Of a stretch of 64,000 nt of DNA, positions 1-64,000 are shown piece by piece. The number at the start of each line of letters is the position of its first letter. The stretch's first letter is position 1. The position numbers were made by a program, and so were the translations under genes. Location: positions 62,001 to 126,000 of the forward strand of contig NZ_LLKN01000001.1 in the NCBI RefSeq assembly GCF_002900095.1, given 5' to 3'. The notes beneath the pieces are model-generated. The model saw only the letters and a list, made by a program, of their open reading frames with translations, was not told where the DNA came from and made no database searches. This stretch comes from Salegentibacter mishustinae. Its GTDB lineage: Bacteria > Bacteroidota > Bacteroidia > Flavobacteriales > Flavobacteriaceae.

Positions 1-1
1 C

Positions 2-655
2 AAAGATAATTTTTGGCATACGCTGGAAGTGGTAGATAATATCGCAGAAAACACCGATGATCTTTGGCTCCGCTGGGCAGCTTTATTGCACGATATTGGA
101 AAAGCCCCTACTAAAAAATTTCATAAGAAAATTGGGTGGACTTTTCACGGGCACGAATTTGTAGGCGCAAAAATGGTCTTCAAACTATTTAAACGGCTAC
201 GTCTTCCGCTAAATGACAAGATGAAATATGTGCAGAAATTGGTTTTAATGAGTTCACGACCAATCGCTATTGTGGACAACGATGTAACCGATTCTGCCGT
301 ACGCCGCCTTATTTTTGACGCAGGTGAAGATATTGAAGATTTGATGACGCTTTGTGAGGCCGATATCACTACTAAAAATCCAAATCGATTTAAGAAATAC
401 CACAATAATTTCAAAGTGGTTCGCACCAAAATGAAAGAGGTGGAAGAGCGTGACCACGTTCGTAATTTTCAACCTCCGGTTACCGGTGAAGAAATTATGG
501 AAACTTTCAATATTAGACCATCCCGTGAAATCGGTATTATAAAAGACACGATTAAAGAAGCAATTCTAGAAGGGGAAATTCCAAACGAACACGAAGCCGC
601 GAGAAATTTAATGCTTAAAAAAGGAAGAGAATTGGGATTATCAGTGAGTAGTTAA
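2..655 (+). CDS. HD-domain tRNA nucleotidyltransferase-like protein, C-terminal part (5' end outside window)
   Basis: The reading frame is open from the first bases, so the gene starts before the window. The visible part opens with a histidine followed by an HD-type metal site (LLHDIGK about 30 residues in) and continues through an all-helical region ending LGLSVSS. This is the arrangement of the HD and C-terminal domains of bacterial poly(A) polymerase/CCA-adding enzymes, which mature tRNA 3' ends; the nucleotidyltransferase head would lie upstream. Because the head is not visible, a stand-alone HD hydrolase cannot be excluded. The next gene starts 29 bases downstream on the same strand. Confidence 0.75.
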
Positions 656-684
656 GTTTAGGTTTTTAACTTTCAATTTAAAAT

Positions 685-1710
685 ATGTATAGAAAATCGG
701 TTAAAATTTCCCTGATCCTGGTTTACCTGGTTATTGTTGCCGGTGCAGTGGTAAGAATGACGGGTTCTGGGATGGGTTGCCCTGACTGGCCAAAATGTTT
801 TGGTTATTATATTCCTCCAACCGAAGTTTCAGAACTGGAGTTTCAGGCTAATCGCGAATATGAAAAAGGACAGGTAATAATTGTAGACGAGACTTTAAAA
901 GTAGCAGTAAGCAACTTTACTTCCGCAGAAAACTATTATGAAGAAAATTGGGAAACCTACACAAAACACGACTATGCTATTTTTAATCCAACGCATACCT
1001 GGGTTGAATACATAAATAGGCTTGCCGGGGCTTTAGCGGGTTTTGCCGTACTTATTATGGCTGTACTTTCCTTTAAAAAATGGAAAAAAAGAAAACGAAT
1101 CACTTTGCTTTCCTGGCTTAGCGTTTTTCTTATGGGCTTCCAGGCCTGGCTTGGCGCGACCGTAGTTTATTCGGTTTTATCGCCGGTTAGAATTACCATT
1201 CATATGGTGATGGCACTGGTAATTGTAGCTATCTTACTTTACTTGCTATTTATTTCAGAAGAAAAAAAACTAGCTCACGAGCCAAATAAAACTTTTAGAA
1301 ATTTAATGGTTTTGGCCGTAGTGCTTACCCTAATACAGGTGATTTTTGGAACGCAAGTTAGACAGTTTGTAGATGAACAGGTTAAAATATTTGGTTATAA
1401 CGCTAAAGATATGTGGCTGGAAAACCCCAATCTCACCTTCTATATTCATCGTAGTTTTTCTATCCTTGTTTTACTTGTAAACCTTGTACTCTGGTGGAAA
1501 AACCGAAAACTTCAACTAAAATTTGGTAAAATAAACTGGGTTTTATTGTTCATTTTCCTGGAGATTTTAACCGGCATTGCCATGTATAATTTCGAATTTC
1601 CGTTCACATCGCAACCGCTACATTTGGTGATTGCCGCGGTATTGTTCGGATTTCAATTTTATTTATTATTGGAAAGCTTTGCCGCCGGCAGAAAGTTGAA
1701 AACTTCGTAA
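685..1710 (+). CDS. COX15/CtaA-family haem A synthase
   Basis: Integral membrane protein of 341 residues with about eight hydrophobic segments. It converts haem O to haem A for cytochrome c oxidase. The N-terminal helix runs into the family signature RMTGSGMGCPDWPKC (residues 24-38), with the paired cysteines seen in many CtaA proteins. Four histidines lie at helix ends, H104, H173, H255 and H313, at the spacing expected for the haem-ligand pairs of the two four-helix halves. Length fits the family. No other oxidase gene is visible nearby, so partners must be encoded elsewhere. The start ATG follows the previous stop by 29 bases, so co-transcription is possible. Confidence 0.9.
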   Translation: MYRKSVKISLILVYLVIVAGAVVRMTGSGMGCPDWPKCFGYYIPPTEVSELEFQANREYEKGQVIIVDETLKVAVSNFTSAENYYEENWETYTKHDYAIFNPTHTWVEYINRLAGALAGFAVLIMAVLSFKKWKKRKRITLLSWLSVFLMGFQAWLGATVVYSVLSPVRITIHMVMALVIVAILLYLLFISEEKKLAHEPNKTFRNLMVLAVVLTLIQVIFGTQVRQFVDEQVKIFGYNAKDMWLENPNLTFYIHRSFSILVLLVNLVLWWKNRKLQLKFGKINWVLLFIFLEILTGIAMYNFEFPFTSQPLHLVIAAVLFGFQFYLLLESFAAGRKLKTS

Positions 1711-1715
1711 CTTTG
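1708..1715 (+). promoter_or_regulatory. Candidate -7 promoter element (TAACTTTG)
   Basis: Perfect match to the Bacteroidota -7 consensus TAnnTTTG. It overlaps the stop codon of the haem A synthase gene and lies about 20 bases before the ATG at 1735. No TTG at the ideal -33 position is obvious, so this rests on the -7 element alone. Confidence 0.45.
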
Positions 1716-1734
1716 CCCATTAAAATTTGATATT

Positions 1735-2244
1735 ATGGTTTACCGATTTAGAGTAATTCTTGATGCAGAGGAAGATGTGTTTAGAGATATAGAAATACTG
1801 CAGGAAAACACGCTGGAAGATCTTCATAATACCATTTTACAGTCTTTTGGGTTTGATGGTACAGAGATGGCTTCGTTCTATTTAAGTGACGAAAAATGGG
1901 AACAGGGCGAAGAGTTTTCCCAATTTGATATGGGTGGTGAAGTTCGACTAATGAATGAAACCAGCCTGGAATCTATCTTGGATGAAGATAATAGAAATAT
2001 TATCTATGTTTACGATTTCCTAAAGATGTGGACTTTTCTAATAGAATTGGCCCAGGTTGGCGAAATTGAAGATGGCAGAGATTACCCAAACCTTATGTTT
2101 GTTCACGGGCAAATTCCCGATGAAGCACCAGATAAAGATTTTGTAGGAGAAGATGATGGCGATGCAGGTTCCGGTGATATTTTTGACCAGGGCTTCAACA
2201 CCAATGATTACGACGACCTTTCATTTGATGAAAACTGGAATTGA
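1735..2244 (+). CDS. Plasmid pRiA4b ORF-3-like family protein
   Basis: Acidic soluble protein of 169 residues. The N-terminal half (YRFRVILDAEEDVFRDIEI, then LEDLHNTILQSFGFDGTEMASFYLSD) matches the pRiA4b ORF-3 fold, a small domain of unknown biochemical role that is common as a single chromosomal gene in flavobacteria. The last 45 residues are very rich in Asp, Gly and Asn and are probably disordered. The family name comes from a plasmid gene, but nothing else here suggests a plasmid or transposon. A promoter-like TAACTTTG lies just upstream, so it may be transcribed separately from the haem A synthase gene. Confidence 0.8.
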   Translation: MVYRFRVILDAEEDVFRDIEILQENTLEDLHNTILQSFGFDGTEMASFYLSDEKWEQGEEFSQFDMGGEVRLMNETSLESILDEDNRNIIYVYDFLKMWTFLIELAQVGEIEDGRDYPNLMFVHGQIPDEAPDKDFVGEDDGDAGSGDIFDQGFNTNDYDDLSFDENWN

Positions 2245-2256
2245 TTACAAAGTAAT

Positions 2257-2513
2257 CATCCCGAACTCGCTTCGGGAACCTGGTTTATCGTCATCCTGAA
2301 TTTATTTCAGGATCTAAGTAGTTCATATCTCAATAAGAAACGTCATTACGAACGGAGTGAAGTAATCTTTAATTTAAATTACCAAAATCTGACAGATTGC
2401 TTCGTACCTCGTAATGACGATAACTTGAATAATAAAATTTTAGCTACAGTTTATCCCTTATATTCGGGACGGAAAATAACAATACTAAGATTTCCGCCTT
2501 CGCGGAAATGACA
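2257..2513. repeat. Cluster of four palindromic intergenic repeats
   Basis: Four palindromes lie side by side in the 283-base gap. They are CCCGAA/TTCGGG (from about 2259), ATCCTGAA/TTTCAGGAT (2293-2313), a long inverted repeat from CGTCATTACGA at 2341 to TCGTAATGACG ending at 2419, and TTTCCGC/GCGGAAA (2491-2508). The second is the commonest repeat in this window. No gene is supported in the gap. Confidence 0.75.
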
Positions 2514-2527
2514 AAACTATATACTGA

Positions 2528-3586
2528 ATGATCAACCTTTTTAATGCGCAAATTGAATCCCTTTCTATTCACAGAGTGGGCAATAAAAGCCGAAATGAGA
2601 ACATTTTTCTCTCTGCGGCTCCTTATCAATTAAATGATGAAATCACTCCTTTAATCAAGGAATATTTTCTTAAATCATTTAGAGAAAAAGAAGAAAATTA
2701 CTTTAATTTCTCTCACGATACCGATATTGAATTCAACGAATTATACAATTTAGCCAATGCTATTTTTGATAATCCTGAAAATATTCATGAAGCTTCAAAA
2801 AAGATCACCACTTTATTATTTGAGCAGTCTTCCCATCCACACATCAAGAGCGGAGAAGTATATGTAGTATATTTTGAAAACCTACAGATTGATAATGAAA
2901 AGGTTTCAGGAATTGGCATTTTTAAATCTGAATTAAAGCACGACTTCCTGCAATTTCAAGAAAACGGCAGTATTTTGGAGATGATTGTTCAGCAGGGAAT
3001 AAATTTGAATAAACTGGATAAAGGCGCGTTAATTTTCAATAAAAACCGTGCTGAAGGATATAAGATCCTCTCGGTAGATTCTAATAAATACGATACTAAA
3101 TACTGGCTGGAAAACTTTTTAGGGGTCGATGTAATGCGTGATGAAAATTACAACACTAAAAGTTACCTAAACTTCTGTAAGAATTTTGCTAAAGACGTGG
3201 TTTTGCCTGCGGAAGACAAAAAAGAAGAAGTGATGTTTATGAACCGAAGTATGGATTACTTCGCCAAGAATGACGACTTTGAAGAAAGTAATTTCCTGAA
3301 TTCAGTAATAGACAATCCTGATTTGGTACCCGAATTTCAGCATTATAAAACTGAAAAAGCGCCTAAATATAAGATTGAAGACCTCACCAATTTCCCAATC
3401 GCCAACAAAGCGGTGACCGATGCTCGTAAGAAAATTAAAAGCGTTATCAATCTTGATACGAACATTCAGATTAAAATGGATTTTGTAAATGCTGAATCGG
3501 CCGATAAGTTTGTGGAAAAAGGCTGGGACGAAGAAAAACAGATGTATTATTACCTGGTTTACTTTAATAAAGAAGAAAAGAGTTAA
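2528..3586 (+). CDS. Nucleoid-associated protein, NdpA/YejK family
   Basis: Soluble protein of 352 residues. The layout matches the 37-kDa nucleoid-associated protein family. The N-terminus has the pattern HRVGNKSRNENIFLS. A central part reads VVYFENLQIDNEKVSGIGIFKSE, and then comes FLGVDVMRDENYNTKSYLNFCKNF, a stretch well conserved across the family. These proteins bind DNA or the nucleoid; the exact role is not settled. The gene is monocistronic: a repeat cluster precedes it and a strong hairpin terminator follows within 20 bases of the stop. Confidence 0.85.
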   Translation: MINLFNAQIESLSIHRVGNKSRNENIFLSAAPYQLNDEITPLIKEYFLKSFREKEENYFNFSHDTDIEFNELYNLANAIFDNPENIHEASKKITTLLFEQSSHPHIKSGEVYVVYFENLQIDNEKVSGIGIFKSELKHDFLQFQENGSILEMIVQQGINLNKLDKGALIFNKNRAEGYKILSVDSNKYDTKYWLENFLGVDVMRDENYNTKSYLNFCKNFAKDVVLPAEDKKEEVMFMNRSMDYFAKNDDFEESNFLNSVIDNPDLVPEFQHYKTEKAPKYKIEDLTNFPIANKAVTDARKKIKSVINLDTNIQIKMDFVNAESADKFVEKGWDEEKQMYYYLVYFNKEEKS

Positions 3587-3603
3587 GAAAATCTTCTAAA
3601 ATT

Positions 3604-3654
3604 AATAGCCACGAATACACAAATATTATTAGTGAATTCGTGGCTATTTTTTTT
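3604..3654 (+). terminator. Rho-independent terminator after the nucleoid-associated protein gene
   Basis: A 13-base stem AATAGCCACGAAT (3604-3616) pairs with ATTCGTGGCTATT (3636-3648) and is followed by a run of T. The first arm resembles a dispersed sequence seen again at 25441 (GCCACGAATACACGAATATT), so the terminator may derive from a repeat. Confidence 0.85.
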
Positions 3655-3697
3655 CAACTGTTTTTACATTAAAAAAGTTGTATAAAAAGTATAGTTT

Positions 3698-3790
3698 CGT
3701 CAAGCTGAATTTATTGCAGCTTATAACCTGTTCTAATTATCGACATTTTTGATCCTGAAATATCCCGAAGTTTCGGGACAGGATGACGAT
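3698..3790. repeat. Two palindromic repeats in the convergent gap
   Basis: The first is AGCTGAAtttattgCAGCT (3702-3721). The second is a nested palindrome in which TCCTG and CAGGA enclose CCCGAA/TTCGGG (about 3752-3783), followed by GATGACGA. Both are variants of the TCCTGAA...TTCAGGATGACG family found throughout the window. Confidence 0.65.
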
Positions 3791-3824
3791 TTTAAGGAAA
3801 GTTCTCACACAACCCATTTTTCTT

Positions 3825-4895
3825 CTAAGAACTTTCCAGCAAACGTTTCATATTTACATCTTCATAATTACGCCGCACAAAATCTAAAGCAGTTCTAAGA
3901 ATTTGTCCCATGGTGCTTGCACGTTTAAACTTCATATCGTTGGTATAGCGATATAAATCTTTCCTTAAGGTTTTCACATTTGCCTGGGTAGATACGTGAT
4001 CATTTATCATGCAACGCAATAATTCTTTGTAACGTGGGCGGGTATTAATAATCCTTTTGGCGAGCAGGGAGCGCTCCTCTTTTCTATATTGCTCAATAGA
4101 AGATTCCTGCAGTTTCTCCTGCACAAGCTGCACCATCTTAAGATTCTCTTTAAAGAACTGCGGTCTATAAACTTTTAAATTTCCTTCAAAACACTGCTGA
4201 TCAAAATCTATCGCCCTTATTTGATATTCGACGTGATCAAAATCGTGAGTTGGAATTACCACGTAATTGTAGGAACGCATATCTCCCAATAATCGCACTG
4301 TACAGCGCTCATTAAATTTCACAAATTGCTTGGCTATTTGGGTTTGCGCCCTGTTATCACAACTTGGTAAATGTTCTTCTATAAAAACATCTCCGGGAAT
4401 ACCGGCAATATGTTCTTCAATTAAAGTATCCTTATATACCAAAAAATTAATTCGGTGTGGGGAAAGCAAATGCTCAAATTCAAGTCCGTAGATTCTGGAA
4501 GCATCAGCCTTTTTTACATAGAAATAAGTAAAACTATCATTTAAGATATTTCGCACTTTTATACGGAAAGGTTTTGAATTTCCGAAGGTGCAATAATCAA
4601 TAGCATCAACATTTAAGAATTCCAGCGAGTCGTCACTTCCATCCGAATGCATAATGGTGTACACCTGTTTTAGGCTATTATCTATTTCCTCTCTTTCAAA
4701 ATCGGGATAATAACAACGCACCCAAAAAGTATCTTCTTCGTGCTGATCGTATACTACAACCGAGCCTGAAAATCGCAACAAATCATCGTAAAAAACAGGG
4801 ATTTTGGTGTTTCGGTTATGTTTGGCCAGATATCGATTTAACCTTTCATTTACAGCAAATGAAGGTTTCTTCTTAGACATCAGCTTTTCTTCCAT
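3825..4895 (-). CDS. Conserved hypothetical protein, 356 residues
   Basis: I do not recognise this protein. It has no signal peptide or membrane segment. The first 130 residues look like a beta-rich domain of the PilZ/signalling type (VVVYDQHEEDTFWVRCYYPD, then the repeated turn FGNSKPFRIKV). The middle contains RLLGDMRSYNYVVIPTHDFD and YQIRAIDFDQQCFEGN. The C-terminal 90 residues are basic and helical (LLAKRIINTRPRYKELLRC, FKRASTMGQILRTALDFVRR). IDFDQQC resembles the catalytic region of a kinase-like fold, but this is only an impression. An alternative start is the Met six codons in. The ABC transporter genes diverge from it with 94 bases between starts. Confidence 0.6.
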   Translation of the reverse strand: MEEKLMSKKKPSFAVNERLNRYLAKHNRNTKIPVFYDDLLRFSGSVVVYDQHEEDTFWVRCYYPDFEREEIDNSLKQVYTIMHSDGSDDSLEFLNVDAIDYCTFGNSKPFRIKVRNILNDSFTYFYVKKADASRIYGLEFEHLLSPHRINFLVYKDTLIEEHIAGIPGDVFIEEHLPSCDNRAQTQIAKQFVKFNERCTVRLLGDMRSYNYVVIPTHDFDHVEYQIRAIDFDQQCFEGNLKVYRPQFFKENLKMVQLVQEKLQESSIEQYRKEERSLLAKRIINTRPRYKELLRCMINDHVSTQANVKTLRKDLYRYTNDMKFKRASTMGQILRTALDFVRRNYEDVNMKRLLESS

Positions 4896-4989
4896 ATTAT
4901 ATCAGCTTTTCATCAAAAATAAGCTTTCTAAGGCGAAATCTGTAACAATTGTCTAACTTCGTCGTCATACTTTAAACTTTTCTTCAATT

Positions 4990-5895
4990 TTGGAAACAAT
5001 TCTAAGTCTCAAAGACCTTACTAAAAAATATGGCGCGCTAACCGCGGTAGACAGCTTGTCTTTCACCATAGAAAAAGGCAACGTATATGGTATTTTAGGC
5101 CCTAACGGAAGTGGAAAATCTACTACCCTTGGGATGGTACTTAATGTAGTAAATAAAACCTCAGGGGAATTCGCCTGGTTTGGTGGTAATACTGAAACAC
5201 ACGAAGCTTTAAAAAAAGTAGGTGCCATAATTGAGCATCCTAACTTTTACCCTTATATGACAGCGGTGCAAAACCTGGCTTTGGTTTGTAAAATTAAAGA
5301 CGTTTCTCGTGATAAAATTGAAGAAAAGCTGGAAATCGTAAACTTACTGGATAGAAAAGACAGTAAGTTTAAAACCTTTTCTCTGGGTATGAAACAGCGT
5401 CTTGCCATAGCTTCTGCCCTACTCAATGATCCGGAAATTTTAATTTTAGATGAACCCACAAATGGATTAGACCCACAGGGGATTCACCAAATTCGAGAGA
5501 TAATCAGGAAGATCGCCGCCGGAGGAACTACCATTTTGCTCGCTTCGCATTTACTGGATGAAGTAGAGAAAGTTTGTTCTCACGTGGTGATTATAAGAAA
5601 CGGCAAGAAGCTTTATAGCGGCCCTGTTGATGCTATAAATGCCAGCCATGGTTTCTTTGAACTACAGGCCAAAAATATGCAGTTATTGCAAGACTTACTT
5701 ATTGCGCATCCGGGAATAGAAAATGTTACAGAAAAGGAAAATGTGGTTACGGCCATTCTTAAAGAGCCTATGGAGGCTGAAGCTATTAACGAATATTTAT
5801 TTGAAAAGGGACTTTCACTTTCTTACCTGGTAAAGCGAAAAGAAAGCCTGGAAGAACAATTCCTTGAATTAACCAATGAAACTCCCGCTGCATAA
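4990..5895 (+). CDS. ABC transporter ATP-binding protein (ABC-2 type exporter)
   Basis: ATPase subunit of 301 residues. Walker A is GPNGSGKST (37-45), the signature is SLGMKQRLAIASALLNDP, Walker B is ILILDEPTNGLDPQG and the switch histidine is in LLASHLLDE. The last 80 residues are the extra C-terminal domain found in single-ATPase exporters of the CcmA/DrrA type. The start is a TTG: an in-frame stop at 4954 and no ATG before Walker A leave it as the best choice. The stop codon shares a base with the start of the permease gene (TAATG), so the two are translationally coupled. The substrate cannot be told; lantibiotic-immunity-like or antibiotic export is common for this type. Confidence 0.9.
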   Translation: METILSLKDLTKKYGALTAVDSLSFTIEKGNVYGILGPNGSGKSTTLGMVLNVVNKTSGEFAWFGGNTETHEALKKVGAIIEHPNFYPYMTAVQNLALVCKIKDVSRDKIEEKLEIVNLLDRKDSKFKTFSLGMKQRLAIASALLNDPEILILDEPTNGLDPQGIHQIREIIRKIAAGGTTILLASHLLDEVEKVCSHVVIIRNGKKLYSGPVDAINASHGFFELQAKNMQLLQDLLIAHPGIENVTEKENVVTAILKEPMEAEAINEYLFEKGLSLSYLVKRKESLEEQFLELTNETPAA

Positions 5896-6731
5896 TGTTA
5901 CGACTTTTAGAGATAGAATATCATAAATTACGCTATAGCCGTTCGGCAAAAATACTGGTTCTCACCTATTTTATTTTAATAACATTTATTGCTTTAATAG
6001 CATCTATCGAATTTAATTTAGGCGCCATTAACTTTCGCGTAGCCGATCAGGGAATTTTTAATTTTCCATATATCTGGCATTTTAATTCTTATATAGCCGC
6101 CTTGCTAAAATTATTCCTGGCTATCGTTATTGTTTCCATGATGTCTAACGAATATACCAACAGGACACTAAAACAGAATTTAATAGACGGCCTAAGCAAG
6201 AAAGAATTCATCGCTTCTAAGTTCTTAACCGTAACGGTATTTTCATTGATCTCTACCATCTTTCTGTTTGTGGTTTCGCTTATCTTAGGACTTTCATTTT
6301 CAGATTTTACCGAGGTTTCTATCATCTTTTCAGATATGGAATATATGATCGCCTATTTCGTAAAACTCACCGGTTTCTTCGCTTTCTGTATGTTTTTAGG
6401 AATTCTTGTAAAACGTTCGGCTTTTGCCCTGGGTTTTCTGTTTATCTGGTGGATCTTAGAAAGTATTGTTTACGGGGTTTTAAAATGGAAAATCTTTAGA
6501 GATTCTGAAGTCGCTGATAACATTGCAAGATTTTTTCCGCTGGAATCTATGAGCAATTTAATTAAAGAACCCTTCTCGAGACTATCGGCGGTACAAACCG
6601 CAGCGACTCAAATAGGTTCAGAAATTGAGAAAGACTATGGAATTCATTGGTATCAATTAATAATTGTGATAATCTGGACTGCTATTTTTGTATTTTTATC
6701 CTACAAGCTCTTAAAAAATAGGGATTTATAG
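5895..6731 (+). CDS. ABC-2 type transporter permease
   Basis: Membrane protein of 278 residues with about six hydrophobic segments: near 20-40, 68-88, 115-135, 150-175, 178-198 and 250-270. It starts with a short cytosolic piece, MLRLLEIEYHKLRYSR, typical of ABC-2 permeases. The loop MMSNEYTNRTLKQNLIDGLSKKEFIASKF is the coupling segment seen in this family. It pairs with the ATPase gene, whose stop it overlaps by one base (TAATG). Together they form a two-gene exporter, presumably a homodimeric complex in the inner membrane. Confidence 0.9.
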   Translation: MLRLLEIEYHKLRYSRSAKILVLTYFILITFIALIASIEFNLGAINFRVADQGIFNFPYIWHFNSYIAALLKLFLAIVIVSMMSNEYTNRTLKQNLIDGLSKKEFIASKFLTVTVFSLISTIFLFVVSLILGLSFSDFTEVSIIFSDMEYMIAYFVKLTGFFAFCMFLGILVKRSAFALGFLFIWWILESIVYGVLKWKIFRDSEVADNIARFFPLESMSNLIKEPFSRLSAVQTAATQIGSEIEKDYGIHWYQLIIVIIWTAIFVFLSYKLLKNRDL

Positions 6732-6753
6732 GTAATAGTATGAAAGTAGCTGA

Positions 6754-9516
6754 ATGAAATTTTCTCATCTTTTTTTTGTCTTTTTTTTGGTTGTGAGTTT
6801 ACAGCTTTATTCCCAACAAGAAGCTTCTAACTGGTATTTTGGAGTTGGAGCCGGACTCTCTTTTCCCAGCTCTAATAGCGATCCTGTAAGCTTGAATAAT
6901 GGGAGGTTACAAACCCTGGAAGGTTCTACAAGTATATCTGACCGAAACGGGAATTTACTTTTCTATACCGATGGTACGGTTGTGTACGATAAGACCCATA
7001 ATATAATGCAGAATGGAAACAGCCTAAAAGGTGACATTTCCACTACACAATCTGCTATTATAGTACCACGGCCGGCTAACCCTGGTCGCTACTTTATTTT
7101 TACCGTAGATAAGCCAGATTATTATCTCACCCCAGGAAACCCTATTGAAGGCGTTAATTTTTCTGAAGTAGATATGAGTCTAAATAATGGTAATGGCGCT
7201 ATAATTAACGGGCAAAAAAATATACATTTAGTAACCTACAACCCATCAAATAGCTTACAAAACGAGTTTAAAAGTTCAGAAAAAATAACCGCCGTAATTG
7301 CGGGAGATTGCTCTTCCTATTGGGTAGTCACTCAATTTATGGATAAATTTTATTCATTTAGAGTGAGCTCTTCCGGGGTGGATACCAACCCGGTTATATC
7401 TGATATTTCCAATAATTTCGCTCCAATTTTAGATGACCAGAAGATCAATATTACTTCCCGGGGATATTTAAAAATTTCTCCCGATGGCCGTAAAATGGCC
7501 GCTGCTTATTCGCAAACTTCCCTGGGCAGTCCCAGAACCGGTGGTGGAAAAAATAGCGGCGAAGTCTATTTGTACGATTTTGATGATGAAACAGGAAGGG
7601 TTACTAATGAAGAATTACTATTGCTGGATACTTATCCTTATGGTGTTGAATTTTCTCCAGAAAGCACTAAACTGTATGTCACCACCAATGAATATGAGGG
7701 TGGTGAGGTCTTACAGGAAAGTAAAATATACCAGTTCAACCTGGAAAGTTCTAATGTTAGAAATTCTGAAACAGTGATCAATTCTTCCAGCAATGTGGCG
7801 GGAGCACTTCAATTAGCAATAAACGGAAAAATTTATCGCGCAGGATACCCGAAAGATGGTGGCTCAGAATCCCATAGCTCTATTTCGGTTATAAGTAATC
7901 CTGGAATGGATCCAGAAAATGTGACTTACAGCCATAATTCAGTAGATATTTCTCCTAACTATGTCAAACTTGGGCTTCCTCCTTTTGTTCAATCCTTATT
8001 TCAGGATAGTTTTGATGTAGATAACCTTTGTTCAGGCGCATCTACAAAATTTACTATTACCGGTGAAAATGATTATGATTCTGTTTTATGGGATTTTGGC
8101 GATGGAAACACTTCCACTACCGAGAATCCGCAACATACTTTCGCTCAACCCGGTACTTATAGCGTAAGTTTGATCAAAACGATTTCAGGTATTCCGCAAG
8201 AGCCGGTTTGTAAAGAAGTTACTATTACCGAGCTGCCAAATATTTCCAATAATTTCACTCTTACTCAATGTGATGTGGGCGATAGCGACCCTAATGATGG
8301 TATAACCGATTTTAATCTGCAACTCGCTCGCGAGGAACTCACTTCTGAGGATCCAGGTCTTCAGCTTTATTTTTATGAAAATGAGAATGATGCGCAAAAT
8401 GATACCGAAAACCAAAACGCCTTAGATAATATTTACAGAAACAACTCCCAGGATCAGGAATTAACGGTAAAAGTTATTGGTTTTAACTCCGATTGTTTTG
8501 AAATCGCCAGTATTAAACTACACACCACAAGCAGTGTAGTTCTTGAGCCCGAAGCCGCTACTGGGTGCGAATTAATGGATGGTGAGGCTGAATTTGATCT
8601 GCCTACCATTGAACAGAATATTATCGCTGAATTAGGACTGAATAGTAGCATAAGTTTAAGCTTTCACGAATCTGAAAATGATGCAGCAGTTGGCGAAAAT
8701 CCTCTTTCAGGCACGTATATATCTGGAGCGAAAACAATTTATATAAGAGCAGAAAATGCCAATGTTTGTTACGGTTTTGGATCTATAGATCTGGAAATAG
8801 CAGCTTTTCCCAGGATTAATAATATTTTGGAATTACAAGCCTGCACCTCAGATTTTCCGCTAACGCTCGGTGATGATCTAAATATAACCAATCCCGAAAA
8901 TTTTGACTTTTTATGGAGTACAGGAGAAAATTCGGAAAGCATTCAGGTAAATGAAGCAGGAGCCTATAGCCTTAGAATTACCGATACTAATTTAGGTTGT
9001 GGCCAGTCAATAGATTTTATCGTAGAAGAATTCCCAAATCCTGAAATTTTAGAACTGGAAATTGAAAATAACGGTCAAAATAGCAGTGTAACCGTGCTTA
9101 CTAACAATATTGAAGGTTTAGAATTTTCTATAGACGACCCCAATGGCCCGTATCAAAACACTCCTACTTTTAGAAATGTTTCAGGCGGCCCACATACTTT
9201 TTATGCCAGAAGTGCAAATTCCTGCGAAGTTGCTCAATTTGCCGAAATAATCTTTGGTTTCCCGGCATTCTTTACGCCAAATAGCGATGGTTATAACGAT
9301 TTTTGGCGTCCGTATGAAACCAATAACAAGGATTTCCAGGTGGAATACATCTATATTTTTGACAGGTATGGAAAACTATTAAAACAATTACCTGGAAATA
9401 CTTCTGGATGGGATGGCAATTATAATGGTAGACCAATGCCATCTAATGATTATTGGTTTAAAGGCAAACTGGCAAATGGTCAGGAATTTAGCGGCCATTT
9501 TACCCTAAAACGTTAA
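6754..9516 (+). CDS. Large secreted PKD-domain protein with type IX secretion C-terminal sorting domain
   Basis: Protein of 920 residues, exported through a cleavable signal peptide (MKFSHLFFVFFLVVSLQLYS-Q). The first 400 residues look like a WD40/YVTN-type beta-propeller (LYDFDDETGRVTNEE, VEFSPESTKLYVTTN). A PKD domain follows near residue 430-480 (LWDFGDGNTSTTENPQHTF). The middle holds repeated beta-sandwich segments, and the C-terminal 85 residues (FFTPNSDGYNDFWRP to FSGHFTLKR) are the gliding-motility-associated CHU_C domain, a type B sorting signal. It should be anchored at or released from the cell surface by the T9SS. The ligand is unknown. It starts 22 bases after the ABC permease, though a functional link is not evident. 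Confidence 0.9.
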   Translation: MKFSHLFFVFFLVVSLQLYSQQEASNWYFGVGAGLSFPSSNSDPVSLNNGRLQTLEGSTSISDRNGNLLFYTDGTVVYDKTHNIMQNGNSLKGDISTTQSAIIVPRPANPGRYFIFTVDKPDYYLTPGNPIEGVNFSEVDMSLNNGNGAIINGQKNIHLVTYNPSNSLQNEFKSSEKITAVIAGDCSSYWVVTQFMDKFYSFRVSSSGVDTNPVISDISNNFAPILDDQKINITSRGYLKISPDGRKMAAAYSQTSLGSPRTGGGKNSGEVYLYDFDDETGRVTNEELLLLDTYPYGVEFSPESTKLYVTTNEYEGGEVLQESKIYQFNLESSNVRNSETVINSSSNVAGALQLAINGKIYRAGYPKDGGSESHSSISVISNPGMDPENVTYSHNSVDISPNYVKLGLPPFVQSLFQDSFDVDNLCSGASTKFTITGENDYDSVLWDFGDGNTSTTENPQHTFAQPGTYSVSLIKTISGIPQEPVCKEVTITELPNISNNFTLTQCDVGDSDPNDGITDFNLQLAREELTSEDPGLQLYFYENENDAQNDTENQNALDNIYRNNSQDQELTVKVIGFNSDCFEIASIKLHTTSSVVLEPEAATGCELMDGEAEFDLPTIEQNIIAELGLNSSISLSFHESENDAAVGENPLSGTYISGAKTIYIRAENANVCYGFGSIDLEIAAFPRINNILELQACTSDFPLTLGDDLNITNPENFDFLWSTGENSESIQVNEAGAYSLRITDTNLGCGQSIDFIVEEFPNPEILELEIENNGQNSSVTVLTNNIEGLEFSIDDPNGPYQNTPTFRNVSGGPHTFYARSANSCEVAQFAEIIFGFPAFFTPNSDGYNDFWRPYETNNKDFQVEYIYIFDRYGKLLKQLPGNTSGWDGNYNGRPMPSNDYWFKGKLANGQEFSGHFTLKR

Positions 9517-9677
9517 GGAAAAGTTTATCAGTTTGAATAGGCAGGATTATTGATTAGTTTCGTGAGAATAAGACATGAAACTACCTTGCGGCAAGCCCAA
9601 AAGGCAATAAATAGAGAATTTTTTGAATTTCGAGCCAGGCCTCGAAGCATTTAAATCTCGATTATCGAGTAAGACGA

Positions 9678-11687
9678 ATGAAGTTTAAGATAGAATCAGA
9701 CTACAAACCCACCGGAGACCAGCCTAAGGCCATAGAGCAACTGGTAAATGGGATTAATAATAACGACCAGTACCAAACATTGCTGGGAGTAACAGGATCA
9801 GGTAAAACCTTTTCTGTTGCGAATGTAATTCAGGATGTGCAGAAACCTACCCTGGTGCTTGCTCACAACAAAACACTTGCAGCCCAGCTTTATTCAGAAT
9901 TCAAGCAATTCTTTCCCAATAATGCTGTGGAGTATTTTGTGAGTTATTACGATTATTACCAGCCTGAAGCCTTTATTCCTACTTCGGGAACTTATATTGA
10001 AAAAGACCTTTCTATTAATGAAGAAATTGAAAAACTAAGGCTTAGTACCACTTCTTCCCTTTTAAGCGGAAGACGTGATGTGATTGTGGTTGCTTCAGTT
10101 TCCTGTTTGTATGGTATTGGTAACCCTGTGGAGTTTCGAAAAAATGTGGTTTCTATCGAACAGGATATGCAAATTTCCAGAACCAAATTTTTACATCAAC
10201 TGGTACAAAGTTTATATTCCCGTACTGAAGCAGAATTCACCCATGGAAATTTCCGAATTAAAGGAGATACGGTAGATGTTTTTCCAAGCTATGCCGATAA
10301 TGCTTTCAGAATTCACTTTTTTGGAGATGAAATTGAAGAAATTGAAGCTTTTGATCCGGGAACCAATGATATTATTGAGAAATATGAAAGGCTGAATATT
10401 TATCCTGCCAATATGTTCGTAACCTCGCCCGATGTGATGCAAAATGCAATTCATCATATACAGGACGATCTTGTAAAGCAAGTAGATTACTTTAGAGATA
10501 TTGGCAAACATTTGGAAGCAAAACGATTGGACGAACGAACCAATTTTGACCTGGAAATGATTCGTGAGTTGGGCTATTGTTCAGGGATTGAAAACTATTC
10601 TCGTTACCTTGACGGAAGGCAACCCGGCACCAGACCTTTCTGCCTTTTAGATTATTTTCCAGATGATTTTCTAATGGTAGTTGATGAAAGTCACGTGACC
10701 ATTCCACAAGTGCACGCGATGTATGGCGGGGATAGATCCAGGAAAGAAACCCTGGTAGAATATGGATTTAGGCTTCCGGCTGCAATGGATAACCGACCGC
10801 TGAAATTCGAAGAATTTGAGGCCTTACAAAACCAGGTGATTTATGTAAGTGCTACGCCGGCAGATTACGAATTACAGAAATCTGAAGGAGTATATGTAGA
10901 ACAGGTAATTAGACCAACCGGACTTCTGGATCCGGTAATTGAAGTACGACCAAGCTTAAATCAAATAGACGACCTTATTGAAGAAATTCATACAAGAATC
11001 GAGAAAGACCAGAGAACGTTAGTCACCACGCTTACCAAAAGAATGGCCGAAGAATTAGCAAAATACCTAACGCGTATTGATATTAGATGTCGTTATATTC
11101 ATTCTGATGTAGACACCCTGGAACGTGTAGAAATTATGCAGGATTTACGCCGCGGTTTGTTTGATGTACTTATTGGGGTAAACTTACTAAGAGAAGGACT
11201 TGACCTTCCTGAAGTTTCGCTTGTTGCCGTAATTGATGCTGATAAAGAAGGATTTTTAAGAAGTAACCGTTCCCTCACTCAGACTATTGGCCGGGCAGCC
11301 CGTCACGTAGAAGGAAAGGCGATTTTATATGCCGATAAGGTTACCGATAGTATGCAAAAAACCATTGATCAAACCGAATATCGAAGAACCAAGCAGATAA
11401 ATTACAATAACGAGAATAACATTAATCCTACTCCACTCGTTAAAAAACTTGAAAACAGTACGTTAATTAAGGAAAAATTGGATGTTTATGATGCCGAAAA
11501 ACCACTAACTACCAAAGCTGCTGAAGAAGAAGTTGCTTATATGAGTAAACCCGATCTGGAAAAAAGAATTCGGGAGAAAAGAAAAGCAATGGAGAAAGCG
11601 GCGAAAGATCTCGATTTTATGGCTGCAGCTAAACACCGTGATGAAATAAAAATGCTTCAGAATAAAGTTAAAGAAGCACAAGCCTAG
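9678..11687 (+). CDS. uvrB: Excinuclease ABC subunit B
   Basis: Damage-recognition helicase of nucleotide excision repair, 669 residues, the normal length. Walker A is GVTGSGKT near residue 36-43. The beta-hairpin region is EYFVSYYDYYQPEAFIPTSG, the DEAD-like motif is VDESHVT, and motif VI is QTIGRAARHVEGKAILYAD. The C-terminal UVR motif (LEKRIREKRKAMEKAAKDLDFMAAAKHRDEI), which contacts UvrC, is intact. The ATG at 9678 begins MKFKIESDYKPTGDQP, the expected N-terminus. No other uvr gene is in the window. The 160 bases upstream hold a fragment ending TCGATTATCGAG that recurs at 33120. Confidence 0.97.
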   Translation: MKFKIESDYKPTGDQPKAIEQLVNGINNNDQYQTLLGVTGSGKTFSVANVIQDVQKPTLVLAHNKTLAAQLYSEFKQFFPNNAVEYFVSYYDYYQPEAFIPTSGTYIEKDLSINEEIEKLRLSTTSSLLSGRRDVIVVASVSCLYGIGNPVEFRKNVVSIEQDMQISRTKFLHQLVQSLYSRTEAEFTHGNFRIKGDTVDVFPSYADNAFRIHFFGDEIEEIEAFDPGTNDIIEKYERLNIYPANMFVTSPDVMQNAIHHIQDDLVKQVDYFRDIGKHLEAKRLDERTNFDLEMIRELGYCSGIENYSRYLDGRQPGTRPFCLLDYFPDDFLMVVDESHVTIPQVHAMYGGDRSRKETLVEYGFRLPAAMDNRPLKFEEFEALQNQVIYVSATPADYELQKSEGVYVEQVIRPTGLLDPVIEVRPSLNQIDDLIEEIHTRIEKDQRTLVTTLTKRMAEELAKYLTRIDIRCRYIHSDVDTLERVEIMQDLRRGLFDVLIGVNLLREGLDLPEVSLVAVIDADKEGFLRSNRSLTQTIGRAARHVEGKAILYADKVTDSMQKTIDQTEYRRTKQINYNNENNINPTPLVKKLENSTLIKEKLDVYDAEKPLTTKAAEEEVAYMSKPDLEKRIREKRKAMEKAAKDLDFMAAAKHRDEIKMLQNKVKEAQA

Positions 11688-11804
11688 GGAAATCCCTTAT
11701 TATTGGAAGGTTTCAGCAAAAAAGATTTTCAAAAAGTATATTTAAAAATCCAAAACACGCCTAACTAAAAAACGCTTATTCCTTAACCGGTATTTTTTAG
11801 TAGG

Positions 11805-13013
11805 ATGAAAAAGATTGTACTTTATTACTTTTTGCTTTTTGCAATCCCAGTAATTTCTCAAGTTGGTATAGGCACCACCGAACCTGGAGCTCAATTAGAT
11901 ATTGTGGCTACAGATAACAATAATCCATCCAAAATAGACGGGATTCTTATTCCCAGGATAAAGAAATTCCCTTCACAGGATCCCGGCATTGAACAACACG
12001 GAATGCTTATTTTTTTGAGTGAGGCTTTTAATAATTTCCCGGCAGGTTTTTATTATTGGCATCAACAAGAAGGAGAATGGAAGTCTATAGTTTCAGATGC
12101 TAAAGCAGCTAATTTCTATGAGCCAAATACCACAGAGAGTCCCGGAAATATAAATGATAATTTATTCAGAAAAGGAAATATTAGTATTGGTACTGAAAAT
12201 ATTGAGAGTAAACTTCAAATTGCGATAAATCCCGGTGATCCTGGCGATATTAAAAAAGGATTACAAATAGATAATAATAATCCTGAAAAAACCAGAAATA
12301 CCTACGGTATAGAAATAACAAATCGCAGTAAAACTGATGCCATAAAATATGGCCTCAAATTAAATGTTTCTACAGATGGAGAGGCTGAGCGTTATGGTAT
12401 TTATAATGTTACCAGTAAGGCAACGGGCAGTAGAGATATGTATGGAATATACAATAAAGTAGGACGAACAGAAGGTGCAAGCAGTGATAATTACGGTATA
12501 TTTACCGAAATAGGATCATCTACGGGCAGAGGTAATATCTATGGAATTTACGCCCGGGCCGAAGGAAACTCCAGCTCAAGGGTTTTTGCCGGATATTTCG
12601 CTGGGTCTGTAGGAATAGGAAAAACACCGGCAGTAGAATATACTTTACCTGATTCCAGGGGAGAAGAAAACCAGATTTTAGTTTCAGATAATTCAGGAAA
12701 AGTTAATTGGAAACACAATCATACCCGAAATTATATAAGCACAGGAAGCCAAAGTGGGACTTACATTATTGGAGATGAAGTTTATTTCTTAAGGATTAAC
12801 CCAACTATTTCATCAATTACAATTCCAGACGCATCTGCTAATAAAGGGCGGGAAATCGTTTTAATAAGTAAAGGAAGTAGTACCACGGCGCTTAATTTTG
12901 TAAACGGGGATACGCTAGACGATATCCAGGATAATAGTATTAACAGTATTAGCAATGGGGAAGTATTCACTATTCTAAGTATAGGAACCCGTTGGCTACT
13001 CCTTAGAAAATAA
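11805..13013 (+). CDS. Secreted protein of unknown function with VGIGTT N-terminal signature
   Basis: Exported protein of 402 residues with signal peptide MKKIVLYYFLLFAIPVISQ. The mature end starts VGIGTTEPGAQLDI, a signature of many flavobacterial surface proteins. The middle (about 170-280) contains degenerate repeats of the form YGIYN or YGIF followed by a short turn (ERYGIYNVTSKATG, DMYGIYNKVGRTEG, DNYGIFTEIGSS, NIYGIYARAEGN), likely stacking as a beta-solenoid or fibre. The C-terminal 100 residues (TYIIGDEVYFLRINPTISSITIPDAS) form another beta domain. There is no recognisable T9SS sorting domain. The role is not known; an adhesin-like or fibre function is only an inference. Confidence 0.75.
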   Translation: MKKIVLYYFLLFAIPVISQVGIGTTEPGAQLDIVATDNNNPSKIDGILIPRIKKFPSQDPGIEQHGMLIFLSEAFNNFPAGFYYWHQQEGEWKSIVSDAKAANFYEPNTTESPGNINDNLFRKGNISIGTENIESKLQIAINPGDPGDIKKGLQIDNNNPEKTRNTYGIEITNRSKTDAIKYGLKLNVSTDGEAERYGIYNVTSKATGSRDMYGIYNKVGRTEGASSDNYGIFTEIGSSTGRGNIYGIYARAEGNSSSRVFAGYFAGSVGIGKTPAVEYTLPDSRGEENQILVSDNSGKVNWKHNHTRNYISTGSQSGTYIIGDEVYFLRINPTISSITIPDASANKGREIVLISKGSSTTALNFVNGDTLDDIQDNSINSISNGEVFTILSIGTRWLLLRK

Positions 13014-13038
13014 AAAAGCACCGCTTTCGCAGTGCTTT
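13012..13038 (-). terminator. Terminator of the subtilase gene, possibly bidirectional
   Basis: Stem AAAGCAC (13015-13021) pairs with GTGCTTT (13032-13038). Read on the minus strand it ends in six T residues, so it best serves the subtilase gene that ends at 13064. The convergent gene ending at 13013 may use it too. Confidence 0.7.
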
Positions 13039-13063
13039 CCTAATCTATTAAGTTTATTAGTTT

Positions 13064-14317
13064 TTAGTGAACAATAATTGGATCAGCTGTTCCATCTGGA
13101 TCTCCATTAACGGTGCCATCGGTAGAAGCAGGTCCTAATAGTAAAACTCCGGCTGCGTGAGGTGAAGCCATAGAAGTACCACTAATTGAATTGTAACCAC
13201 CGTCTTTCCAGGTAGAATTTACAGCAACTCCTGGAGCAGCGTAATCTACCGGAGGATTTCCGTAGTTAGAAAAAGAAGCCCAGTTATCGTTAGAATCCAT
13301 TGCAGAAATGGTAACGATATTTGCGCCATTAACACGAGCAGGAGAACTGGTATTAGCATCAGAACTTTCATTTCCTGCAGCAAGGGCAAATATAATTCCG
13401 TTTTCAGCAGCAGAAAGAATTGCATTATCTAAGGCATCAGAAGTTGGACCTCCAAGACTCATATTAGCAACATCTCCAGCGCTTCCATAAGCAGCAACAT
13501 GGTCTACACCGGCAATTACACCAGAATAAGATCCGCTACCACGGCTATCTAGAACTTTTATTGGTATTACTGTAGCACCTGGAGCCACACCTATAACACC
13601 AATATTATTATTTAATGCAGCAATAGTTCCTGCCACGTGAGTTCCGTGTCCATTACCATCATCGGTAGACTTACCATCTCTTCCCGAAGTAAAAGCATTG
13701 AATCCTCTTGAAGCATCAACATTTAGATCTGGGTGGTCTGTATCAATTCCTGAATCAATTACCCAGGCTACATTAGAACCGGTATAAGAAGCAACACCGT
13801 TTACACGAGCAATTCCGTAAGGAGTTTCCTGGCCAGAATCTCCTCCGCTACCATCATCTCCATCGCCTGGATCACCATCACACGGCCCACCATTTGGAGT
13901 TCCACAAGGTGGAGCAAATTGCACTATTCTATCTTCTTCAATAAAAGCAATTTCTTTTTTCTTGCGTAGTGATTCTACCTGGTCAAGGTTTAATTTAAGC
14001 GCAACCCCGTTTATAGTTTTACTATAAACCGCAAGAAGTTCGGTATCAGGAATATTCGCTTCAGATAATACTTTTTTGGTAGTATTAGCTACAGCTTCCT
14101 GAGCCTTGGTATAACTTTCTGGATACTTTGAAGTAGCGTCTCCGGTTACTTTTTTATTGAAAACAACAATGTATTGGCCTTCAATAATATTTGACGAAGA
14201 GGGCGCAACCAATTCTTCATCAATTTGTTGATCTCTTTGTTCATCTTGCGAACATGAGAACAAGAAAGTGGCAACTAATGCAGTTACCGCGAGTGGTTTG
14301 AATTTGTTTAAAATCAT
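13064..14317 (-). CDS. S8 family serine peptidase (subtilase), lipoprotein
   Basis: Secreted protease of 417 residues. The signal peptide ends in a lipobox-like LFSCS (Cys22), so it is probably a lipoprotein. Residues 46-134 form an inhibitor I9 propeptide (EGQYIVVFNKKV to IAFIEEDRIVQF). A Gly/Asp-rich linker with two cysteines follows. The catalytic domain has the full triad, D188 (VIDSGID), H224 (GHGTHVAG) and S382 (GTSMASPHAAGV), plus the oxyanion N316 (AAGN). The protein stops soon after the catalytic domain and lacks a T9SS sorting domain, unlike many flavobacterial subtilases. The gene is single, with terminators on both sides. Confidence 0.95.
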   Translation of the reverse strand: MILNKFKPLAVTALVATFLFSCSQDEQRDQQIDEELVAPSSSNIIEGQYIVVFNKKVTGDATSKYPESYTKAQEAVANTTKKVLSEANIPDTELLAVYSKTINGVALKLNLDQVESLRKKKEIAFIEEDRIVQFAPPCGTPNGGPCDGDPGDGDDGSGGDSGQETPYGIARVNGVASYTGSNVAWVIDSGIDTDHPDLNVDASRGFNAFTSGRDGKSTDDGNGHGTHVAGTIAALNNNIGVIGVAPGATVIPIKVLDSRGSGSYSGVIAGVDHVAAYGSAGDVANMSLGGPTSDALDNAILSAAENGIIFALAAGNESSDANTSSPARVNGANIVTISAMDSNDNWASFSNYGNPPVDYAAPGVAVNSTWKDGGYNSISGTSMASPHAAGVLLLGPASTDGTVNGDPDGTADPIIVH

Positions 14318-14455
14318 AAATTTAAATGTTTGGTTAAAAAAAGGTTAATAGATCGACCAAATCTATCATTTTATCGACAAAAAACAAACTTTTGAATATA
14401 ACAATTCATAATTTAACAAACATATGATTTCCATAATTTCTAAAATTGATACATA

Positions 14456-14494
14456 AAAAAAGCGCTATTTGGCATTCCAAATAGCGCTTTTTCA
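14456..14494 (-). terminator. Strong terminator after the rhodanese gene
   Basis: Perfect stem AGCGCTATTTGG (14461-14472) with CCAAATAGCGCT (14477-14488) and a four-base loop, flanked by A on one side and T on the other. It lies 22 bases beyond the rhodanese stop on the minus strand. Confidence 0.85.
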
Positions 14495-14515
14495 AATTTT
14501 AAAATCTATAAATTT

Positions 14516-14830
14516 TTAATCTTCAGCCTTTTCGCCTTCCCATTCCATAAATCCACCTGCAAGATTATAAGTATTCGCAAAACCCATTTGGTCTAAAATA
14601 GTACAGGCCTGTGCACTTCGTTTTCCTGAACGGCAATAGATATAATAATTTTTATCCTTATCCAGCTTTTCAACTTCATTTATAAACTCCTGACCTTTAT
14701 AAAAATCAAGGTTCTTGGCACTTGGAATATAGCCATCTTCTACTTCATCCTGAGTTCTTACATCCAAAATTACGGCTTGATCATCTTTTTCCAACTTTGC
14801 TTTCCATTCTTCCTGACTAAGTTCTTTCAT
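14516..14830 (-). CDS. Rhodanese-like domain protein
   Basis: Single-domain cytosolic rhodanese of 104 residues. It has VILDVRTQDEVEDGYIPSA (the CDC25 motif) and the active-site loop CRSGKR with Cys66. Such proteins carry a persulfide sulfur on that cysteine for transfer to thiols or sulfur acceptors. It has no signal peptide, so it acts in the cytoplasm. It is transcribed away from the MarR gene, with about 195 bases between start codons. A strong terminator follows it, so it is a single-gene unit. Confidence 0.92.
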   Translation of the reverse strand: MKELSQEEWKAKLEKDDQAVILDVRTQDEVEDGYIPSAKNLDFYKGQEFINEVEKLDKDKNYYIYCRSGKRSAQACTILDQMGFANTYNLAGGFMEWEGEKAED

Positions 14831-14993
14831 AAACTCCTATTTTTTCAATTCTCCCCGCTAGGGAATTCGTTATTATTTTCCATTTTATTTTACGTAAAGA
14901 TATTGAAAGTTTTAAAAAATACCGACTTCAGGCCACTGGATTACACAGCGAAAATTTTAACATTTCATTTTAATTTAAATAATAAAACTGCTT

Positions 14994-15012
14994 TATATTT
15001 GTATGTACAAAT
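14994..15012 (+). promoter_or_regulatory. MarR-gene promoter with overlapping palindromic operator
   Basis: TATATTTG at 14994-15001 is a perfect TAnnTTTG -7 element. The palindrome ATTTGT-ATGT-ACAAAT (14997-15012) overlaps its last bases. MarR-family proteins usually bind palindromes that overlap the promoter of their own operon, so this is the likely autoregulatory site. It also supports the start codon at 15026 rather than an upstream one. Confidence 0.55.
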
Positions 15013-15025
15013 GTTGTTGGAACAA

Positions 15026-15475
15026 ATGAAACTTGAAGATCAATTAAAGACCAGTAATTTACCATTAGCACGAAAGTTAAGTCTTGGGATATTGGTAACC
15101 GCAAATTATATAGACGATAAGGTTGCCGAAGCACTAAAACCCTTCGATATTTCCATTCCTCAATTTAATGTGCTACGCATTTTACGCGGACAAAAAGGAA
15201 AACCGGCTAACCTAAGCACTATTCAAGAGCGGATGGTAAGTAAAATGAGTAACACTACCCGATTGGTAGATAAGTTGATCACAAAAGGTTTAGCCGAACG
15301 GGTTATTTGCGAAGCTAATCGCCGCAAGGTAGAAATTAGTATAACTAAAGAAGGGCTTCAACTTTTAAAAGAAATAGACCCCGTGGTAGATGCGGTTGAA
15401 GCAAATATGACCGAGAATTTAACTGAAGAAAACATAGAGTACATCACAAATTGCTTAAATGAAATAAGAAAATAA
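15026..15475 (+). CDS. MarR-family transcriptional regulator
   Basis: Protein of 149 residues from the chosen ATG at 15026 (MKLEDQLKTSNLPLARKL). The frame is open further upstream, but a -7 promoter element and palindrome at 14994-15012 show that the extra codons are not coding. The winged-helix region includes LRILRGQKGKPANLSTIQERM, then MSNTTRLVDKLITKGLAERVI and the wing EANRRKVEISITKEG, all typical of MarR/YcdR types. It lies two bases before a nitroreductase gene, with which it must share a transcript, so it probably represses that operon until a quinone, aromatic or oxidative signal is bound. Confidence 0.92.
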   Translation: MKLEDQLKTSNLPLARKLSLGILVTANYIDDKVAEALKPFDISIPQFNVLRILRGQKGKPANLSTIQERMVSKMSNTTRLVDKLITKGLAERVICEANRRKVEISITKEGLQLLKEIDPVVDAVEANMTENLTEENIEYITNCLNEIRK

Positions 15476-15477
15476 CT

Positions 15478-16110
15478 ATGGAAAATTATAATGAAAAACT
15501 AAACTGGAGATATGCCACCAAGAAGTTTAATCCAGAAAAATCCTTAAGTCAGGAAGATGTCAATTATTTACAAAAAAGCATCCAGCTTTCGGCTTCATCT
15601 TACGGCCTACAGCCTTACGAAGTTTTTGTTGTAACAGATAAAGAGACGAAAGAAAAACTAAAAGAAGCTGCCTGGGGCCAGTCGCAACTTACCGATGCCT
15701 CCCACGTATTTATTTTTGCAGGACTTAAAAAACTAAACGAAGATTACATAGATTCCTATTTAGAGAACATTAGTAAAATTAGAGAAGTTCAGGTTCAGGA
15801 TTTAAGCGGATTAAAAGATATGCTTACTTCAAACATTTTAGGAAAACCTGAAGATCAACAAAAAATCTGGGCACAGAAGCAAACCTATATCGCATTAGGA
15901 AATTTACTTTCAGCAGCAGCCCATTTAAAGGTTGATACCTGCCCTATGGAAGGTTTTGATGCTGAAAAATTTGATGAGATACTGGGAATTTCAGGAACAA
16001 ATTTAACTACCGCAGTTATTGCCACGGCTGGTTATAGAAGTGACGAAGACCAATTACAGCACGCCAAAAAAGTAAGAAAACAAGAAGAAGAATTATTCCA
16101 TTTAATATAA
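15478..16110 (+). CDS. NAD(P)H-dependent nitroreductase-family oxidoreductase
   Basis: Flavoprotein of 210 residues of the NfsB/nitroreductase fold. The FMN-contacting segment WRYATKKFNPEK is at the N-terminus, followed by LSASSYGLQPYEVFVV, and later WAQKQTYIALGNLLSAAAHLKVDTCPMEGFD. The C-terminus contains the FMN phosphate region near GYRSDEDQ. It reduces nitroaromatics or quinones with NAD(P)H. The gene starts two bases after the MarR regulator gene, and two YceI genes follow 34 and 661 bases later. This MarR-nitroreductase-YceI grouping points to a redox or quinone-stress operon. Confidence 0.9.
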   Translation: MENYNEKLNWRYATKKFNPEKSLSQEDVNYLQKSIQLSASSYGLQPYEVFVVTDKETKEKLKEAAWGQSQLTDASHVFIFAGLKKLNEDYIDSYLENISKIREVQVQDLSGLKDMLTSNILGKPEDQQKIWAQKQTYIALGNLLSAAAHLKVDTCPMEGFDAEKFDEILGISGTNLTTAVIATAGYRSDEDQLQHAKKVRKQEEELFHLI

Positions 16111-16144
16111 ATCAAAACTAAATTAATTAAAATCAAAAATTGTT

Positions 16145-16723
16145 ATGAAAAAGAATCTATTTAAAGGTGCCCTTGCATCTACAGTTATCGTATCCCTTTT
16201 ATCTTTTACCAATGTAAACGCACAGGAAAGTAAAGTTGAAGTAAAAGACAGCAACATAGAATGGGAAGGCGAAAAAGTAACCGGTTCTCATGAGGGAACT
16301 ATAGACTTGAAAGACGGTTATTTCATTATGGAAAATGACGAGCTTAAAGGTGGTGAGTTTGTAATGGATATGACTTCTATTACGGTAACAGATCTTGAAG
16401 GTGAAGACAAAGGAAAGTTAGAAGGTCACTTAAAGTCTGATGACTTTTTTGGAGTGAATAATCACCCTACCGCTAAATTGGTAATTACCAGCGTAGCGAA
16501 GAAAAGTAACGGAACTTACGGTGTAGTTGCCGATCTTACCATTAAAGAAAAAACTAACTCCATTACTTTCGATTTAGATATGGACAATAATTCGGCTTCT
16601 ACCGAATTAACCATAGACAGGTCTAAATACGATGTTCGTTATGGCTCAGGAAGTTTCTTTGATAACCTTGGAGACAAAACTATCTACGATAACTTTGAGC
16701 TGGACGTAGAATTAAAATTCTAA
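16145..16723 (+). CDS. YceI family protein, exported form
   Basis: Lipocalin-like beta-barrel of 192 residues with a signal peptide (MKKNLFKGALASTVIVSLLSFTNVNA-Q). YceI proteins bind polyisoprenoid-type lipids in the periplasm. Typical motifs are EGTIDLKDGYF, GGEFVMDMTSITVTDLEG, EGHLKSDDFFGVNNHPTAKLVI and the C-terminal YDNFELDVELKF. It is followed 48 bases later by a close paralogue without a signal peptide, so the pair arose by tandem duplication. It probably shares the transcript of the nitroreductase gene. Confidence 0.93.
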   Translation: MKKNLFKGALASTVIVSLLSFTNVNAQESKVEVKDSNIEWEGEKVTGSHEGTIDLKDGYFIMENDELKGGEFVMDMTSITVTDLEGEDKGKLEGHLKSDDFFGVNNHPTAKLVITSVAKKSNGTYGVVADLTIKEKTNSITFDLDMDNNSASTELTIDRSKYDVRYGSGSFFDNLGDKTIYDNFELDVELKF

Positions 16724-16771
16724 ACTGTACCGGGAAGAAAATTGCTATTGAAAAAGAAAAATTGAATTATT

Positions 16772-17272
16772 ATGGAAAAACAAGTAAATACCCAGGCCAG
16801 TAATATCGCCTGGAAAGGTAAAAAAGTTTTAGGATCACACTCAGGAACCATCGATTTAAAAGATGGGAAATTCAAGTTCGAAAACGATGAAATCGTAGGT
16901 GGCGAATTTGTAATGGATATGACCACTATTACGGTAACCGATCTTAAAGGTGACGATAAAGCAGGATTGGAAGGTCACTTAAATTCAGACGATTTCTTTG
17001 GCGTAGATAATCACCCAACATCAAAACTGGTAATAACCAGCGTAGCCAAAAAAGATGATGGTACTTATGGTGTGGTTGGCGATCTTACTATTAAAGAAAA
17101 CACTCACCCGGTAACTTTCGATTTAGATTATAACAACAATACTGCTACTACCAAATTAACAATAGATCGTTCTAAATATAACGTGAAATACAATTCCGGT
17201 AGCTTTTTTAGCGGACTTGGAGATCAAACGATTTACGATAATTTCGATTTAAATATTGAGTTGAAATTCTAA
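16772..17272 (+). CDS. YceI family protein, cytosolic form
   Basis: Protein of 166 residues that matches its upstream neighbour over almost its whole length (GTIDLKDGKF, GGEFVMDMTTITVTDLKG, LNSDDFFGVDNHPTSKLVI, IYDNFDLNIELKF). It starts directly at MEKQVNTQASNIAWKGKK, with no signal peptide, so it should stay in the cytoplasm. No upstream in-frame Met would add a leader. Cytosolic YceI proteins are known in other bacteria. The pair may handle one lipophilic compound, such as a quinone, on both sides of the membrane; this is inference. Confidence 0.92.
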   Translation: MEKQVNTQASNIAWKGKKVLGSHSGTIDLKDGKFKFENDEIVGGEFVMDMTTITVTDLKGDDKAGLEGHLNSDDFFGVDNHPTSKLVITSVAKKDDGTYGVVGDLTIKENTHPVTFDLDYNNNTATTKLTIDRSKYNVKYNSGSFFSGLGDQTIYDNFDLNIELKF

Positions 17273-17343
17273 TAATTAGATTGCACAATTCCAGCCGGAA
17301 AAGTTAAATTTACTTTTCCGGCTCTTCTTTTTATAAAATCGAC

Positions 17344-17373
17344 TTGTTTATTTAAAAGAGCTTTCTATCTTTG
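17344..17373 (+). promoter_or_regulatory. trp operon promoter
   Basis: TTG at 17344-17346, a 19-base spacer, then TATCTTTG at 17366-17373. This is an exact fit to the Bacteroidota housekeeping promoter TTG-N19-TAnnTTTG. Transcription should start near 17380, about 30 bases before the leader peptide ATG. Confidence 0.8.
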
Positions 17374-17411
17374 AAGCAATAAAAGCCAACAAATGGCATT
17401 TATTATATTTT

Positions 17412-17468
17412 ATGAAAACAATTACAACAAATACCTGGTGGTGGAAAAATTTACGTCAAACGTCGTGA
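17412..17468 (+). CDS. trpL: trp operon leader peptide (attenuation peptide)
   Basis: An 18-residue open frame MKTITTNTWWWKNLRQTS with three consecutive TGG codons (17436-17444) and stop TGA at 17466-17468. It lies between the trp promoter and a rho-independent terminator, 122 bases before trpE. A run of Trp codons just upstream of such a terminator is the hallmark of ribosome-mediated attenuation: the ribosome stalls on the Trp codons when charged tRNA-Trp is scarce. The short length explains why automatic gene callers would miss it. Confidence 0.88.
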   Translation: MKTITTNTWWWKNLRQTS

Positions 17469-17530
17469 AGTAACATCGCTATAGTATATAATCTCATACA
17501 AAAGGCTTGTCTCACGACAAGCCTTTTTTT
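17462..17530 (+). promoter_or_regulatory. trp attenuator: terminator and competing antiterminator
   Basis: The terminator hairpin is AAAAGGCTTGTC (17500-17511), loop TCAC, then GACAAGCCTTTT, followed by T residues. The sequence GTCGTGA (17462-17468), which covers the leader stop codon, is complementary to TCACGAC (17512-17518), that is, the loop plus the start of the 3' arm. A ribosome stalled at the Trp codons leaves GTCGTGA free to open the terminator. A ribosome at the stop codon masks it, so the terminator forms. Confidence 0.8.
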
Positions 17531-17553
17531 ATATAAGAAATTTGAAAATTAAC

Positions 17554-17570
17554 CTCCGCCTTCGCGGGAG
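17554..17570. repeat. Small palindromic repeat before trpE
   Basis: CTCCGC-cttc-GCGGGAG followed by CGACAG. It is a variant of the TTTCCGCCTTCGCGGAAATGAC element at 2491. It lies between the attenuator and the trpE start. Confidence 0.55.
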
Positions 17571-17589
17571 CGACAGAAATAAATAATTT

Positions 17590-18984
17590 ATGTATCAACT
17601 AAAGACCACCTATAAAAAACTCCTTGCCGATACCATTACGCCGGTGAGTGTTTATTTAAAAGTTCGGGACAAATATCCTAACAGTCTCTTGCTGGAAAGT
17701 AGTGACTACCACGCCAACGATAATAGTTTCTCGTATATATGCTGCAATCCTATCGCTTCTATTAAGATTCAAAACGAAGTGATTACCGAAGTTTTTCCTG
17801 ACGGAAGTAAAAAAACAACAAAGATCACTCCTGAAGTGAACGTACCGCAGCAAATCCAGGAATTTTCAAAGCAATTTAAAACTGAAGACTCTGATTTTAA
17901 ATTCATTAATAACGGACTCTTTGGCTATATCGCTTATGACGGAGTTCGGTATTTTGAAGATTTAGAGATTAAAAAGAGAAATGGTGATCTTAAACTTCCG
18001 GATATTTATTACGCGGTTTATCAAAATATCATTGCGATAAATCATTTTAATAACGAAGCCTATATTTTTGATCATAACTACGATACCGATTCAAAAATCG
18101 CTGAAATCGAGCAACTGATTAAAGTTAAGAATTTCGCAACCTATAATTTTGAACGTCAGCAGGAACCAATTTCTAACCTCACCGACGAAGAATTCAGGGA
18201 AAATGTACGCCTCGGAAAGAAACACTGCTATCGTGGGGACGTTTTTCAAATTGTACTGTCACGAAGGTTTTCTCAAAAATTCAAGGGAGATGAATTCAAT
18301 GTCTACCGCGCTTTACGTAGCGTTAACCCTTCGCCCTATCTTTTCTATTTCGACTACGGAAACTTTAAAATCTTTGGAAGTTCCCCTGAAGCACAATTGG
18401 TAGTTCAGGACGGGCAGGCAGAAATCCATCCAATCGCCGGAACTTTTAAACGTACCGGAAATGATGAGGAAGATGCCGAAATAGCCAAAAGACTCGCCGC
18501 CGATGAAAAAGAAAATGCCGAACATGTGATGTTGGTAGATCTTGCTCGTAACGACTTAAGTAGACACGGGAATAATGTGAAGGTTGAAAAATATCGGGAA
18601 ATTCAGTTTTTCTCCCACGTAATACACTTAGTAAGTAAAGTTACCGGCACCAAAGACTCAAAAACACCTACAATGCAGGTAGTGGCCGATACTTTTCCGG
18701 CGGGGACTTTAAGCGGGGCGCCGAAACACAGCGCGATGAAGCTGATAGAAAAATATGAAAATGTAAATCGTGATGCATACGGTGGCGCGATAGGGTTTAT
18801 GGATTTCCACGGAAATTTTAACCATGCGATTATCATTAGATCTTTTGTAAGTAAAGACCACCAATTGCATTATCAAGCCGGCGCAGGTGTGGTTTCAGAA
18901 TCTGTAGAAGAAAACGAATTACAGGAAGTTTATAATAAACTAGGGGCACTAACCAAGGCATTGGATATCGCTGAAGATATATAA
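17590..18984 (+). CDS. trpE: Anthranilate synthase component I
   Basis: Makes anthranilate from chorismate using ammonia from TrpG; first step of tryptophan synthesis. It has 464 residues, typical length. The N-terminal part carries the LLESS motif (in NSLLLESSDYHAND), which forms the tryptophan feedback site. The C-terminal chorismate-binding domain has FQIVLSRRFSQKF, SPEAQLVV, IAGTFKRTGNDEEDAEIA and PAGTLSGAPKHSAMKLIE. It is the first structural gene of the operon and lies directly behind the attenuator, so it should be controlled both by attenuation and by allosteric inhibition. Confidence 0.97.
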   Translation: MYQLKTTYKKLLADTITPVSVYLKVRDKYPNSLLLESSDYHANDNSFSYICCNPIASIKIQNEVITEVFPDGSKKTTKITPEVNVPQQIQEFSKQFKTEDSDFKFINNGLFGYIAYDGVRYFEDLEIKKRNGDLKLPDIYYAVYQNIIAINHFNNEAYIFDHNYDTDSKIAEIEQLIKVKNFATYNFERQQEPISNLTDEEFRENVRLGKKHCYRGDVFQIVLSRRFSQKFKGDEFNVYRALRSVNPSPYLFYFDYGNFKIFGSSPEAQLVVQDGQAEIHPIAGTFKRTGNDEEDAEIAKRLAADEKENAEHVMLVDLARNDLSRHGNNVKVEKYREIQFFSHVIHLVSKVTGTKDSKTPTMQVVADTFPAGTLSGAPKHSAMKLIEKYENVNRDAYGGAIGFMDFHGNFNHAIIIRSFVSKDHQLHYQAGAGVVSESVEENELQEVYNKLGALTKALDIAEDI

Positions 18985-18998
18985 GGAATAAAAACAAT

Positions 18999-19098
18999 AC
19001 GTCATCCTGAATTTATTTCAGAGCTTGCTCCGATATTTATTCGGAGATCTAACATATTAGAATCTGAAACGATCCCGAAGCTTCGGGACAGATTGACG
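18999..19098. repeat. Palindromic repeats between trpE and trpG
   Basis: CGTCATCCTGAATTTATTTCAG at 19000, continuing into GAGCTTGCTCC and CCGATATTTATTCGG, then CCCGAAGCTTCGGG near 19072-19086 followed by GATTGACG. These are members of the TCCTGAA family with inserted second palindromes. The 154-base gap holds no gene. Confidence 0.7.
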
Positions 19099-19138
19099 CA
19101 ACTTTTAGTATTAAAAACAGAATTTTACACCAGGTAGA

Positions 19139-19744
19139 ATGAAAAAAATATTAGTTATAGATAATTACGATTCTTTTGTGTACAATCTTGTACATTATTT
19201 AGAAGAATTAGATTGTGAAGTCACGGTAATAAGAAACGACCAGTTAGAGCTGGAAGACGTGGAGAAATATGATAAGATTTTGCTTTCTCCCGGCCCCGGA
19301 ATTCCCAGTGAAGCCGGATTATTAAAACCTATCATAGAAAAATATGCTTCTTCAAAAAGCATCCTGGGCGTGTGTCTCGGGCAACAAGCCATAGGTGAAG
19401 TTTTCGGCGGGACCTTGGGCAATCTGGAATCGGTTTATCACGGCATCGCCACAACGATGGATCTTTGTGTAGACGACGAACCACTTTTTAAAGATCTCCC
19501 AAAAACAATGAAGGTAGGCCGCTACCATTCCTGGGTAGTTTTAAAAGAACTCCCAGATTCTTTGGAAGCCACTTCTTACGATGAAAAAGGACAAATCATG
19601 TCTCTTCGTCACCGTGAGTTTGATGTGCGTGGAGTACAGTTTCATCCGGAATCGGTATTGACTCCAGATGGAAAAAAAATGATTCAGAATTGGGTAGAAA
19701 GCCCCTCCCCGACCCTCCCCAAAGGAGAGGGAGCTCATACCTAA
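19139..19744 (+). CDS. trpG: Anthranilate synthase component II (glutamine amidotransferase)
   Basis: Supplies ammonia from glutamine to TrpE. Class I amidotransferase triad: Cys79 (GVCLGQ), His169 and Glu171 (FHPES). The N-terminus MKKILVIDNYDSFVYNLVHYLE and the oxyanion loop SPGPGIPSEAG are typical. The family normally ends near MIQNWV (residue 186). Here about 14 further residues, SPSPTLPKGEGAHT, come from an intergenic repeat (CCCCTCCCC...AAAGGAGAGGG, 19701-19733) into which the reading frame runs. The tail is probably harmless and disordered. The frame ends at 19744, 164 bases before trpD. Confidence 0.96.
   Translation: MKKILVIDNYDSFVYNLVHYLEELDCEVTVIRNDQLELEDVEKYDKILLSPGPGIPSEAGLLKPIIEKYASSKSILGVCLGQQAIGEVFGGTLGNLESVYHGIATTMDLCVDDEPLFKDLPKTMKVGRYHSWVVLKELPDSLEATSYDEKGQIMSLRHREFDVRGVQFHPESVLTPDGKKMIQNWVESPSPTLPKGEGAHT
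19701..19733. repeat. C-rich palindromic repeat forming the 3' end of trpG
   Basis: GCCCCTCCCCGACCCTCCCC followed by AAAGGAGAGGGAG. The same family appears at 19873-19901, 23904-23930, 35300-35347 and 40684-40712. Here it is translated as the C-terminal tail of TrpG. Confidence 0.75.
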
Positions 19745-19872
19745 AAGTAAATACCTGAGGCTATATCCAAAAGATGTTAAATGAAAGTATATTTCCCTTT
19801 CGAGGTATTTGTATGAGGGTTTAATACTTGATAATAATATTATTATAAATCACTAAATCATCTCCAAACTAT

Positions 19873-19901
19873 TCTCCCCTTTCGGGGGATTTAGAGGGGG
19901 C
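19873..19901. repeat. C-rich palindromic repeat between trpG and trpD
   Basis: CTCCCC-tttc-GGGGGA followed by TTTAGAGGGGGC. It belongs to the same family as the repeat at the end of trpG and ends 8 bases before the trpD start codon. Confidence 0.65.
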
Positions 19902-19908
19902 TTAAATT

Positions 19909-20901
19909 ATGAAAGAACTATTAAACAGGCTTATTAACCACGAAACCATCTCCAAAGATGAAGCGAAGCAGGCGCTTTTCAGCATTTCTAATGGAGAATA
20001 TAACGAAAGTCAGATCGCTGCATTTCTCACGGTTTATATGATGCGAAGCATTACTATAGAAGAACTGGAGGGATTTCGGGATGCGCTTTTAGAACTTTGT
20101 GTAGCCATAGATTTAAGTGCTTACAATCCTATAGATCTTTGTGGAACCGGTGGTGATGGGAAAAATACATTTAATATTTCCACTACTTCCTCTTTTGTTA
20201 CGGCTGGAGCGGGAGTAAATGTTGCAAAACATGGAAACTACGGAGTTTCTTCGGTAAGCGGAAGTTCAAATGTTATGGAAAGCCTGGGAATTAAATTTAG
20301 TAATGATCCCGGTTTTCTCGAAAAATGTATTGCAGAAGCAGGAATTTGTGTATTGCACGCTCCCCTATTCCACCCGGCAATGAAAAACGTGGCACCAATC
20401 AGGAAGTCGCTGGCGGTAAAGACTTTTTTCAATATGCTTGGGCCAATGGTAAATCCTGCTTTTCCGCAAAATCAGCTTGTAGGAGTTTTTAACCTGGAAC
20501 TAGCGCGAATGTATGGTTACCTATATCAAAACACCGATAAGAATTTTACTATTTTGCACGCTTTAGATGGTTATGATGAAATTTCCCTTACCGGAAACAC
20601 CAAAACCATTAGTAATAATTCTGAAGGAATGCTGAGCCCGGAAGATTTCGGAGTAGAATCATTAAATCAGGAAGAAATTGCCGGTGGCGGTTCTATAGAA
20701 AGTTCTGCAGAAATCTTTGTCAATATTTTAAAAGGAAAAGGTACTAAAGCACAAAATAACGTGGTTTGCGCTAACGCCGGAATGGCAATCGCCACTGCTA
20801 AACAAATTAGTGTCAAAGAAGGTTTTGAAACTGCCCGGGAATCCATAAATTCAGGGAAAGCTTTAAAAGCATTGGAGAAATTACAGGAATTGAGTAAATA
20901 A
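19909..20901 (+). CDS. trpD: Anthranilate phosphoribosyltransferase
   Basis: Joins anthranilate and PRPP; second step of tryptophan synthesis. It has 330 residues, usual length. The PRPP loop is CGTGGDGKNTFNIST (GTGGDG at 79-84). The anthranilate-binding segment is KHGNYGVSSVSGSSNVMESLG, and FHPAMKNVAPIRKSLAVKTFFNMLGPMVNPA is the conserved core. It is a stand-alone enzyme, not fused to trpG. A palindromic repeat abuts the start codon, leaving no room for a Shine-Dalgarno sequence. Confidence 0.97.
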   Translation: MKELLNRLINHETISKDEAKQALFSISNGEYNESQIAAFLTVYMMRSITIEELEGFRDALLELCVAIDLSAYNPIDLCGTGGDGKNTFNISTTSSFVTAGAGVNVAKHGNYGVSSVSGSSNVMESLGIKFSNDPGFLEKCIAEAGICVLHAPLFHPAMKNVAPIRKSLAVKTFFNMLGPMVNPAFPQNQLVGVFNLELARMYGYLYQNTDKNFTILHALDGYDEISLTGNTKTISNNSEGMLSPEDFGVESLNQEEIAGGGSIESSAEIFVNILKGKGTKAQNNVVCANAGMAIATAKQISVKEGFETARESINSGKALKALEKLQELSK

Positions 20902-20913
20902 TTTTTAACAACT

Positions 20914-20979
20914 TAGATCCTGAAACAAGTTCAGGATGACGATAGGAAAAACTAAAAACTCATAACTGAGAACTGACAA
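20914..20979. repeat. Palindromic repeat plus heptamer array between trpD and trpC
   Basis: TTAGATCCTGAAACAAGTTC with AGGATGACG (20913-20941) is the most typical copy of the TCCTGAA palindrome family. Four 7-base units follow at 20952-20979: CTAAAAA, CTCATAA, CTGAGAA, CTGACAA. Confidence 0.7.
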
Positions 20980-20986
20980 CAGAAAT

Positions 20987-21775
20987 ATGAATATTCTAGA
21001 TAAAATAATAGCCGATAAACATAAAGAACTGGTCTTAAAAAAACTGGTTGTTCCCGTTTCACAATTGGAACAATCGGCGCTATTTGAGCGTGAAACAGTT
21101 TCCCTGGCAGAAAAATTAAGAAGCAGTAAAACCGGAATTATTGCTGAACATAAAAGACGTTCTCCATCAAAATCGATAATTAACCAGGGGCTAAATGTTG
21201 AAGATGTAGCTAAAGGTTATGAAGATGCAGGAATTTCCGGAATGTCTGTACTTACCGATGGTAAATATTTTGGCGGATCTTTAGACGATTTACTTTATGC
21301 CCGTGCAGCGGTAAAAATGCCTTTATTGCGAAAGGAATTTATTATTGATGAATATCAACTTTTGGAAGCAAAAGCTCACGGGGCCGATGTGATCTTGCTT
21401 ATCGCAGCAGTACTGGAACGGGAAGAAATTAAAAGACTGTCAGAATTTGCTAAAAGTATAGGTTTAGAAGTATTACTGGAAGTGCATAACGAAGAAGAAC
21501 TGCAAAAATCTATTATGCCCAGCTTGGATATGTTGGGTGTAAATAACCGAAATTTAAAAACTTTTGAAGTCTCCACCGATATTAGTAAAGAACTTTCCGG
21601 CAAAATTCCTGAAGACTTTGTAAAAGTCTCTGAAAGCGGAATTAGCTCGGTTGAAGCAATAAAAGATTTACAGCAATTTGGCTACAAAGGCTTTTTGATC
21701 GGTGAGAATTTTATGAAAACAAATAATCCCGGGAAAGCTGCCGCTGAGTTTGTAAAAACACTGAATAAATTATAA
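20987..21775 (+). CDS. trpC: Indole-3-glycerol phosphate synthase
   Basis: Cyclises the deoxyribulose intermediate to indole-3-glycerol phosphate. TIM barrel of 262 residues. Conserved pieces in order: IIAEHKRRSPSKS (substrate-binding Lys and Ser), ISGMSVLTDGKYFGG, MPLLRKEFIIDEYQL, VLLEVHNEEEL, LGVNNRNLKTFEVS, VSESGISS and FLIGENFM. It is a single-function enzyme; trpF is a separate gene downstream, unlike the fused enterobacterial form. Confidence 0.97.
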   Translation: MNILDKIIADKHKELVLKKLVVPVSQLEQSALFERETVSLAEKLRSSKTGIIAEHKRRSPSKSIINQGLNVEDVAKGYEDAGISGMSVLTDGKYFGGSLDDLLYARAAVKMPLLRKEFIIDEYQLLEAKAHGADVILLIAAVLEREEIKRLSEFAKSIGLEVLLEVHNEEELQKSIMPSLDMLGVNNRNLKTFEVSTDISKELSGKIPEDFVKVSESGISSVEAIKDLQQFGYKGFLIGENFMKTNNPGKAAAEFVKTLNKL

Positions 21776-21783
21776 ATAAAAAA

Positions 21784-21823
21784 ACGTCATTGCGATTCTG
21801 ATGAAATCAGGAGAAGCAATCTA
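21784..21823. repeat. Palindromic repeat between trpC and trpF
   Basis: ACGTCATTGCGATTCTGATG followed by AAATCAGGAGAAGCAATCT. The outer CATTGCGA...AGCAATC frame is the same as in the copies at 25258, 25470 and 30341. An inner CTGAT/ATCAG palindrome is inserted. Confidence 0.6.
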
Positions 21824-21834
21824 TTGTTGGAAAG

Positions 21835-22482
21835 ATGAAAAGCTTAAAACTCAAAATATGCGGGATGAAGCATCCCGAAAACATCAGCGAAGTTGCAAAA
21901 CTTCAGCCTGATTATATGGGGTTTATTTTTTATGAAAAAACTCCCAGGTATTTCGAGGCTAAGATGCCGGAAATCTCTTCAGCAATTAAAAAAACAGGCG
22001 TTTTTGTTGATGAAGAGATCAATATTATCCTTGATAGAATTAAAGAGCACGATTTAAATGCTATTCAGTTACACGGTGAGGAAAGTGCCGCTTTTTGCGC
22101 TGAATTAAAAACCCTTTTAATCGAAACCGAGGTAGAAATCATAAAGGTATTTTCTATTAAAGACGATTTCGATTTTGAGCGCTTAAAGGAATATGAAACT
22201 GTGGTAGATTTTTTCCTTTTTGATACTAAAGGCAAAAATAAAGGCGGTAACGGAATTACTTTTAATTGGGAAGTTTTAAAGGATTATCGTTCAAAAAAAC
22301 CTTTTTTCCTAAGTGGAGGAATTGGAGCGGAAGAAGTAGAAGCTATTCAAAAACTTCAAGCCTATTTTGAAGAAAATGGTGAGGAAAATTTGCTTTACGC
22401 CATAGATGTAAATAGTAAATTTGAAGAGGAAGCTGGTTGTAAGAATGTCGAAAAATTAAAAGAATTTAGAAAACAGTTTTGA
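21835..22482 (+). CDS. trpF: Phosphoribosylanthranilate isomerase
   Basis: Amadori isomerase of tryptophan synthesis, 215 residues. The N-terminal KLKICGMKHPENI holds the catalytic Cys, followed by YMGFIFYEKTPRYF, IQLHGEE, FLFDTKGKNKGGNGITFNW (catalytic Asp) and FFLSGGIGAEEV (phosphate site). The C-terminus AIDVNSKFEEEAGCKNVEKLKEF matches the end of the family. It lies between trpC and trpB in the operon. Confidence 0.96.
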   Translation: MKSLKLKICGMKHPENISEVAKLQPDYMGFIFYEKTPRYFEAKMPEISSAIKKTGVFVDEEINIILDRIKEHDLNAIQLHGEESAAFCAELKTLLIETEVEIIKVFSIKDDFDFERLKEYETVVDFFLFDTKGKNKGGNGITFNWEVLKDYRSKKPFFLSGGIGAEEVEAIQKLQAYFEENGEENLLYAIDVNSKFEEEAGCKNVEKLKEFRKQF

Positions 22483-22534
22483 GTTTTCGGGTATCTATTT
22501 TGAATTATCAGTTTGGAATTTAGAATTAAAACAA

Positions 22535-22660
22535 CTTAGATTCTGAAATAAATTCAGAATGACGAAAGAAAAATACTAAAAATTGTCAAGTGCGATGCCC
22601 TCGCAAGAAAAATTAAGAATTGATAGTCAACCTGAACTTGTTTCAGGTTCAGGTTCAGGA
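22535..22660. repeat. Palindromic repeats between trpF and trpB
   Basis: CTTAGATTCTGAAATAAATT followed by CAGAATGACG (22534-22563), then GTCAACCTGAACTTGTTTCA followed by GGTTCAGGTTCAGGA (22626-22660). The second copy carries a three-fold TTCAGG reiteration, suggesting slippage or nested insertion. The 237-base gap holds no gene. Confidence 0.65.
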
Positions 22661-22719
22661 TATTGCAAGAATTATAATAAAATTAGTGCATTCGAAGCAC
22701 TCAAATAAAACAAATAAAA

Positions 22720-23901
22720 ATGAGCTATCAGGCTAACGAAAAAGGATATTACGGTGATTTTGGGGGAGCTTTTATTCCCGAAATGCTCTATCCCAATGTA
22801 GAGGAATTGCGTTCGCAATACCTGGAGATTATGAAAGAGGAATCTTTTCAGAAAGAATTTAAAGATCTGTTACGGGATTATGTAGGGCGTCCAACACCTC
22901 TTTATTATGCTAAGCGTTTTAGCGAAAAGTACAATACAAAAATATACCTGAAACGCGAAGATCTTTGCCATACAGGTGCTCATAAGGTAAATAACACCGT
23001 TGGTCAAATTTTAATGGCAAAACGCCTTGGTAAAGACCGTATAATCGCTGAAACCGGCGCAGGTCAGCACGGTGTAGCTACGGCTACTGTTTGCGCGCTT
23101 ATGGGCATTGAATGTATTGTCTATATGGGCGAAATTGATATTGAACGGCAAGCGCCAAACGTTGCCAGAATGAAGATGCTTGGAGCCAAAGTAGTTCCGG
23201 CAAAATCGGGAAGCCGAACTTTAAAAGATGCCACGAACGAGGCGATTCGCGATTGGATCAACAACCCGCTGGATACTCATTACATCATTGGTTCTGTGGT
23301 TGGGCCGCATCCCTACCCCGATATGGTAGCTAGATTTCAGGCGGTGATTTCTGAAGAAATTAAAGTTCAGCTAAAAGAAAAAGAAAATCGGGAGAATCCT
23401 GATTATGTAGTGGCTTGTGTAGGTGGAGGAAGTAATGCAGCTGGAATTTACTATCATTATTTAGACAATCCAGAAGTTGGAATTATTGCGGTGGAAGCAG
23501 CCGGAAAAGGCATACAAAGCGGTGAAAGTGCTGCAACCTCAGCTTTAGGAAAAGAAGGTATTATTCACGGTAGTAAAACCCTGCTTATGCAAACCGACGA
23601 CGGACAAATTACTGAGCCGTATTCCATTTCTGCCGGACTTGACTATCCTGGTGTGGGGCCAATGCACGCCAATTTATTTAGAAGTGGACGAGGAGAGTTT
23701 ATTTCCATAACCGATAAAGCGGCTATGGATGCCGGCCAGGAACTTGCAAAATTAGAAGGGATTATTCCGGCTATCGAGACTTCTCACGCCCTGGCGATTT
23801 TTGAAGACCGAAAATTTAAAAAAGATGATGTAATAGTGATCAATCTTTCGGGCCGTGGCGATAAAGATTTGAGTACGTATATTGATTATTTCGGTTTGTA
23901 A
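22720..23901 (+). CDS. trpB: Tryptophan synthase beta subunit
   Basis: PLP enzyme of 393 residues that joins indole and serine. The PLP lysine is K89 in [12 protein letters not shown]. Other core motifs are [31 protein letters not shown], the phosphate-binding [16 protein letters not shown] and [14 protein letters not shown]. It begins [21 protein letters not shown] as expected for a TrpB1-type enzyme that works with TrpA. A C-rich repeat begins right after its stop codon. Confidence 0.98.
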
Positions 23902-23903
23902 AA

Positions 23904-24034
23904 AGCCCCCTAGCCCCCGAAGGGGGAATTATTATAAAAGTTAAAATTATGAGTTATCGTCAACCCGATTTTGATTGAGATCTAGTTATTTCAAAATCTA
24001 AACGAGTTAGATTCTGAAATGAATTCAGAATGTC
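23904..24034. repeat. Two repeats between trpB and trpA
   Basis: AGCCCCCTAGCCCCCGAAGG followed by GGGAATT (23904-23930) begins directly after the trpB stop. GTTAGATTCTGAAATGAATT followed by CAGAATGTCG (24007-24035) lies 20 bases before trpA. The same C-rich element reappears after coaD at 40684. Confidence 0.7.
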
Positions 24035-24054
24035 GATTTATAACAATATTGAAA

Positions 24055-24822
24055 ATGAACAGAATAAATAAAAAACTTCAGGAAGAGCAAAAGATGCTTT
24101 CTATCTATTTTACCGCCGGTTATCCTGAACCCGAAGATACAGTTCCCATTATTAAGGATTTAGAAAAAAACGGGGTGGATTTTATTGAAATCGGTCTGCC
24201 TTTTAGCGATCCCCTGGCTGATGGTCCAACAATTCAGGAGAGTTCTACCAAAGCATTAAAAAGTGGAATGACCACCAATAAACTCTTCGAACAGCTTAAA
24301 GGAATTAGGAACTCAGTGGAAATACCTCTGGTGATTATGGGATACTTTAATCCAATTCTTCAGTATGGTGTTGAGAAATTCTGTAAAAAATGCGCTGAAA
24401 CCGGGATTGACGGACTTATAATCCCGGACCTTCCGGTAGATGTTTATAATGAAGAATATAAGACGATTTTCGAAGAAAATGGGCTTCAGAATATTTTCCT
24501 GATAACACCACAAACTTCTGAAGAGCGTATTCGCTTTATAGATTCGGTTTCCAACGGATTTATTTATATGGTTAGTACCGCTAGTGTTACCGGTTCTACT
24601 TCCGGATTTAGTGAGGAAACCAGGGATTATTTTAAAAGGATTTCAGCAATGAAACTTCAAAATCCGCAAATTGTAGGTTTTGGAATTAGCGACGAAGAAA
24701 TCTTCAACCAGGCCACCGAATATGCCAAAGGCGCCATTATTGGGTCGGCGTTTATTAAACACCTCAACGCTAATGGAAAAAAGAATATAGGCGATTTCGT
24801 GAAAAGCATCAGGCCGGTTTAA
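24055..24822 (+). CDS. trpA: Tryptophan synthase alpha subunit
   Basis: Splits indole-3-glycerol phosphate; the indole is channelled to TrpB. It has 255 residues from the ATG at 24055 (MNRINKKLQEEQKMLSIYFT). An earlier in-frame ATG at 24019 would translate the intergenic repeat and is rejected. Catalytic residues are Glu45 (FIEIGLPFSDP) and Asp56 (PLADGPTIQ). The loop GLIIPDLPVD and the phosphate site YMVSTASVTGSTSGF, VGFGISDEE and GAIIGSAFI are all present. It is the last trp gene. No terminator is seen straight after it, so transcription may run into the two small genes downstream. Confidence 0.97.
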   Translation: MNRINKKLQEEQKMLSIYFTAGYPEPEDTVPIIKDLEKNGVDFIEIGLPFSDPLADGPTIQESSTKALKSGMTTNKLFEQLKGIRNSVEIPLVIMGYFNPILQYGVEKFCKKCAETGIDGLIIPDLPVDVYNEEYKTIFEENGLQNIFLITPQTSEERIRFIDSVSNGFIYMVSTASVTGSTSGFSEETRDYFKRISAMKLQNPQIVGFGISDEEIFNQATEYAKGAIIGSAFIKHLNANGKKNIGDFVKSIRPV

Positions 24823-24900
24823 CCTAATTCTAACATGGACTTGGCAGGTTTTAAGATTCTGAATTCTTATCTTAGTAATTGAACCTAAAAAACAGCAATT

Positions 24901-25044
24901 ATGGGCGGTCCAATTGAAGATAATAAAAGAAAGAGAGAGAAAGATCAAAAAAATCCAGTTAACCCAACCGGGAAAACTGATAAACAGACCAACGAGGTTG
25001 ATATCGATGAAAAAACCATAAAAGACCAACAAAATAAAAAGTAA
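24901..25044 (+). CDS. Small charged protein of unknown function, 47 residues
   Basis: Open frame starting MGGPIEDNKRKREKDQKNPV and ending IKDQQNKK. It is highly charged, has no hydrophobic stretch and is probably disordered. I do not recognise the family. Support for coding comes from its position (78 bases after trpA, 3 bases before the ribosomal protein bTHX gene, same strand) and an ATG preceded by AACAGCAATT. It may be co-transcribed with bTHX. Confidence 0.55.
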   Translation: MGGPIEDNKRKREKDQKNPVNPTGKTDKQTNEVDIDEKTIKDQQNKK

Positions 25045-25047
25045 TTT

Positions 25048-25182
25048 ATGGGACGTGGAGATAGAAAAACGAAACGAGGAAAAATTGCGATCGGTACTCA
25101 TGGAAAATTAAGACCTAAACGTAAAAAGTTTAAGGTAAAACCAACCACCATGGCCGAACAGGAAAAGAAAGAGTTACAGTAG
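25048..25182 (+). CDS. 30S ribosomal protein bTHX
   Basis: A 44-residue very basic peptide beginning MGRGDRKTKRGKIAIGTHGK and then LRPKRKKFK. This matches the Thx protein of Thermus, a short Gly/Arg/Lys-rich peptide that sits at the top of the 30S head, with a flavobacterial C-terminal extension (TTMAEQEKKELQ). The gene follows the 47-residue gene by three bases and ends before a clear terminator. At 44 codons it is short enough to be missed by gene callers. Confidence 0.85.
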   Translation: MGRGDRKTKRGKIAIGTHGKLRPKRKKFKVKPTTMAEQEKKELQ

Positions 25183-25203
25183 TTGTAAGTTGACTACGTC
25201 TTG

Positions 25204-25250
25204 AAACCCTGAATTTGAAAGTTTTTTACTTTTAGATTCAGGGTTTTTGT
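25204..25250 (+). terminator. Terminator after bTHX
   Basis: AAACCCTGAAT (25204-25214) pairs with ATTCAGGGTTT (25236-25246), followed by TTGTTTTT. Confidence 0.8.
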
Positions 25251-25257
25251 TTTTAGT

Positions 25258-25700
25258 CATTGCGAGGAGACGCAGTCTACGTGGTGGATTCGGTTGTCAG
25301 TTGTGAGTTCTCGGTTTGTTGTTTGTTCTTTGGGTTTTATTGTTTCGGATGGCGGGTTTAAAATTCCCTGAATTCTGCCTCTATATTTTTTCTCTCTTTT
25401 ATTACCTATTCACTTGTAACTCTTCACCAAAAAACAAAAAGCCACGAATACACGAATATTTTGGATCTTCATTGCGAGGAGACGCAGTCGACGTGGTAAT
25501 CTGTTATTTGTGGATTCGGTTGTCAGTTGTGAGTTGTCGGTTTTTTGTTTGTTCTTTGGGTTTTATTGTTTCGGATTGCGGGTTTAAAATTCCCCGAATT
25601 CTGCCTCTTTATTCTCTTCTCTTGACTCTTCACTTTTCACTTTTAACTTCACAGCACTTCTCGATACATTCCGACATTCGTCGGGAAACTCGAAGTGACG
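25258..25700. repeat. Duplicated intergenic repeat block
   Basis: The 578-base gap between bTHX and the next gene holds no gene. A block of about 180 bases is present twice (25258-25435 and 25470-25649). Each copy runs CATTGCGAGGAGACGCAGTC, a five-unit heptamer array (25293-25327 and 25519-25553), GTTTCGGAT, TTTAAAATTCCC and ends in a CT-rich tract with CTCTTCAC. A third, more divergent copy lies at 30341-30490. At 25653-25700 there is one copy of the CACTTCTCGATAC...CTCGAAGTGAC palindrome that forms half of the 165-base tandem unit at 30501. Confidence 0.75.
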
Positions 25701-25760
25701 GAGGAAACATAAACACAGATTGCAACACTCATTCCTCGATCTCAATACCGGAGACCTACT

Positions 25761-26420
25761 TCAAAACCACTCTCTGTACTGCATTACTCTAAAATCTACG
25801 GTATTGAAATCCTTATCCCTTTGTTTTAGTTGTTTATAAAGCTCCATACTGCCAATAGCTCGATTAGCCGAACCCGAAGGTGCGGTTAGGGATACCGTTT
25901 TTATAAGTCGGCCGTTTAAGACAAACTGGTGAATTCTGGGCACCTCGTTAGAAATCACTTTTAACCGAATATCACTTCCTACTTCTTTTAGATGTCTTCT
26001 AAAGAAATATTCAGGGCCATTCTTGGAATTTCCGCCGGTAAAAAGCAGGGTTTCTATTTTTGGATATTCTTCTAAAATCCCCAGCATATTTCTAAGTTCA
26101 ACCTTCTGCATCCCAAGATCGGAAGCATCTACCTTTTCCCTCCTACTGCTTTCTACCATATCGCAGATACCAATGCCTCTTTCTATAAGGAAGTCTTTAC
26201 GTTGCTGTATAGCTGCTTCCGTAGTTTCAAATTTGAGATCGAGTTTAAATATATTATCTAGAACGATCCATAAAAGTCCGTCACGGCTACCATAGCAAAA
26301 GTTCACGTCTCCTTCCTTAAATTCCCCTCTCGTAAATCTTGGAGGCGGTAATGTGCCTACAATTAGTTTTGTAGCATTTTCCGGAATAAAAGGTTTAAAA
26401 GGGTGTGTGTGGTGAAACAT
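25761..26420 (-). CDS. Uracil-DNA glycosylase superfamily protein
   Basis: Protein of 219 residues. Near the N-terminus KLIVGTLPPPRF matches motif 1 of the UDG fold and FCYGSRDGLLWIVLDNIF matches the segment after it. IGICDMVESSRREKVDASD follows, and the conserved SLTAPSGSANRAIG lies near residue 180, where other UDG families carry the DNA-intercalating loop. It probably removes uracil or a related damaged base, or is an inactive relative. The exact substrate is unclear. It is a single gene with repeat DNA on one side. Confidence 0.7.
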   Translation of the reverse strand: MFHHTHPFKPFIPENATKLIVGTLPPPRFTRGEFKEGDVNFCYGSRDGLLWIVLDNIFKLDLKFETTEAAIQQRKDFLIERGIGICDMVESSRREKVDASDLGMQKVELRNMLGILEEYPKIETLLFTGGNSKNGPEYFFRRHLKEVGSDIRLKVISNEVPRIHQFVLNGRLIKTVSLTAPSGSANRAIGSMELYKQLKQRDKDFNTVDFRVMQYREWF

Positions 26421-26645
26421 TGTGCTTCGCGGTATTTTTTTGGGGGTTTGTTGTTTATTGTTTGCTTTAAGTTTTAAACCGGCCTACCGAAAATTTATCA
26501 TAAAATTTGAAGTGATGGCACCGTAAAATTTTAGGTTGTTTGAGCTAAAGATATTTCTTTATTCAGGTGAATTCTTATAGCGAGTTCCTAAAATTTAGGT
26601 GCCGAACGATAAATTTAGATAAAGTTTCGTAAGCCTAGATTTTTT

Positions 26646-26678
26646 TTGTTCTTTTTTCATCAATGGAAAAAAGAACAA
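26646..26678. repeat. Perfect inverted repeat downstream of pyruvate carboxylase
   Basis: TTGTTCTTTTTTC (26646-26658) and GAAAAAAGAACAA (26666-26678) with a seven-base loop. It lies 35 bases past the pyc stop, read from the minus strand. It has no T run on that strand, so it could be a 3' stabilising hairpin rather than an intrinsic terminator. Nothing else is evident in the 292-base gap except a short heptamer-like GTTTGTT/GTTTATT/GTTTGCT run at about 26446. Confidence 0.5.
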
Positions 26679-26712
26679 GCAATAATTATTTATAAGAGAA
26701 TTTAGTTACATT

Positions 26713-29700
26713 TTATTTAAGTTTAATTACCATATCATCAGCAAAAACCATGGTGCCTTCTTTGTGGATTATTTCATCTATTTCGCCTTCTTTATTCGCG
26801 GTGATAGTGGTTTCCATTTTCATGGCTTCGATTACGAATAGTGGTTCATTCTTTTTCACTTTTTGTCCTTTTTCGACTAAAATTGAAGAAATAGAACCCT
26901 GAATTGGAGCGCCTACTTCTTTATCGTTCGATTTATCGATCTTTTGGTGAACCACTTTTTCAACCTTAACCGACTTATCCTGAATTTTTACCGTTCTGGT
27001 CTGTCCGTTTACTTTAAAAAACGCATCTACGAGTCCATCTTCATCTGCAGTTCCCACCGATAAGAATTCGATAAGTAGCGTTTTTCCTTTATCCATTTCA
27101 ACGGTAATCTCTTCTCCGGGTTGCATTCCGTAGAAGAAATTAGGAGTCGGAATATTCATTACCTCTCCAAATTTTCGGTAATGATTAAAATATTCGGTAA
27201 ATACTTTTGGATATAATTTATACGAAAGGAAATCGGTCATTTCCAGTTTTCGGCCCATTCCTTCTTTAAAAATATCGCAGAATTCTTTAAATTCCTTTTC
27301 AAAATCTATAGGTTCCAAATGCGCATTTGGCCTGTCGGTATAAGGTTTTTGATCCTTTAAGATGATCTTTTGCACCTCAGCGGGAAAACCGCCGTGAGGT
27401 TGCCCTAAATCGCCTCTAAAGAAATTCACCACCGACTGCGGGAAGGAAAGGTTTTCGCCCTTTTCCATTACATCTTCTATACTCAAATTATTACTCACCA
27501 GGTATTGCGCCATATCGCCCACCACCTTACTACTTGGCGTTACCTTAATAATATCTCCAAAAAGTTTATTCACCTTAGAATACATTGCGGTGATCTCGTG
27601 AAACCTGGAAGCCAGGCCTAAAGATTCGGCTTGCGGTTTTAGGTTAGAATATTGCCCACCGGGAATTTCGTGTTTGTAAACATCGGCAGTACCGGCTTTG
27701 AGTCCGCTTTCAAACGGGAAATAATACTTTCTTACCGCTTCCCAATAATGCGAATACTCATTAAGCTTTTCCATATTGAAATCGGCTTTGCGCTCGCCAG
27801 ATTTCGTCATTTCCACCAGGGAATTAAAATTAGGCTGCGAGGTAAGTCCCGAAAGTCCGCCCAGCGCAACATCTACCACATCTACCCCAGCCTCTATGGC
27901 CTTTAAATAAGTAGCCGCCTGTATAGACGAAGTATCGTGGGTATGCAAATGCACCGGAATATTGATCTCCGCTTTTAAGGCGGAAACCAGCTCGCCGGCA
28001 GCGTAAGGTTTTAGCAGCCCGGCCATATCTTTGATCGCTAAAATATGTGCCCCTGCATTTTCAATATCTTTTGCCAACTGAAGATAATAGTCCAAGTTAT
28101 ACTTACTGTTTTTGTCAAGTATATCGCCGGTATAGCAAATTGAAGCTTCCGCAAGGCCAGAAGTATTCTTACGTACATATTCAATACAGGGTGCGATAGA
28201 TTTCATCCAATTCAGGGAATCAAAAATCCTAAAAATATCTACCCCGTTTTCCCAGGCTTCAGCTACGAATTTTTCGATTAAATTATCGGGATAAGCGGTA
28301 TAGCCAACTCCGTTTGAGCCTCGCATTAGCATTTGCAGCAAGATATTTGGCATCGCTTTCCGCAGTAATTGCAAACGTTCCCAGGGGTTTTCTTTTAAAA
28401 ATCTAAGGCAAACATCAAAAGTAGCGCCTCCCCAAACTTCCATACTAAATGTTTCGGGATGATTTTTGGCAAAACCTTCAGCCACTTTTAGCATATCTGT
28501 ACTTCGCATCCTGGTGGCCAGTAAGCTTTGGTGCGCATCTCTAAAAGTAGTATCGGTAAAATGAATCTTTTTTTCATTCTTCAACCATTCGGCAAACTTC
28601 TCTGGGCCAAGTTCGGTAAGCAAATTTTTGGTTCCTTTTGGGTATGCCGCATTTCGATCAAAAGCAGGAACATCGGCTTTTATAAGTTTTGGCTTTTCTA
28701 TTATTTCCTTTACATCGGGATTTCCGTTGACCACTACATCACCCAGAAATTCAACCATCCTGGTGGCGCGGTTTCGGGTTTCTTTCAGTTTAAATAAATC
28801 GGGATTATTGGCGATAAAATTCACCGTTACGCTACCCTCCCTAAATTTTTCATGCTGAAGAATATTATCTAAAAACGGAATATTAGTTTTTACGCCCCTA
28901 ATTCTGAATTCAGCTAAAGCCCGACGCATTTTACGGCACGCACCGTCTAAAGTTCTACCGCTAGCAGAAACTTTTACCAGCATAGAATCAAAGAAAGGTG
29001 AAATGGTCACGCCCTGGTACAAACTACCGGCGTCGAGCCTAATTCCAAATCCGGAAGCACTTCTATAGGTAGTAATTGTACCATAATCAGGTTGAAAATC
29101 GTTGGCGGGATCTTCGGTAGTAATTCTACATTGCAGGGCAAATCCGTTTGTGCTAAGCGAAGCCTGATCTTTAATTTTTATCTGCTCGTCACTTAGTTTA
29201 TATCCACCGGCAATAAACAACTGTGCTTTAACCAGGTCTATTCCCGTTACCACTTCGGTCACGGTATGTTCTACCTGGATTCGTGGATTTACCTCAATAA
29301 AGTATATACTACCATCGTGATCTACCAGAAATTCGACTGTACCAATATTATTATAATTCACCGCTTTACAAATATTCACGGCATACTCATAAAGTTTCTC
29401 CTTGGTGATTTGATCTAAATTATACGAAGGTGCAAATTCAATCACCTTTTGGTAGCGACGTTGCACCGAGCAATCCCGCTCAAAAAGGTGTACCATATTC
29501 CCGTGGTTATCTCCCACGATCTGGATCTCAATATGCTTCGGATTTTCAATAAATTTTTCAATAAAAACGGTATCATCTCCAAAGGCATTAAGTGCCTCGC
29601 GTTTAGATTCTGAAAAAGCCTTTCTTAATTCAGCTTCTTCTCTAAGCACTCGCATTCCACGGCCTCCACCACCGCTGGCGGCTTTCAGCATAATTGGATA

Positions 29701-30162
29701 GCCTATTCGGTTGGCTTCTTCTATGGCAATATCCAGACTTTCCAGGTCTTTCTCGTTACTCTGAATCACCGGAACATTGTTTTTTACCGCTACTGTTTTC
29801 GCGGTTACTTTATCACCCAGGCTTTTTAATACTGAAACTTCAGGCCCAATAAAAATAATGTTGTTGTCTTTACAGGCTTGTGCAAAATCGGCGTTTTCAG
29901 AAAGAAATCCGTACCCGGGATGAATAGCATCAGCACCCACCTCTTTGGCGGTGTTAATTATCGCATCTATATCCAGGTAAGGTTTTAAGGGCTCCTTATC
30001 GGGGCCTATTTGATAAGATTCATCGGCCTTGTAGCGGTGCAGGGAGTAGCGATCTTCAAAGGTAAAAATTCCTACCGTTCTAATTCCTATTTCGGTGCAG
30101 GCTCTAAAAATTCGAATCGCGATTTCCCCACGATTGGCCACCAATACTTTTTGAATCTTCAT
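26713..30162 (-). CDS. pyc: Pyruvate carboxylase
   Basis: Single-chain biotin enzyme making oxaloacetate from pyruvate, 1149 residues from ATG at 30162 (MKIQKVLVANRGEIAIRIFR); an upstream Met eight codons earlier adds a non-conserved leader and is not preferred. Domains in order: biotin carboxylase (1-450, with HPGYGFLSENADFA, KAASGGGGRGMR and VNPRIQVEHTVTE), carboxyltransferase (about 530-800, TFRDAHQSLLATRMR and HTHDTSSIQAATYL), PC_OADA linker, and a biotinyl domain with EAMKMETT (Lys1115). The biotin ligase that would modify it is encoded at 48136-48867. It replenishes the TCA cycle. Confidence 0.97.
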   Translation of the reverse strand: MKIQKVLVANRGEIAIRIFRACTEIGIRTVGIFTFEDRYSLHRYKADESYQIGPDKEPLKPYLDIDAIINTAKEVGADAIHPGYGFLSENADFAQACKDNNIIFIGPEVSVLKSLGDKVTAKTVAVKNNVPVIQSNEKDLESLDIAIEEANRIGYPIMLKAASGGGGRGMRVLREEAELRKAFSESKREALNAFGDDTVFIEKFIENPKHIEIQIVGDNHGNMVHLFERDCSVQRRYQKVIEFAPSYNLDQITKEKLYEYAVNICKAVNYNNIGTVEFLVDHDGSIYFIEVNPRIQVEHTVTEVVTGIDLVKAQLFIAGGYKLSDEQIKIKDQASLSTNGFALQCRITTEDPANDFQPDYGTITTYRSASGFGIRLDAGSLYQGVTISPFFDSMLVKVSASGRTLDGACRKMRRALAEFRIRGVKTNIPFLDNILQHEKFREGSVTVNFIANNPDLFKLKETRNRATRMVEFLGDVVVNGNPDVKEIIEKPKLIKADVPAFDRNAAYPKGTKNLLTELGPEKFAEWLKNEKKIHFTDTTFRDAHQSLLATRMRSTDMLKVAEGFAKNHPETFSMEVWGGATFDVCLRFLKENPWERLQLLRKAMPNILLQMLMRGSNGVGYTAYPDNLIEKFVAEAWENGVDIFRIFDSLNWMKSIAPCIEYVRKNTSGLAEASICYTGDILDKNSKYNLDYYLQLAKDIENAGAHILAIKDMAGLLKPYAAGELVSALKAEINIPVHLHTHDTSSIQAATYLKAIEAGVDVVDVALGGLSGLTSQPNFNSLVEMTKSGERKADFNMEKLNEYSHYWEAVRKYYFPFESGLKAGTADVYKHEIPGGQYSNLKPQAESLGLASRFHEITAMYSKVNKLFGDIIKVTPSSKVVGDMAQYLVSNNLSIEDVMEKGENLSFPQSVVNFFRGDLGQPHGGFPAEVQKIILKDQKPYTDRPNAHLEPIDFEKEFKEFCDIFKEGMGRKLEMTDFLSYKLYPKVFTEYFNHYRKFGEVMNIPTPNFFYGMQPGEEITVEMDKGKTLLIEFLSVGTADEDGLVDAFFKVNGQTRTVKIQDKSVKVEKVVHQKIDKSNDKEVGAPIQGSISSILVEKGQKVKKNEPLFVIEAMKMETTITANKEGEIDEIIHKEGTMVFADDMVIKLK

Positions 30163-30268
30163 TTTTTTAATTGAGTTAGTTAGCAATAGTTAGTTGTTGC
30201 CGTAAACTATTAAAACATTCAGAAGAAAAGGTGGTTTGTTATGCTAAAATTTATATAAAAGTTTTTCG

Positions 30269-30310
30269 GTTTTGGGTTCTCGGTTGTCGGTTGTCGGATT
30301 TTCGTTTGTT
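30269..30310. repeat. Heptamer tandem array (six units)
   Basis: Units of exactly seven bases: GTTTTGG, GTTCTCG, GTTGTCG, GTTGTCG, GATTTTC, GTTTGTT. It lies at the left edge of the repeat island upstream of pyc. An array of opposite orientation lies at the right edge (31033). Confidence 0.7.
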
Positions 30311-30500
30311 GCTTGTGGTTTGGTGTTTCGCATTGCGCTTCATTGCGAGGACTACGGTAGCGGGACGTGGCAATCTGTTCTGGAACAGTTGTGAGTTGTC
30401 GGATTTAAAAATCCCCTGACTTCTGCATCTTTATTCTTTTCTCTCTTCTCCTACTTCTTCACTTTTAACTCTTCACTATTCACTTTTAACAAAAAAGCAC

Positions 30501-30968
30501 TTATCGATACTAGCGCGTCAGTTCGAGTGGCGGTATTTGATCGAAAGCGAGAATAACGACGTATCGAGAAAGGTTTGAAATTCGAACCACAAAGCACTTC
30601 TCGATACTTCCGACTCACGTCGAAAACTCGAAGTGACAATGAAACTGGTTTCAGTAATGGCTTCGTTATCGATACTGGCCCGTCAGTTCGAGTGGCGGTA
30701 TTTGAGCGAAAGCGAGAATAACGACGTATTGAGAACAGTTTGACGTTCCAACCACAAAGCACTTCTCGATACTTCCGACTCACATCGGAAACTCGAAGTG
30801 ACAGTGAAACTGGTTTCAGTAATGGCTTCGTTATCGATACTAGCGTGTCAGTTCGAGTGGCGGTATTTGAGCGAAAGCGAGAATAACGGCGTATCGAGAA
30901 AGGTTTGAAATTCGAACCACAAAGCACTTCTCGATACTTCCGACTAGCGTCGGAAACTCGAAGTGACA
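30501..30968. repeat. 165-base tandem repeat, nearly three copies
   Basis: Copies start with TTATCGATAC at 30501, 30666 and 30831, a constant 165-base period. Each unit has two parts. The first runs GTCAGTTCGAGTGGCGGTAT to CGTATCGAGAA. The second is a palindrome, CACTTCTCGATACTTCCGAC then CGTCGGAAACTCGAAGTGAC. The third copy loses similarity after about 30968. Because 165 is divisible by three, a long minus-strand frame stays open by chance, but this is not a gene. The whole 908-base gap (30163-31070) holds only repeats. Confidence 0.85.
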
Positions 30969-31032
30969 GTAGAACTAAAACCACAGGTCGCCGCGCTCGT
31001 TACTCACTCGCAATGACGCTGGCAAATATTCA

Positions 31033-31067
31033 CTGAAAACTGACAACCCACAACCGAGAGCTAAAAA
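31033..31067. repeat. Heptamer tandem array (five units), inverted relative to 30269
   Basis: CTGAAAA, CTGACAA, CCCACAA, CCGAGAG, CTAAAAA. This is the complementary orientation of the GTTNTNG units at 30269. It ends 3 bases before the yaaA stop codon. Confidence 0.65.
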
Positions 31068-31070
31068 AAA

Positions 31071-31832
31071 CTACCTAATAAAAACCGGCTCGTTTTCCTT
31101 CTCAGTATGTTCTTCACTAAAACGATAATCCATATAATCAAAACCTTTGAGATCTTCCAGCGTATTTACGTCTTTGTCTATAATATAACGTACCATAGCA
31201 CCACGTGCTTTTTTAGCGTAAAAACTGATGATCTTTAATTTTCCATTTTTGAAATCCTTAAACACCGGTGAGATCACCTCAGCTTTTAGTTTTTTGGTGT
31301 CTATAGCTTTAAAATATTCGTTGCTGGCCAGATTGATAAAAAGTTCGCCATCTTCCATTTCCTCATTAAGGAGTTCGGTAACTTTTGATTGCCAAACTTC
31401 ATATAGATTATCCTTGCGTTCTATACCTACCGAAGTTCCCATCTCTAAACGATAAGGTTGCATTAGATCCAGCGGTTTTAGCACGCCGTAAAGTCCGGAT
31501 AGGATGCGCAAGCTATCCTGCAGGCGATCCAGTTTTTCGGTGGGAATGGTGTAGGCATCCAGGCCTGTGTAAACATCGCCGGCAAAAGCATACATCGCGG
31601 GGCGGGAGTTCTTTTTGTTGTGTTCTTCCTCGAAGTCCTGGTAACGGGTATAATTAAGATCGGCAAGCTTATCGCTTATGCTCATCAATTCAGAAATCTC
31701 ATTTTTGGTCATTCTCGCCATCTTGCGATTAAGCTTGGCAGTAGTTTCCAAAAAAGCGGGCTGGGTGCCGCGAGTGGTAGGTAATTTAGATTCGTAATCC
31801 AGGCTTTTGGCCGGAGAAACAACAATTTTCAT
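31071..31832 (-). CDS. yaaA: Peroxide stress protein YaaA
   Basis: Cytosolic protein of 253 residues of the YaaA/DUF328 family. In E. coli it lowers free iron during hydrogen peroxide stress and the fold binds DNA. Diagnostic segments are [15 protein letters not shown] at the N-terminus, [56 protein letters not shown] and [17 protein letters not shown]. Length is typical. A TATATTTG promoter element precedes it. The gene abuts the repeat island and is not in an operon. Confidence 0.95.
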
Positions 31833-31851
31833 AATTATGCGGTTTTTACTT

Positions 31852-31859
31852 CAAATATA
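31852..31859 (-). promoter_or_regulatory. Candidate -7 element of the yaaA promoter
   Basis: TATATTTG read on the minus strand, a perfect TAnnTTTG match 20 bases before the yaaA start codon. No ideal -33 TTG was found. Confidence 0.45.
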
Positions 31860-32067
31860 AGTGAAAGCATAGAAAACAGGAAAGCCGCCTTTTATTAGTT
31901 TTTTATAGAAGAATAGTTATGAGTTATTGCGGTTGATAAAATTATATCGCTTTACGGAAAACCCTTTTTTGGTTTCTGAATTAAATGTTAAATTGATCTA
32001 TCTTAAAAAAGAGCTTTTCTTTTTTAAATTTTTTAGGAAAATTAGAATTCAAAAAGAAACTAAAAAT

Positions 32068-32241
32068 ATGATTCAATTCCAAGAAGTTTTCACTTACAGC
32101 GATCAACCCACAACGTGTCCATAATGTGGAAATAGGACTGGATTAATTTTGGATCTATCTCATTCTTTAGAAAAAACTCAAATACATAAATGTTTATCTC
32201 ATTATTGCCAAAATAAATTCGTCACCCAAGCTGATAATTAA
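32068..32241 (+). pseudogene. Small zinc-ribbon-like gene interrupted by an in-frame TAA
   Basis: From ATG at 32068 the frame reads MIQFQEVFTYSDQPTTCP, then TAA (32122-32124), then CGNRTG and on to KCLSHYCQNKFVTQADN before the final TAA at 32239-32241. Reading through the internal stop gives a 57-residue protein with CP-x-CG and KCLSHYC cysteine pairs, the pattern of a small zinc-binding protein. A single base change in an AAA Lys codon would explain the stop. The final stop overlaps the HNH gene ATG (TAATG), showing that the two genes were once a coupled pair. The 235 bases before it show nothing convincing. Confidence 0.6.
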
Positions 32242-33011
32242 TGAAAAATGGTCAAAAACTTTGGACTAGAGACGAATTGATATTAGCTATAAATCTTTAT
32301 TGTAAACTACCTTTCGGTCGCTTACATAGATCAAATCCTGAAGTCATTCATTTAGCGGAATTGATTGGTAGAACACCGAGTTCTATTGCCTATAAGTTAG
32401 TGAACTTCGCAAGTCTTGACCCAAGCCTACAAGCTAGAGGTATAAAAGGTGCTTCAAATTCAAGTAAATTAGACAAAATAATTTGGGATGAATTTTATAA
32501 TAATTGGGAGGGTTTACCCTTTGAAAGTGAAAAATTATTATCTGAATTTGAAAATAGATCTATTGAAGAACTTAACGATATAAAAATAGATGAACTTCCT
32601 GAAGGAAATACAAGAGAACAACTTGTAAAAGTTAGAGTGAATCAATCTTTTTTTAGAAAGTCAATTTTAGCATCATATAATAATACTTGCTGTATTTCTG
32701 GACTAACCAATAGTGAATTGTTAATCGCTGGTCATATAAAGCCTTGGAGTTCTGACGAGAAAAATCGATTAAATCCTAGAAATGGAATTGCGATTAACGC
32801 CCTACACGATAAAGCATTCGAGAATGGCTTAATAACAATCACTCCAGAATACAAAATAAAAATCTCGAAGGTTCTATTAAATCAAAAGAAAACTGATGCT
32901 CTTGAAAAATATTTCTTTCAATATGAAAGTAAAGACATATTTCTACCTTCTAAATTTTTACCTGATGTAGAATTTTTAAAATATCATAATGAGCAAAGAT
33001 TCCAGCGTTAG
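32241..33011 (+). CDS. HNH endonuclease domain protein
   Basis: Protein of 256 residues. The N-terminal 60 residues form a helix-turn-helix-like DNA-binding part (LILAINLYCKLPFGRLHRSNPEVIHLAELIGRTPSSIAYKL). The C-terminal nuclease domain (about 125-250) is of the HNH_2 type seen in putative restriction endonucleases. It has Cys150/Cys151 in CCISG, the catalytic His165 in AGHIKPW, Asn181 in NPRNGIAINALHD and His189. Base composition is more AT-rich than in neighbouring core genes, consistent with acquisition. No methyltransferase lies nearby, so this is an orphan nuclease. It directly follows the broken zinc-ribbon gene with a TAATG overlap. Confidence 0.8.
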   Translation: MKNGQKLWTRDELILAINLYCKLPFGRLHRSNPEVIHLAELIGRTPSSIAYKLVNFASLDPSLQARGIKGASNSSKLDKIIWDEFYNNWEGLPFESEKLLSEFENRSIEELNDIKIDELPEGNTREQLVKVRVNQSFFRKSILASYNNTCCISGLTNSELLIAGHIKPWSSDEKNRLNPRNGIAINALHDKAFENGLITITPEYKIKISKVLLNQKKTDALEKYFFQYESKDIFLPSKFLPDVEFLKYHNEQRFQR

Positions 33012-33300
33012 GGATTGCAGTGGAAATCCTTTTTGCGAGGGACAATAAACTTTCCAGGATCAAAACCACAAAACATTTATATAAAAACCTCGAATTTTAA
33101 GACAAGTTCTGAAATATTAAATTTCGATTATCGAGCAAAAAGATTGTAGCGGAAAGCCCGACCCGCCAGGGGAACGCCCAAATAATTGTTATCCCTTTTC
33201 TGCTATTCATTTTTCTAAAACCACCTCTTTTTTACAAAAACCTTCACCAATGTTCAACCTAACAAAAGCTCCTATTTTCTTAAATTTCGGCTAAAAAAAA

Positions 33301-33597
33301 ATGAGCATCGCTGAAAAGTTTAAATTAGATGAGCGCCAGCAGGACCGCGTAATTGCTATGGCCTGGGAAGACCGCACGCCTTTTGAAGCTATTGAATACC
33401 AGTTTGGGCTGACCGAAAAAGATGTGATAAAATTTATGCAGGAGCAAATGCACCCGCGTAACTGGAGAAAATGGCGCGCCAGGGTGCAGGGAAGAAAAAC
33501 CAAGCACGCAAAATTACGGGATAACGAGATCTCCAGATTTAAATCTACTGCGCAACGCCAAATAACCGGCAATAGAATTTCTAAGAAAAAATATTGA
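33301..33597 (+). CDS. TIGR03643 family protein (DUF2805)
   Basis: Basic protein of 98 residues (MSIAEKFKLDERQQDRVIAMAWEDRTPFEAIEYQFGLTEKDVIKFM). The first part is a helix-turn-helix-like fold. It is followed by HPRNWRKWRARVQGRKTKHAKLR, the strongly conserved core of this family. The function is unknown; the basic charge suggests binding to nucleic acid. The 289 bases upstream hold a copy of TTTCGATTATCGAG (compare 9656) and short GC-rich palindromic debris but no gene. Confidence 0.85.
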   Translation: MSIAEKFKLDERQQDRVIAMAWEDRTPFEAIEYQFGLTEKDVIKFMQEQMHPRNWRKWRARVQGRKTKHAKLRDNEISRFKSTAQRQITGNRISKKKY

Positions 33598-33673
33598 AAT
33601 ACGTTAATTTCAACTGGTTTTTCCTTTTAAAGTTTCTTTTTCCGTATCTTATTGCTTCCTAAACTTTAAGTAT

Positions 33674-33922
33674 ATGGCAGGTTCTTCTAAATATCCTAAA
33701 CTGGTAAAAGCCTTTAGCGGAAGTTTTCTATGGAGAAATTCCGAAGGAGTTATTATAGATTATAACGGACAGTTGCTTAATTCGGCGCATTTTCAGTTTA
33801 AAAGTTCGGGTGGAAAATTCATTAAGATCAGGTTTAAACGCAAACTCTCTTCGGCTAAAAAATTACCAAAATTTATGTGCTCCTGGAAAATGATGACCCA
33901 GGTAAATTGTTCGCTGAATTGA
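33674..33922 (+). CDS. Small basic hypothetical protein, 82 residues
   Basis: MAGSSKYPKLVKAFSGSFLW and then RNSEGVIIDYNGQLLNSAHFQFKSS... Predicted mainly beta, basic, with no signal peptide or membrane segment. I do not recognise it. It lies 76 bases after the TIGR03643 gene on the same strand. Coding is plausible from the regular start and the absence of a better frame, but not certain. Confidence 0.45.
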   Translation: MAGSSKYPKLVKAFSGSFLWRNSEGVIIDYNGQLLNSAHFQFKSSGGKFIKIRFKRKLSSAKKLPKFMCSWKMMTQVNCSLN

Positions 33923-34000
33923 GGAGTTTCCTATATATCGTAGCTCAATTTAAATTCTTAACAGCTTAGACCTTTGATATGAATTTAGGATTATGGATGC

Positions 34001-34085
34001 TACGTCATCCTGAATTTGTTTCAGGATCTAGGATGAGCGTAAATTCTTTTCATGTTAGATTCTGAAACGAGTTCAGCATGACGCG
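34001..34085. repeat. Inverted pair of TCCTGAA repeats
   Basis: TACGTCATCCTGAATTTGTT followed by TCAGGATCTAGG (34001-34032), and in the opposite orientation GTTAGATTCTGAAACGAGTT followed by CAGCATGACGC (34054-34084). The two copies can pair with each other as well as fold singly. They lie downstream of the GIY-YIG gene stop. Confidence 0.7.
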
Positions 34086-34093
34086 AAACTCAA

Positions 34094-34378
34094 CTACAAG
34101 TCTTCGTAAAGATCCTTCAATTCTGGATTCATCGATTTTACCAGATTCCATTTCCATTCTTTATGCCAGTTTTTCAATTGTTTCTCCCTGGCGATGGCTT
34201 GATGAATTTTTGAAAATTCTTCGAAATAAATTAAAAATTTAAGGTGATATTTTCTGGCAAACAATGACCCCATATCGCTTCTATGTTCGGTGATTCGTTT
34301 TTTCAAATCTGAAGTCACACCTATATAAATCATTGTTCTGGTAGAATTAGAGAGTATGTAGATGTAGCTATTTTTCAT
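34094..34378 (-). CDS. GIY-YIG nuclease family protein
   Basis: Compact 94-residue single-domain protein. It has YIYILSN (GIY position), MIYIGVTSDLKKRITEHRSD (YIG position plus the conserved Arg) and a downstream EE pair (IYFEEFSKIHQAIAREKQLKNW) with the conserved Glu. The family is frequent and often multicopy in flavobacterial genomes. The function of these small versions is unknown. They resemble the nuclease domain of UvrC or SLX1 and may act on branched DNA. It lies next to dispersed repeats. Confidence 0.88.
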   Translation of the reverse strand: MKNSYIYILSNSTRTMIYIGVTSDLKKRITEHRSDMGSLFARKYHLKFLIYFEEFSKIHQAIAREKQLKNWHKEWKWNLVKSMNPELKDLYEDL

Positions 34379-34407
34379 TTATAAATATAAAAAAAGTTTA
34401 ATTCCTG

Positions 34408-34437
34408 TTAGACCCCGAAACAAGTTAGGGGGTGACG
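34408..34437. repeat. Degenerate palindromic repeat
   Basis: GTTAGACCCCGAAACAAGTT followed by AGGGGGTGACGG. It is a diverged copy of the TCCTGAA family in which the arms have become ACCCC/GGGGGT. Confidence 0.5.
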
Positions 34438-34562
34438 GTAAGCTCGTGATCGTTCCCCCAGAGCAAACAGCTGACCCGTTAAAATCCTGTTATTTCAAAT
34501 TTTCTTAACGCCTTAAGCTTTTAATTCCTCGCAACTTGCAATCCAACCAATAAAATAGAACT

Positions 34563-35291
34563 ATGAATTTGAATGATAAAGTAGCCGTAGTTACCGGCGC
34601 AAGTAGCGGAATTGGAAAATCTATTGCCGAAGAACTTTCTAAAAAAGGTTGTAAAGTAGCCCTTGCCAGCCGAAGTGTAGATAAATTAAAAGAAATTGGA
34701 AAAGGACTTAGTCAGAGTTTTGAAGTAGAATTAGACGTAACCAGCGATAAAAGTGTTCACGAAGCTTTTGAGAAAATTTACGATCATTTTGGTCGCATAG
34801 ATATTCTGGTGAATTCGGCCGGAGTAATGCCGCTCACCTATCTTAAAAATGAAAAGCTTGAAGACTGGCTGCAAACCATAGAGGTAAATGTTAAGGGAAC
34901 GCTGCGCTGTATACACGCCGTGCTACCTGAAATGAAAAAACAAAACAGCGGCCATATTATTAATATCGCCTCGGTAGACGGAAAAGAGATCTTTGAAGGT
35001 GGTGCTGTTTACGGTGCTTCTAAAGCCGCAGTGATAGAACTTTCTAAAGCGATGCGCATGGAACTTTCTCCCGACTTTAATATTCGGGTAACCTCCATAG
35101 AACCTGGAACAGTAGAAACCAGCCTTAGAGAAGATATTACTGATGAAGAATTATTAGAGGATAAAGATTACGGTGGTGATGAACCAAAATTAGCGCCTAA
35201 AAATATTGCAGATGCCGTGCTTTACGCTACCACGCAACCCGATAGTGTAAATGTAAACGAATTGCTTATAAAACCTACGGGGAAGAGTTAG
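34563..35291 (+). CDS. SDR family NAD(P)-dependent oxidoreductase
   Basis: Classical short-chain dehydrogenase of 242 residues. The cofactor loop is TGASSGIG (11-18), the Asp-Val after beta3 is in LDVTSD, the NSAG motif is VNSAGVMP, and the catalytic Ser137, Tyr150 and Lys154 are in IASVDG and YGASK. The sequence resembles the NADP-dependent serine/oxidoreductase group related to YdfG. The substrate cannot be told from sequence. It is a single gene flanked by repeat DNA. Confidence 0.92.
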   Translation: MNLNDKVAVVTGASSGIGKSIAEELSKKGCKVALASRSVDKLKEIGKGLSQSFEVELDVTSDKSVHEAFEKIYDHFGRIDILVNSAGVMPLTYLKNEKLEDWLQTIEVNVKGTLRCIHAVLPEMKKQNSGHIINIASVDGKEIFEGGAVYGASKAAVIELSKAMRMELSPDFNIRVTSIEPGTVETSLREDITDEELLEDKDYGGDEPKLAPKNIADAVLYATTQPDSVNVNELLIKPTGKS

Positions 35292-35299
35292 AAACTCTT

Positions 35300-35347
35300 A
35301 ACCCCTCCGGCCTGCGGCCACCTCCCCTTGTAAATAAGGGGAGGAAC
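35300..35347. repeat. C-rich palindromic repeat after the SDR gene
   Basis: ACCCCTCCGGCCTGCGGCCA followed by CCTCCCCTTGTAAATAAGGG and GAGG. It contains two palindromes, GGCCTGCGGCC and CTCCCCTT/AAGGGGAG, and belongs to the C-rich family. Confidence 0.6.
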
Positions 35348-35370
35348 TTTTGGGTTGTTTTTAAAACAAT

Positions 35371-35655
35371 TTATTGAGGGAAATCTTCGTGTTTTAAAAG
35401 CGCGAAAACCAGAATTAGTTTATTTTCAGAATCTATCCGGAAAATGATTACATATCCTTTGAAAATCATTTCCCGGATATTTTCATTTTCAAAATAAATT
35501 GATGGACGAAAAGAGTATGGATAATCTGAAATTTTTCGAATTTCAGACAATAAGTCGGTTTTAAATTTTCTAGCCGCTCCGGGTTTATCTTTTGCAATAT
35601 ATCTTACCTGACGTTCAAGTTTAGTCCTGAATTATGAAGATAATTTAATCTTCAT
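35371..35655 (-). pseudogene. RelE/ParE-family toxin gene with premature stop at codon 8
   Basis: The frame opens MKIKLSS, then has TAA (35632-35634). It continues for 86 codons without further interruption: FRTKLERQVRYIAKDKPGAA, RKFKTDLL, REMIFKGYVIIFRIDSENKL and ILVFALLKHEDFPQ. This is a complete RelE/ParE toxin: basic, with the I-x-Y/R-FRI-x2... beta strand and HEDFP C-terminus. Its start overlaps the antitoxin gene by 11 bases, the usual TA layout. No ATG, GTG or TTG follows the stop early enough to restore the fold, so the toxin is probably not made. Confidence 0.75.
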
Positions 35656-35878
35656 ATTCATTTATAACCTTTTCCAGATAGCTGTCATATTCTTCGAAAT
35701 CCATTAAATCGGAATTCCCTTTTTCAATTGCTTCCAGCTCCTTTTGAAGATTTGCTTTTTGCTTTTCAAAATCTGAATCAGGGATAATTTCGAGTTCATT
35801 TTTATCGAACTTTTCCAAAAACTCCATTAAGTCTTTATAGGCCTCTTTTGTACTAACTTTTAAGCGTATGTTTTCCAT
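35645..35878 (-). CDS. Antitoxin-like protein of a RelE/ParE-type TA pair
   Basis: Acidic 77-residue protein (MENIRLKVSTKEAYKDLMEF, then LEKFDKNELEIIPDSDFEKQ). The N-terminal part looks like a short dimerisation element. The C-terminus (LDMDFEEYDSYLEKVI-like, here SDLMDFEEYDSYLEKVINEYE) is the typical toxin-neutralising tail. It overlaps the toxin frame downstream by 11 bases. Because the toxin frame carries a premature stop, this antitoxin appears to be an orphan still kept intact. Confidence 0.75.
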   Translation of the reverse strand: MENIRLKVSTKEAYKDLMEFLEKFDKNELEIIPDSDFEKQKANLQKELEAIEKGNSDLMDFEEYDSYLEKVINEYED

Positions 35879-35914
35879 TTTAACAAGCTTTCTTATAAAG
35901 TTAACGAAAAAACC

Positions 35915-36961
35915 TTACAAAACCTCTTTCTGGTTTTTGGCATAATTACGCCATTTTTCGATACAAGCCTGGATATCCTCCGGAATTTCGGTATTAAAAC
36001 TCATTGCCTCGCCGGTTTTTGGATGAATAAACCCAAGCGTTTTAGCATGTAGCGCCTGGCGTGGTAATATCTTAAAACAATTATCTACAAATTGTTTGTA
36101 TTTAGTAAAAGTAGTTCCTTTAAGAATCTTCTCTCCTCCATAGCGTTCATCGTTAAACAACGTATGCCCAATATGTTTCATATGCACCCTAATCTGGTGG
36201 GTTCTTCCTGTTTCCAGTTTACAGGAAACAAGGGTTACATAACCAAAACGCTCTAACACTTTATAATGGGTAACTGCAGGCTTTCCTTTTTCGGCCTCGT
36301 CACCTTCATAAACCGTGTTTTGCAAACGGTTTTTAGGATGTCGGCCAATATTGCCCTCTACCCTGCCTTCGTCTTCTTCAATATTTCCCCAAACCAAAGC
36401 TACATATTCTCGCTCACTGGTTTTATCAAAAAACTGTTTGGAGAGATGCGCCATAGCCTCTTCGGTCTTGGCGATCACTAAAAGTCCACTAGTGTCTTTA
36501 TCTATTCGGTGTACAAGCCCAGGGCGATCACTGGAGTTGTTTGGGAGATTTTCAAAATGATAAACCAGGGCATTTATTAACGTACCACTATAATTACCGT
36601 GGCCTGGATGCACTACCATTCCGGCTGGTTTATTCACTACCAATAAAGTATCGTCTTCGTAAACTATATCTAACGGAATATTCTCTGGCGTTAGTAAAAA
36701 CTCATAAGGCGGATGCTCAAACATTACCTGCACCACATCGCCGGCTTTTACTTTGTAGTTTTGTTTTACCTGCTCTTCGTTAACGTAGATATTACCGGTT
36801 TTCGCGGCTTTCTGGATTTTATTTCGAGTTGCGTTTTCAATAAAATTCATTAAGAATTTATCTACTCGCAAAGGTTTTTGACCGGGACCGGCCTCAAATT
36901 TATGATGTTCGTATAAAGTCTCGTCCTGTTGCTCTATTTCGTTCTGTTCTTCTTCTTTCAT
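35915..36961 (-). CDS. RluA family pseudouridine synthase (RluD-like)
   Basis: rRNA pseudouridine synthase of 348 residues. An N-terminal S4 RNA-binding domain (about 30-85, RVDKFLMNFIENATRNKIQKAAKTG) precedes the catalytic domain. The catalytic aspartate is in LVHRIDKDTSGLLVIAKT, followed by GRTHQIRVHMKHIGH. The length and S4 domain favour the RluD type, which modifies helix 69 of 23S rRNA. The ATG overlaps the stop of the PASTA gene by one base (TAATG), so the two are coupled. Confidence 0.93.
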   Translation of the reverse strand: MKEEEQNEIEQQDETLYEHHKFEAGPGQKPLRVDKFLMNFIENATRNKIQKAAKTGNIYVNEEQVKQNYKVKAGDVVQVMFEHPPYEFLLTPENIPLDIVYEDDTLLVVNKPAGMVVHPGHGNYSGTLINALVYHFENLPNNSSDRPGLVHRIDKDTSGLLVIAKTEEAMAHLSKQFFDKTSEREYVALVWGNIEEDEGRVEGNIGRHPKNRLQNTVYEGDEAEKGKPAVTHYKVLERFGYVTLVSCKLETGRTHQIRVHMKHIGHTLFNDERYGGEKILKGTTFTKYKQFVDNCFKILPRQALHAKTLGFIHPKTGEAMSFNTEIPEDIQACIEKWRNYAKNQKEVL

Positions 36962-37575
36962 TAAAGTTCAATTTCTTCCTCTTCAGGAGTTGTAGTATCC
37001 TGCCCTTCTTCTTCCATTTCATATCTTCCGGAACCGTCTCCCAAAACCAAATCTATGGTAGAAGTTTTCATTAGTTCGTCTCCCGGTTCCAGTTTTTTCC
37101 CTTTATGCCTTAACTCTAAAACAGCATCTTCAGCAATATCTGGCTTATAACTTACGTCTCCAATTTCAAAACCTAAAGACCGTAAAGTAGGTTCGGCCTG
37201 TCTTCTGGTTCTTCTAATAAGATCAGGGATCATTACTTTTCTATATCCTGACGGATTTAAAGTGAGGTAGATCTTTCGGTTCTCTTTTACGAATTGTCCC
37301 GGTTCTGGCACCTGTTCTATTACCGAATAACGAGGAAAATCGGGATTAAAATTTGCTGAATCCAGAATTTCATATCTTAAATCTAGCGCTGCCAGTTTAT
37401 CATCTACTTTATCCAAAGATTGCTTAGACAGGTCTGGAACGGCGATACGCTGATCTTGATTTGTAGAGTAATCCAGCCATCTTAAAGCTAAGAAAGCAAT
37501 TACTACCACTAAAATGGCAGCAATGACCAACTGAATTAAAAATGTTTTACTGAAAATAAATTTAAAGAATCCCAT
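36961..37575 (-). CDS. PASTA domain-containing membrane protein
   Basis: Protein of 204 residues from the ATG at 37575 (MGFFKFIFSKTFLIQLVIAA); a Met seven codons earlier is less likely. One membrane segment lies near residues 13-34. Two to three PASTA units follow in the periplasm (VPDLSKQSLDKVDDKLAALD, then VIEQVPEPGQFV, and MIPDLIRRTRRQAEPTLRSL). The C-terminus is highly acidic. PASTA domains bind cell-wall fragments or muropeptides. There is no kinase domain, unlike the Firmicutes PknB proteins. It is coupled to the pseudouridine synthase gene and lies beside ddl, a wall-precursor gene transcribed divergently. Confidence 0.9.
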   Translation of the reverse strand: MGFFKFIFSKTFLIQLVIAAILVVVIAFLALRWLDYSTNQDQRIAVPDLSKQSLDKVDDKLAALDLRYEILDSANFNPDFPRYSVIEQVPEPGQFVKENRKIYLTLNPSGYRKVMIPDLIRRTRRQAEPTLRSLGFEIGDVSYKPDIAEDAVLELRHKGKKLEPGDELMKTSTIDLVLGDGSGRYEMEEEGQDTTTPEEEEIEL

Positions 37576-37649
37576 ACATTTGTTTCTAAGCAGCAAAGAT
37601 ATAAAACCCCTGCTTTTGGTGGCAGATTGTTTGTAGATTTGTGATATCA

Positions 37650-37737
37650 GTTGTGAGTTTTGGGTTATGAGTTATTAGAAACTAACAAAAACAGCCCAAA
37701 TACCGAGAACTGAGAACCGAGAACTGAAAACTGATAA
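37650..37737. repeat. Two heptamer arrays in inverted orientation upstream of ddl
   Basis: 37650-37677 reads GTTGTGA, GTTTTGG, GTTATGA, GTTATTA. 37703-37737 reads CCGAGAA, CTGAGAA, CCGAGAA, CTGAAAA, CTGATAA. The second is the complementary orientation of the first, so the pair could form a weak cruciform or RNA hairpin directly before the ddl start at 37745. Confidence 0.7.
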
Positions 37738-37744
37738 CGGAGAA

Positions 37745-38725
37745 ATGAAGAAAAAAATTGCCATCGCCATGGGCGGATATTCCAGTGAATATAGAATCTC
37801 TATCAACAGTGGAAATATGGTTTACAAACATTTAAACCGCGATTTATACGAACCTTACCGAGTTCATATTTTACAAAAAGAGTGGTTTGTAGTGACTGAT
37901 GATGATACGCCTTACCCGATTAATAAAAATGATTTTACCGTAAAAATAGACGGAAAAACAATTTCTTTCGATTGTGTTTTTAATACTATTCACGGTACAC
38001 CGGGAGAAAACGGATTGTTACAGGCATACCTGGAATTGGTGGGAATTCCGCAGACTACCTGTGGCTATTACCAGGCAGCCTTAACTTTTAATAAGCGAGA
38101 TCTTATAAGTGTTTTAAAGCCATACGGAATAAAAACCGCGGTGAATTATTTTCTAAATAAAGAGGATAAAGTAAACGCGGAAGAGATAATTGCTAAAGTT
38201 GGTTTGCCGTGTTTTGTAAAGGCTAACCGCGCTGGAAGCAGTTTTGGGATCACCAAAGTTAAGACGGAAGAAGAACTTATTCCTGCCACAAAAACGGCTT
38301 TTAAGGAAGATGACGAAGTGATTATTGAATCCTTTCTTGATGGCACCGAAGTTTCGGTTGGCGTAATTACCTATAGAGGGAAGGTAAAAGCGCTTCCGGT
38401 TACCGAGATTATTTCTGAAAATGAATTCTTTGATTACGAGGCCAAATATTTGGGAAAATCACAGGAGATCACACCGGCGAATCTTTCCGAAGAAAAAACC
38501 AAACAGGTGCAGGAAATCGCAAAACTGATCTATAAAAAACTAAAAATGCGAGGTTTTACCCGCTCTGAATTTATTTTTCATAACGGGCAACCCCATTTTA
38601 TTGAAATGAATACCACCCCGGGATTAAGTCAGGCCAGTATTTTACCTCAACAGGCAGAAGCAGCCGGTATCACTTTAACCGAACTTTATGGCAGCGCGAT
38701 CGAGACAGCTCTAAAAAACCGCTAG
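37745..38725 (+). CDS. ddl: D-alanine--D-alanine ligase
   Basis: ATP-grasp ligase of 326 residues that makes D-Ala-D-Ala for peptidoglycan. The N-terminus is KIAIAMGGYSSEYRISINSG, followed by NTIHGTPGENGLLQAYLELVGIPQTTCGYYQAALTFNKR, PCFVKANRAGSSFGITKVKT (ATP loop), EVSVGVITYRG and IEMNTTPGLSQASILPQQ (Mg and substrate region). A heptamer array ends eight bases before its ATG. It diverges from the PASTA gene. Confidence 0.96.
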   Translation: MKKKIAIAMGGYSSEYRISINSGNMVYKHLNRDLYEPYRVHILQKEWFVVTDDDTPYPINKNDFTVKIDGKTISFDCVFNTIHGTPGENGLLQAYLELVGIPQTTCGYYQAALTFNKRDLISVLKPYGIKTAVNYFLNKEDKVNAEEIIAKVGLPCFVKANRAGSSFGITKVKTEEELIPATKTAFKEDDEVIIESFLDGTEVSVGVITYRGKVKALPVTEIISENEFFDYEAKYLGKSQEITPANLSEEKTKQVQEIAKLIYKKLKMRGFTRSEFIFHNGQPHFIEMNTTPGLSQASILPQQAEAAGITLTELYGSAIETALKNR

Positions 38726-38758
38726 ATACTTAATTTAAAATACCGGGATGGCTATTTA

Positions 38759-39955
38759 TTAAATATCCCGTTTCGTGGTTCGAAAAACGCCACCAATACC
38801 TACATTAAAATAATGAATTTTACCGTCATAACCGGGATAATTAGACATTTGAGGCATTGTATAACCGTAGCGGCAACGAACAAACCAATAGGTTTTATTA
38901 TTGGGGAATATAGCTCCCGTATTCCAGCCCAGTTTAAAATCCAGGTTAGCACCTACGGTATATGAAGTTACAAATCCAACTGTGCTCTCATCCAATTCGG
39001 GACGATCCTGAATATCTGCTTCTACCGGGCTAAAGCCCACTCCTCCAATTCCTGCAAAGGGACTTAATTTTATTTTTTCGGTATCTACCACACTATATCC
39101 TATAGAAGCTTCGGGTAAAAATTGAGTTACGCGCATATCTTTTTCCCAGCTTATTCCTTCTACTTCCTGCTCTCGAAGCGTTTTTGGAAAACCTATATAG
39201 TTTCGTAAGTAGAGAGTGAATTTCTTATACTCAATATCGAACCCGTGCCCTAATGCAAAACCATTATTAAATTGTGAGGAGAGCTCCCCAGTTTGGATGG
39301 CATATCCCGCGAAGAAATCGAAAGCAAAACCCCAATTGGAGGCTTTGAATTTATATCTGATATTATTTTTAACTAATTCTGTATATTTTCCGGCAGGGTG
39401 TTTTTCTATGAATAAGTCGGCCATTTCATTTATTTCATCCTGGGTAATTGTATTTAATGGTTCCCCAGCAATCATAAAGTTTAAATGAAGTAAAAGAAAA
39501 TCTTTTTGATCTTCATTTAAATCGGAAGTTAATATTTCTCCCTCCAGTTGTTCCAGCTCGTTCCAGGACTTCTCCACCAATTTATAATAAAGCCGATCTT
39601 CTGGCGGAAAGATTTTATCCTGATAATTCTTATTCCCTTTAGTGTAATAATAGTTTACCGAATCTAATACATCATAAAATTCACCCGTCCAGTACGAAAT
39701 TAACCACTGCTCGCCGGGCAGCAGTGCTATATAATTTTCTGAATCAACTTCTTTAAGCAAATAATTTCTAACTTCATCTACCTTTTTCAAATCACCTTCC
39801 ATAAAGCTATCGGCCAGAAGCAATCTTCCTTTTGAGATTATTTGAGTTTGAGAATTGGTATAACTTAATATTTCATTTTCAATATTATCTTTATTTTGCG
39901 CTGAAACATAAGAGATAACCGAAAGAAATAACAGAATAAATAGTTTATTTTTCAT
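38759..39955 (-). CDS. Outer-membrane beta-barrel-like hypothetical protein
   Basis: Exported protein of 398 residues with signal peptide MKNKLFILLFLSVISYVSAQ. Residues 25-190 are acidic and helical. From about 200 onward there are alternating amphipathic strands (WGFAFDFFAGYAIQTGELSS, FTLYLRNYIGFPK, IKLSPFAGIGGVGFSPVEAD, TSYTVGANLDFKLGWNTGAI) ending in GVFRTTKRDI, consistent with a small outer-membrane barrel. I do not recognise the family and cannot assign a function. Confidence 0.6.
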   Translation of the reverse strand: MKNKLFILLFLSVISYVSAQNKDNIENEILSYTNSQTQIISKGRLLLADSFMEGDLKKVDEVRNYLLKEVDSENYIALLPGEQWLISYWTGEFYDVLDSVNYYYTKGNKNYQDKIFPPEDRLYYKLVEKSWNELEQLEGEILTSDLNEDQKDFLLLHLNFMIAGEPLNTITQDEINEMADLFIEKHPAGKYTELVKNNIRYKFKASNWGFAFDFFAGYAIQTGELSSQFNNGFALGHGFDIEYKKFTLYLRNYIGFPKTLREQEVEGISWEKDMRVTQFLPEASIGYSVVDTEKIKLSPFAGIGGVGFSPVEADIQDRPELDESTVGFVTSYTVGANLDFKLGWNTGAIFPNNKTYWFVRCRYGYTMPQMSNYPGYDGKIHYFNVGIGGVFRTTKRDI

Positions 39956-40235
39956 GGATAATGTTAATACGCAAAAATATAATTTCCACGAAATTTTCGA
40001 TATTTTTCTTGCTAAATTTTTAAGCGGTTTTTAAAATTTTCACTTGCATAGCTAAAGACTTATATTTACTGAAAAGTTTGATAGTTTTACTTCCAAAAAC
40101 AATAGCGAGAAAGCTAAGACTGGGAGAATTATATTAATAGATTTTCAGCTTTTATAAATAAAGAGAATGAATTTATAGTTTCCCGTCAGAATTTATACTT
40201 AGGTATCGACATGGGGAAAGACAAAGATATTTATT

Positions 40236-40694
40236 ATGAGAAAAGCAGTTTTTCCGGGATCTTTTGATCCTATTACTTTAGGCCATACCGATATTATTGA
40301 AAGAGCGCTTCCGCTTTTTGACGAAATTATCCTGGCTATTGGTACCAATTCTAATAAAAATTATATGTTTTCATTGGAGGAACGACTGCGATTTTTAAGG
40401 GAAACCTTTAAAAATGAACCCAAAATAACCGTAACCACTTACCAGGGACTTACCGTAGATTTTTGCAAAGAACAAAATGCCGGTTTCCTTCTACGCGGCT
40501 TGCGAAATGCGCAGGATCTGGAGTTTGAAAAAGCCATTGGGCAAACCAACTATAAAATGAGCGGGATAGACACCCTGTTTTTTATTACTTCTTCCGGGAA
40601 AAGTCATATTTCCTCAACGGTGGTGCGGGATGTTATTCGAAATAACGGGAATTACGAGTTTATGGTTCCAGATGTGGTGAGGAAAGCCCCCTAA
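40236..40694 (+). CDS. coaD: Phosphopantetheine adenylyltransferase
   Basis: Fourth enzyme of coenzyme A synthesis, 152 residues. The nucleotidyltransferase motif is TLGH (14-17) in MRKAVFPGSFDPITLGHTDI. Further conserved segments are LLRGLRNAQDLEFEKAIGQTNYKM and the ISSTVVRDVI loop. The 3' end runs into a C-rich repeat: the last codons (RKAP) and the TAA stop lie inside AAAGCCCCCTAACCCCCGAA. The native C-terminus has therefore been replaced by repeat-encoded residues. The 280 bases upstream contain nothing I can name. Confidence 0.95.
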   Translation: MRKAVFPGSFDPITLGHTDIIERALPLFDEIILAIGTNSNKNYMFSLEERLRFLRETFKNEPKITVTTYQGLTVDFCKEQNAGFLLRGLRNAQDLEFEKAIGQTNYKMSGIDTLFFITSSGKSHISSTVVRDVIRNNGNYEFMVPDVVRKAP

Positions 40695-40807
40695 CCCCCG
40701 AAGGGGGAATTATTGCCCGGTAAAATAATGAAGTTATCACCGCGCTTGTTTCTCGCTCACAAGAAACAAATGAAATAAATAACTCACAGGTTTTGAAAAC
40801 CTGTGAG
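40684..40807. repeat. Palindromic repeats between coaD and the TonB receptor
   Basis: AAGCCCCCTAACCCCCGAAG followed by GGGGAAT (40684-40712), the same element as at 23904. TTGTTTCT/AGAAACAA (40747-40769). CTCACAGGTTTT/AAAACCTGTGAG (40783-40807), a near-perfect 25-base palindrome that could terminate transcription from either side. Confidence 0.7.
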
Positions 40808-40818
40808 GTCTACATTTT

Positions 40819-43107
40819 TTAGAAAATATAATTCAGCTGAAGCCCTCCAAAATAATTTCTGGGGTTTCCAGGATAATAATATCGTGGAGCAGAGCCTCCA
40901 AATCCAACGGCATTCGTGACTATACTTGCGGCATAATTTTCATCTAAGGCATTGTTTACTCCGCCGTATAAATTCAAGTTTAAATCTTGAAACACATTAA
41001 AAGTATAACCTGCTTTAAAATTCAACAGACTGTATCGATCGGTATAACCTGAATTAGCATCATCAAGAGGAATTTCTCCAACATTTCTATAGTTTCCGAA
41101 GAATTCAAAACCTGACTCGCTTTGGATATCTACGCCCAGGTTTAGCGTATATTTAGGAACTCCGGGAAGCTCATTTCCGGAGAAATCTTCATCATTATTT
41201 ACAAACTCATCAAATTCGAAAAAGTTAAAGGCGCCGTTTACATAAGGCTTAATTGAAATACCAGGTCCTACCAAAAAACGGTAATTAGTTAGAAACTCAA
41301 TTCCATTATGATTGGTTTTCCCTGCGTTAATTCCTACATATTGATCCTCTCCTACTCGCTGCGCAACTAACAGATTATCTATTTGAATGGAATACACAGA
41401 AATTTCGGTATACAATTTATTTTGAAGCCAGTTCCCTTTAAATCCTGCTTCATAATTAATTCCGGTTTCAGGCTCAAGATTCGTGTTTATTTGCCCTTCA
41501 GGAGTTAAGGTTTCAGCAACCGTGGGTGTTGAAAATCCATGGCTTATAGATGCATAGATGTTTTTGCCTTCGCCAATTTCATAACTCGTTCCAATTCTTG
41601 GAGAAAATACAGTGTCAAATCCGTATTCACCGGTTTGATCTACTTCATCCTGAGTATAAAGATCGGTTAAACTATAATTTGTGGTATTTATATTAAAGCC
41701 TGCCTCCAGGTTCCATTTTTCGGTAAATTCAAGATTAACCTGAGCAAAGAAATTAGCATAATTTCTATCCTGTTCATTATTGCTTAAGCGTTCACCCAGC
41801 ACACTTCCTTCACCCGGAAAATCTTCATATAGATTCTGAAAAGTTCCGGTTTCATACCATTCGTTATAGTATTCGGCTCCAAAACTAATTTCAGAAGGCA
41901 ATTCGAAGATCTGAGTGTTTAAATTGAACTTTGTACGAACTCCGGCAGAAACCCGTTCTTCCTTTAAAATATCAAAAGGTCTCGGCTCGTAAGCATCTCT
42001 AAAACTTAAAAAGATACTCGTGATGTTACTGAAATTCTCAAAAAGTGAATGCGTGTAAGAACCACCTAGCATACCTTTATCGTAAGATTCGTAACCCTGG
42101 GCTTGCCCCCAGGTAAATGCTGCTTTTTCAGGATTATTTCTAAGATCCTCTTCGTTTAAAGAACTTGGAATAAATGCTTTTAATCGGGTGAAATTGGCTA
42201 AATAAGATAAACTACCATTTTCGCTGGTTTTAAGACTCCCGTTTACCAAAGCCGATTTTCTATCGTAATTTCCGTTGTCACGGTAACCATCGCTTGTTAA
42301 ATTTGTAAAGGTGGCAAAAAGTGAAGAATTCTTAGTGGTATTAGAAGCCTGGTAAACCTGCTTTTGGGTATTAAAACTTCCAAACTGAGTTTTTGCAGAT
42401 AGCCTTGCTTCTTCCCTTTCGGGTTGTTTAGAATATAAATTGATAGATCCACCCAAACCAGCACCATAAATACTGGAAGTGGGACCTTTTATTACTTCAA
42501 TTCTATCCAGGCTTTCCTGGTCAAAATCGTCTAAAGTCAATTCCCCTTCGGCGGTAGTTAATGGAATTCCATCAAAATAAGCCTGAATTCTATTTGTGCT
42601 GTATTGTGAACGTGCTCCTATACCTCGAATATTGATCTTATTGGTGTTTAAAGCGCCCTGGTTTACATACATTCCCGGAACAGTATTAAAAGTTTCCAGC
42701 ACATTCGTAGCATCGGTTCGTTTAAAATCGGTTTCTGTAACCAGGTTTACCGAAGCCGGCACTTTTCTAAGTGTCTTGGGAATTACGGTACTGCGCACCA
42801 CCACCTCTGAAAGATTTTCTGAACCTGGACTTAAATAAATCTCCTGGAGAGACTCAGAAGCGCTCAGATTAACTTTCAAAGTTTCGTAACCTAATGCCGA
42901 AATTTGAAAGCTACCAGGCAAGTCTTCAGCATCTAAACTAAAAATACCATCTTTATCTGAAACCTCAACTACACCTGAAGCACTCGAGATGCTCGCACCT
43001 GCAACTATTTCAGTAGAATTTGTTTTTAATATTTTAAATTGATTTTCCTGTGAGAACAGGTTTCCTGCAAAGAATAGGCACAAAAGTGCCAGTATTTTTT
43101 TTTCCAA
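40819..43107 (-). CDS. TonB-dependent outer-membrane receptor
   Basis: Protein of 762 residues from the TTG at 43107, which gives a clean signal peptide (MEKKILALLCLFFAGNLFSQ). A TTG 11 codons upstream overlaps the previous gene and adds a charged leader, so it is less likely. A carboxypeptidase-regulatory-like domain (about 30-100) precedes the plug (TNVLETFNTVPGMYVNQG, INIRGIGARSQYSTNRIQAYFDG) and a 22-strand-type barrel ending NYFGGLQLNYIF. The plug and barrel resemble siderophore/iron-citrate FecA-type receptors more than SusC. It is coupled to a sugar dehydrogenase gene 11 bases upstream, so the imported ligand may be the product or cofactor of that enzyme. Confidence 0.9.
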   Translation of the reverse strand: MEKKILALLCLFFAGNLFSQENQFKILKTNSTEIVAGASISSASGVVEVSDKDGIFSLDAEDLPGSFQISALGYETLKVNLSASESLQEIYLSPGSENLSEVVVRSTVIPKTLRKVPASVNLVTETDFKRTDATNVLETFNTVPGMYVNQGALNTNKINIRGIGARSQYSTNRIQAYFDGIPLTTAEGELTLDDFDQESLDRIEVIKGPTSSIYGAGLGGSINLYSKQPEREEARLSAKTQFGSFNTQKQVYQASNTTKNSSLFATFTNLTSDGYRDNGNYDRKSALVNGSLKTSENGSLSYLANFTRLKAFIPSSLNEEDLRNNPEKAAFTWGQAQGYESYDKGMLGGSYTHSLFENFSNITSIFLSFRDAYEPRPFDILKEERVSAGVRTKFNLNTQIFELPSEISFGAEYYNEWYETGTFQNLYEDFPGEGSVLGERLSNNEQDRNYANFFAQVNLEFTEKWNLEAGFNINTTNYSLTDLYTQDEVDQTGEYGFDTVFSPRIGTSYEIGEGKNIYASISHGFSTPTVAETLTPEGQINTNLEPETGINYEAGFKGNWLQNKLYTEISVYSIQIDNLLVAQRVGEDQYVGINAGKTNHNGIEFLTNYRFLVGPGISIKPYVNGAFNFFEFDEFVNNDEDFSGNELPGVPKYTLNLGVDIQSESGFEFFGNYRNVGEIPLDDANSGYTDRYSLLNFKAGYTFNVFQDLNLNLYGGVNNALDENYAASIVTNAVGFGGSAPRYYYPGNPRNYFGGLQLNYIF

Positions 43108-43118
43108 TATTTTAAATT

Positions 43119-44405
43119 TTATTCGGCTGACACTTTCCAAATTATATTCGCGTCGTCATCATTTACCAGTAGTGCTCCATCTGGGGTCACGCTAACTCCT
43201 ACCGGTCTTCCATGGACTTTACTTTCGGCTTCATCGGCAATAAACCCGGTAAGAAAATCTTCAGGCTGTCCTGGTTTTCCGTTTTCATCAAAAGGCACAA
43301 AAAGAATTTTATATCCAGAAAAATTCGCTCTATTCCACGAACCGTGTTGCCCTACAAAAGCGCCATTTTTATACTTTCCCGGAAATTTATCTTTAGTGTA
43401 AAATGCCAGTCCTAAAGAAGCGGTATGCGGGCCAACCGGCACATCTGGTACAATAGCTTTCTCTACTAAATCAGTATGCGGATCTTCTGCCCAGCGAGGA
43501 TCCTGAATTTGACCGTAATAAGAATAAGGCCAACCATACCAACCGCCTTCCTGCACGCTGGTAATATAATCTGGCACTAAATTATTTCCAATTTTATCAC
43601 GTTCGTTTACGGCTGTCCATAACTCGCCGGTTATAGGATTCCAGTCCATTCCTACAGGATTTCTTAATCCGGCAGCGTATAATTTCTCTCCGCTTCCATC
43701 AGGATTAATTTCAAGGATTGCGGCACGCCTTTCTTCCTTCTCCATTCCATACTCTCCAACATTACTGGCAGAACCTACAGAAACATAGATTTTACTTCCA
43801 TCTTTATTGGCGAGTAAATTACGGGTCCAGTGATTATTATATCCACCGGCAGGCAAACTAAGAATTTTCTCTCCTTCCAGTTCTATTTTCGTATCCCCTT
43901 CAGAATACGGATATCGATAAAGTCCGTCAGTGTTGGCTACATAAAAGTAATTATCTAAAACCAACATTCCGTAAGGCTGATTTAGATCTTCCATAAATAC
44001 TTCCTGGTAATCTGGACTTCCATCGCCATCTTTATCCCGAATTAATGTAATTCTGTCAGCACTATTTTTGGTATTAGATTCTACCACAAAAATATCATCG
44101 TTAGGCGCAATATAAGTGCGTCGCGGGTGCTGTAAGTTTTCAGCGAACTTAGTTACCTTAAATCCGGCAGGAGCTTTTGGTTTTTTATCTCCCCAACCAA
44201 TAACCTCACTTTCTTTGGTAACAGATTCAGATGAAAATGGTGGCACCAGTTTGAGTTTCCCAATTTCAGTCTCTACAATGTCTGCAGGGCGTTTAGAGAG
44301 TTCCTCCTTTTTTTCTTCGCTTAAATTTGTATTTACCTGAGCTTCCGCTTCAACAGCCAGTGTTAAACAGAAACCGAGACTCAGAATAGTGGTTAGTTTT
44401 TTCAT
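43119..44405 (-). CDS. PQQ-dependent sugar dehydrogenase-like protein (sorbosone dehydrogenase family)
   Basis: Periplasmic six-bladed beta-propeller of 428 residues with signal peptide MKKLTTILSLGFCLTLAVEAEA. Typical blades are APAGFKVTKFAENLQHPRRTYIAPNDDIFVVES, LNQPYGMLVLDNYFYVANTDGLYRYPY and GLRNPVGMDWNPITGELWTAVNERD. The segment GPHTASLGLAFYTKDKFPGKYKNGAFVGQHGSWNR is the strong signature of the L-sorbosone/aldose dehydrogenase family. It would oxidise a sugar or sugar alcohol in the periplasm with PQQ if that cofactor is available. No pqq genes are visible here. The gene precedes the TonB receptor gene on the same transcript. Confidence 0.9.
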   Translation of the reverse strand: MKKLTTILSLGFCLTLAVEAEAQVNTNLSEEKKEELSKRPADIVETEIGKLKLVPPFSSESVTKESEVIGWGDKKPKAPAGFKVTKFAENLQHPRRTYIAPNDDIFVVESNTKNSADRITLIRDKDGDGSPDYQEVFMEDLNQPYGMLVLDNYFYVANTDGLYRYPYSEGDTKIELEGEKILSLPAGGYNNHWTRNLLANKDGSKIYVSVGSASNVGEYGMEKEERRAAILEINPDGSGEKLYAAGLRNPVGMDWNPITGELWTAVNERDKIGNNLVPDYITSVQEGGWYGWPYSYYGQIQDPRWAEDPHTDLVEKAIVPDVPVGPHTASLGLAFYTKDKFPGKYKNGAFVGQHGSWNRANFSGYKILFVPFDENGKPGQPEDFLTGFIADEAESKVHGRPVGVSVTPDGALLVNDDDANIIWKVSAE

Positions 44406-44559
44406 AATCTATATTTTAGCCTAAAATTACTTTTAAATATTTCGGCTAAAAAGTTTTTAAAGCGGATTAGGTTTACTTTAACAAGCGCTATTTAGGACAG
44501 GTTGTTTGGTGGCTATGCGGGTTTTGGTTAAGTTTATACTTTCAATTGCTTAGGATACT

Positions 44560-46311
44560 ATGAAAAAATATCTCGTACTGAGTTTGGGGCTACTTTCGCT
44601 GATTTCCTGCGATTTAGAGAAATATCAACTGGTCACCGAATATGATTTGGAGACCCGTTTTGAGAAAAGTGGTGGTAAAGAAACCGGCACTTATGAAGAA
44701 GTTATAGACTTTTATACCCAATTGGCCGAAAGTTCCGGCAAAGTAAGCCTGGAAGAATTTGTAAAAACCGATAGCGGCAAACCTCTTCACCTTGTCATTT
44801 ACAGCCCTTCTGAAGAATTTGATTTTGAAGATCTAAGAAAGAAAAATAGTATTATTCTTATTAATAATGGCATTCATCCCGGGGAAAGCGATGGCATAGA
44901 TGCCACCATGATGCTTTTTAGAGACCTGGCCGGCGATTCTATTGCTGCGCCAAAAAATACTGTTTTAGCGACCATTCCCATTTATAATGTTGGTGGTGCC
45001 TTAAACCGAAATTCTACCAGCCGTACAAATCAAAACGGTCCTGCTGAATATGGCTTTAGAGGAAATGCCAGGAATTATGACCTGAATCGGGATTTTATAA
45101 AAGCCGATACGCGAAACACCAGAAGCTTTTACGAAATTTTTCATCACGTTAAACCAGATATTTTTATAGACAATCACGTAAGTAACGGCGCCGATTATCA
45201 ATATACGCTCACTCATCTCTTTACCCAGCACAATAAATTAGGTGGCGAGCTCGGCAACTATTTAAATGAACAAATTATGCCGGCGCTGGAAGATTCGCTC
45301 GCTAAAAAAGACTGGGACATCACACCTTATGTAAATGTCTTTAATGAAGTGCCAGAAGAGGGATTTTCTCAGTTTAACGACTTACCAAGGTACTCTACCG
45401 GGTACACCACGCTATGGAACACTATTGGAATGATGGTTGAAACTCATATGCTAAAACCTTACCCTAAACGTGTAAAAGGAACTTATGAGTTGATGCGAAG
45501 TATGATTGGTATTGCTGAAAAAGACAGGGAGCGAATGAAAGACCTTCGCAACAGGGCTTCAAGAAAATACCTAACCGATCGCTGGTATCCCATTAACTAC
45601 AAACCGGATATGGAAAACCCAAGTAAGCGCAATTTTAAAGGTTACGAGGGTGAAATGATTGCCAGTGAGGTTACCGGTGGTGAACGTTTAAAATATGACA
45701 CGCAAAAGCCATTTACCAAAGAAGTGGATTACTACAATAATTTTATAGCTGAAGATACTATTGAAATTCCACGTGCATATATTGTACCCCAGGGATGGTG
45801 GCAGGTCACAGACCTTTTGAAGCTGAACCAAATAAAACTAGAGCCCTTAGCCCGAGATACCACATTATATGTTGAAACTTATAGCATAGAAGATTTTAAA
45901 ACCGGCGAGCAGGCTTACGAAGGTCATTACAAGCACAGCGAAACCAGGGTTTCCAAAACAATGGATTCAGTTGAGTTTAGAAAAGGAGATTTTGTGGTAA
46001 AAACTTTTCAGGAAGGTGCGCGCTATTTAATCGAGACTTTAGAACCTAAAGCACCAGATTCTTTCTTCAACTGGAATTTCTTTGATACTGTTCTTCAGCA
46101 AAAGGAAGGCTTTTCTCCTTATGTTTTTGAGGATATCGCCAAAAATATGCTCGACGAAAATCCAGAGCTAAAAGAGCGTTTTGAAGAAAAGAAAAATAGT
46201 GATACTGATTTTTCTAATAACTGGTATGCCCAATTAGACTGGCTGCATAAGCAATCGAAACATTACGAAGAGGCGCATTTACGCTACCCTATCTTTAGAA
46301 TGCCCCGTTAA
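44560..46311 (+). CDS. M14 family zinc carboxypeptidase, lipoprotein
   Basis: Exported enzyme of 583 residues. The signal peptide MKKYLVLSLGLLSLISC ends at a lipobox Cys17. The zinc motif is HPGESDG with His106 and Glu109. The third ligand is probably the His in IDNHVSNGADYQYT. The substrate-binding Asn-Arg region is RNYDLNRDFIKAD. The C-terminal 200 residues form an extra domain of beta type. Members process peptides at the cell envelope. Its 3' end overlaps the convergent NUDIX gene by 33 bases. Confidence 0.9.
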   Translation: MKKYLVLSLGLLSLISCDLEKYQLVTEYDLETRFEKSGGKETGTYEEVIDFYTQLAESSGKVSLEEFVKTDSGKPLHLVIYSPSEEFDFEDLRKKNSIILINNGIHPGESDGIDATMMLFRDLAGDSIAAPKNTVLATIPIYNVGGALNRNSTSRTNQNGPAEYGFRGNARNYDLNRDFIKADTRNTRSFYEIFHHVKPDIFIDNHVSNGADYQYTLTHLFTQHNKLGGELGNYLNEQIMPALEDSLAKKDWDITPYVNVFNEVPEEGFSQFNDLPRYSTGYTTLWNTIGMMVETHMLKPYPKRVKGTYELMRSMIGIAEKDRERMKDLRNRASRKYLTDRWYPINYKPDMENPSKRNFKGYEGEMIASEVTGGERLKYDTQKPFTKEVDYYNNFIAEDTIEIPRAYIVPQGWWQVTDLLKLNQIKLEPLARDTTLYVETYSIEDFKTGEQAYEGHYKHSETRVSKTMDSVEFRKGDFVVKTFQEGARYLIETLEPKAPDSFFNWNFFDTVLQQKEGFSPYVFEDIAKNMLDENPELKERFEEKKNSDTDFSNNWYAQLDWLHKQSKHYEEAHLRYPIFRMPR

Positions 46312-46902
46312 ATATTTTTCTGGAAAAAGAAGTTTAATATTCGCGTAGGATTTTTGAAGCGCCTTTTGGCTTTTCTTTAAATCCTTCCATTTGGCTTTCT
46401 CAATACCTTCTTTGGTTTCGGGACGCAATTCCCCGTCGTAGGAAGTACGCATCTCATACCAATGGGTAACCTTAAGGCGGTAACGGCCCTTTCGTTTAAA
46501 TATATGATAAGTTTTCTGCAAGAATTTAGTCACTTTTAAACCTTCTACCCCAGTTTCTTCTTCCACTTCTCTGATGGCAGAAGATTCAATAGTTTCATTC
46601 TTTTCGGTTTTACCTTTTGGAAGATCCCAGCGTTTTTTTCGGTAAATAAATAGAATTTCATCTTTATCATTTAAAACCATTCCGCCCGCTGCAGTTACTA
46701 CCCGCAACTTCTTAAAAAGATGTTTCAGTAGCTTTTCTTCTTTCTCGTGATAAAGATTCACATAGAGCAGTTCACCTTTACTAATTTTTTTAATTATTCG
46801 CTTAATTCTAACTTTTTTGATAGGCAGCGATACATAATTTTCACCTAAATCTTTCTTAGTAGAGAGAATTAAGGGAACATCATTTACAAAAACTTTATAC
46901 AT
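46279..46902 (-). CDS. NUDIX hydrolase
   Basis: Protein of 207 residues. An N-terminal extension of about 65 residues precedes the NUDIX domain. The NUDIX box, residues 97-119 (GKTEKNETIESSAIREVEEE and TG), is complete. Substrates of the family are nucleoside diphosphates linked to another moiety; the exact one is unknown. The 5' end lies only 7 bases from the pyrE ATG on the opposite strand, so its promoter must lie inside the pyrE coding region. The 3' end overlaps the M14 gene by 33 bases. Confidence 0.92.
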   Translation of the reverse strand: MYKVFVNDVPLILSTKKDLGENYVSLPIKKVRIKRIIKKISKGELLYVNLYHEKEEKLLKHLFKKLRVVTAAGGMVLNDKDEILFIYRKKRWDLPKGKTEKNETIESSAIREVEEETGVEGLKVTKFLQKTYHIFKRKGRYRLKVTHWYEMRTSYDGELRPETKEGIEKAKWKDLKKSQKALQKSYANIKLLFPEKYLTGHSKDRVA

Positions 46903-46905
46903 TTG
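46898..46905 (+). promoter_or_regulatory. Candidate -7 element of pyrE (TACATTTG)
   Basis: Perfect TAnnTTTG only four bases before the pyrE ATG at 46910, placing the transcript start at or beside the start codon. No TTG is seen at the ideal -33 position. Confidence 0.45.
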
Positions 46906-46909
46906 CAGT

Positions 46910-47551
46910 ATGATTTTAAATAAAGAAACAGCCAGAACAACCGCTGAACTGCTATTGCAAATTAAAGCAATAAAATTAGATGCACAAGAACCTTTTACAT
47001 GGGCCAGTGGTTGGAAATCGCCAATCTATTGCGATAACCGAATAGTTCTCTCTTATCCGCCAATTAGAAACCATATCAGGGAACAGTTCGCAAGACAAAT
47101 TGAAGAATTATATGGAAAACCCGATGTTATTGCGGCGGTAGCCACCGGTGCCATTGGAATTGGAATGCTGGTAGCCGAAATTTTGAGCCTTCCGTTTATC
47201 TATGTGAGACCGGAAGCCAAGAGCCACGGCCGAAAAAATCAAATAGAAGGAAATTTATCTGAAGGGCAAACCGTAGTGGTAATTGAAGATTTAATTAGCA
47301 CAGGAAACAGCAGTCTTAATGCCGTAAAAGCTTTAAACGAAGCCAAAGCAAATGTAAAAGGTATGCTAGCCATCTTTACCTATGGCTTTAAAACTGCCGA
47401 TGAAAATTTTGCAAAAGCAGGAATAGAACTGCATACGCTTAGCGATTATGATTTCCTTTTGGAAACTGCCCAAAAAACTAATTATATAAATGCTACTGAG
47501 GCCGGAATACTTAGAGAATGGCGTCAGGATCCAGCAAACTGGAAAAAATAA
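46910..47551 (+). CDS. pyrE: Orotate phosphoribosyltransferase
   Basis: Forms orotidine 5'-phosphate from orotate and PRPP in pyrimidine synthesis. It has 213 residues, usual length. The PRPP-binding motif is VVVIEDLISTGNS (122-134), and the substrate segment WASGWKSPIYCDNR and the flexible loop RPEAKSHGRKNQIEG are present. The gene diverges from the NUDIX gene with 7 bases between starts. A TACATTTG element at 46898 suggests a leaderless or nearly leaderless mRNA. The SRPBCC gene follows 92 bases downstream. Confidence 0.96.
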   Translation: MILNKETARTTAELLLQIKAIKLDAQEPFTWASGWKSPIYCDNRIVLSYPPIRNHIREQFARQIEELYGKPDVIAAVATGAIGIGMLVAEILSLPFIYVRPEAKSHGRKNQIEGNLSEGQTVVVIEDLISTGNSSLNAVKALNEAKANVKGMLAIFTYGFKTADENFAKAGIELHTLSDYDFLLETAQKTNYINATEAGILREWRQDPANWKK

Positions 47552-47643
47552 AGCAGCCTAATGCTGTGCTAAAATTAATAACAGTCAGGCAAAAGATGAT
47601 TAGCCTGGGAGAAATTCCCGTGTCAGGGATATATTTATAAAAA

Positions 47644-48036
47644 ATGCATATAGAAAGCCAAAAAGTAACTGCAGATAAAAGTCAGCAGGAAATGTTCGAA
47701 TTTTTAACGAATGCTGAAAATTACGAGCAATTAATGCCTGAGAGCAAAGAGAAATTTGAAGTTAGAGACGAGAAAACCTTTGTTTTTGGCCTTAAAGGAA
47801 TGCCGGTTATAAAATTACAAATTCGAGAAACCATAGAACCAGAATTGGTTGTTTTAGGTTCTACTTCAGATAAACTTGACTTTAAGCTTAAAGCTCATAT
47901 TTCAGCTTTAAACGAAAATCAAAGTGAAGTACAAATGGAGTTTAATGGAGAATTTAACGCGATGATGGCGATGATGGTTAAAAAACCACTAAGTAAATTT
48001 ATAAACACACTAGCCGAAAATATTGGCAAGTTATAA
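47644..48036 (+). CDS. SRPBCC (START-like) family protein
   Basis: Small soluble protein of 130 residues with the helix-grip layout: the N-terminal strand MHIESQKVTADKSQQEMFEFL, helix, then strands FVFGLKGMPVIKLQIRETIE and SEVQMEFNGEFNAMMAMMVKKPLSKFINTLAENI. The Met-rich C-terminal helix is notable (MMAMMVKK). Such proteins bind a hydrophobic ligand; the ligand here is unknown. It commonly follows pyrE in flavobacteria as far as I recall, which is unverified. It ends before a hairpin terminator. Confidence 0.8.
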   Translation: MHIESQKVTADKSQQEMFEFLTNAENYEQLMPESKEKFEVRDEKTFVFGLKGMPVIKLQIRETIEPELVVLGSTSDKLDFKLKAHISALNENQSEVQMEFNGEFNAMMAMMVKKPLSKFINTLAENIGKL

Positions 48037-48064
48037 GAAAGAATTTTTTAAAAGTTATTTCCTA

Positions 48065-48090
48065 AACCTGAACTTGTTTCAGGTTTTTTT
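48065..48090 (+). terminator. Terminator built from a TCCTGAA-family repeat
   Basis: AACCTGAA-cttgt-TTCAGGTT followed by seven T. The core CCTGAACTTGTTTCAGG is identical to the repeat core at 22630, so a dispersed palindrome seems to have been adopted as a terminator. Confidence 0.75.
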
Positions 48091-48135
48091 ATTGATTATT
48101 TGCGCCAGACTGCTAATTGGATAAACTGCCAGTTC

Positions 48136-48867
48136 TTAATACATTAATTTGATCTCTTTTAGATCGAAAGTTTTAAAGATTGAATCTTCAATCTCTATAT
48201 TCAATCTTCCTGAGGTAGTAACTCCGCGTATAATGCCGGTAAGAAAGGTGGCATCTGGCAACTGAAAAGTAGAAACCTGATCTTTTCTAAACAAATTCTT
48301 TGCATATTCTTCTAAAATTGAAGTTTCAGCTTTTGCCGTAATTTCTGTTAGCTTTTCTTCAAATTCATCTGTGATTCTTTTAAGCAATTCATCCAGGTTA
48401 AAATCCCTACCGGTAGCCAGTTTAAGCGAAGACGCCTGGGGAAGTCTAGGAAAATCAGTTTGATTTACATTAAGCCCAACTCCGATTACCGAAGCAGCAA
48501 TTTCATTGTTTTTCAGAATATTTTCGATAAGAATTCCGCTTATTTTATAGCGTGCTGACATTATGTCGTTAGGCCATTTTACTTTTAAACCGGGAACATT
48601 AAATTTCTTAAGCACTTTAATTATCGCCAAAGAAACGGTAGCACTCATTAAAAACTGATGATTCACATTCACTCTAATTTTTGGATATAGTACGCTAAAA
48701 GTTAGGTTTTCACCCGCATTTGATTGCCAACCCGAGCCTCTTTGACCACGACCTTTTGTTTGCTCATGAGCTACTACACATACCGGCTCAAATGAAGTAT
48801 TTCCGCGGTAGAGTTCACGTGCAAACTCGTTAGTAGAATTGGTGGCATTAACTTTGATTATACGCAT
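48136..48867 (-). CDS. birA: Biotin--[acetyl-CoA-carboxylase] ligase
   Basis: Attaches biotin to carrier lysines such as Lys1115 of the pyruvate carboxylase in this window. It has 243 residues. The biotin/ATP site GRGQRGSGWQSNAGENLTFSV is near residue 38, followed by KVKWPNDIM and GVGLNVNQTDF. There is no N-terminal winged helix, so it is a mono-functional ligase and not a repressor like the E. coli protein. It diverges from rsfS across a 95-base region that contains a 7-base inverted repeat. Confidence 0.95.
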   Translation of the reverse strand: MRIIKVNATNSTNEFARELYRGNTSFEPVCVVAHEQTKGRGQRGSGWQSNAGENLTFSVLYPKIRVNVNHQFLMSATVSLAIIKVLKKFNVPGLKVKWPNDIMSARYKISGILIENILKNNEIAASVIGVGLNVNQTDFPRLPQASSLKLATGRDFNLDELLKRITDEFEEKLTEITAKAETSILEEYAKNLFRKDQVSTFQLPDATFLTGIIRGVTTSGRLNIEIEDSIFKTFDLKEIKLMY

Positions 48868-48888
48868 AATAGTAGTTAGAAATAAAAC

Positions 48889-48917
48889 AGGCGTTAAATG
48901 TTATGTAAACAACGCCT
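48889..48917. promoter_or_regulatory. Inverted repeat between birA and rsfS
   Basis: AGGCGTT (48889-48895) and AACGCCT (48911-48917) separated by 15 bases. It lies 22 bases upstream of birA and 20 bases upstream of the rsfS -7 element. It could be an operator or a simple hairpin. Confidence 0.35.
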
Positions 48918-48936
48918 ATTAACAGCTAAAAAGTAA

Positions 48937-48944
48937 TAACTTTG
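48937..48944 (+). promoter_or_regulatory. Candidate -7 element of the rsfS-ftsH operon
   Basis: TAACTTTG, a perfect match to TAnnTTTG, 18 bases before the rsfS ATG. It probably drives the whole run of genes from rsfS to the acyl-CoA-binding protein. Confidence 0.5.
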
Positions 48945-48962
48945 CGAAAATAATTAATTTTA

Positions 48963-49334
48963 ATGGCAAAAAAAGCACCGAACAACGATCAACTTATTGC
49001 ACATATAATTAAAGGAATTGAAGAAGTAAAAGGTAACGATATAGATATTCTTGACCTTAGGCAAATAGAAAACACCGTTTGTGATTATTTTATTATTTGC
49101 AACGGTACTTCCAACACACAGGTAAACGCCATAGTGAATTCCATCCAAAAAACTGTAAGTAAAGCTCTTAAAGACAAACCCTGGCACGTAGAAGGTGGAG
49201 AAAATGCCGAATGGGTGCTTTTAGATTATGTAAACGTGGTTGTGCACGTTTTTCAAAAACATATCAGAGAGTTTTACGATATTGAAAGTCTTTGGGGTGA
49301 TGCAAAAATCACCTCCATAGAAACCAATTATTAA
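48963..49334 (+). CDS. rsfS: Ribosomal silencing factor RsfS
   Basis: Iojap/YbeB family protein of 123 residues. It binds ribosomal protein L14 and blocks subunit joining when nutrients run low. The core is LIAHIIKGIEEVKGNDIDIL, DYFIICNGTSNTQVNAIVNSI and WVLLDYVNVVVHVFQKHIREFYDIESLWGDA, which match the family throughout. It is the first gene of the operon and sits 24 bases before ftsH. Confidence 0.95.
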   Translation: MAKKAPNNDQLIAHIIKGIEEVKGNDIDILDLRQIENTVCDYFIICNGTSNTQVNAIVNSIQKTVSKALKDKPWHVEGGENAEWVLLDYVNVVVHVFQKHIREFYDIESLWGDAKITSIETNY

Positions 49335-49358
49335 TTATCTAATTTAGAATTACCAAGA

Positions 49359-51425
49359 ATGGCGAAACAGCAACCCAAAAAAAACGCAGATCCCAAGAAG
49401 CCTAAGTTTAGTGCTTATTGGATCTATGCCGCTATAATTATCTTCTTTTTAGGACTTAACTTTTTTAGCGGAGGCGGTTTTAGCGAACCAGCTCAAACCA
49501 ATCCGGCAGAATTCCTTAATTTTCTTAGGGATGGCGATGTGAAAAAAGTTGAAATTGTAAACCGCAAACAAGCGAAAGTTTACCTTACCGAAGAAGCTGC
49601 CCAAAAAGAAATTCATAAAAATGCCAACGATCCGGAATTATTCAACACCGGGGGCGAAACTCCTGCATATAGTTTTGAGTTTGGCGACTTGCAAAACCTT
49701 GAAGACGACATTAAGGAGATCAAGAATGAAAATAATCTTGACACCACTGTTGTTTACGATACACAAAGCAATGTTTGGGGTGAAGTTTTCTGGGCACTGT
49801 TGCCGTTTATCCTAATTATTGGAGTTTGGATTTTCATCATGCGAAAAATGAGCTCTGGCGCCGGTGGCGGTGCAGGAGGACAGATTTTCAATATTGGAAA
49901 ATCTAAAGCCAAATTATTTGACCAAAATACCGATGTTAAGACTTCTTTTAAAGATGTAGCCGGATTGGAAGGTGCAAAAGAAGAAGTTCAGGAAATTGTA
50001 GATTTCTTAAAACAACCAGATAAATATACTTCTCTTGGTGGTAAGATCCCAAAAGGAGCGCTGCTTGTAGGACCTCCCGGAACCGGTAAAACCTTATTAG
50101 CAAAAGCTGTAGCAGGAGAAGCTAAAGTTCCCTTCTTTTCACTTTCAGGATCAGATTTCGTAGAGATGTTTGTGGGAGTTGGTGCTTCAAGGGTACGTGA
50201 TCTATTTAAACAAGCCAAAGAGAAATCACCTTCAATAATTTTTATTGATGAGATAGATGCTATTGGTCGTGCACGTGGGAAAAGTAATTTCTCAGGCTCT
50301 AACGATGAGCGTGAAAATACCTTAAACCAGTTATTAACCGAAATGGATGGTTTTGGCACTAATACTAATGTAATTGTAGTAGCCGCTACTAACCGTGCCG
50401 ATGTACTGGATAAAGCATTGATGCGTGCCGGAAGATTTGACCGACAGATCTATGTCGACCTGCCGGATCTAAACGAAAGAAAAGAAATTTTTGAAGTTCA
50501 CCTGAAGCCACTTAAAAAGGTAGCAGATGAACTTGATACTGAATTTTTAGCAAAGCAAACTCCTGGATTCTCTGGAGCTGATATTGCCAATGTATGTAAC
50601 GAAGCTGCTTTAATCGCTGCTCGTAAAGGCAATAAAGCTGTTGGGAAACAAGATTTCCTTGATGCGGTAGACCGAATTGTAGGTGGTCTTGAGAAAAAGA
50701 ATAAGATCATCACCCCAGACGAAAAGAAAGCAATTGCTTATCACGAAGCCGGTCACGCGACTGTAAGCTGGATGTTAGAGCACGCTGCTCCTCTAGTAAA
50801 AGTAACTATTGTTCCTCGTGGGCAGTCACTAGGAGCAGCCTGGTATCTACCAGAAGAACGTCTTATTGTGAGACCCGAACAAATGCTTGACGAAATGTGT
50901 GCCGCCCTTGGTGGTCGAGCTGCAGAGAAGGTTGTATTTAATAAAATTTCAACCGGTGCCTTAAGCGATCTTGAAAAAGTAACTAAACAGGCTAAAGCCA
51001 TGGTTACTATTTACGGACTGAATGATAAAATTGGAAATCTTACCTATTACGATTCTTCAGGCCAAAGCGAATATAATTTCACCAAACCTTATAGTGAAAG
51101 AACTTCAGAGCTTATTGATAAAGAGATTTCAAACTTAATTGAAAATCAATATCAAAGAGCTTTAGACTTACTTACCGAACATAAGGATAAATTAGGCCAG
51201 TTAGCTGATATTCTTCTAGACAAAGAGGTGATTTTCAAGGATGACCTGGAACGTATCTTCGGAAAAAGACCTTATGATAAAGAGAAGGACAAAACCGAAG
51301 TTCTTGGTAAAAAAGAAACTCCAAAAGTAGAAGAAAAAGTTTCTGAAACCGAAAAGCAGCATCCTGCACCGGGAGATGATAGTGATAAGAATACATTAAC
51401 TGAAAATAATTCAGTTAATAAATAG
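49359..51425 (+). CDS. ftsH: ATP-dependent zinc metalloprotease FtsH
   Basis: Membrane-anchored AAA+ protease of 688 residues. Membrane segments lie near 21-37 and 143-161, with a periplasmic domain between them. The Walker A motif is GPPGTGKT (238-245), Walker B is IIFIDEID, and the second region of homology ends MRAGRFDR. The zinc site is HEAGH (462-466). The C-terminal 60 residues are charged and disordered. It degrades membrane proteins and regulators, and in other bacteria controls lipid A and phospholipid balance, which fits the lipid genes downstream. Confidence 0.97.
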
Positions 51426-51524
51426 TTCACAACCATAGTTTAAAAAATCTTAATTTGACTAAGTGTTAAATTAAGATTTTTTACCTTTGGTTAAAATGAC
51501 GTTGAGAACCACACCCAATACTCT

Positions 51525-52136
51525 ATGAGTCTATTTAGAAGATTTCTTAACCCTAAATCTAAATCAGACAAGAAGCAGGAATCTCCTGGAAAAGCTGAGC
51601 GGGGTAAATATATGCCTGAGGTAAAACTACCTACTGATGAGCGATTCATGCTCAATTTTAAAAATAACGGTGGTAAATTCCTTTATTGCGAAGACGATAA
51701 GGAACTGCAGGAAGCTTTTGATAATATCTTACTGGAAAACGACTGGTATGAGAAAGAGTGCTTCTGTTTAGACCCTAATCTTCAGGATAAATTTAAAGGT
51801 TTTAATCTCCATTTTACAAAGTCTGGCTCTGCTCCATTCTTTCTATCTACTTGCGAATATTTGGTAGCCAATGATGGTTCTATCCTAATATCATCTAACC
51901 AGATTAAAGAATGCAAACTCAATGACTTACCAGATAATTTCGTCATTATTTCTTCAACAAGCCAATTAATAGATACTATTGGCGAAGGCCTTCGCGGCAT
52001 TAAATTCAGGAACAAACAGCGAATTCCTTCTAATATTACTACCATCAAAAATTTTGAAACTCAAAAAGAAGGAGATTTTATGAGCTATGGAAGTAGCACA
52101 AAAAACCTATATTTGCTCCTGCTGGAAGATTTATAA
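51525..52136 (+). CDS. LUD domain protein (LutC/YkgG-like)
   Basis: Protein of 203 residues with a charged N-terminus followed by the LUD domain (about 55-200: FLYCEDDKELQEAFDNIL, FFLSTCEYLVANDGSILISSNQI and VIISSTSQLIDTIGEGLRGI, ending GSSTKNLYLLLLEDL). The family takes part in lactate utilisation (LutC), but the other lut genes are absent here. In flavobacteria this version is usually found alone between ftsH and cdsA as I recall. Its role in this setting is unknown. It starts three bases upstream of cdsA's neighbour spacing, and cdsA begins 3 bases after its stop. Confidence 0.8.
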   Translation: MSLFRRFLNPKSKSDKKQESPGKAERGKYMPEVKLPTDERFMLNFKNNGGKFLYCEDDKELQEAFDNILLENDWYEKECFCLDPNLQDKFKGFNLHFTKSGSAPFFLSTCEYLVANDGSILISSNQIKECKLNDLPDNFVIISSTSQLIDTIGEGLRGIKFRNKQRIPSNITTIKNFETQKEGDFMSYGSSTKNLYLLLLEDL

Positions 52137-52139
52137 AAT

Positions 52140-52943
52140 ATGAGGGAAGCCATTATAAGAACTATTTCAGGATTGTTGTATGTATCCATATTGGTTGCTT
52201 CCATACTTTCTTCAGAGTTTATTTTTATAAGTTTATTTTACCTTCTGGGGCTTGTTTGTCTTATAGAAATGCAGAAGTTACTACACCTCAAAAGCTATGC
52301 GCTTTATGGAGTACAGGCATTACTATTTTATCTTTTCAGTTATCTAAAATTCAATCAGGACGCTACAATTCTCCTGCTTTTCATAACGATTTTTGTCAAT
52401 TTATTCCTGGTAAAAGATTTACTGGTGGTTAGAAAAATACCTGTTTTTGAGAAGAAGAAATATATTATTATTATTTTTTACCTCATCTCCTCGGTTATTT
52501 TTCTTACGCTAATCCCAACAATAGAAGGGGTTTTTATTCCAAAACTGGTGGTAGGTATCTTTATCCTGATTTGGACTAACGATACATTTGCTTATATTGT
52601 AGGTAAGAATTTTGGAAGTAAAAAGCTCTTTGAAAGAATTTCGCCCAACAAAACCATAGAAGGTTTTCTTGGTGGAATAGTTTTTAGCGGTATTGCCAGT
52701 TTTTTTATTTTTTATTACACCCAATTCCTCACTTTTCCCATCTGGCTTGGGTTAGCTCTAATACTTAGTATTTTTGGAACCCTGGGTGATCTTATTCAGT
52801 CAAAATTCAAACGTCAGGCCGGTGTAAAGGACAGCGGTTCATTAATGCCGGGTCACGGTGGATTATTTGATAGATTGGATAGTATTATTTTTTCGAGTCC
52901 ATTTGTCTATGCTTATCTATATATACTAGATTATGTTTCATAA
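52140..52943 (+). CDS. cdsA: Phosphatidate cytidylyltransferase
   Basis: Makes CDP-diacylglycerol, the precursor of all phospholipids, at the inner membrane. It has 267 residues with about seven hydrophobic segments. The signature near the C-terminus, SKFKRQAGVKDSGSLMPGHG followed by GLFDRLDSIIFSSP, is complete. It lies three bases after the LUD gene and its end overlaps the phosphatidylserine decarboxylase gene by 11 bases, so the two lipid genes are coupled. Confidence 0.96.
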   Translation: MREAIIRTISGLLYVSILVASILSSEFIFISLFYLLGLVCLIEMQKLLHLKSYALYGVQALLFYLFSYLKFNQDATILLLFITIFVNLFLVKDLLVVRKIPVFEKKKYIIIIFYLISSVIFLTLIPTIEGVFIPKLVVGIFILIWTNDTFAYIVGKNFGSKKLFERISPNKTIEGFLGGIVFSGIASFFIFYYTQFLTFPIWLGLALILSIFGTLGDLIQSKFKRQAGVKDSGSLMPGHGGLFDRLDSIIFSSPFVYAYLYILDYVS

Positions 52944-53589
52944 AGAAGGTTATAAAATTATGGCGATAGCGGCTGCGCTGCTTATCGCAATAAATATTGT
53001 ATCATATTCGTTTATAAATACCTACTGGATAAAATTTGCTATCCTGGTAGTGACTATCATTTTATTTTTGCTCATTATACAATTCTTTAGAAATCCTAAA
53101 AGGAAAACTGTTTTAAATGATGCTAATGTGGTAGCACCGGTAGACGGTAAGGTTGTGGCTATTGAAGAGGTTGAAGAAAAAGAGTATTTTAAAGATAAAC
53201 GTATTCAAATCTCTATTTTCATGTCTCCCATAAACGTGCACGTAACAAGGCATCCCATTGGCGGAAAAGTAAAATACAGCAAATACCATCCCGGTAAATT
53301 TCTGGTAGCCTGGCATCCCAAATCCAGTGAGGAAAACGAAAGAACTACCGTTGTGGTAGAAAACAAGGTTGCCGGTGAAGTTTTATACCGCCAAATTGCG
53401 GGAGCAATGGCAAAGAGAATTGTAAACTATGCTGAAGTAGACGACGAAGTCATTCAGGGTAGTGATAGCGGATTTATAAAATTCGGATCCAGGGTAGATG
53501 TTTTTCTACCTTTAGATACGCCGATTTTGGTTAAGTTAGATCAAAAAGTAAAAGGTGGGCTAAGCGTTATAGCCAATATTGAAGAATAG
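52933..53589 (+). CDS. psd: Phosphatidylserine decarboxylase
   Basis: Pyruvoyl enzyme making phosphatidylethanolamine, 218 residues, the short (type II/archaeal-like) form. Two N-terminal hydrophobic segments (about 9-28 and 34-52) anchor it to the membrane. APVDGKVVAIEEV and FMSPINVHVTRHPIGGKV are typical. The self-cleavage motif is FGSR (184-187), where Ser186 should become the pyruvoyl group and split the chain. The start overlaps the end of cdsA by 11 bases. Confidence 0.94.
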   Translation: MFHKEGYKIMAIAAALLIAINIVSYSFINTYWIKFAILVVTIILFLLIIQFFRNPKRKTVLNDANVVAPVDGKVVAIEEVEEKEYFKDKRIQISIFMSPINVHVTRHPIGGKVKYSKYHPGKFLVAWHPKSSEENERTTVVVENKVAGEVLYRQIAGAMAKRIVNYAEVDDEVIQGSDSGFIKFGSRVDVFLPLDTPILVKLDQKVKGGLSVIANIEE

Positions 53590-53595
53590 TAAGTT

Positions 53596-53871
53596 ATGCC
53601 TGATACCACAGAAGAAAAATTCTTAAAAGCCTATGACATGGCCAGCAAAACAGATCAAAAATTTGCGCCAGATGTTATGCTCCATTTCTACGCCTACTAC
53701 AAAAAAGCTACTCAAGTAAATGGTTTTTACGCTCCTCCTACTAACGAGGGAGATATTAGAAATGCTTTTAAAATTAATGCATTACTACAGATAAAAAACC
53801 TTAGCAAGCATGAAGCTCGCGAAAAATATATAGAACTTGTAGAAGAACATATTGGCGAAGTAACCGAATAA
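53596..53871 (+). CDS. Acyl-CoA-binding protein
   Basis: Small helical protein of 91 residues of the ACBP family (EEKFLKAYDMASKTDQKFAP, MLHFYAYYKKATQVNGFYAP, RNAFKINALLQIKNLSKHEA, REKYIELVEEHI). It binds medium- and long-chain acyl-CoA esters. ACBP is widespread in eukaryotes and patchy in bacteria, but is frequent in Bacteroidota. It starts six bases after psd, so it belongs to the lipid operon and may deliver acyl-CoA or buffer it during phospholipid synthesis. Confidence 0.9.
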   Translation: MPDTTEEKFLKAYDMASKTDQKFAPDVMLHFYAYYKKATQVNGFYAPPTNEGDIRNAFKINALLQIKNLSKHEAREKYIELVEEHIGEVTE

Positions 53872-53899
53872 TCACCTCGCCAAAATCTCTCCTTTTTAA

Positions 53900-56530
53900 T
53901 TATTTCAAACTTTTTAAGCTGGCTTTAATAGCTTCGATTTTTGCTTCTGCGTCAGCTTTTTTGGCTTTTTCTATTGCCACTACTTTTTCCGGAGCATTAT
54001 TCACAAAACGCTCGTTAGAAAGTTTCTTCTCTACAGATTTAAGGAAACCTTCATTATACTTTAATTCCTCTTCCAGTTTTTCAATTTCAGCTTCCACATC
54101 TATTGAACCGGCTATTGGAATAAAATATTCGTTAGATTTTACGCGGAATGATAGCGCACCTTCCACCTGCTTATCTACATAGCTAAAAGCATCTATATTC
54201 CCCATTTTTAAGATAACGGGATCGAATAATTCTGAAGCTTTTTCATTATTCATCACCATAAGGTCTATGGTGTTTTTGAATGAAATATTCTTCTCTTTCC
54301 TTATTTTTCTAATTCCCGCAATAACTTCTGAAGCTAAAGCAAACTCATTGATTATTTCTTCATTGTAATCCTTAAGTTCAGGCCATTTTGCAATAATTAA
54401 AGCTTCAGATGCATTTCTTTCGGTAATTTCCTGCCAAATCTCTTCGGTTACAAAAGGCATAAAAGGGTGAAGAATCTTTAAATTATCTTCTAGAATTTCT
54501 ATTACCGCTTTATATGTTTTTGCATCTATAGGCTGCCCATAAGCAGGCTTCACCATTTCAAGGAACCAGGAACAGTAATCGTCCCAAATCAATTTATAAG
54601 TGCTCATTAGAGCATCACTCATTCTGTATTTAGAGTAATGGTCTTCTATTTCGGTAAGCGTTTTTCTAAATCTGGCTGTGTACCAGTCTATCGCGATTTT
54701 TGAGGTTTCGTCCTGTTCTTTTTCTTCGGAAACTTCCCAGCCTTTTACAAGCCTGAAGGCATTCCAGATCTTATTTGAAAAAGCACTTCCCTGTTTACAC
54801 AGGTCTTCTTCAAACATTAAGTCATTTCCGGCAGGAGAACTCAATAACATTCCTACTCTAACACCATCGGCACCATATTTGTCAATTAGTCCCAATGGGT
54901 CTGGAGAATTCCCCAGCGACTTGGACATTTTTCTACGCTGCTTGTCGCGCACAATCCCGGTGAGGTATACATTTTTAAAAGGTCGCTCACCTCTATATTC
55001 GTACCCAGCCATAATCATACGTGCTACCCAGAAAAATAAAATTTCAGGGGCGGTAACAAGATCATTGGTGGGATAGTAATATTTAATTTCTTCATTTTCT
55101 GGCTCCAGAATACCATTAAAAACGCTCATTGGCCATAACCACGAAGAAAACCAGGTATCCAATGCATCCTTATCCTGAATTAATTCCTCAGCCTTTAAAT
55201 CAGCATTCCCTGATTTCTCTCTTGCTTTTTCCAGGGCTTCTTCAGCGTTTTCAGCGACTACAAAATCTTCTTTTCCACTTCCATAGAAATAAGCGGGAAT
55301 TTGTTGTCCCCATAAAAGCTGACGTGAGATATTCCAGTCACGCACATTTTCCATCCAGTGTTTGTAGGTATTCAGGAATTTATCTGGCACCAGGTTAATT
55401 TCGTCACCAACCACGGCGTCAATAGCCGGTTTAGCCAGCTCTTTCATTTTTAAAAACCATTGATCGCTAAGTTTTGGTTCTATCACCGCACCGGTACGCT
55501 CACTGGTTCCTACTTTATTAATGTGCTCTTCTGTTTTGGTAAGCACACCCATTTCTTTTAATTCTTTTACAATTTCTTTTCTAGCCTGGAACCTGTCTTT
55601 ACCTTCATAGTGCATTCCGTGGGAATTAAGACTGGCATCATCGTTAAGAATATCAATTACCTCAAGGTTATGCTTATCTCCAAGCATTTTATCGTTCTCA
55701 TCGTGCGCGGGAGTAACTTTTAAACAACCGGTACCAAACTCCACATCTACATACTCATCTTCAATAATTGGAATCACACGATTACAAATGGGAACAATGG
55801 CTTTTTTACCTTTTAAGTGTGAAAAACGTTCATCGTTTGGATTGATACAAATTGCGGTATCTCCTAGAATAGTTTCAGGACGCGTGGTAGCAATAGTCAA
55901 AACATCGTCACTATCTTCTACTTTATAGTTTAGGTAATATAGGTTCCCCTGCTTTTCTATGTGAATTACTTCTTCGTCAGAAAGTGTTGTTTTAGCTACA
56001 GGATCCCAGTTTACCATTCGGTAACCACGGTAAATAAGGCCTTTTTCATAAAGGTCAACAAAAACCTTAATTACTGAAGCTGACATGTTTTCATCCATCG
56101 TAAACTTTGTGCGATCCCAATCGCAAGAGGCTCCAAGCTTTTTTAATTGTTCAAGGATAATACCACCGTGCTTATGTGTCCAATCCCAGGCGTGTTGTAG
56201 AAATTCCTCACGGCTAAGATCGTTTTTATCAATTCCTTCAGCCTTTAATTTCGCTACTACTTTTGCCTCAGTTGCAATAGAAGCGTGATCGGTTCCCGGC
56301 ACCCAGCAAGCATTATAGCCTTTCAACCTTGATCTTCTTACCAGAACATCCTGGATAGTATTATTCAACATATGCCCCATATGTAATACGCCGGTAACAT
56401 TAGGTGGCGGGATCACAATGGTGTAAGGCTCTCTCTCGTCTACTTCTGAATGAAAATACTTGTTTTCCATCCAGTAGTTGTACCATTTATCTTCTACTTT
56501 TTTTGAATCGTATTGGGAAGCAATCGCCAT
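53900..56530 (-). CDS. valS: Valyl-tRNA synthetase
   Basis: Charges tRNA-Val; 876 residues. Class I motifs are HMGH (50-53, the HIGH motif) and KMSKS in [14 protein letters not shown]. The editing domain has [17 protein letters not shown] and the anticodon-binding domain covers about 620-780. The C-terminal coiled-coil (about 805-876: [20 protein letters not shown]...) that contacts the tRNA core is present, and the length is normal for the family. It converges with the lipid operon, 28 bases apart, with no hairpin between. Confidence 0.97.
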
Positions 56531-56556
56531 ATTGGTCTGGTTTTTGAAAATAAAGG

Positions 56557-56564
56557 CAAAAGTA
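56557..56564 (-). promoter_or_regulatory. Candidate -7 element of the valS promoter
   Basis: TACTTTTG on the minus strand, a TAnnTTTG match, 27 bases before the valS start codon. Confidence 0.4.
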
Positions 56565-56608
56565 AATATAACTTAAGGATTATAAAAGAAGTTGATTTGA
56601 ATATAATT

Positions 56609-56638
56609 TTGAGTACACATCATTTCAGCTTATCTTTA
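56609..56638 (+). promoter_or_regulatory. Promoter of the DUF1573 gene
   Basis: TTG at 56609-56611, a 19-base spacer and TATCTTTA at 56631-56638. This is the correct Bacteroidota spacing with one mismatch in the -7 element, 27 bases before the ATG. Confidence 0.6.
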
Positions 56639-56665
56639 CCTTTCGTTTTTTAAAAACTAATAATT

Positions 56666-57058
56666 ATGAAAAAGTTTATTGCTATTGCCATTTTTGTTGT
56701 TGCCGGTATAGGCACTGCAATGGCACAGGAAACAGCCAAAATAGAGTTCAAATCTGAAACTATTGATTATGGCGAAATAAAAAAGGGAAGTGACGGCGTA
56801 CGTGTTTTTGAATTCACTAATACCGGAAACGTACCATTAGTTATCGCCAATGTAACATCGAGCTGTGGTTGTACTATTCCTAAAAAGCCGGAAGATCCAA
56901 TTCAACCGGGTGAAACTGGTGAAATTCAGGTAAAATACAACACTAAGCTTGTAGGACCAATTAGAAAGACGGTAACCGTTTATTCTAATGCCGATGAATC
57001 TACAAAATCACTAAAAATTAAAGGTAGAGTTATTGAAGAAGATAACAGTAGCCGTTAA
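56666..57058 (+). CDS. DUF1573 domain protein, exported
   Basis: Exported protein of 130 residues with signal peptide MKKFIAIAIFVVAGIGTAMA. The DUF1573 domain is an immunoglobulin-like beta-sandwich: IDYGEIKKGSDGVRVFEFTN, VTSSCGCTIPKKPEDPIQPG and KTVTVYSNADESTKSLKIKG. The SCGCT motif is the family hallmark. The function is unknown; the domain is abundant and multicopy in Bacteroidota. It is transcribed from its own promoter and followed by a terminator, so it is a single-gene unit. Confidence 0.92.
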   Translation: MKKFIAIAIFVVAGIGTAMAQETAKIEFKSETIDYGEIKKGSDGVRVFEFTNTGNVPLVIANVTSSCGCTIPKKPEDPIQPGETGEIQVKYNTKLVGPIRKTVTVYSNADESTKSLKIKGRVIEEDNSSR

Positions 57059-57085
57059 TTATTTAGAATTCAATTTTTAAAAATG

Positions 57086-57123
57086 CCGTTTGCTAAGTTA
57101 GAAATACTGCAAACGGTTTTTTT
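57086..57123 (+). terminator. Terminator after the DUF1573 gene
   Basis: CCGTTTGC (57086-57093) pairs with GCAAACGG (57109-57116), followed by seven T. Confidence 0.85.
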
Positions 57124-57244
57124 ATGCCTGAAATTTAAAAATTAACTTGAAAACTTCATCTTTAATTTAGTTGAATAATAACACTAATTAGCCTTAAAAT
57201 CTTGCAGGAATTTTGCATTTTTGCAATGTATTAAAATCAATCTC

Positions 57245-58435
57245 ATGCCAAATATTTCGAATAAAGGGCGCAATATGCCCGAATCTCCAATAAGAAAATT
57301 AGTTCCTTTTGCTGAAGCAGCAGTAAAAAAAGGAAAAAAAATCTACCAATTAAATATTGGGCAACCAGATATTGAAACTCCAAAAGCGGCTTTAGACGCT
57401 GTTAAGAATAACAACATTGAAGTACTTTCTTACAGCCATTCTGCAGGTTTTGAATCTTATAGAACCAAATTAGCCAAATATTATCGTAAGAATGATATCC
57501 CGGTAGATGCCGAAGATATTATTATTACTACCGGAGGTTCTGAAGCTTTGATGTTTGCCATGGGAAGTATTACAGATCCCGGCGATGAAGTGATTATTCC
57601 GGAGCCTTTTTATGCAAACTACAATGGTTTTGCAACGGCTTCTGGCGTGGAAATCGTTCCAATTAAAGGATCTTTAGAAGATAATTTTTCGCTTCCGCCA
57701 ATTTCAGAATTTGAAAAACTAATTACCGATAAAACCAGGGCTATTTTACTTTGTAATCCTGGAAACCCAACCGGTTATCTTTATACGCGTGAAGAAATTC
57801 AGCAGCTAGCCGACTTAGCGCTAAAACACGATCTATTTATCGTGGCTGATGAAGTTTATCGTGAATTTGCATACGATGGTGTAACACATCATTCTATTAT
57901 GAGTATTCCCGGGCTGGAACAAAACGCCATTATGGTAGATTCTGTTTCTAAGCGTTATAGTATGTGTGGTGCGAGAATTGGCTGCCTGGTTTCAAAAAAC
58001 CTGGAAGTAATGACTGCTGCAATGAAATTTGCTCAGGCAAGGTTGAGTCCGCCTACTTTTGCTCAAATAGCTGCAGAAGCTGCATTAGATACGCCAGACG
58101 AATACTTTGACGAAGTAAATAAAGAATATACCGAGAGAAGAAACCTATTAATTGAAGGTTTAGAAAAAATTCCTGGTGTTAAAGTAGCAAAACCTAAAGG
58201 TGCTTTTTACTGTATCGCAGAACTACCTGTAGAAAACGCCGATAAATTTGCACAGTGGTTATTGGAAAGTTTCGAATTCAATAAAGAAACTGTGATGGTA
58301 GCTCCGGCAGCCGGCTTCTATTCTACCCCTAATACCGGGATGAACCAGGTGCGAATTGCATATGTTTTGAAGAAAGAAAACCTGGAAAGAGCCATTGAAA
58401 TTCTTAAGATAGCTCTGGAAGAATACAACAAATAG
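57245..58435 (+). CDS. Pyridoxal phosphate-dependent aminotransferase (class I/II)
   Basis: Fold type I enzyme of 396 residues. The start at 57245 (MPNISNKGRNMPESPIRKLV) is chosen because that N-terminus is conserved in flavobacteria; an ATG eight codons earlier adds only MQCIKINL. The PLP lysine is K236 in VDSVSKRYSMCG. Other core parts are LNIGQPDIETP, LLCNPGNPTGYLYT and IVADEVYREFAYDG. It resembles aspartate/aromatic aminotransferases. The true amino acid substrate cannot be set from sequence. The murB gene starts seven bases downstream, so the two share a transcript. Confidence 0.93.
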   Translation: MPNISNKGRNMPESPIRKLVPFAEAAVKKGKKIYQLNIGQPDIETPKAALDAVKNNNIEVLSYSHSAGFESYRTKLAKYYRKNDIPVDAEDIIITTGGSEALMFAMGSITDPGDEVIIPEPFYANYNGFATASGVEIVPIKGSLEDNFSLPPISEFEKLITDKTRAILLCNPGNPTGYLYTREEIQQLADLALKHDLFIVADEVYREFAYDGVTHHSIMSIPGLEQNAIMVDSVSKRYSMCGARIGCLVSKNLEVMTAAMKFAQARLSPPTFAQIAAEAALDTPDEYFDEVNKEYTERRNLLIEGLEKIPGVKVAKPKGAFYCIAELPVENADKFAQWLLESFEFNKETVMVAPAAGFYSTPNTGMNQVRIAYVLKKENLERAIEILKIALEEYNK

Positions 58436-58442
58436 CTTATCT

Positions 58443-59456
58443 ATGCAGGTTGCTGAAAATTTTTCTCTAAAAAATTACAATACTTTTGGAGTAGACGTAA
58501 TGGCCCGTAAATTCATCTCTGTGCACAGCACCGATGAATTGCGTGATGTTTTACAGCAAGCCTATGCTTCAGAAATTTTTGTACTTGGAGGCGGCAGCAA
58601 CATGCTGCTCACCAAAGATATAGACAAAACAGTTGTACATATCGGTTTAAAAGGAATTGAACTTATTTCTGAAAGCCGTGATGAAGTAGTTTTAAAAGTT
58701 GGTGCCGGCGAAAACTGGCACCAATTTGTTTTATATTGTATTGAAAAAGGCTACGGCGGACTTGAAAACCTTTCTTTAATTCCGGGCAATGTAGGAACGG
58801 CACCAGTTCAAAATATAGGTGCTTACGGCGTTGAACTAAAAGACAGTTTTGAATCTTGCGAAGCTATGCGCATTCAAACGCTGGAAATAGACAACTTTAG
58901 CGCTGAGCAATGCGAATTCGGCTACCGAAATTCTGTTTTTAAAAATAAATTGAAAGGAGAATATATTATTACCTCTGTAAATTTCAGACTCAGTAAAAAA
59001 GATCACCAGTTAAGCACTTCCTATGGTGCGATCCAGGCAGAACTGGATAAACATAATATTGAGAAGCCAACGATTAAGAATGTTTCTGATGCGGTTATAA
59101 GCATTCGTCAACAGAAATTACCAGATCCAAGGGAACTAGGAAACAGCGGTAGTTTTTTTAAAAACCCCGTAATTAAGGAAACGGAATTCAAAAAACTGCA
59201 AAAGCAATTTCCTGAAATGCCTTTTTACGCTTTGCACGCCAATCAAATTAAAATCCCGGCGGGCTGGCTTATAGATCAAGCCGGTTTAAAGGGTTACCGA
59301 CAAGGCGACGCGGGAGTGCATAAGAACCAGGCATTGGTTCTCGTGAATTATGGAAATGCAACCGGGCAGGAGATCTTGGCACTTTCCAAAGAAATTCAGA
59401 ATAAGATTTATAAGAAATACGGTATTCAACTCGAGCCGGAGGTAAATGTTATTTAA
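58443..59456 (+). CDS. murB: UDP-N-acetylmuramate dehydrogenase
   Basis: FAD enzyme that reduces UDP-GlcNAc-enolpyruvate in peptidoglycan precursor synthesis. It has 337 residues. The FAD-binding N-terminal part begins FSLKNYNTFGVDVMARKFIS and has VLGGGSNMLLT, GLENLSLIPGNVGTAPVQNIGAYG and CEFGYRNSVFKNKLKG. The C-terminal substrate domain holds the catalytic Ser in LGNSGSFFKNPVI and the HANQIKIPAGWLIDQAGLKG stretch. This is the type I (E. coli-like) form, with the extra Tyr loop. It lies seven bases after the aminotransferase gene. Confidence 0.96.
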   Translation: MQVAENFSLKNYNTFGVDVMARKFISVHSTDELRDVLQQAYASEIFVLGGGSNMLLTKDIDKTVVHIGLKGIELISESRDEVVLKVGAGENWHQFVLYCIEKGYGGLENLSLIPGNVGTAPVQNIGAYGVELKDSFESCEAMRIQTLEIDNFSAEQCEFGYRNSVFKNKLKGEYIITSVNFRLSKKDHQLSTSYGAIQAELDKHNIEKPTIKNVSDAVISIRQQKLPDPRELGNSGSFFKNPVIKETEFKKLQKQFPEMPFYALHANQIKIPAGWLIDQAGLKGYRQGDAGVHKNQALVLVNYGNATGQEILALSKEIQNKIYKKYGIQLEPEVNVI

Positions 59457-59533
59457 TTCCAATAAGAAATTATTCAACTTTCAAACTTAAAAAAAATCAT
59501 TATAATTAGCTTAATATCAGCAATTTAACCCAT

Positions 59534-59541
59534 AAAATATT
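59534..59541 (+). promoter_or_regulatory. Candidate promoter of the TPP riboswitch transcript
   Basis: TATATTTA differs from TAnnTTTG by one base. TTA at 59511-59513 lies 20 bases upstream, near the -33 position. A start near 59548 would place the 5' end just before the riboswitch P1 stem. Confidence 0.4.
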
Positions 59542-59553
59542 CTTATATTTATA

Positions 59554-59634
59554 GAATCAATATCGGGGTGCTTAGGCTGAGAAATACCCGCAAAAACCTG
59601 ATCTGGATAATCCCAGCGTAGGAAATATTGAATC
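59554..59634 (+). ncRNA. TPP riboswitch without a downstream gene
   Basis: The thi-box core is present: GGGGTGC (59565-59571), GGCTGAGA (59575-59582), ACCC, then ACCTGATCTGGATAAT, CCAGCG and TAGGAA. The closing stem P1 is GAATCAATAT (59554-59563) with ATATTGAATC (59625-59634), with one A-A mismatch. The only change from the usual core is TCCCAGCG where TGCCAGCG is common. A terminator follows at 59664-59699, and the next gene is on the opposite strand, so no plus-strand gene is under its control. Confidence 0.9.
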
Positions 59635-59663
59635 TTAAGGACTTCATTGTCTTTTTAAGAGAG

Positions 59664-59699
59664 AGCTTCATTTTCTTTAGAGAGAATGAAGCTTTTTTT
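59664..59699 (+). terminator. Terminator downstream of the TPP riboswitch
   Basis: AGCTTCATT (59664-59672) pairs with AATGAAGCT (59685-59693), and inner bases extend the stem; seven T follow. It is probably the expression platform of the riboswitch or simply the 3' end of an RNA of about 150 bases. Confidence 0.8.
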
Positions 59700-59715
59700 G
59701 TTTCAATATCTTCAT

Positions 59716-59745
59716 AAAAAAACCCGCCAGTTTCCTGACGGGTTT
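59716..59745 (-). terminator. Terminator after the fasciclin gene
   Basis: AACCCG/CGGGTT stem extended by CCAG/CTGa, with a seven-base T run when read on the minus strand. It is 25 bases past the fasciclin stop. Confidence 0.8.
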
Positions 59746-59769
59746 CTTATAATTTTTAATAATGCTGTT

Positions 59770-60387
59770 TTATGAAGCTTTCTTCATTACTACACCATCA
59801 ATAAGGTGTACCATTCCATTAGAAGCTTCAATATCTGTAGCAATAATGGTCGCTGTATTACCATTTCCATCTTTAAGTACAATATTATCACCGTCTTTCA
59901 TAGCGGTAAGTTCTGCACCTTCCATAGTAGCGAAAGTTACTTCTCCGTCTCCGTCTTCTATCATTTGACTTAGATCTGAAGCGGTAATTTCTTTATCTAC
60001 TACGTGATATTTCAATACACCAGCTAATTGATCTTTATTTTCACTCTTCATCAATTCGTCTAATGTTGCTTTATCAACTTTTTCAAAAGCGCTATTTGTA
60101 GGTGCAAAAACAGTATATGGACCTTCATCTTCAGTAAAAGTGGTAGCTAGTTCTGCATTTTTTAGTGCACTAACCAAAGTGCTTAAAGAATCGGTTGCCA
60201 TTGCCTTAGCAGCAATACTGTTAGATTCCATTTCCATACTCTCTTTCTCAGCTTCCATTTCAGCCTGACGCTCTGCTTCTTCCTGCTCCATTTGAGCTTT
60301 TTCTTCTTCCTTCTTCTTATTGTCTTCACAAGAAGTAAAACTGAATGCAAAAGCTGCCAGCAGTATTAATAAAAATTTAGATTTCAT
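59770..60387 (-). CDS. Fasciclin domain-containing lipoprotein
   Basis: Protein of 205 residues from the ATG at 60387 (MKSKFLLILLAAFAFSFTSC), a signal peptide with lipobox Cys20. An earlier Met nine codons upstream is less likely. A charged coiled-coil segment (KKKEEEKAQMEQEEAERQAE, residues about 24-60) links the membrane anchor to one FAS1 domain (70-205: LSTLVSALKNAELATTFTED, GPYTVFAPTNSAFEKV, LKYHVVDKEI, NGMVHLIDGVVMKKAS). FAS1 domains mediate adhesion. The gene has its own terminator. Confidence 0.92.
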   Translation of the reverse strand: MKSKFLLILLAAFAFSFTSCEDNKKKEEEKAQMEQEEAERQAEMEAEKESMEMESNSIAAKAMATDSLSTLVSALKNAELATTFTEDEGPYTVFAPTNSAFEKVDKATLDELMKSENKDQLAGVLKYHVVDKEITASDLSQMIEDGDGEVTFATMEGAELTAMKDGDNIVLKDGNGNTATIIATDIEASNGMVHLIDGVVMKKAS

Positions 60388-60596
60388 AAATTTAGTTTTT
60401 AGTGGTTTAAGCAAACTAATTTATTACGTAAACTTGACAAATACAGTGCTTTGCGATTAAATTTTAGTTAAAGTGTGTAAAGCTTATGCTAATATGCGTT
60501 TGGATTTTCCCAAACGTCAATTTATTGTTATTTTTGCAGTACTATTTCTGAAATGCGCTTCAGGAATATTTTTGAAACTTTAGAAAAAGTATAGCT

Positions 60597-60803
60597 ATGC
60601 AATTATTTTTAATAACAATTCTACTTTTAGGACTGGCCTTTGCCGGAATCGCCATTAAAATATGGGGTAAGAAAGACGGTAAATTTGCAGGAACCTGCGC
60701 CAGCCAAAGTCCGTTTTTAAATAAAGAAGGTGAAGCCTGCAGTTTCTGCGGAAAAATGCCCGATGAAATGTCTGATTGCTCTGGAGAAAAGAAGGCTAAT
60801 TAG
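60597..60803 (+). CDS. Small membrane protein with four-cysteine tail
   Basis: Protein of 68 residues. One membrane segment (about 2-22, LFLITILLLGLAFAGIAIKI) is followed by a soluble tail containing GTCASQSPFLNKEGEACSFC and later SDCSGEK. The four cysteines (GTC, ACSFC, DC) could bind a metal or an iron-sulfur cluster. The family is known to me only as a flavobacterial membrane or secreted protein without function. A TATTTTTG element (60529-60536) precedes it. It lies five bases before the glycosyltransferase gene. Confidence 0.75.
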   Translation: MQLFLITILLLGLAFAGIAIKIWGKKDGKFAGTCASQSPFLNKEGEACSFCGKMPDEMSDCSGEKKAN

Positions 60804-60808
60804 ATTCA

Positions 60809-61912
60809 ATGGCAACAATTCTACTGGGATTTTTCTTACTCTTTTCAATAATTATCCTGGGCTTTTACCTGGCTTTCTTCGCGTTTGCAAAGGATAAAAG
60901 CATAAATCCCGGTGAAGCAAATTTGCCTGTTTCGGTTATTGTTTGCGCTAAAAATGAAGCCGAAAATCTTAAAAACTTCCTCCCTCCCATTCTGGATCAG
61001 GATTATCCCAATTTTGAAGTAATTATTATTAATGATGCTTCCTTAGATAATACTTTGGAAGTTATTGAAGAATTTCAAGCTCTTGATGGCAGGGTAAAAT
61101 TAGTAGATGTTCAGAATAATGAAGCATTCTGGGCCAATAAAAAGTATGCTCTTACCCTCGGGATTAAAAAAGCTCAGCATCCTTATTTAATTTTCACCGA
61201 TGCCGATTGTGCACCGCAAAGCCGAAACTGGATAAGGCATATGGCTACCGGTTTTCAGCAAGAAAAAAGTATAGTTTTAGGCTATGGCGGGTATTTTAAA
61301 AATAGCAAATCATTACTTAATAAGCTTATTCGCTTTGAAACCTTACTTACAGCGATTCAATATTTTTCCTATGCAAAATTAGGAAATCCTTATATGGGTG
61401 TAGGAAGAAATCTAGCTTACACCTCCAAACAATTCTACGATCAAAAGGGATTTGCAAATCATTTACACCTGCGTTCTGGGGACGACGACCTTTTTGTAAA
61501 TGAAGCCGCTAACTTCGAAAACACCTTTATTTGTCATCATCCTGAAGCCAGTACGCGAAGTGTTCCGAAAGCAGATTTAAAATCCTGGTTGCATCAAAAA
61601 AGAAGGCACGCATCTGTGGCAGGCTTCTACAAAACAAAAGACAAAGTATTACTGGGCTTATTTTATGCCTCTCGCTTCTTTTTCTGGATCTTGCTGGCAA
61701 TTTTATTAGTTCTTCAGTATCAATGGCAGCTGGTTTTAGGTTGCGCAGCCCTTGTTTTACTGGTACAAGCCATCGTTTATGCAAAGTCGGCACAAAAACT
61801 TCAGGAGACCGATGTCGTTTGGTTATTTCCGTTTTTAGAGGTATTTTTAATCTTTACCCAATTTGGCATATTTATAGCGAACAGCATTTCAAAACCCCGG
61901 CATTGGAAATAA
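60809..61912 (+). CDS. Glycosyltransferase family 2 protein, membrane-anchored
   Basis: Protein of 367 residues. An N-terminal membrane segment (about 4-26) precedes a GT-A domain (PVSVIVCAKNEAENLKNFLP, VIIINDASLDNTLEVIEEFQ, DxD-type FTDADCAP and LRSGDDDLFVNEAA). A basic loop (WLHQKRRHASVAG) is the QxxRW-like motif of processive enzymes. Two or more C-terminal hydrophobic segments (285-350) complete it. It transfers a sugar to a lipid or polymer on the cytosolic face. It overlaps the sigma factor gene by ten bases. Confidence 0.9.
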   Translation: MATILLGFFLLFSIIILGFYLAFFAFAKDKSINPGEANLPVSVIVCAKNEAENLKNFLPPILDQDYPNFEVIIINDASLDNTLEVIEEFQALDGRVKLVDVQNNEAFWANKKYALTLGIKKAQHPYLIFTDADCAPQSRNWIRHMATGFQQEKSIVLGYGGYFKNSKSLLNKLIRFETLLTAIQYFSYAKLGNPYMGVGRNLAYTSKQFYDQKGFANHLHLRSGDDDLFVNEAANFENTFICHHPEASTRSVPKADLKSWLHQKRRHASVAGFYKTKDKVLLGLFYASRFFFWILLAILLVLQYQWQLVLGCAALVLLVQAIVYAKSAQKLQETDVVWLFPFLEVFLIFTQFGIFIANSISKPRHWK

Positions 61913-62475
61913 ATCAGGAATTGCTTCTTACTAAAATTAAAGCTGCCAAGAACGGGAGTCAATCGGCTTTTAATTATCTGCTCGATACTTTTTGGGACAG
62001 CGTTTATGGATTTCAGCTTAAAAAAACCGGCAACGCTTACGAATCTGAAGATATTACCATTCAAACTTTTTCTAAAGCATTTAAAAGAATTGAAACCTTT
62101 GATGAAGATTATTCTTTTAGCACCTGGCTTATCGCTATTTCCAAGAATATTCATGTAGATATGATTCGCAAGCAAAAGTCTTCTATCAGGTCTCACACCA
62201 CTTCAGATCAAAATGAAAAAGTACATCGCATTGCCGATGAAACTCCTACTATTGAAGACAAATTGATTAGCGAGCAGCATTTAGCCCAATTGTTAACCGA
62301 TATCAAACAGCTAAAGCCACATTACCAGGAAGTAATTAATCTCAGGTATTTTCAGGAGAAATCTTATAAGGAAATTGCAAAAAATCTGGATGAACCCATG
62401 AATAATGTAAAAGTGAAACTGCTGAGGGCCAAAAAATTACTCGCCCAAATTATTGAAGACCGGAAATCGGTGTAA
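61903..62475 (+). CDS. RNA polymerase sigma-70 family factor
   Basis: Protein of 190 residues. There is no ATG in a suitable place. The TTG at 61903 (EINQELLLTKIKAAKNG follows) is chosen because the frame before it only overlaps the glycosyltransferase gene. Region 2 (FNYLLDTFWDSVYGFQLKKT, FDEDYSFSTWLIAISKNIHVD) and region 4 (QLKPHYQEVINLRYFQEKSY, KEIAKNLDEPMNNVKVKLLR) are clear. The size is that of an ECF factor. No anti-sigma factor gene follows; lipA comes next after 73 bases. Confidence 0.85.
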   Translation: MEINQELLLTKIKAAKNGSQSAFNYLLDTFWDSVYGFQLKKTGNAYESEDITIQTFSKAFKRIETFDEDYSFSTWLIAISKNIHVDMIRKQKSSIRSHTTSDQNEKVHRIADETPTIEDKLISEQHLAQLLTDIKQLKPHYQEVINLRYFQEKSYKEIAKNLDEPMNNVKVKLLRAKKLLAQIIEDRKSV

Positions 62476-62523
62476 GTTTTCACCGACTTAACAGTCTAAT
62501 TTATGCAGTTAATTAGATTATTG

Positions 62524-62531
62524 TATCTTTG
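62524..62531 (+). promoter_or_regulatory. Candidate -7 element of lipA (TATCTTTG)
   Basis: Perfect TAnnTTTG match, 17 bases before the lipA ATG. No TTG is found at the ideal -33 position. Confidence 0.45.
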
Positions 62532-62548
62532 AAACCTAGAATTTTGCT

Positions 62549-63427
62549 ATGAGTACAGACACTATAAGCCCCGTAAAAGAAAAGCCGAAAGCCAAACCAA
62601 AATGGTTAAGGGTAAAACTTCCAACCGGTAAAAAATACACCGAACTTCGCAGCCTGGTAGACAAATATGATTTGCATACCATTTGTACCTCGGGTAGTTG
62701 CCCAAATATGGGTGAATGTTGGAGTGAAGGTACCGCTACCTTTATGATTTTGGGGAATGTTTGTACCCGTTCTTGCGGTTTTTGCGGTGTAAAGACCGGC
62801 CGCCCGGAGACGGTAGATTGGGACGAGCCCGAAAAAGTAGCACGCTCTATTAAAATTATGGGCATTAAGCACGCCGTGGTAACAAGCGTAGATCGCGACG
62901 ACCTTAAAGATATGGGTTCTATTATTTGGGCAGAAACCGTAAAAGCCATTCGCCGGATGAATCCTGAAACTACTTTAGAAACTCTTGTTCCCGATTTCCA
63001 GGGAAATGAGCGAAATATAGATCGTATTGTAGAAGTAATGCCAGAAGTTGTTTCTCATAATATGGAAACCGTAAGAAGGCTTACTCGCGAAGTTAGAATT
63101 CAGGCGAAATACGATCGAAGTCTTGAAGTGCTTCGCTACCTGAAACAACAAGGCGTAAATAGAACCAAATCTGGAATTATGCTAGGCCTTGGCGAGCAAG
63201 AAGATGAAGTGATTCAAACGCTACACGATCTTAGGAGTGTAGATGTAGATGTAGTTACTATTGGTCAATACTTACAGCCCAGTAAAAAACACCTGCCGGT
63301 AAAGCAATTTATTACACCAGATCAATTTAAGAAATATGAAGCTATTGGCCTGGATCTTGGATTTCGCCACGTAGAAAGTAGCGCATTGGTGCGTTCTTCA
63401 TATAAAGCTCACAAACATATCGACTAA
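62549..63427 (+). CDS. lipA: Lipoyl synthase
   Basis: Radical SAM enzyme of 292 residues that inserts two sulfurs into octanoylated carrier domains. Two clusters are evident. The auxiliary 4Fe-4S uses Cys46, Cys51 and Cys57 in [12 protein letters not shown]. The SAM cluster uses Cys72, Cys76 and Cys79 in [11 protein letters not shown]. The C-terminal Ser ligand is in [13 protein letters not shown]. Its substrates are the pyruvate and 2-oxoglutarate dehydrogenase E2 subunits and the glycine cleavage H protein, all encoded outside the window. A promoter-like element lies just before it. Confidence 0.97.
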
Positions 63428-63444
63428 GTTTTTTCCTGAATTAA

Positions 63445-64000
63445 ATGAGTAAAAGCATCAATATTGCCATAAACGGTTTTGGCCGTATTGGGCGTAGCCT
63501 TTTTAGGCTTTTAATCGAAAATAAAAGCATCAACGTAGTCGCAATTAACGACCTCGCCGATGCTAAAACACTTGCACATTTACTTAAATACGATAGTATT
63601 CACGGGGTTTCCCCGGCTGAAATTTCTTCAAAAGGAAATACTATTATAGTAAACGGAAAATCAATCCCATTACTAAACGCTTCGCATCCGAGCGAAATTG
63701 ACTGGAAGAACTATGAAGTTGATACCGTAATAGAATCCACCGGAAAATTTAAAAATTCAAAAGATCTTCAACACCATATTGCCAATGGCGCAAAAAAGGT
63801 GATTTTATCTGTTCCGCCGGAAGATGATAAAATAAAAATGGTGGTTTTAGGGGTAAATGAGCATATTCTGGATGGCAGTGAAAAGATAATTTCAAACGCC
63901 AGCTGTACCACAAACAATGCAGCTCCGATGCTGAAGTTAATTCACGAGAATTTTAAGGTGGAACAAGCATATATCACCACGATACATTCATACACTTCAG
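63445..64000 (+). CDS. gap: Glyceraldehyde-3-phosphate dehydrogenase, N-terminal part (3' end outside window)
   Basis: Only the first 185 codons lie in the window. The NAD-binding loop is GFGRIG (11-16) in MSKSINIAINGFGRIGRSLF. The region then continues through ESTGKF to the catalytic cysteine in ASCTTN (Cys154) and the conserved TTIHSYT. The first residues after the cofactor loop (SIHGVSPAEI) match the family. It converts glyceraldehyde 3-phosphate to 1,3-bisphosphoglycerate. It starts 17 bases after the lipA stop on the same strand, so both may share a transcript. Confidence 0.95.
   Translation, partial: MSKSINIAINGFGRIGRSLFRLLIENKSINVVAINDLADAKTLAHLLKYDSIHGVSPAEISSKGNTIIVNGKSIPLLNASHPSEIDWKNYEVDTVIESTGKFKNSKDLQHHIANGAKKVILSVPPEDDKIKMVVLGVNEHILDGSEKIISNASCTTNNAAPMLKLIHENFKVEQAYITTIHSYTS

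Follow-up and report, generated by a model that had tools for sequence, protein, structure and literature searches.

A TPP aptamer of Salegentibacter mishustinae, located in the 64,000 nucleotides of genomic DNA that were analysed as a whole (the window), is best explained as part of a small-RNA gene and not of an mRNA leader; the finished product would bind TPP and act in trans, and we give this reading a probability of roughly 0.6. Based on sequence comparison, a unit consisting of a putative promoter, the aptamer, a hairpin and a predicted terminator, with no gene attached, is conserved and is found at two kinds of locus. The element is a TPP aptamer and not a cis riboswitch: it is not filed as the latter because no thiamine gene is found downstream on the same strand and no competing expression platform is seen in the folds. 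We infer that the RNA is made, that it binds TPP and that it works in trans.

The element of the window

The predicted transcript runs on the plus strand from the promoter box to the terminator (59556–59700, about 145 nt). The aptamer (RF00059) is found at 59554–59641 of the plus strand by cmscan, by the fold and in alignments A2 and A4. In the cmscan search of the whole window it scores 63.0 bits against a gathering cutoff of 54.3 (E 5.2e-10), and the match is full length (model positions 1–105 of 105). The P1 stem is formed in the fold by 59557–59563 with 59625–59631, CUGAGA is located at 59577–59582, and the pyrophosphate side is canonical (CCUGAUCUGG..CCAGCGUAGG), all on the plus strand; the core corresponds letter for letter to CUGAGA and CCUGAU..GCGUAGG. 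Which aptamer bases contact TPP, and that the GCGUAGG side binds pyrophosphate, is assumed here as established. The fold of the element strand has a z-score of −3.48, an equally good fold being found in 1 of 200 dinucleotide shuffles. The near-canonical thi-box with a closing P1 stem, as given in the preliminary description of this DNA, is thus borne out by the covariance search and by the fold.

In the interval between aptamer and terminator there is a second hairpin, H2 (UCUUAAGGAC-UUCAUU-GUCUUUUUAAGA; 59633–59660, plus strand), whose base is the conserved UCU that follows P1. A local hairpin is present at this position in the folds of all 11 RNAs of the Salegentibacter type (class 1), and compensatory changes are seen at two of its pairs in alignment A2. 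The predicted intrinsic terminator hairpin occupies 59661–59696 of the plus strand (stem core AGCUUCAUUU/AAUGAAGCU, −18.7 kcal/mol) and its T run reaches 59699; as P1 ends at 59631, the terminator stem starts within the 30 bases stated earlier. A simple scan for terminator patterns misses both this hairpin and the one of the neighbouring fasciclin gene, and its total of 5 is little more than expected by chance (3.0 on average, sd 1.6); the call of a putative terminator in the element is based on the fold and on how well the hairpin is conserved among relatives.

A candidate promoter −7 box, TATATTTA, is present at 59544–59551 of the plus strand; it follows TAnnTTTG, the sigma-A type of Bacteroidota, except that its final base is A. 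The passages of PMC9723704 that deal with the −7 box of Bacteroidota place it at −12 to −5, so that the predicted +1 would be 59556, the base just before P1. An exact TAnnTTT[AG] ending 10–16 nt before the GGGTG of the aptamer is found in 39 of the 46 free-standing RNAs of both classes; of 2300 random 45-nt stretches taken from these loci, 113 have the box. The seven RNAs with no counted box include L223, a mis-anchored row in which a box is visible on inspection.

The upstream neighbour is murB (58443–59456, plus strand; Pfam MurB_C, E 5.7e-32). The convergent neighbour is a fasciclin-domain gene (59770–60387, minus strand; Pfam Fasciclin, E 1.4e-32), which by eye encodes a lipoprotein and whose own terminator hairpin is placed by the fold at 59720–59745; a minus-strand gene with its own terminator had also been recognised at first reading. 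No gene is found between aptamer and terminator in the window, and the RNA has no plausible ORF in any of its three forward frames. A start codon within the RNA was considered and rejected, as the frames that begin at the AUG of the terminator stem all vary from species to species (by eye). The mechanical ORF list contains a plus-strand ORF at 59762–59968 (68 aa), antisense within the fasciclin gene, which is not taken as a gene, and Pfam gives no match for the 68-aa ORF at 60597 of the plus strand, in agreement with the thiamine link denied to it before. The preliminary description also proposed a stand-alone TPP-binding transcript of about 150 bases; as a prediction from sequence this has good support in the anatomy of the element and in its conservation, the aptamer scoring above the cutoff, no gene separating it from the terminator and the core being conserved in relatives. 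The second hairpin, the promoter box and the RNAs of other genera (class 2) were not part of that description.

Two other RNA families are matched on the plus strand of the window: the Rfam sRNA family Flavo-1 (RF01705; 33000–33167, 47.7 bits, cutoff 42) and a Bacteroid-trp leader (RF01692; 17392–17511, 70.5 bits).

Distribution of class 1 and class 2

The model R1 was built from ten Salegentibacter units, which match it by construction; the unit of genome G012 was not included. With R1, class 1 is found in 11 of the 15 Salegentibacter genomes at 117–182 bits, the next best match having 53 bits. Ten of the units are located between murB and a fasciclin-like gene (Pfam was applied only to the copy of the window). 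That of G012 is found at an unrelated locus, with a divergent gene on one side and a peptidase M15 gene on the other, and no fasciclin gene is present within the approximately 1.7 kb examined on each side. Its P1 and the core of its terminator arms are unchanged, P4 has a one-sided change and P5 a two-sided one. The genomes with no class-1 unit are G002, G004, G006 and G011, and neither a unit nor a degraded copy was seen in their murB–fasciclin gap. The class-1 terminator pattern occurs at a single place in 11 of the 15 genomes, each time at the class-1 RNA, and is absent from all four non-carriers; it is not merely a common terminator of these genomes.

Between the two main clades of the ten syntenic loci, the RNA is 81% identical, the upstream flank 44% and the downstream flank 40%; the corresponding values of murB are 44% at third positions and 33% at four-fold sites. 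The identity of the RNA, set against the saturated flanks and murB sites, points to strong purifying selection on the RNA. All 11 class-1 RNAs retain CUGAGA and CCUGA; their pyrophosphate side is GCGUAGG in seven (including that of the window), GUGUAGG in three and GCGCAGG in one (G012). In a search of 80 named murB loci with R1 and R2 (the class-2 model, see below), only eight class-1 loci are matched on the element strand at more than 32 bits, the range which this count covers; matches of 33–38 bits on the minus strand are the same palindromic terminators. The RNA is present at the named murB loci L118 and L121, of S. salarius and S. agarivorans. Across 397 Flavobacteriaceae genomes, R1 has matches in 105. 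Loci were available for 30 of these family matches: two were known class-1 units, and the 28 examined comprise six of class 2, the rest being cis by look. L066 and L068, near contig ends, are thiC leaders.

Concerning thiamine genes, none is found among the ORFs within about 1.4–1.7 kb downstream of the class-1 element in the 11 carriers (Pfam for the genes of the window and the G012 peptidase, likeness for the others). A thiC gene controlled by a TPP riboswitch is present in 8 of the 15 genomes, based on the RF00059 search and context, and ThiC was recognised by Pfam in all six of these that were tested. Five of the 11 carriers have such a thiC (G003, G008, G009, G012 and G014), and six have no thiC-type match (G000, G001, G005, G007, G010 and G013), a count in which G013 is 61% complete and matches of 42–45 bits in G001 and G005 are left out (thiC matches have 72–76 bits). 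Among the non-carriers thiC is found in G004, G006 and G011 and is lacking in G002. The presence of the unit does not track the loss of thiC.

These distributions bear on the view that the element is a functionless orphan, left behind when a cis riboswitch lost its thiamine gene, a remnant as the preliminary description put it. A similar-looking terminator arm is present in the thiM riboswitches of two other genera, which are the best R1 matches of the family outside the genus (82.5 and 78.3 bits), and the unit is missing from 4 of the 15 genomes of the genus; both would fit an orphan. Against this stand the strong conservation compared with saturated flanks, the copy at another locus in G012, the four non-carriers with neither a degraded copy in the gap nor the terminator pattern, and the free-standing cases in 24 other genera. 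TPP-controlled thiC alongside the unit in five genomes counts against it as well, and we consider an orphan highly improbable.

Other TPP elements of these bacteria have features of their own. The two others in the genome of the window precede a TonB receptor and a gene of the NMN-transporter family. Several of the Salegentibacter elements before NMN-transporter-family genes (L003, L084-L089) have an aptamer in which about 50–100 nt are inserted between the blocks ACCC and GAACCUGAUC. In the elements of TonB-receptor-like genes (L002, L028, L237, L245, L247), P4/P5 is by eye one continuous helix, e.g. AACCUGGGCAGGUAAUGCUGCCAAGGGA; as the usual GCGUAGG is missing there, the ligand of these TonB-type cis elements may differ from TPP. 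A TPP riboswitch, mostly with a terminator, is found upstream of a methyltransferase gene at L013, L016, L024, L051, L053, L064, L078-L080 and L265, and this gene is followed by an AIR-synthase/ThiL-like gene (Pfam for L016, L053 and L064 only).

Class 2 was first met through R1, as TPP aptamers of other genera which have a different terminator and no thiamine gene. The model R2, made from six class-2 units, was searched over the 397 Flavobacteriaceae genomes, and class-2 free-standing RNAs are found at 35 places in 33 of them, in 24 genera and in varied contexts. All 37 rows with at least 50 bits were examined (35 class 2; two, in G000 and G010, class 1), together with 15 loci and the overlaps with R1 loci from rows below 50 bits; one of the latter, L236, is an unclear variant and is outside all counts. 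Two class-2 RNAs per genome are seen in G222 (L221, L228) and in G278 (L225, L231).

The class-2 terminator is strongly conserved, mostly as CAAAGGGAA...UUCCCUUUG, and compensated variants are present. Of the 14 class-2 genomes tested, 11 have its exact pattern at a single place; the remaining three, whose RNAs have variant arms, lack it. The Rfam TPP model matches all 20 class-2 loci tested at 34–65 bits, six of them above the cutoff. In the model-fitted alignment A5 (30 of the 35 RNAs), changes on both sides are found in 22 of 39 pairs, and the covariation score is 0.335 vs 0.129 in shuffled alignments (no shuffle out of 500 scores as much). With RNAalifold, the MAFFT alignment A6 (also 30 of the 35 RNAs) supports 20 pairs, 11 with double changes; P2, P3, P5 and the terminator are recovered, P1 and P4 are not.

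There is a difference between the classes in the ligand pocket. GCGNAGG is found on the pyrophosphate side in none of the 35 class-2 RNAs, the sole string match (L202) being located at the start of the terminator, so class 2 may bind another thiamine compound, something else, or nothing. The same absence, with the fold retained, would suit a structural RNA that senses nothing, in which the aptamer fold serves as a stable 5′ cap or as a protein-binding scaffold and the ligand is irrelevant. Such an RNA is unlikely given the bases that are kept: CUGAGA and CCUGA throughout class 1, with the GCGUAGG side exact in seven of its RNAs, and CUGAGA and G[AG]UAAU each in 33 of the 35 RNAs of class 2.

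The next ORF of at least 100 aa is convergent in 25 of the 35 class-2 loci; the other 10 have it on the strand of the RNA, with 160 nt or more between it and the end of the match. Among 20 downstream proteins checked, Pfam recognises a peptide-chain release factor, RecG, HisI/E domains, an Asp/Glu racemase, a CLC channel and others; no thiamine gene is among them, and five of the 20 have no match at all. The end of the match lies at most 20 nt from the end of a convergent ORF in 18 of the 35 loci (e.g. L205, L207, L215, L219 and L222), so both transcripts may overlap or interfere.

The surroundings of both classes also bear on whether there is a separate RNA. Since murB has the orientation of the element and is separated from it by some 100 bases (99 in the window; ten loci), the element could be a TPP-sensing terminator or 3′ end element of the murB transcript. 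With a promoter box of its own at a fixed spacing, a divergent upstream gene in G012 and an upstream ORF on the opposite strand in 13 of the 35 class-2 loci, this explanation retains hardly any probability.

Outside the family, no class-2 RNA is found among the examined matches of the model R3 in two overlapping samples, one from the order (395 genomes) and one from the class (295). These wider searches give class-2 RNAs in four genomes, all in the family and all already found by R2. In the R3 search with 37 matches, 30 had loci: 24 were newly examined, four were known class-2 RNAs, one was class 1 (G010), and L258 is the same as L244. The 24 are cis by look, mostly with TonB-receptor-like genes (L269 is cut by the contig end); in the other search the best 10 of 28 matches are all cis by look. 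A common descent of class 1 and class 2 is not established.

Pairing between aptamer and terminator

In cis riboswitches the terminator competes with an aptamer strand, and such an expression platform is not seen in the folds of the free-standing RNAs. When the transcript is cut at the 5′ arm of the terminator and folded, the 3′ strand of P1 pairs with the arm with a probability of 0.00–0.01 in all eight free-standing RNAs, whereas the four cis controls have 0.59–0.82 (thiM) and 0.36 (methyltransferase riboswitch). The median share of the arm that is paired upstream is 0.10 in class 1 (n=11), 0.11 in class 2 (n=35) and 0.55 in the cis riboswitches (n=14), and values above 0.3 are found in 1 of 11, 9 of 35 and 13 of 14, respectively. 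The arm is predicted to be insulated in 36 of the 46 free-standing RNAs. Arm pairing exceeds the mean of shuffled upstream sequences in none of the 11 class-1 RNAs, 5 of the 35 class-2 RNAs and 11 of the 14 cis riboswitches; for this comparison with shuffles a Mann-Whitney test gives p 5e-7, which is overstated because the sequences are related. An antiterminator thus seems to be avoided in the free-standing RNAs, most of which are below the shuffles. Counter-examples include L226, whose arm is 0.69 paired and whose fold has no P1, and the cis control L051 with only 0.10.

The 14 cis controls were hand-picked for a visible terminator before a thiM, TENA/THI-4 (L057) or methyltransferase gene, and the genes of eight were checked with Pfam (L016, L049, L050, L052, L053, L057, L059 and L064). 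The insulation of the arm is a prediction from thermodynamics, with co-transcriptional kinetics and TPP outside the model; on this basis termination looks constitutive. An antiterminator of UUGAAUCU with AGCUUCAU, plausible by eye, would make the element an ordinary attenuator; it was rejected on the partition-function test and its controls.

A further explanation, also raised at first reading, is a TPP-controlled attenuator of an antisense RNA, in which low TPP would lead to read-through across the fasciclin gene. AspocR, given in the parts of PMC8079631 that concern it as a B12 riboswitch on an antisense RNA of Listeria, is similar in that a riboswitch faces a convergent gene. The fasciclin-like gene is indeed convergent in 10 of the 11 class-1 loci, the next ORF of class 2 is mostly so, and the bare duplex of the P1 3′ strand with the arm is possible (−5.2 kcal/mol in L001 and −7.3 in L023, the latter close to the −8.3 of the thiM control L050). 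AspocR needs ligand-gated read-through, and the folds of the window element do not support gating: the pairing of P1 with the arm is almost nil in the eight free-standing RNAs described above, and upstream pairing of the arm is mostly below shuffles. Also, the downstream stretch is only 40% identical between clades, the separate hairpin of the fasciclin gene intervenes, G012 has no fasciclin gene nearby, and the convergent genes vary among class-2 loci. An antisense attenuator is accordingly quite improbable. As a whole, the earlier interpretation is supported for the predicted stand-alone RNA and disfavoured for the remnant and for the antisense effect on fasciclin; the trans-acting RNA is the option left of its list, and the RNA may also be a pure decoy.

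For the small-RNA gene, the steps would be as follows. RNA polymerase would use a promoter of the unit itself (TAnnTTTA) and start where P1 has its 5′ edge, and the transcript, made up of the TPP aptamer and the second hairpin, would stop about 145 nt on at the terminator. The terminator stem would be kept off the aptamer, making synthesis independent of TPP. As the 5′ end is a strand of P1, TPP binding would tie it up; TPP would in this way clamp the 5′ end of the RNA and set its lifetime or shape. The RNA would then act in trans, with another RNA or a protein as its partner, and the contact would probably be made by the sequence-conserved terminator hairpin and, in class 1, by the second hairpin too. 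Conservation is highest in the terminator stem, which is base-paired and offers no obvious free seed; this is a weak point of a simple seed-pairing model, and a protein partner would fit equally.

Extended to the family, the proposal is more tentative, and we put it at somewhat less than even: Flavobacteriaceae may have a family of free-standing, metabolite-sensing sRNAs with TPP aptamers and no expression platform, which would be made and terminated constitutively, the vitamin switching the stability of the finished RNA or its binding to a partner in trans. Class 2, with its altered pyrophosphate side, may in that case sense thiamine or a related compound instead of TPP.

Relation to known riboswitch RNAs

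The closest structures are terminator-type TPP riboswitches in front of thiM in other Flavobacteriaceae (L049, L050 and L052; thiM recognised by Pfam HK), which share with the class-1 element the aptamer fold, the core and the terminator; by eye, a promoter box is present just upstream of P1 in these as well. They differ in that a gene is controlled and antiterminator pairing reaches 0.59–0.82, whereas the class-1 element has no gene and a pairing of 0.00–0.01.

EutX, which we take to be a B12-riboswitch-containing sRNA of Enterococcus, and Rli55 are reportedly the riboswitch-containing sRNAs of DebRoy 2014 and Mellin 2014, both cited in PMC7266159. What the present RNA would have in common with them is that it senses a metabolite, has no coding gene attached and acts in trans. 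In EutX and Rli55 the ligand decides on termination before the ANTAR hairpins that sequester EutV, whereas here termination looks constitutive and the ligand, presumably TPP, would act on the finished RNA; no sign of ligand-gated termination upstream of an effector hairpin is found in the folds. In its section on such RNAs, PMC8079631 describes Rli55 as a B12-riboswitch-containing sRNA that acts in trans, with ligand-gated termination. The same source, where it treats SreA and SreB, presents them as SAM riboswitches acting in trans on prfA, SreA likewise having ligand-gated termination and also controlling an operon in cis. The window element is similar to these as a terminated riboswitch RNA that possibly works as an sRNA, and differs in having no cis operon downstream. 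RZ of Sinorhizobium is a by-product of a cis switch, its function in trans being given as unproven in the relevant passage of PMC9373788.

Barrick and Breaker (2007) noted a handful of high-scoring aptamers away from metabolite genes, and in the passage of PMC2258182 concerned the choice between trans-acting antisense RNAs and recent orphaning is left open. Compared with that handful, the present case comprises a unit conserved within a genus and a second class spread over 24 genera. Among the matches listed in a literature search that had subscription journals and preprints outside its range, no publication deals with free-standing TPP aptamer RNAs of Flavobacteriia. For the window element, the comparison argues against orphaned debris, the question raised in 2007, and a conserved family in cultivated bacteria makes that question accessible to experiment. 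If it is true that the RNA senses TPP after its synthesis, it would be a riboswitch without an expression platform.
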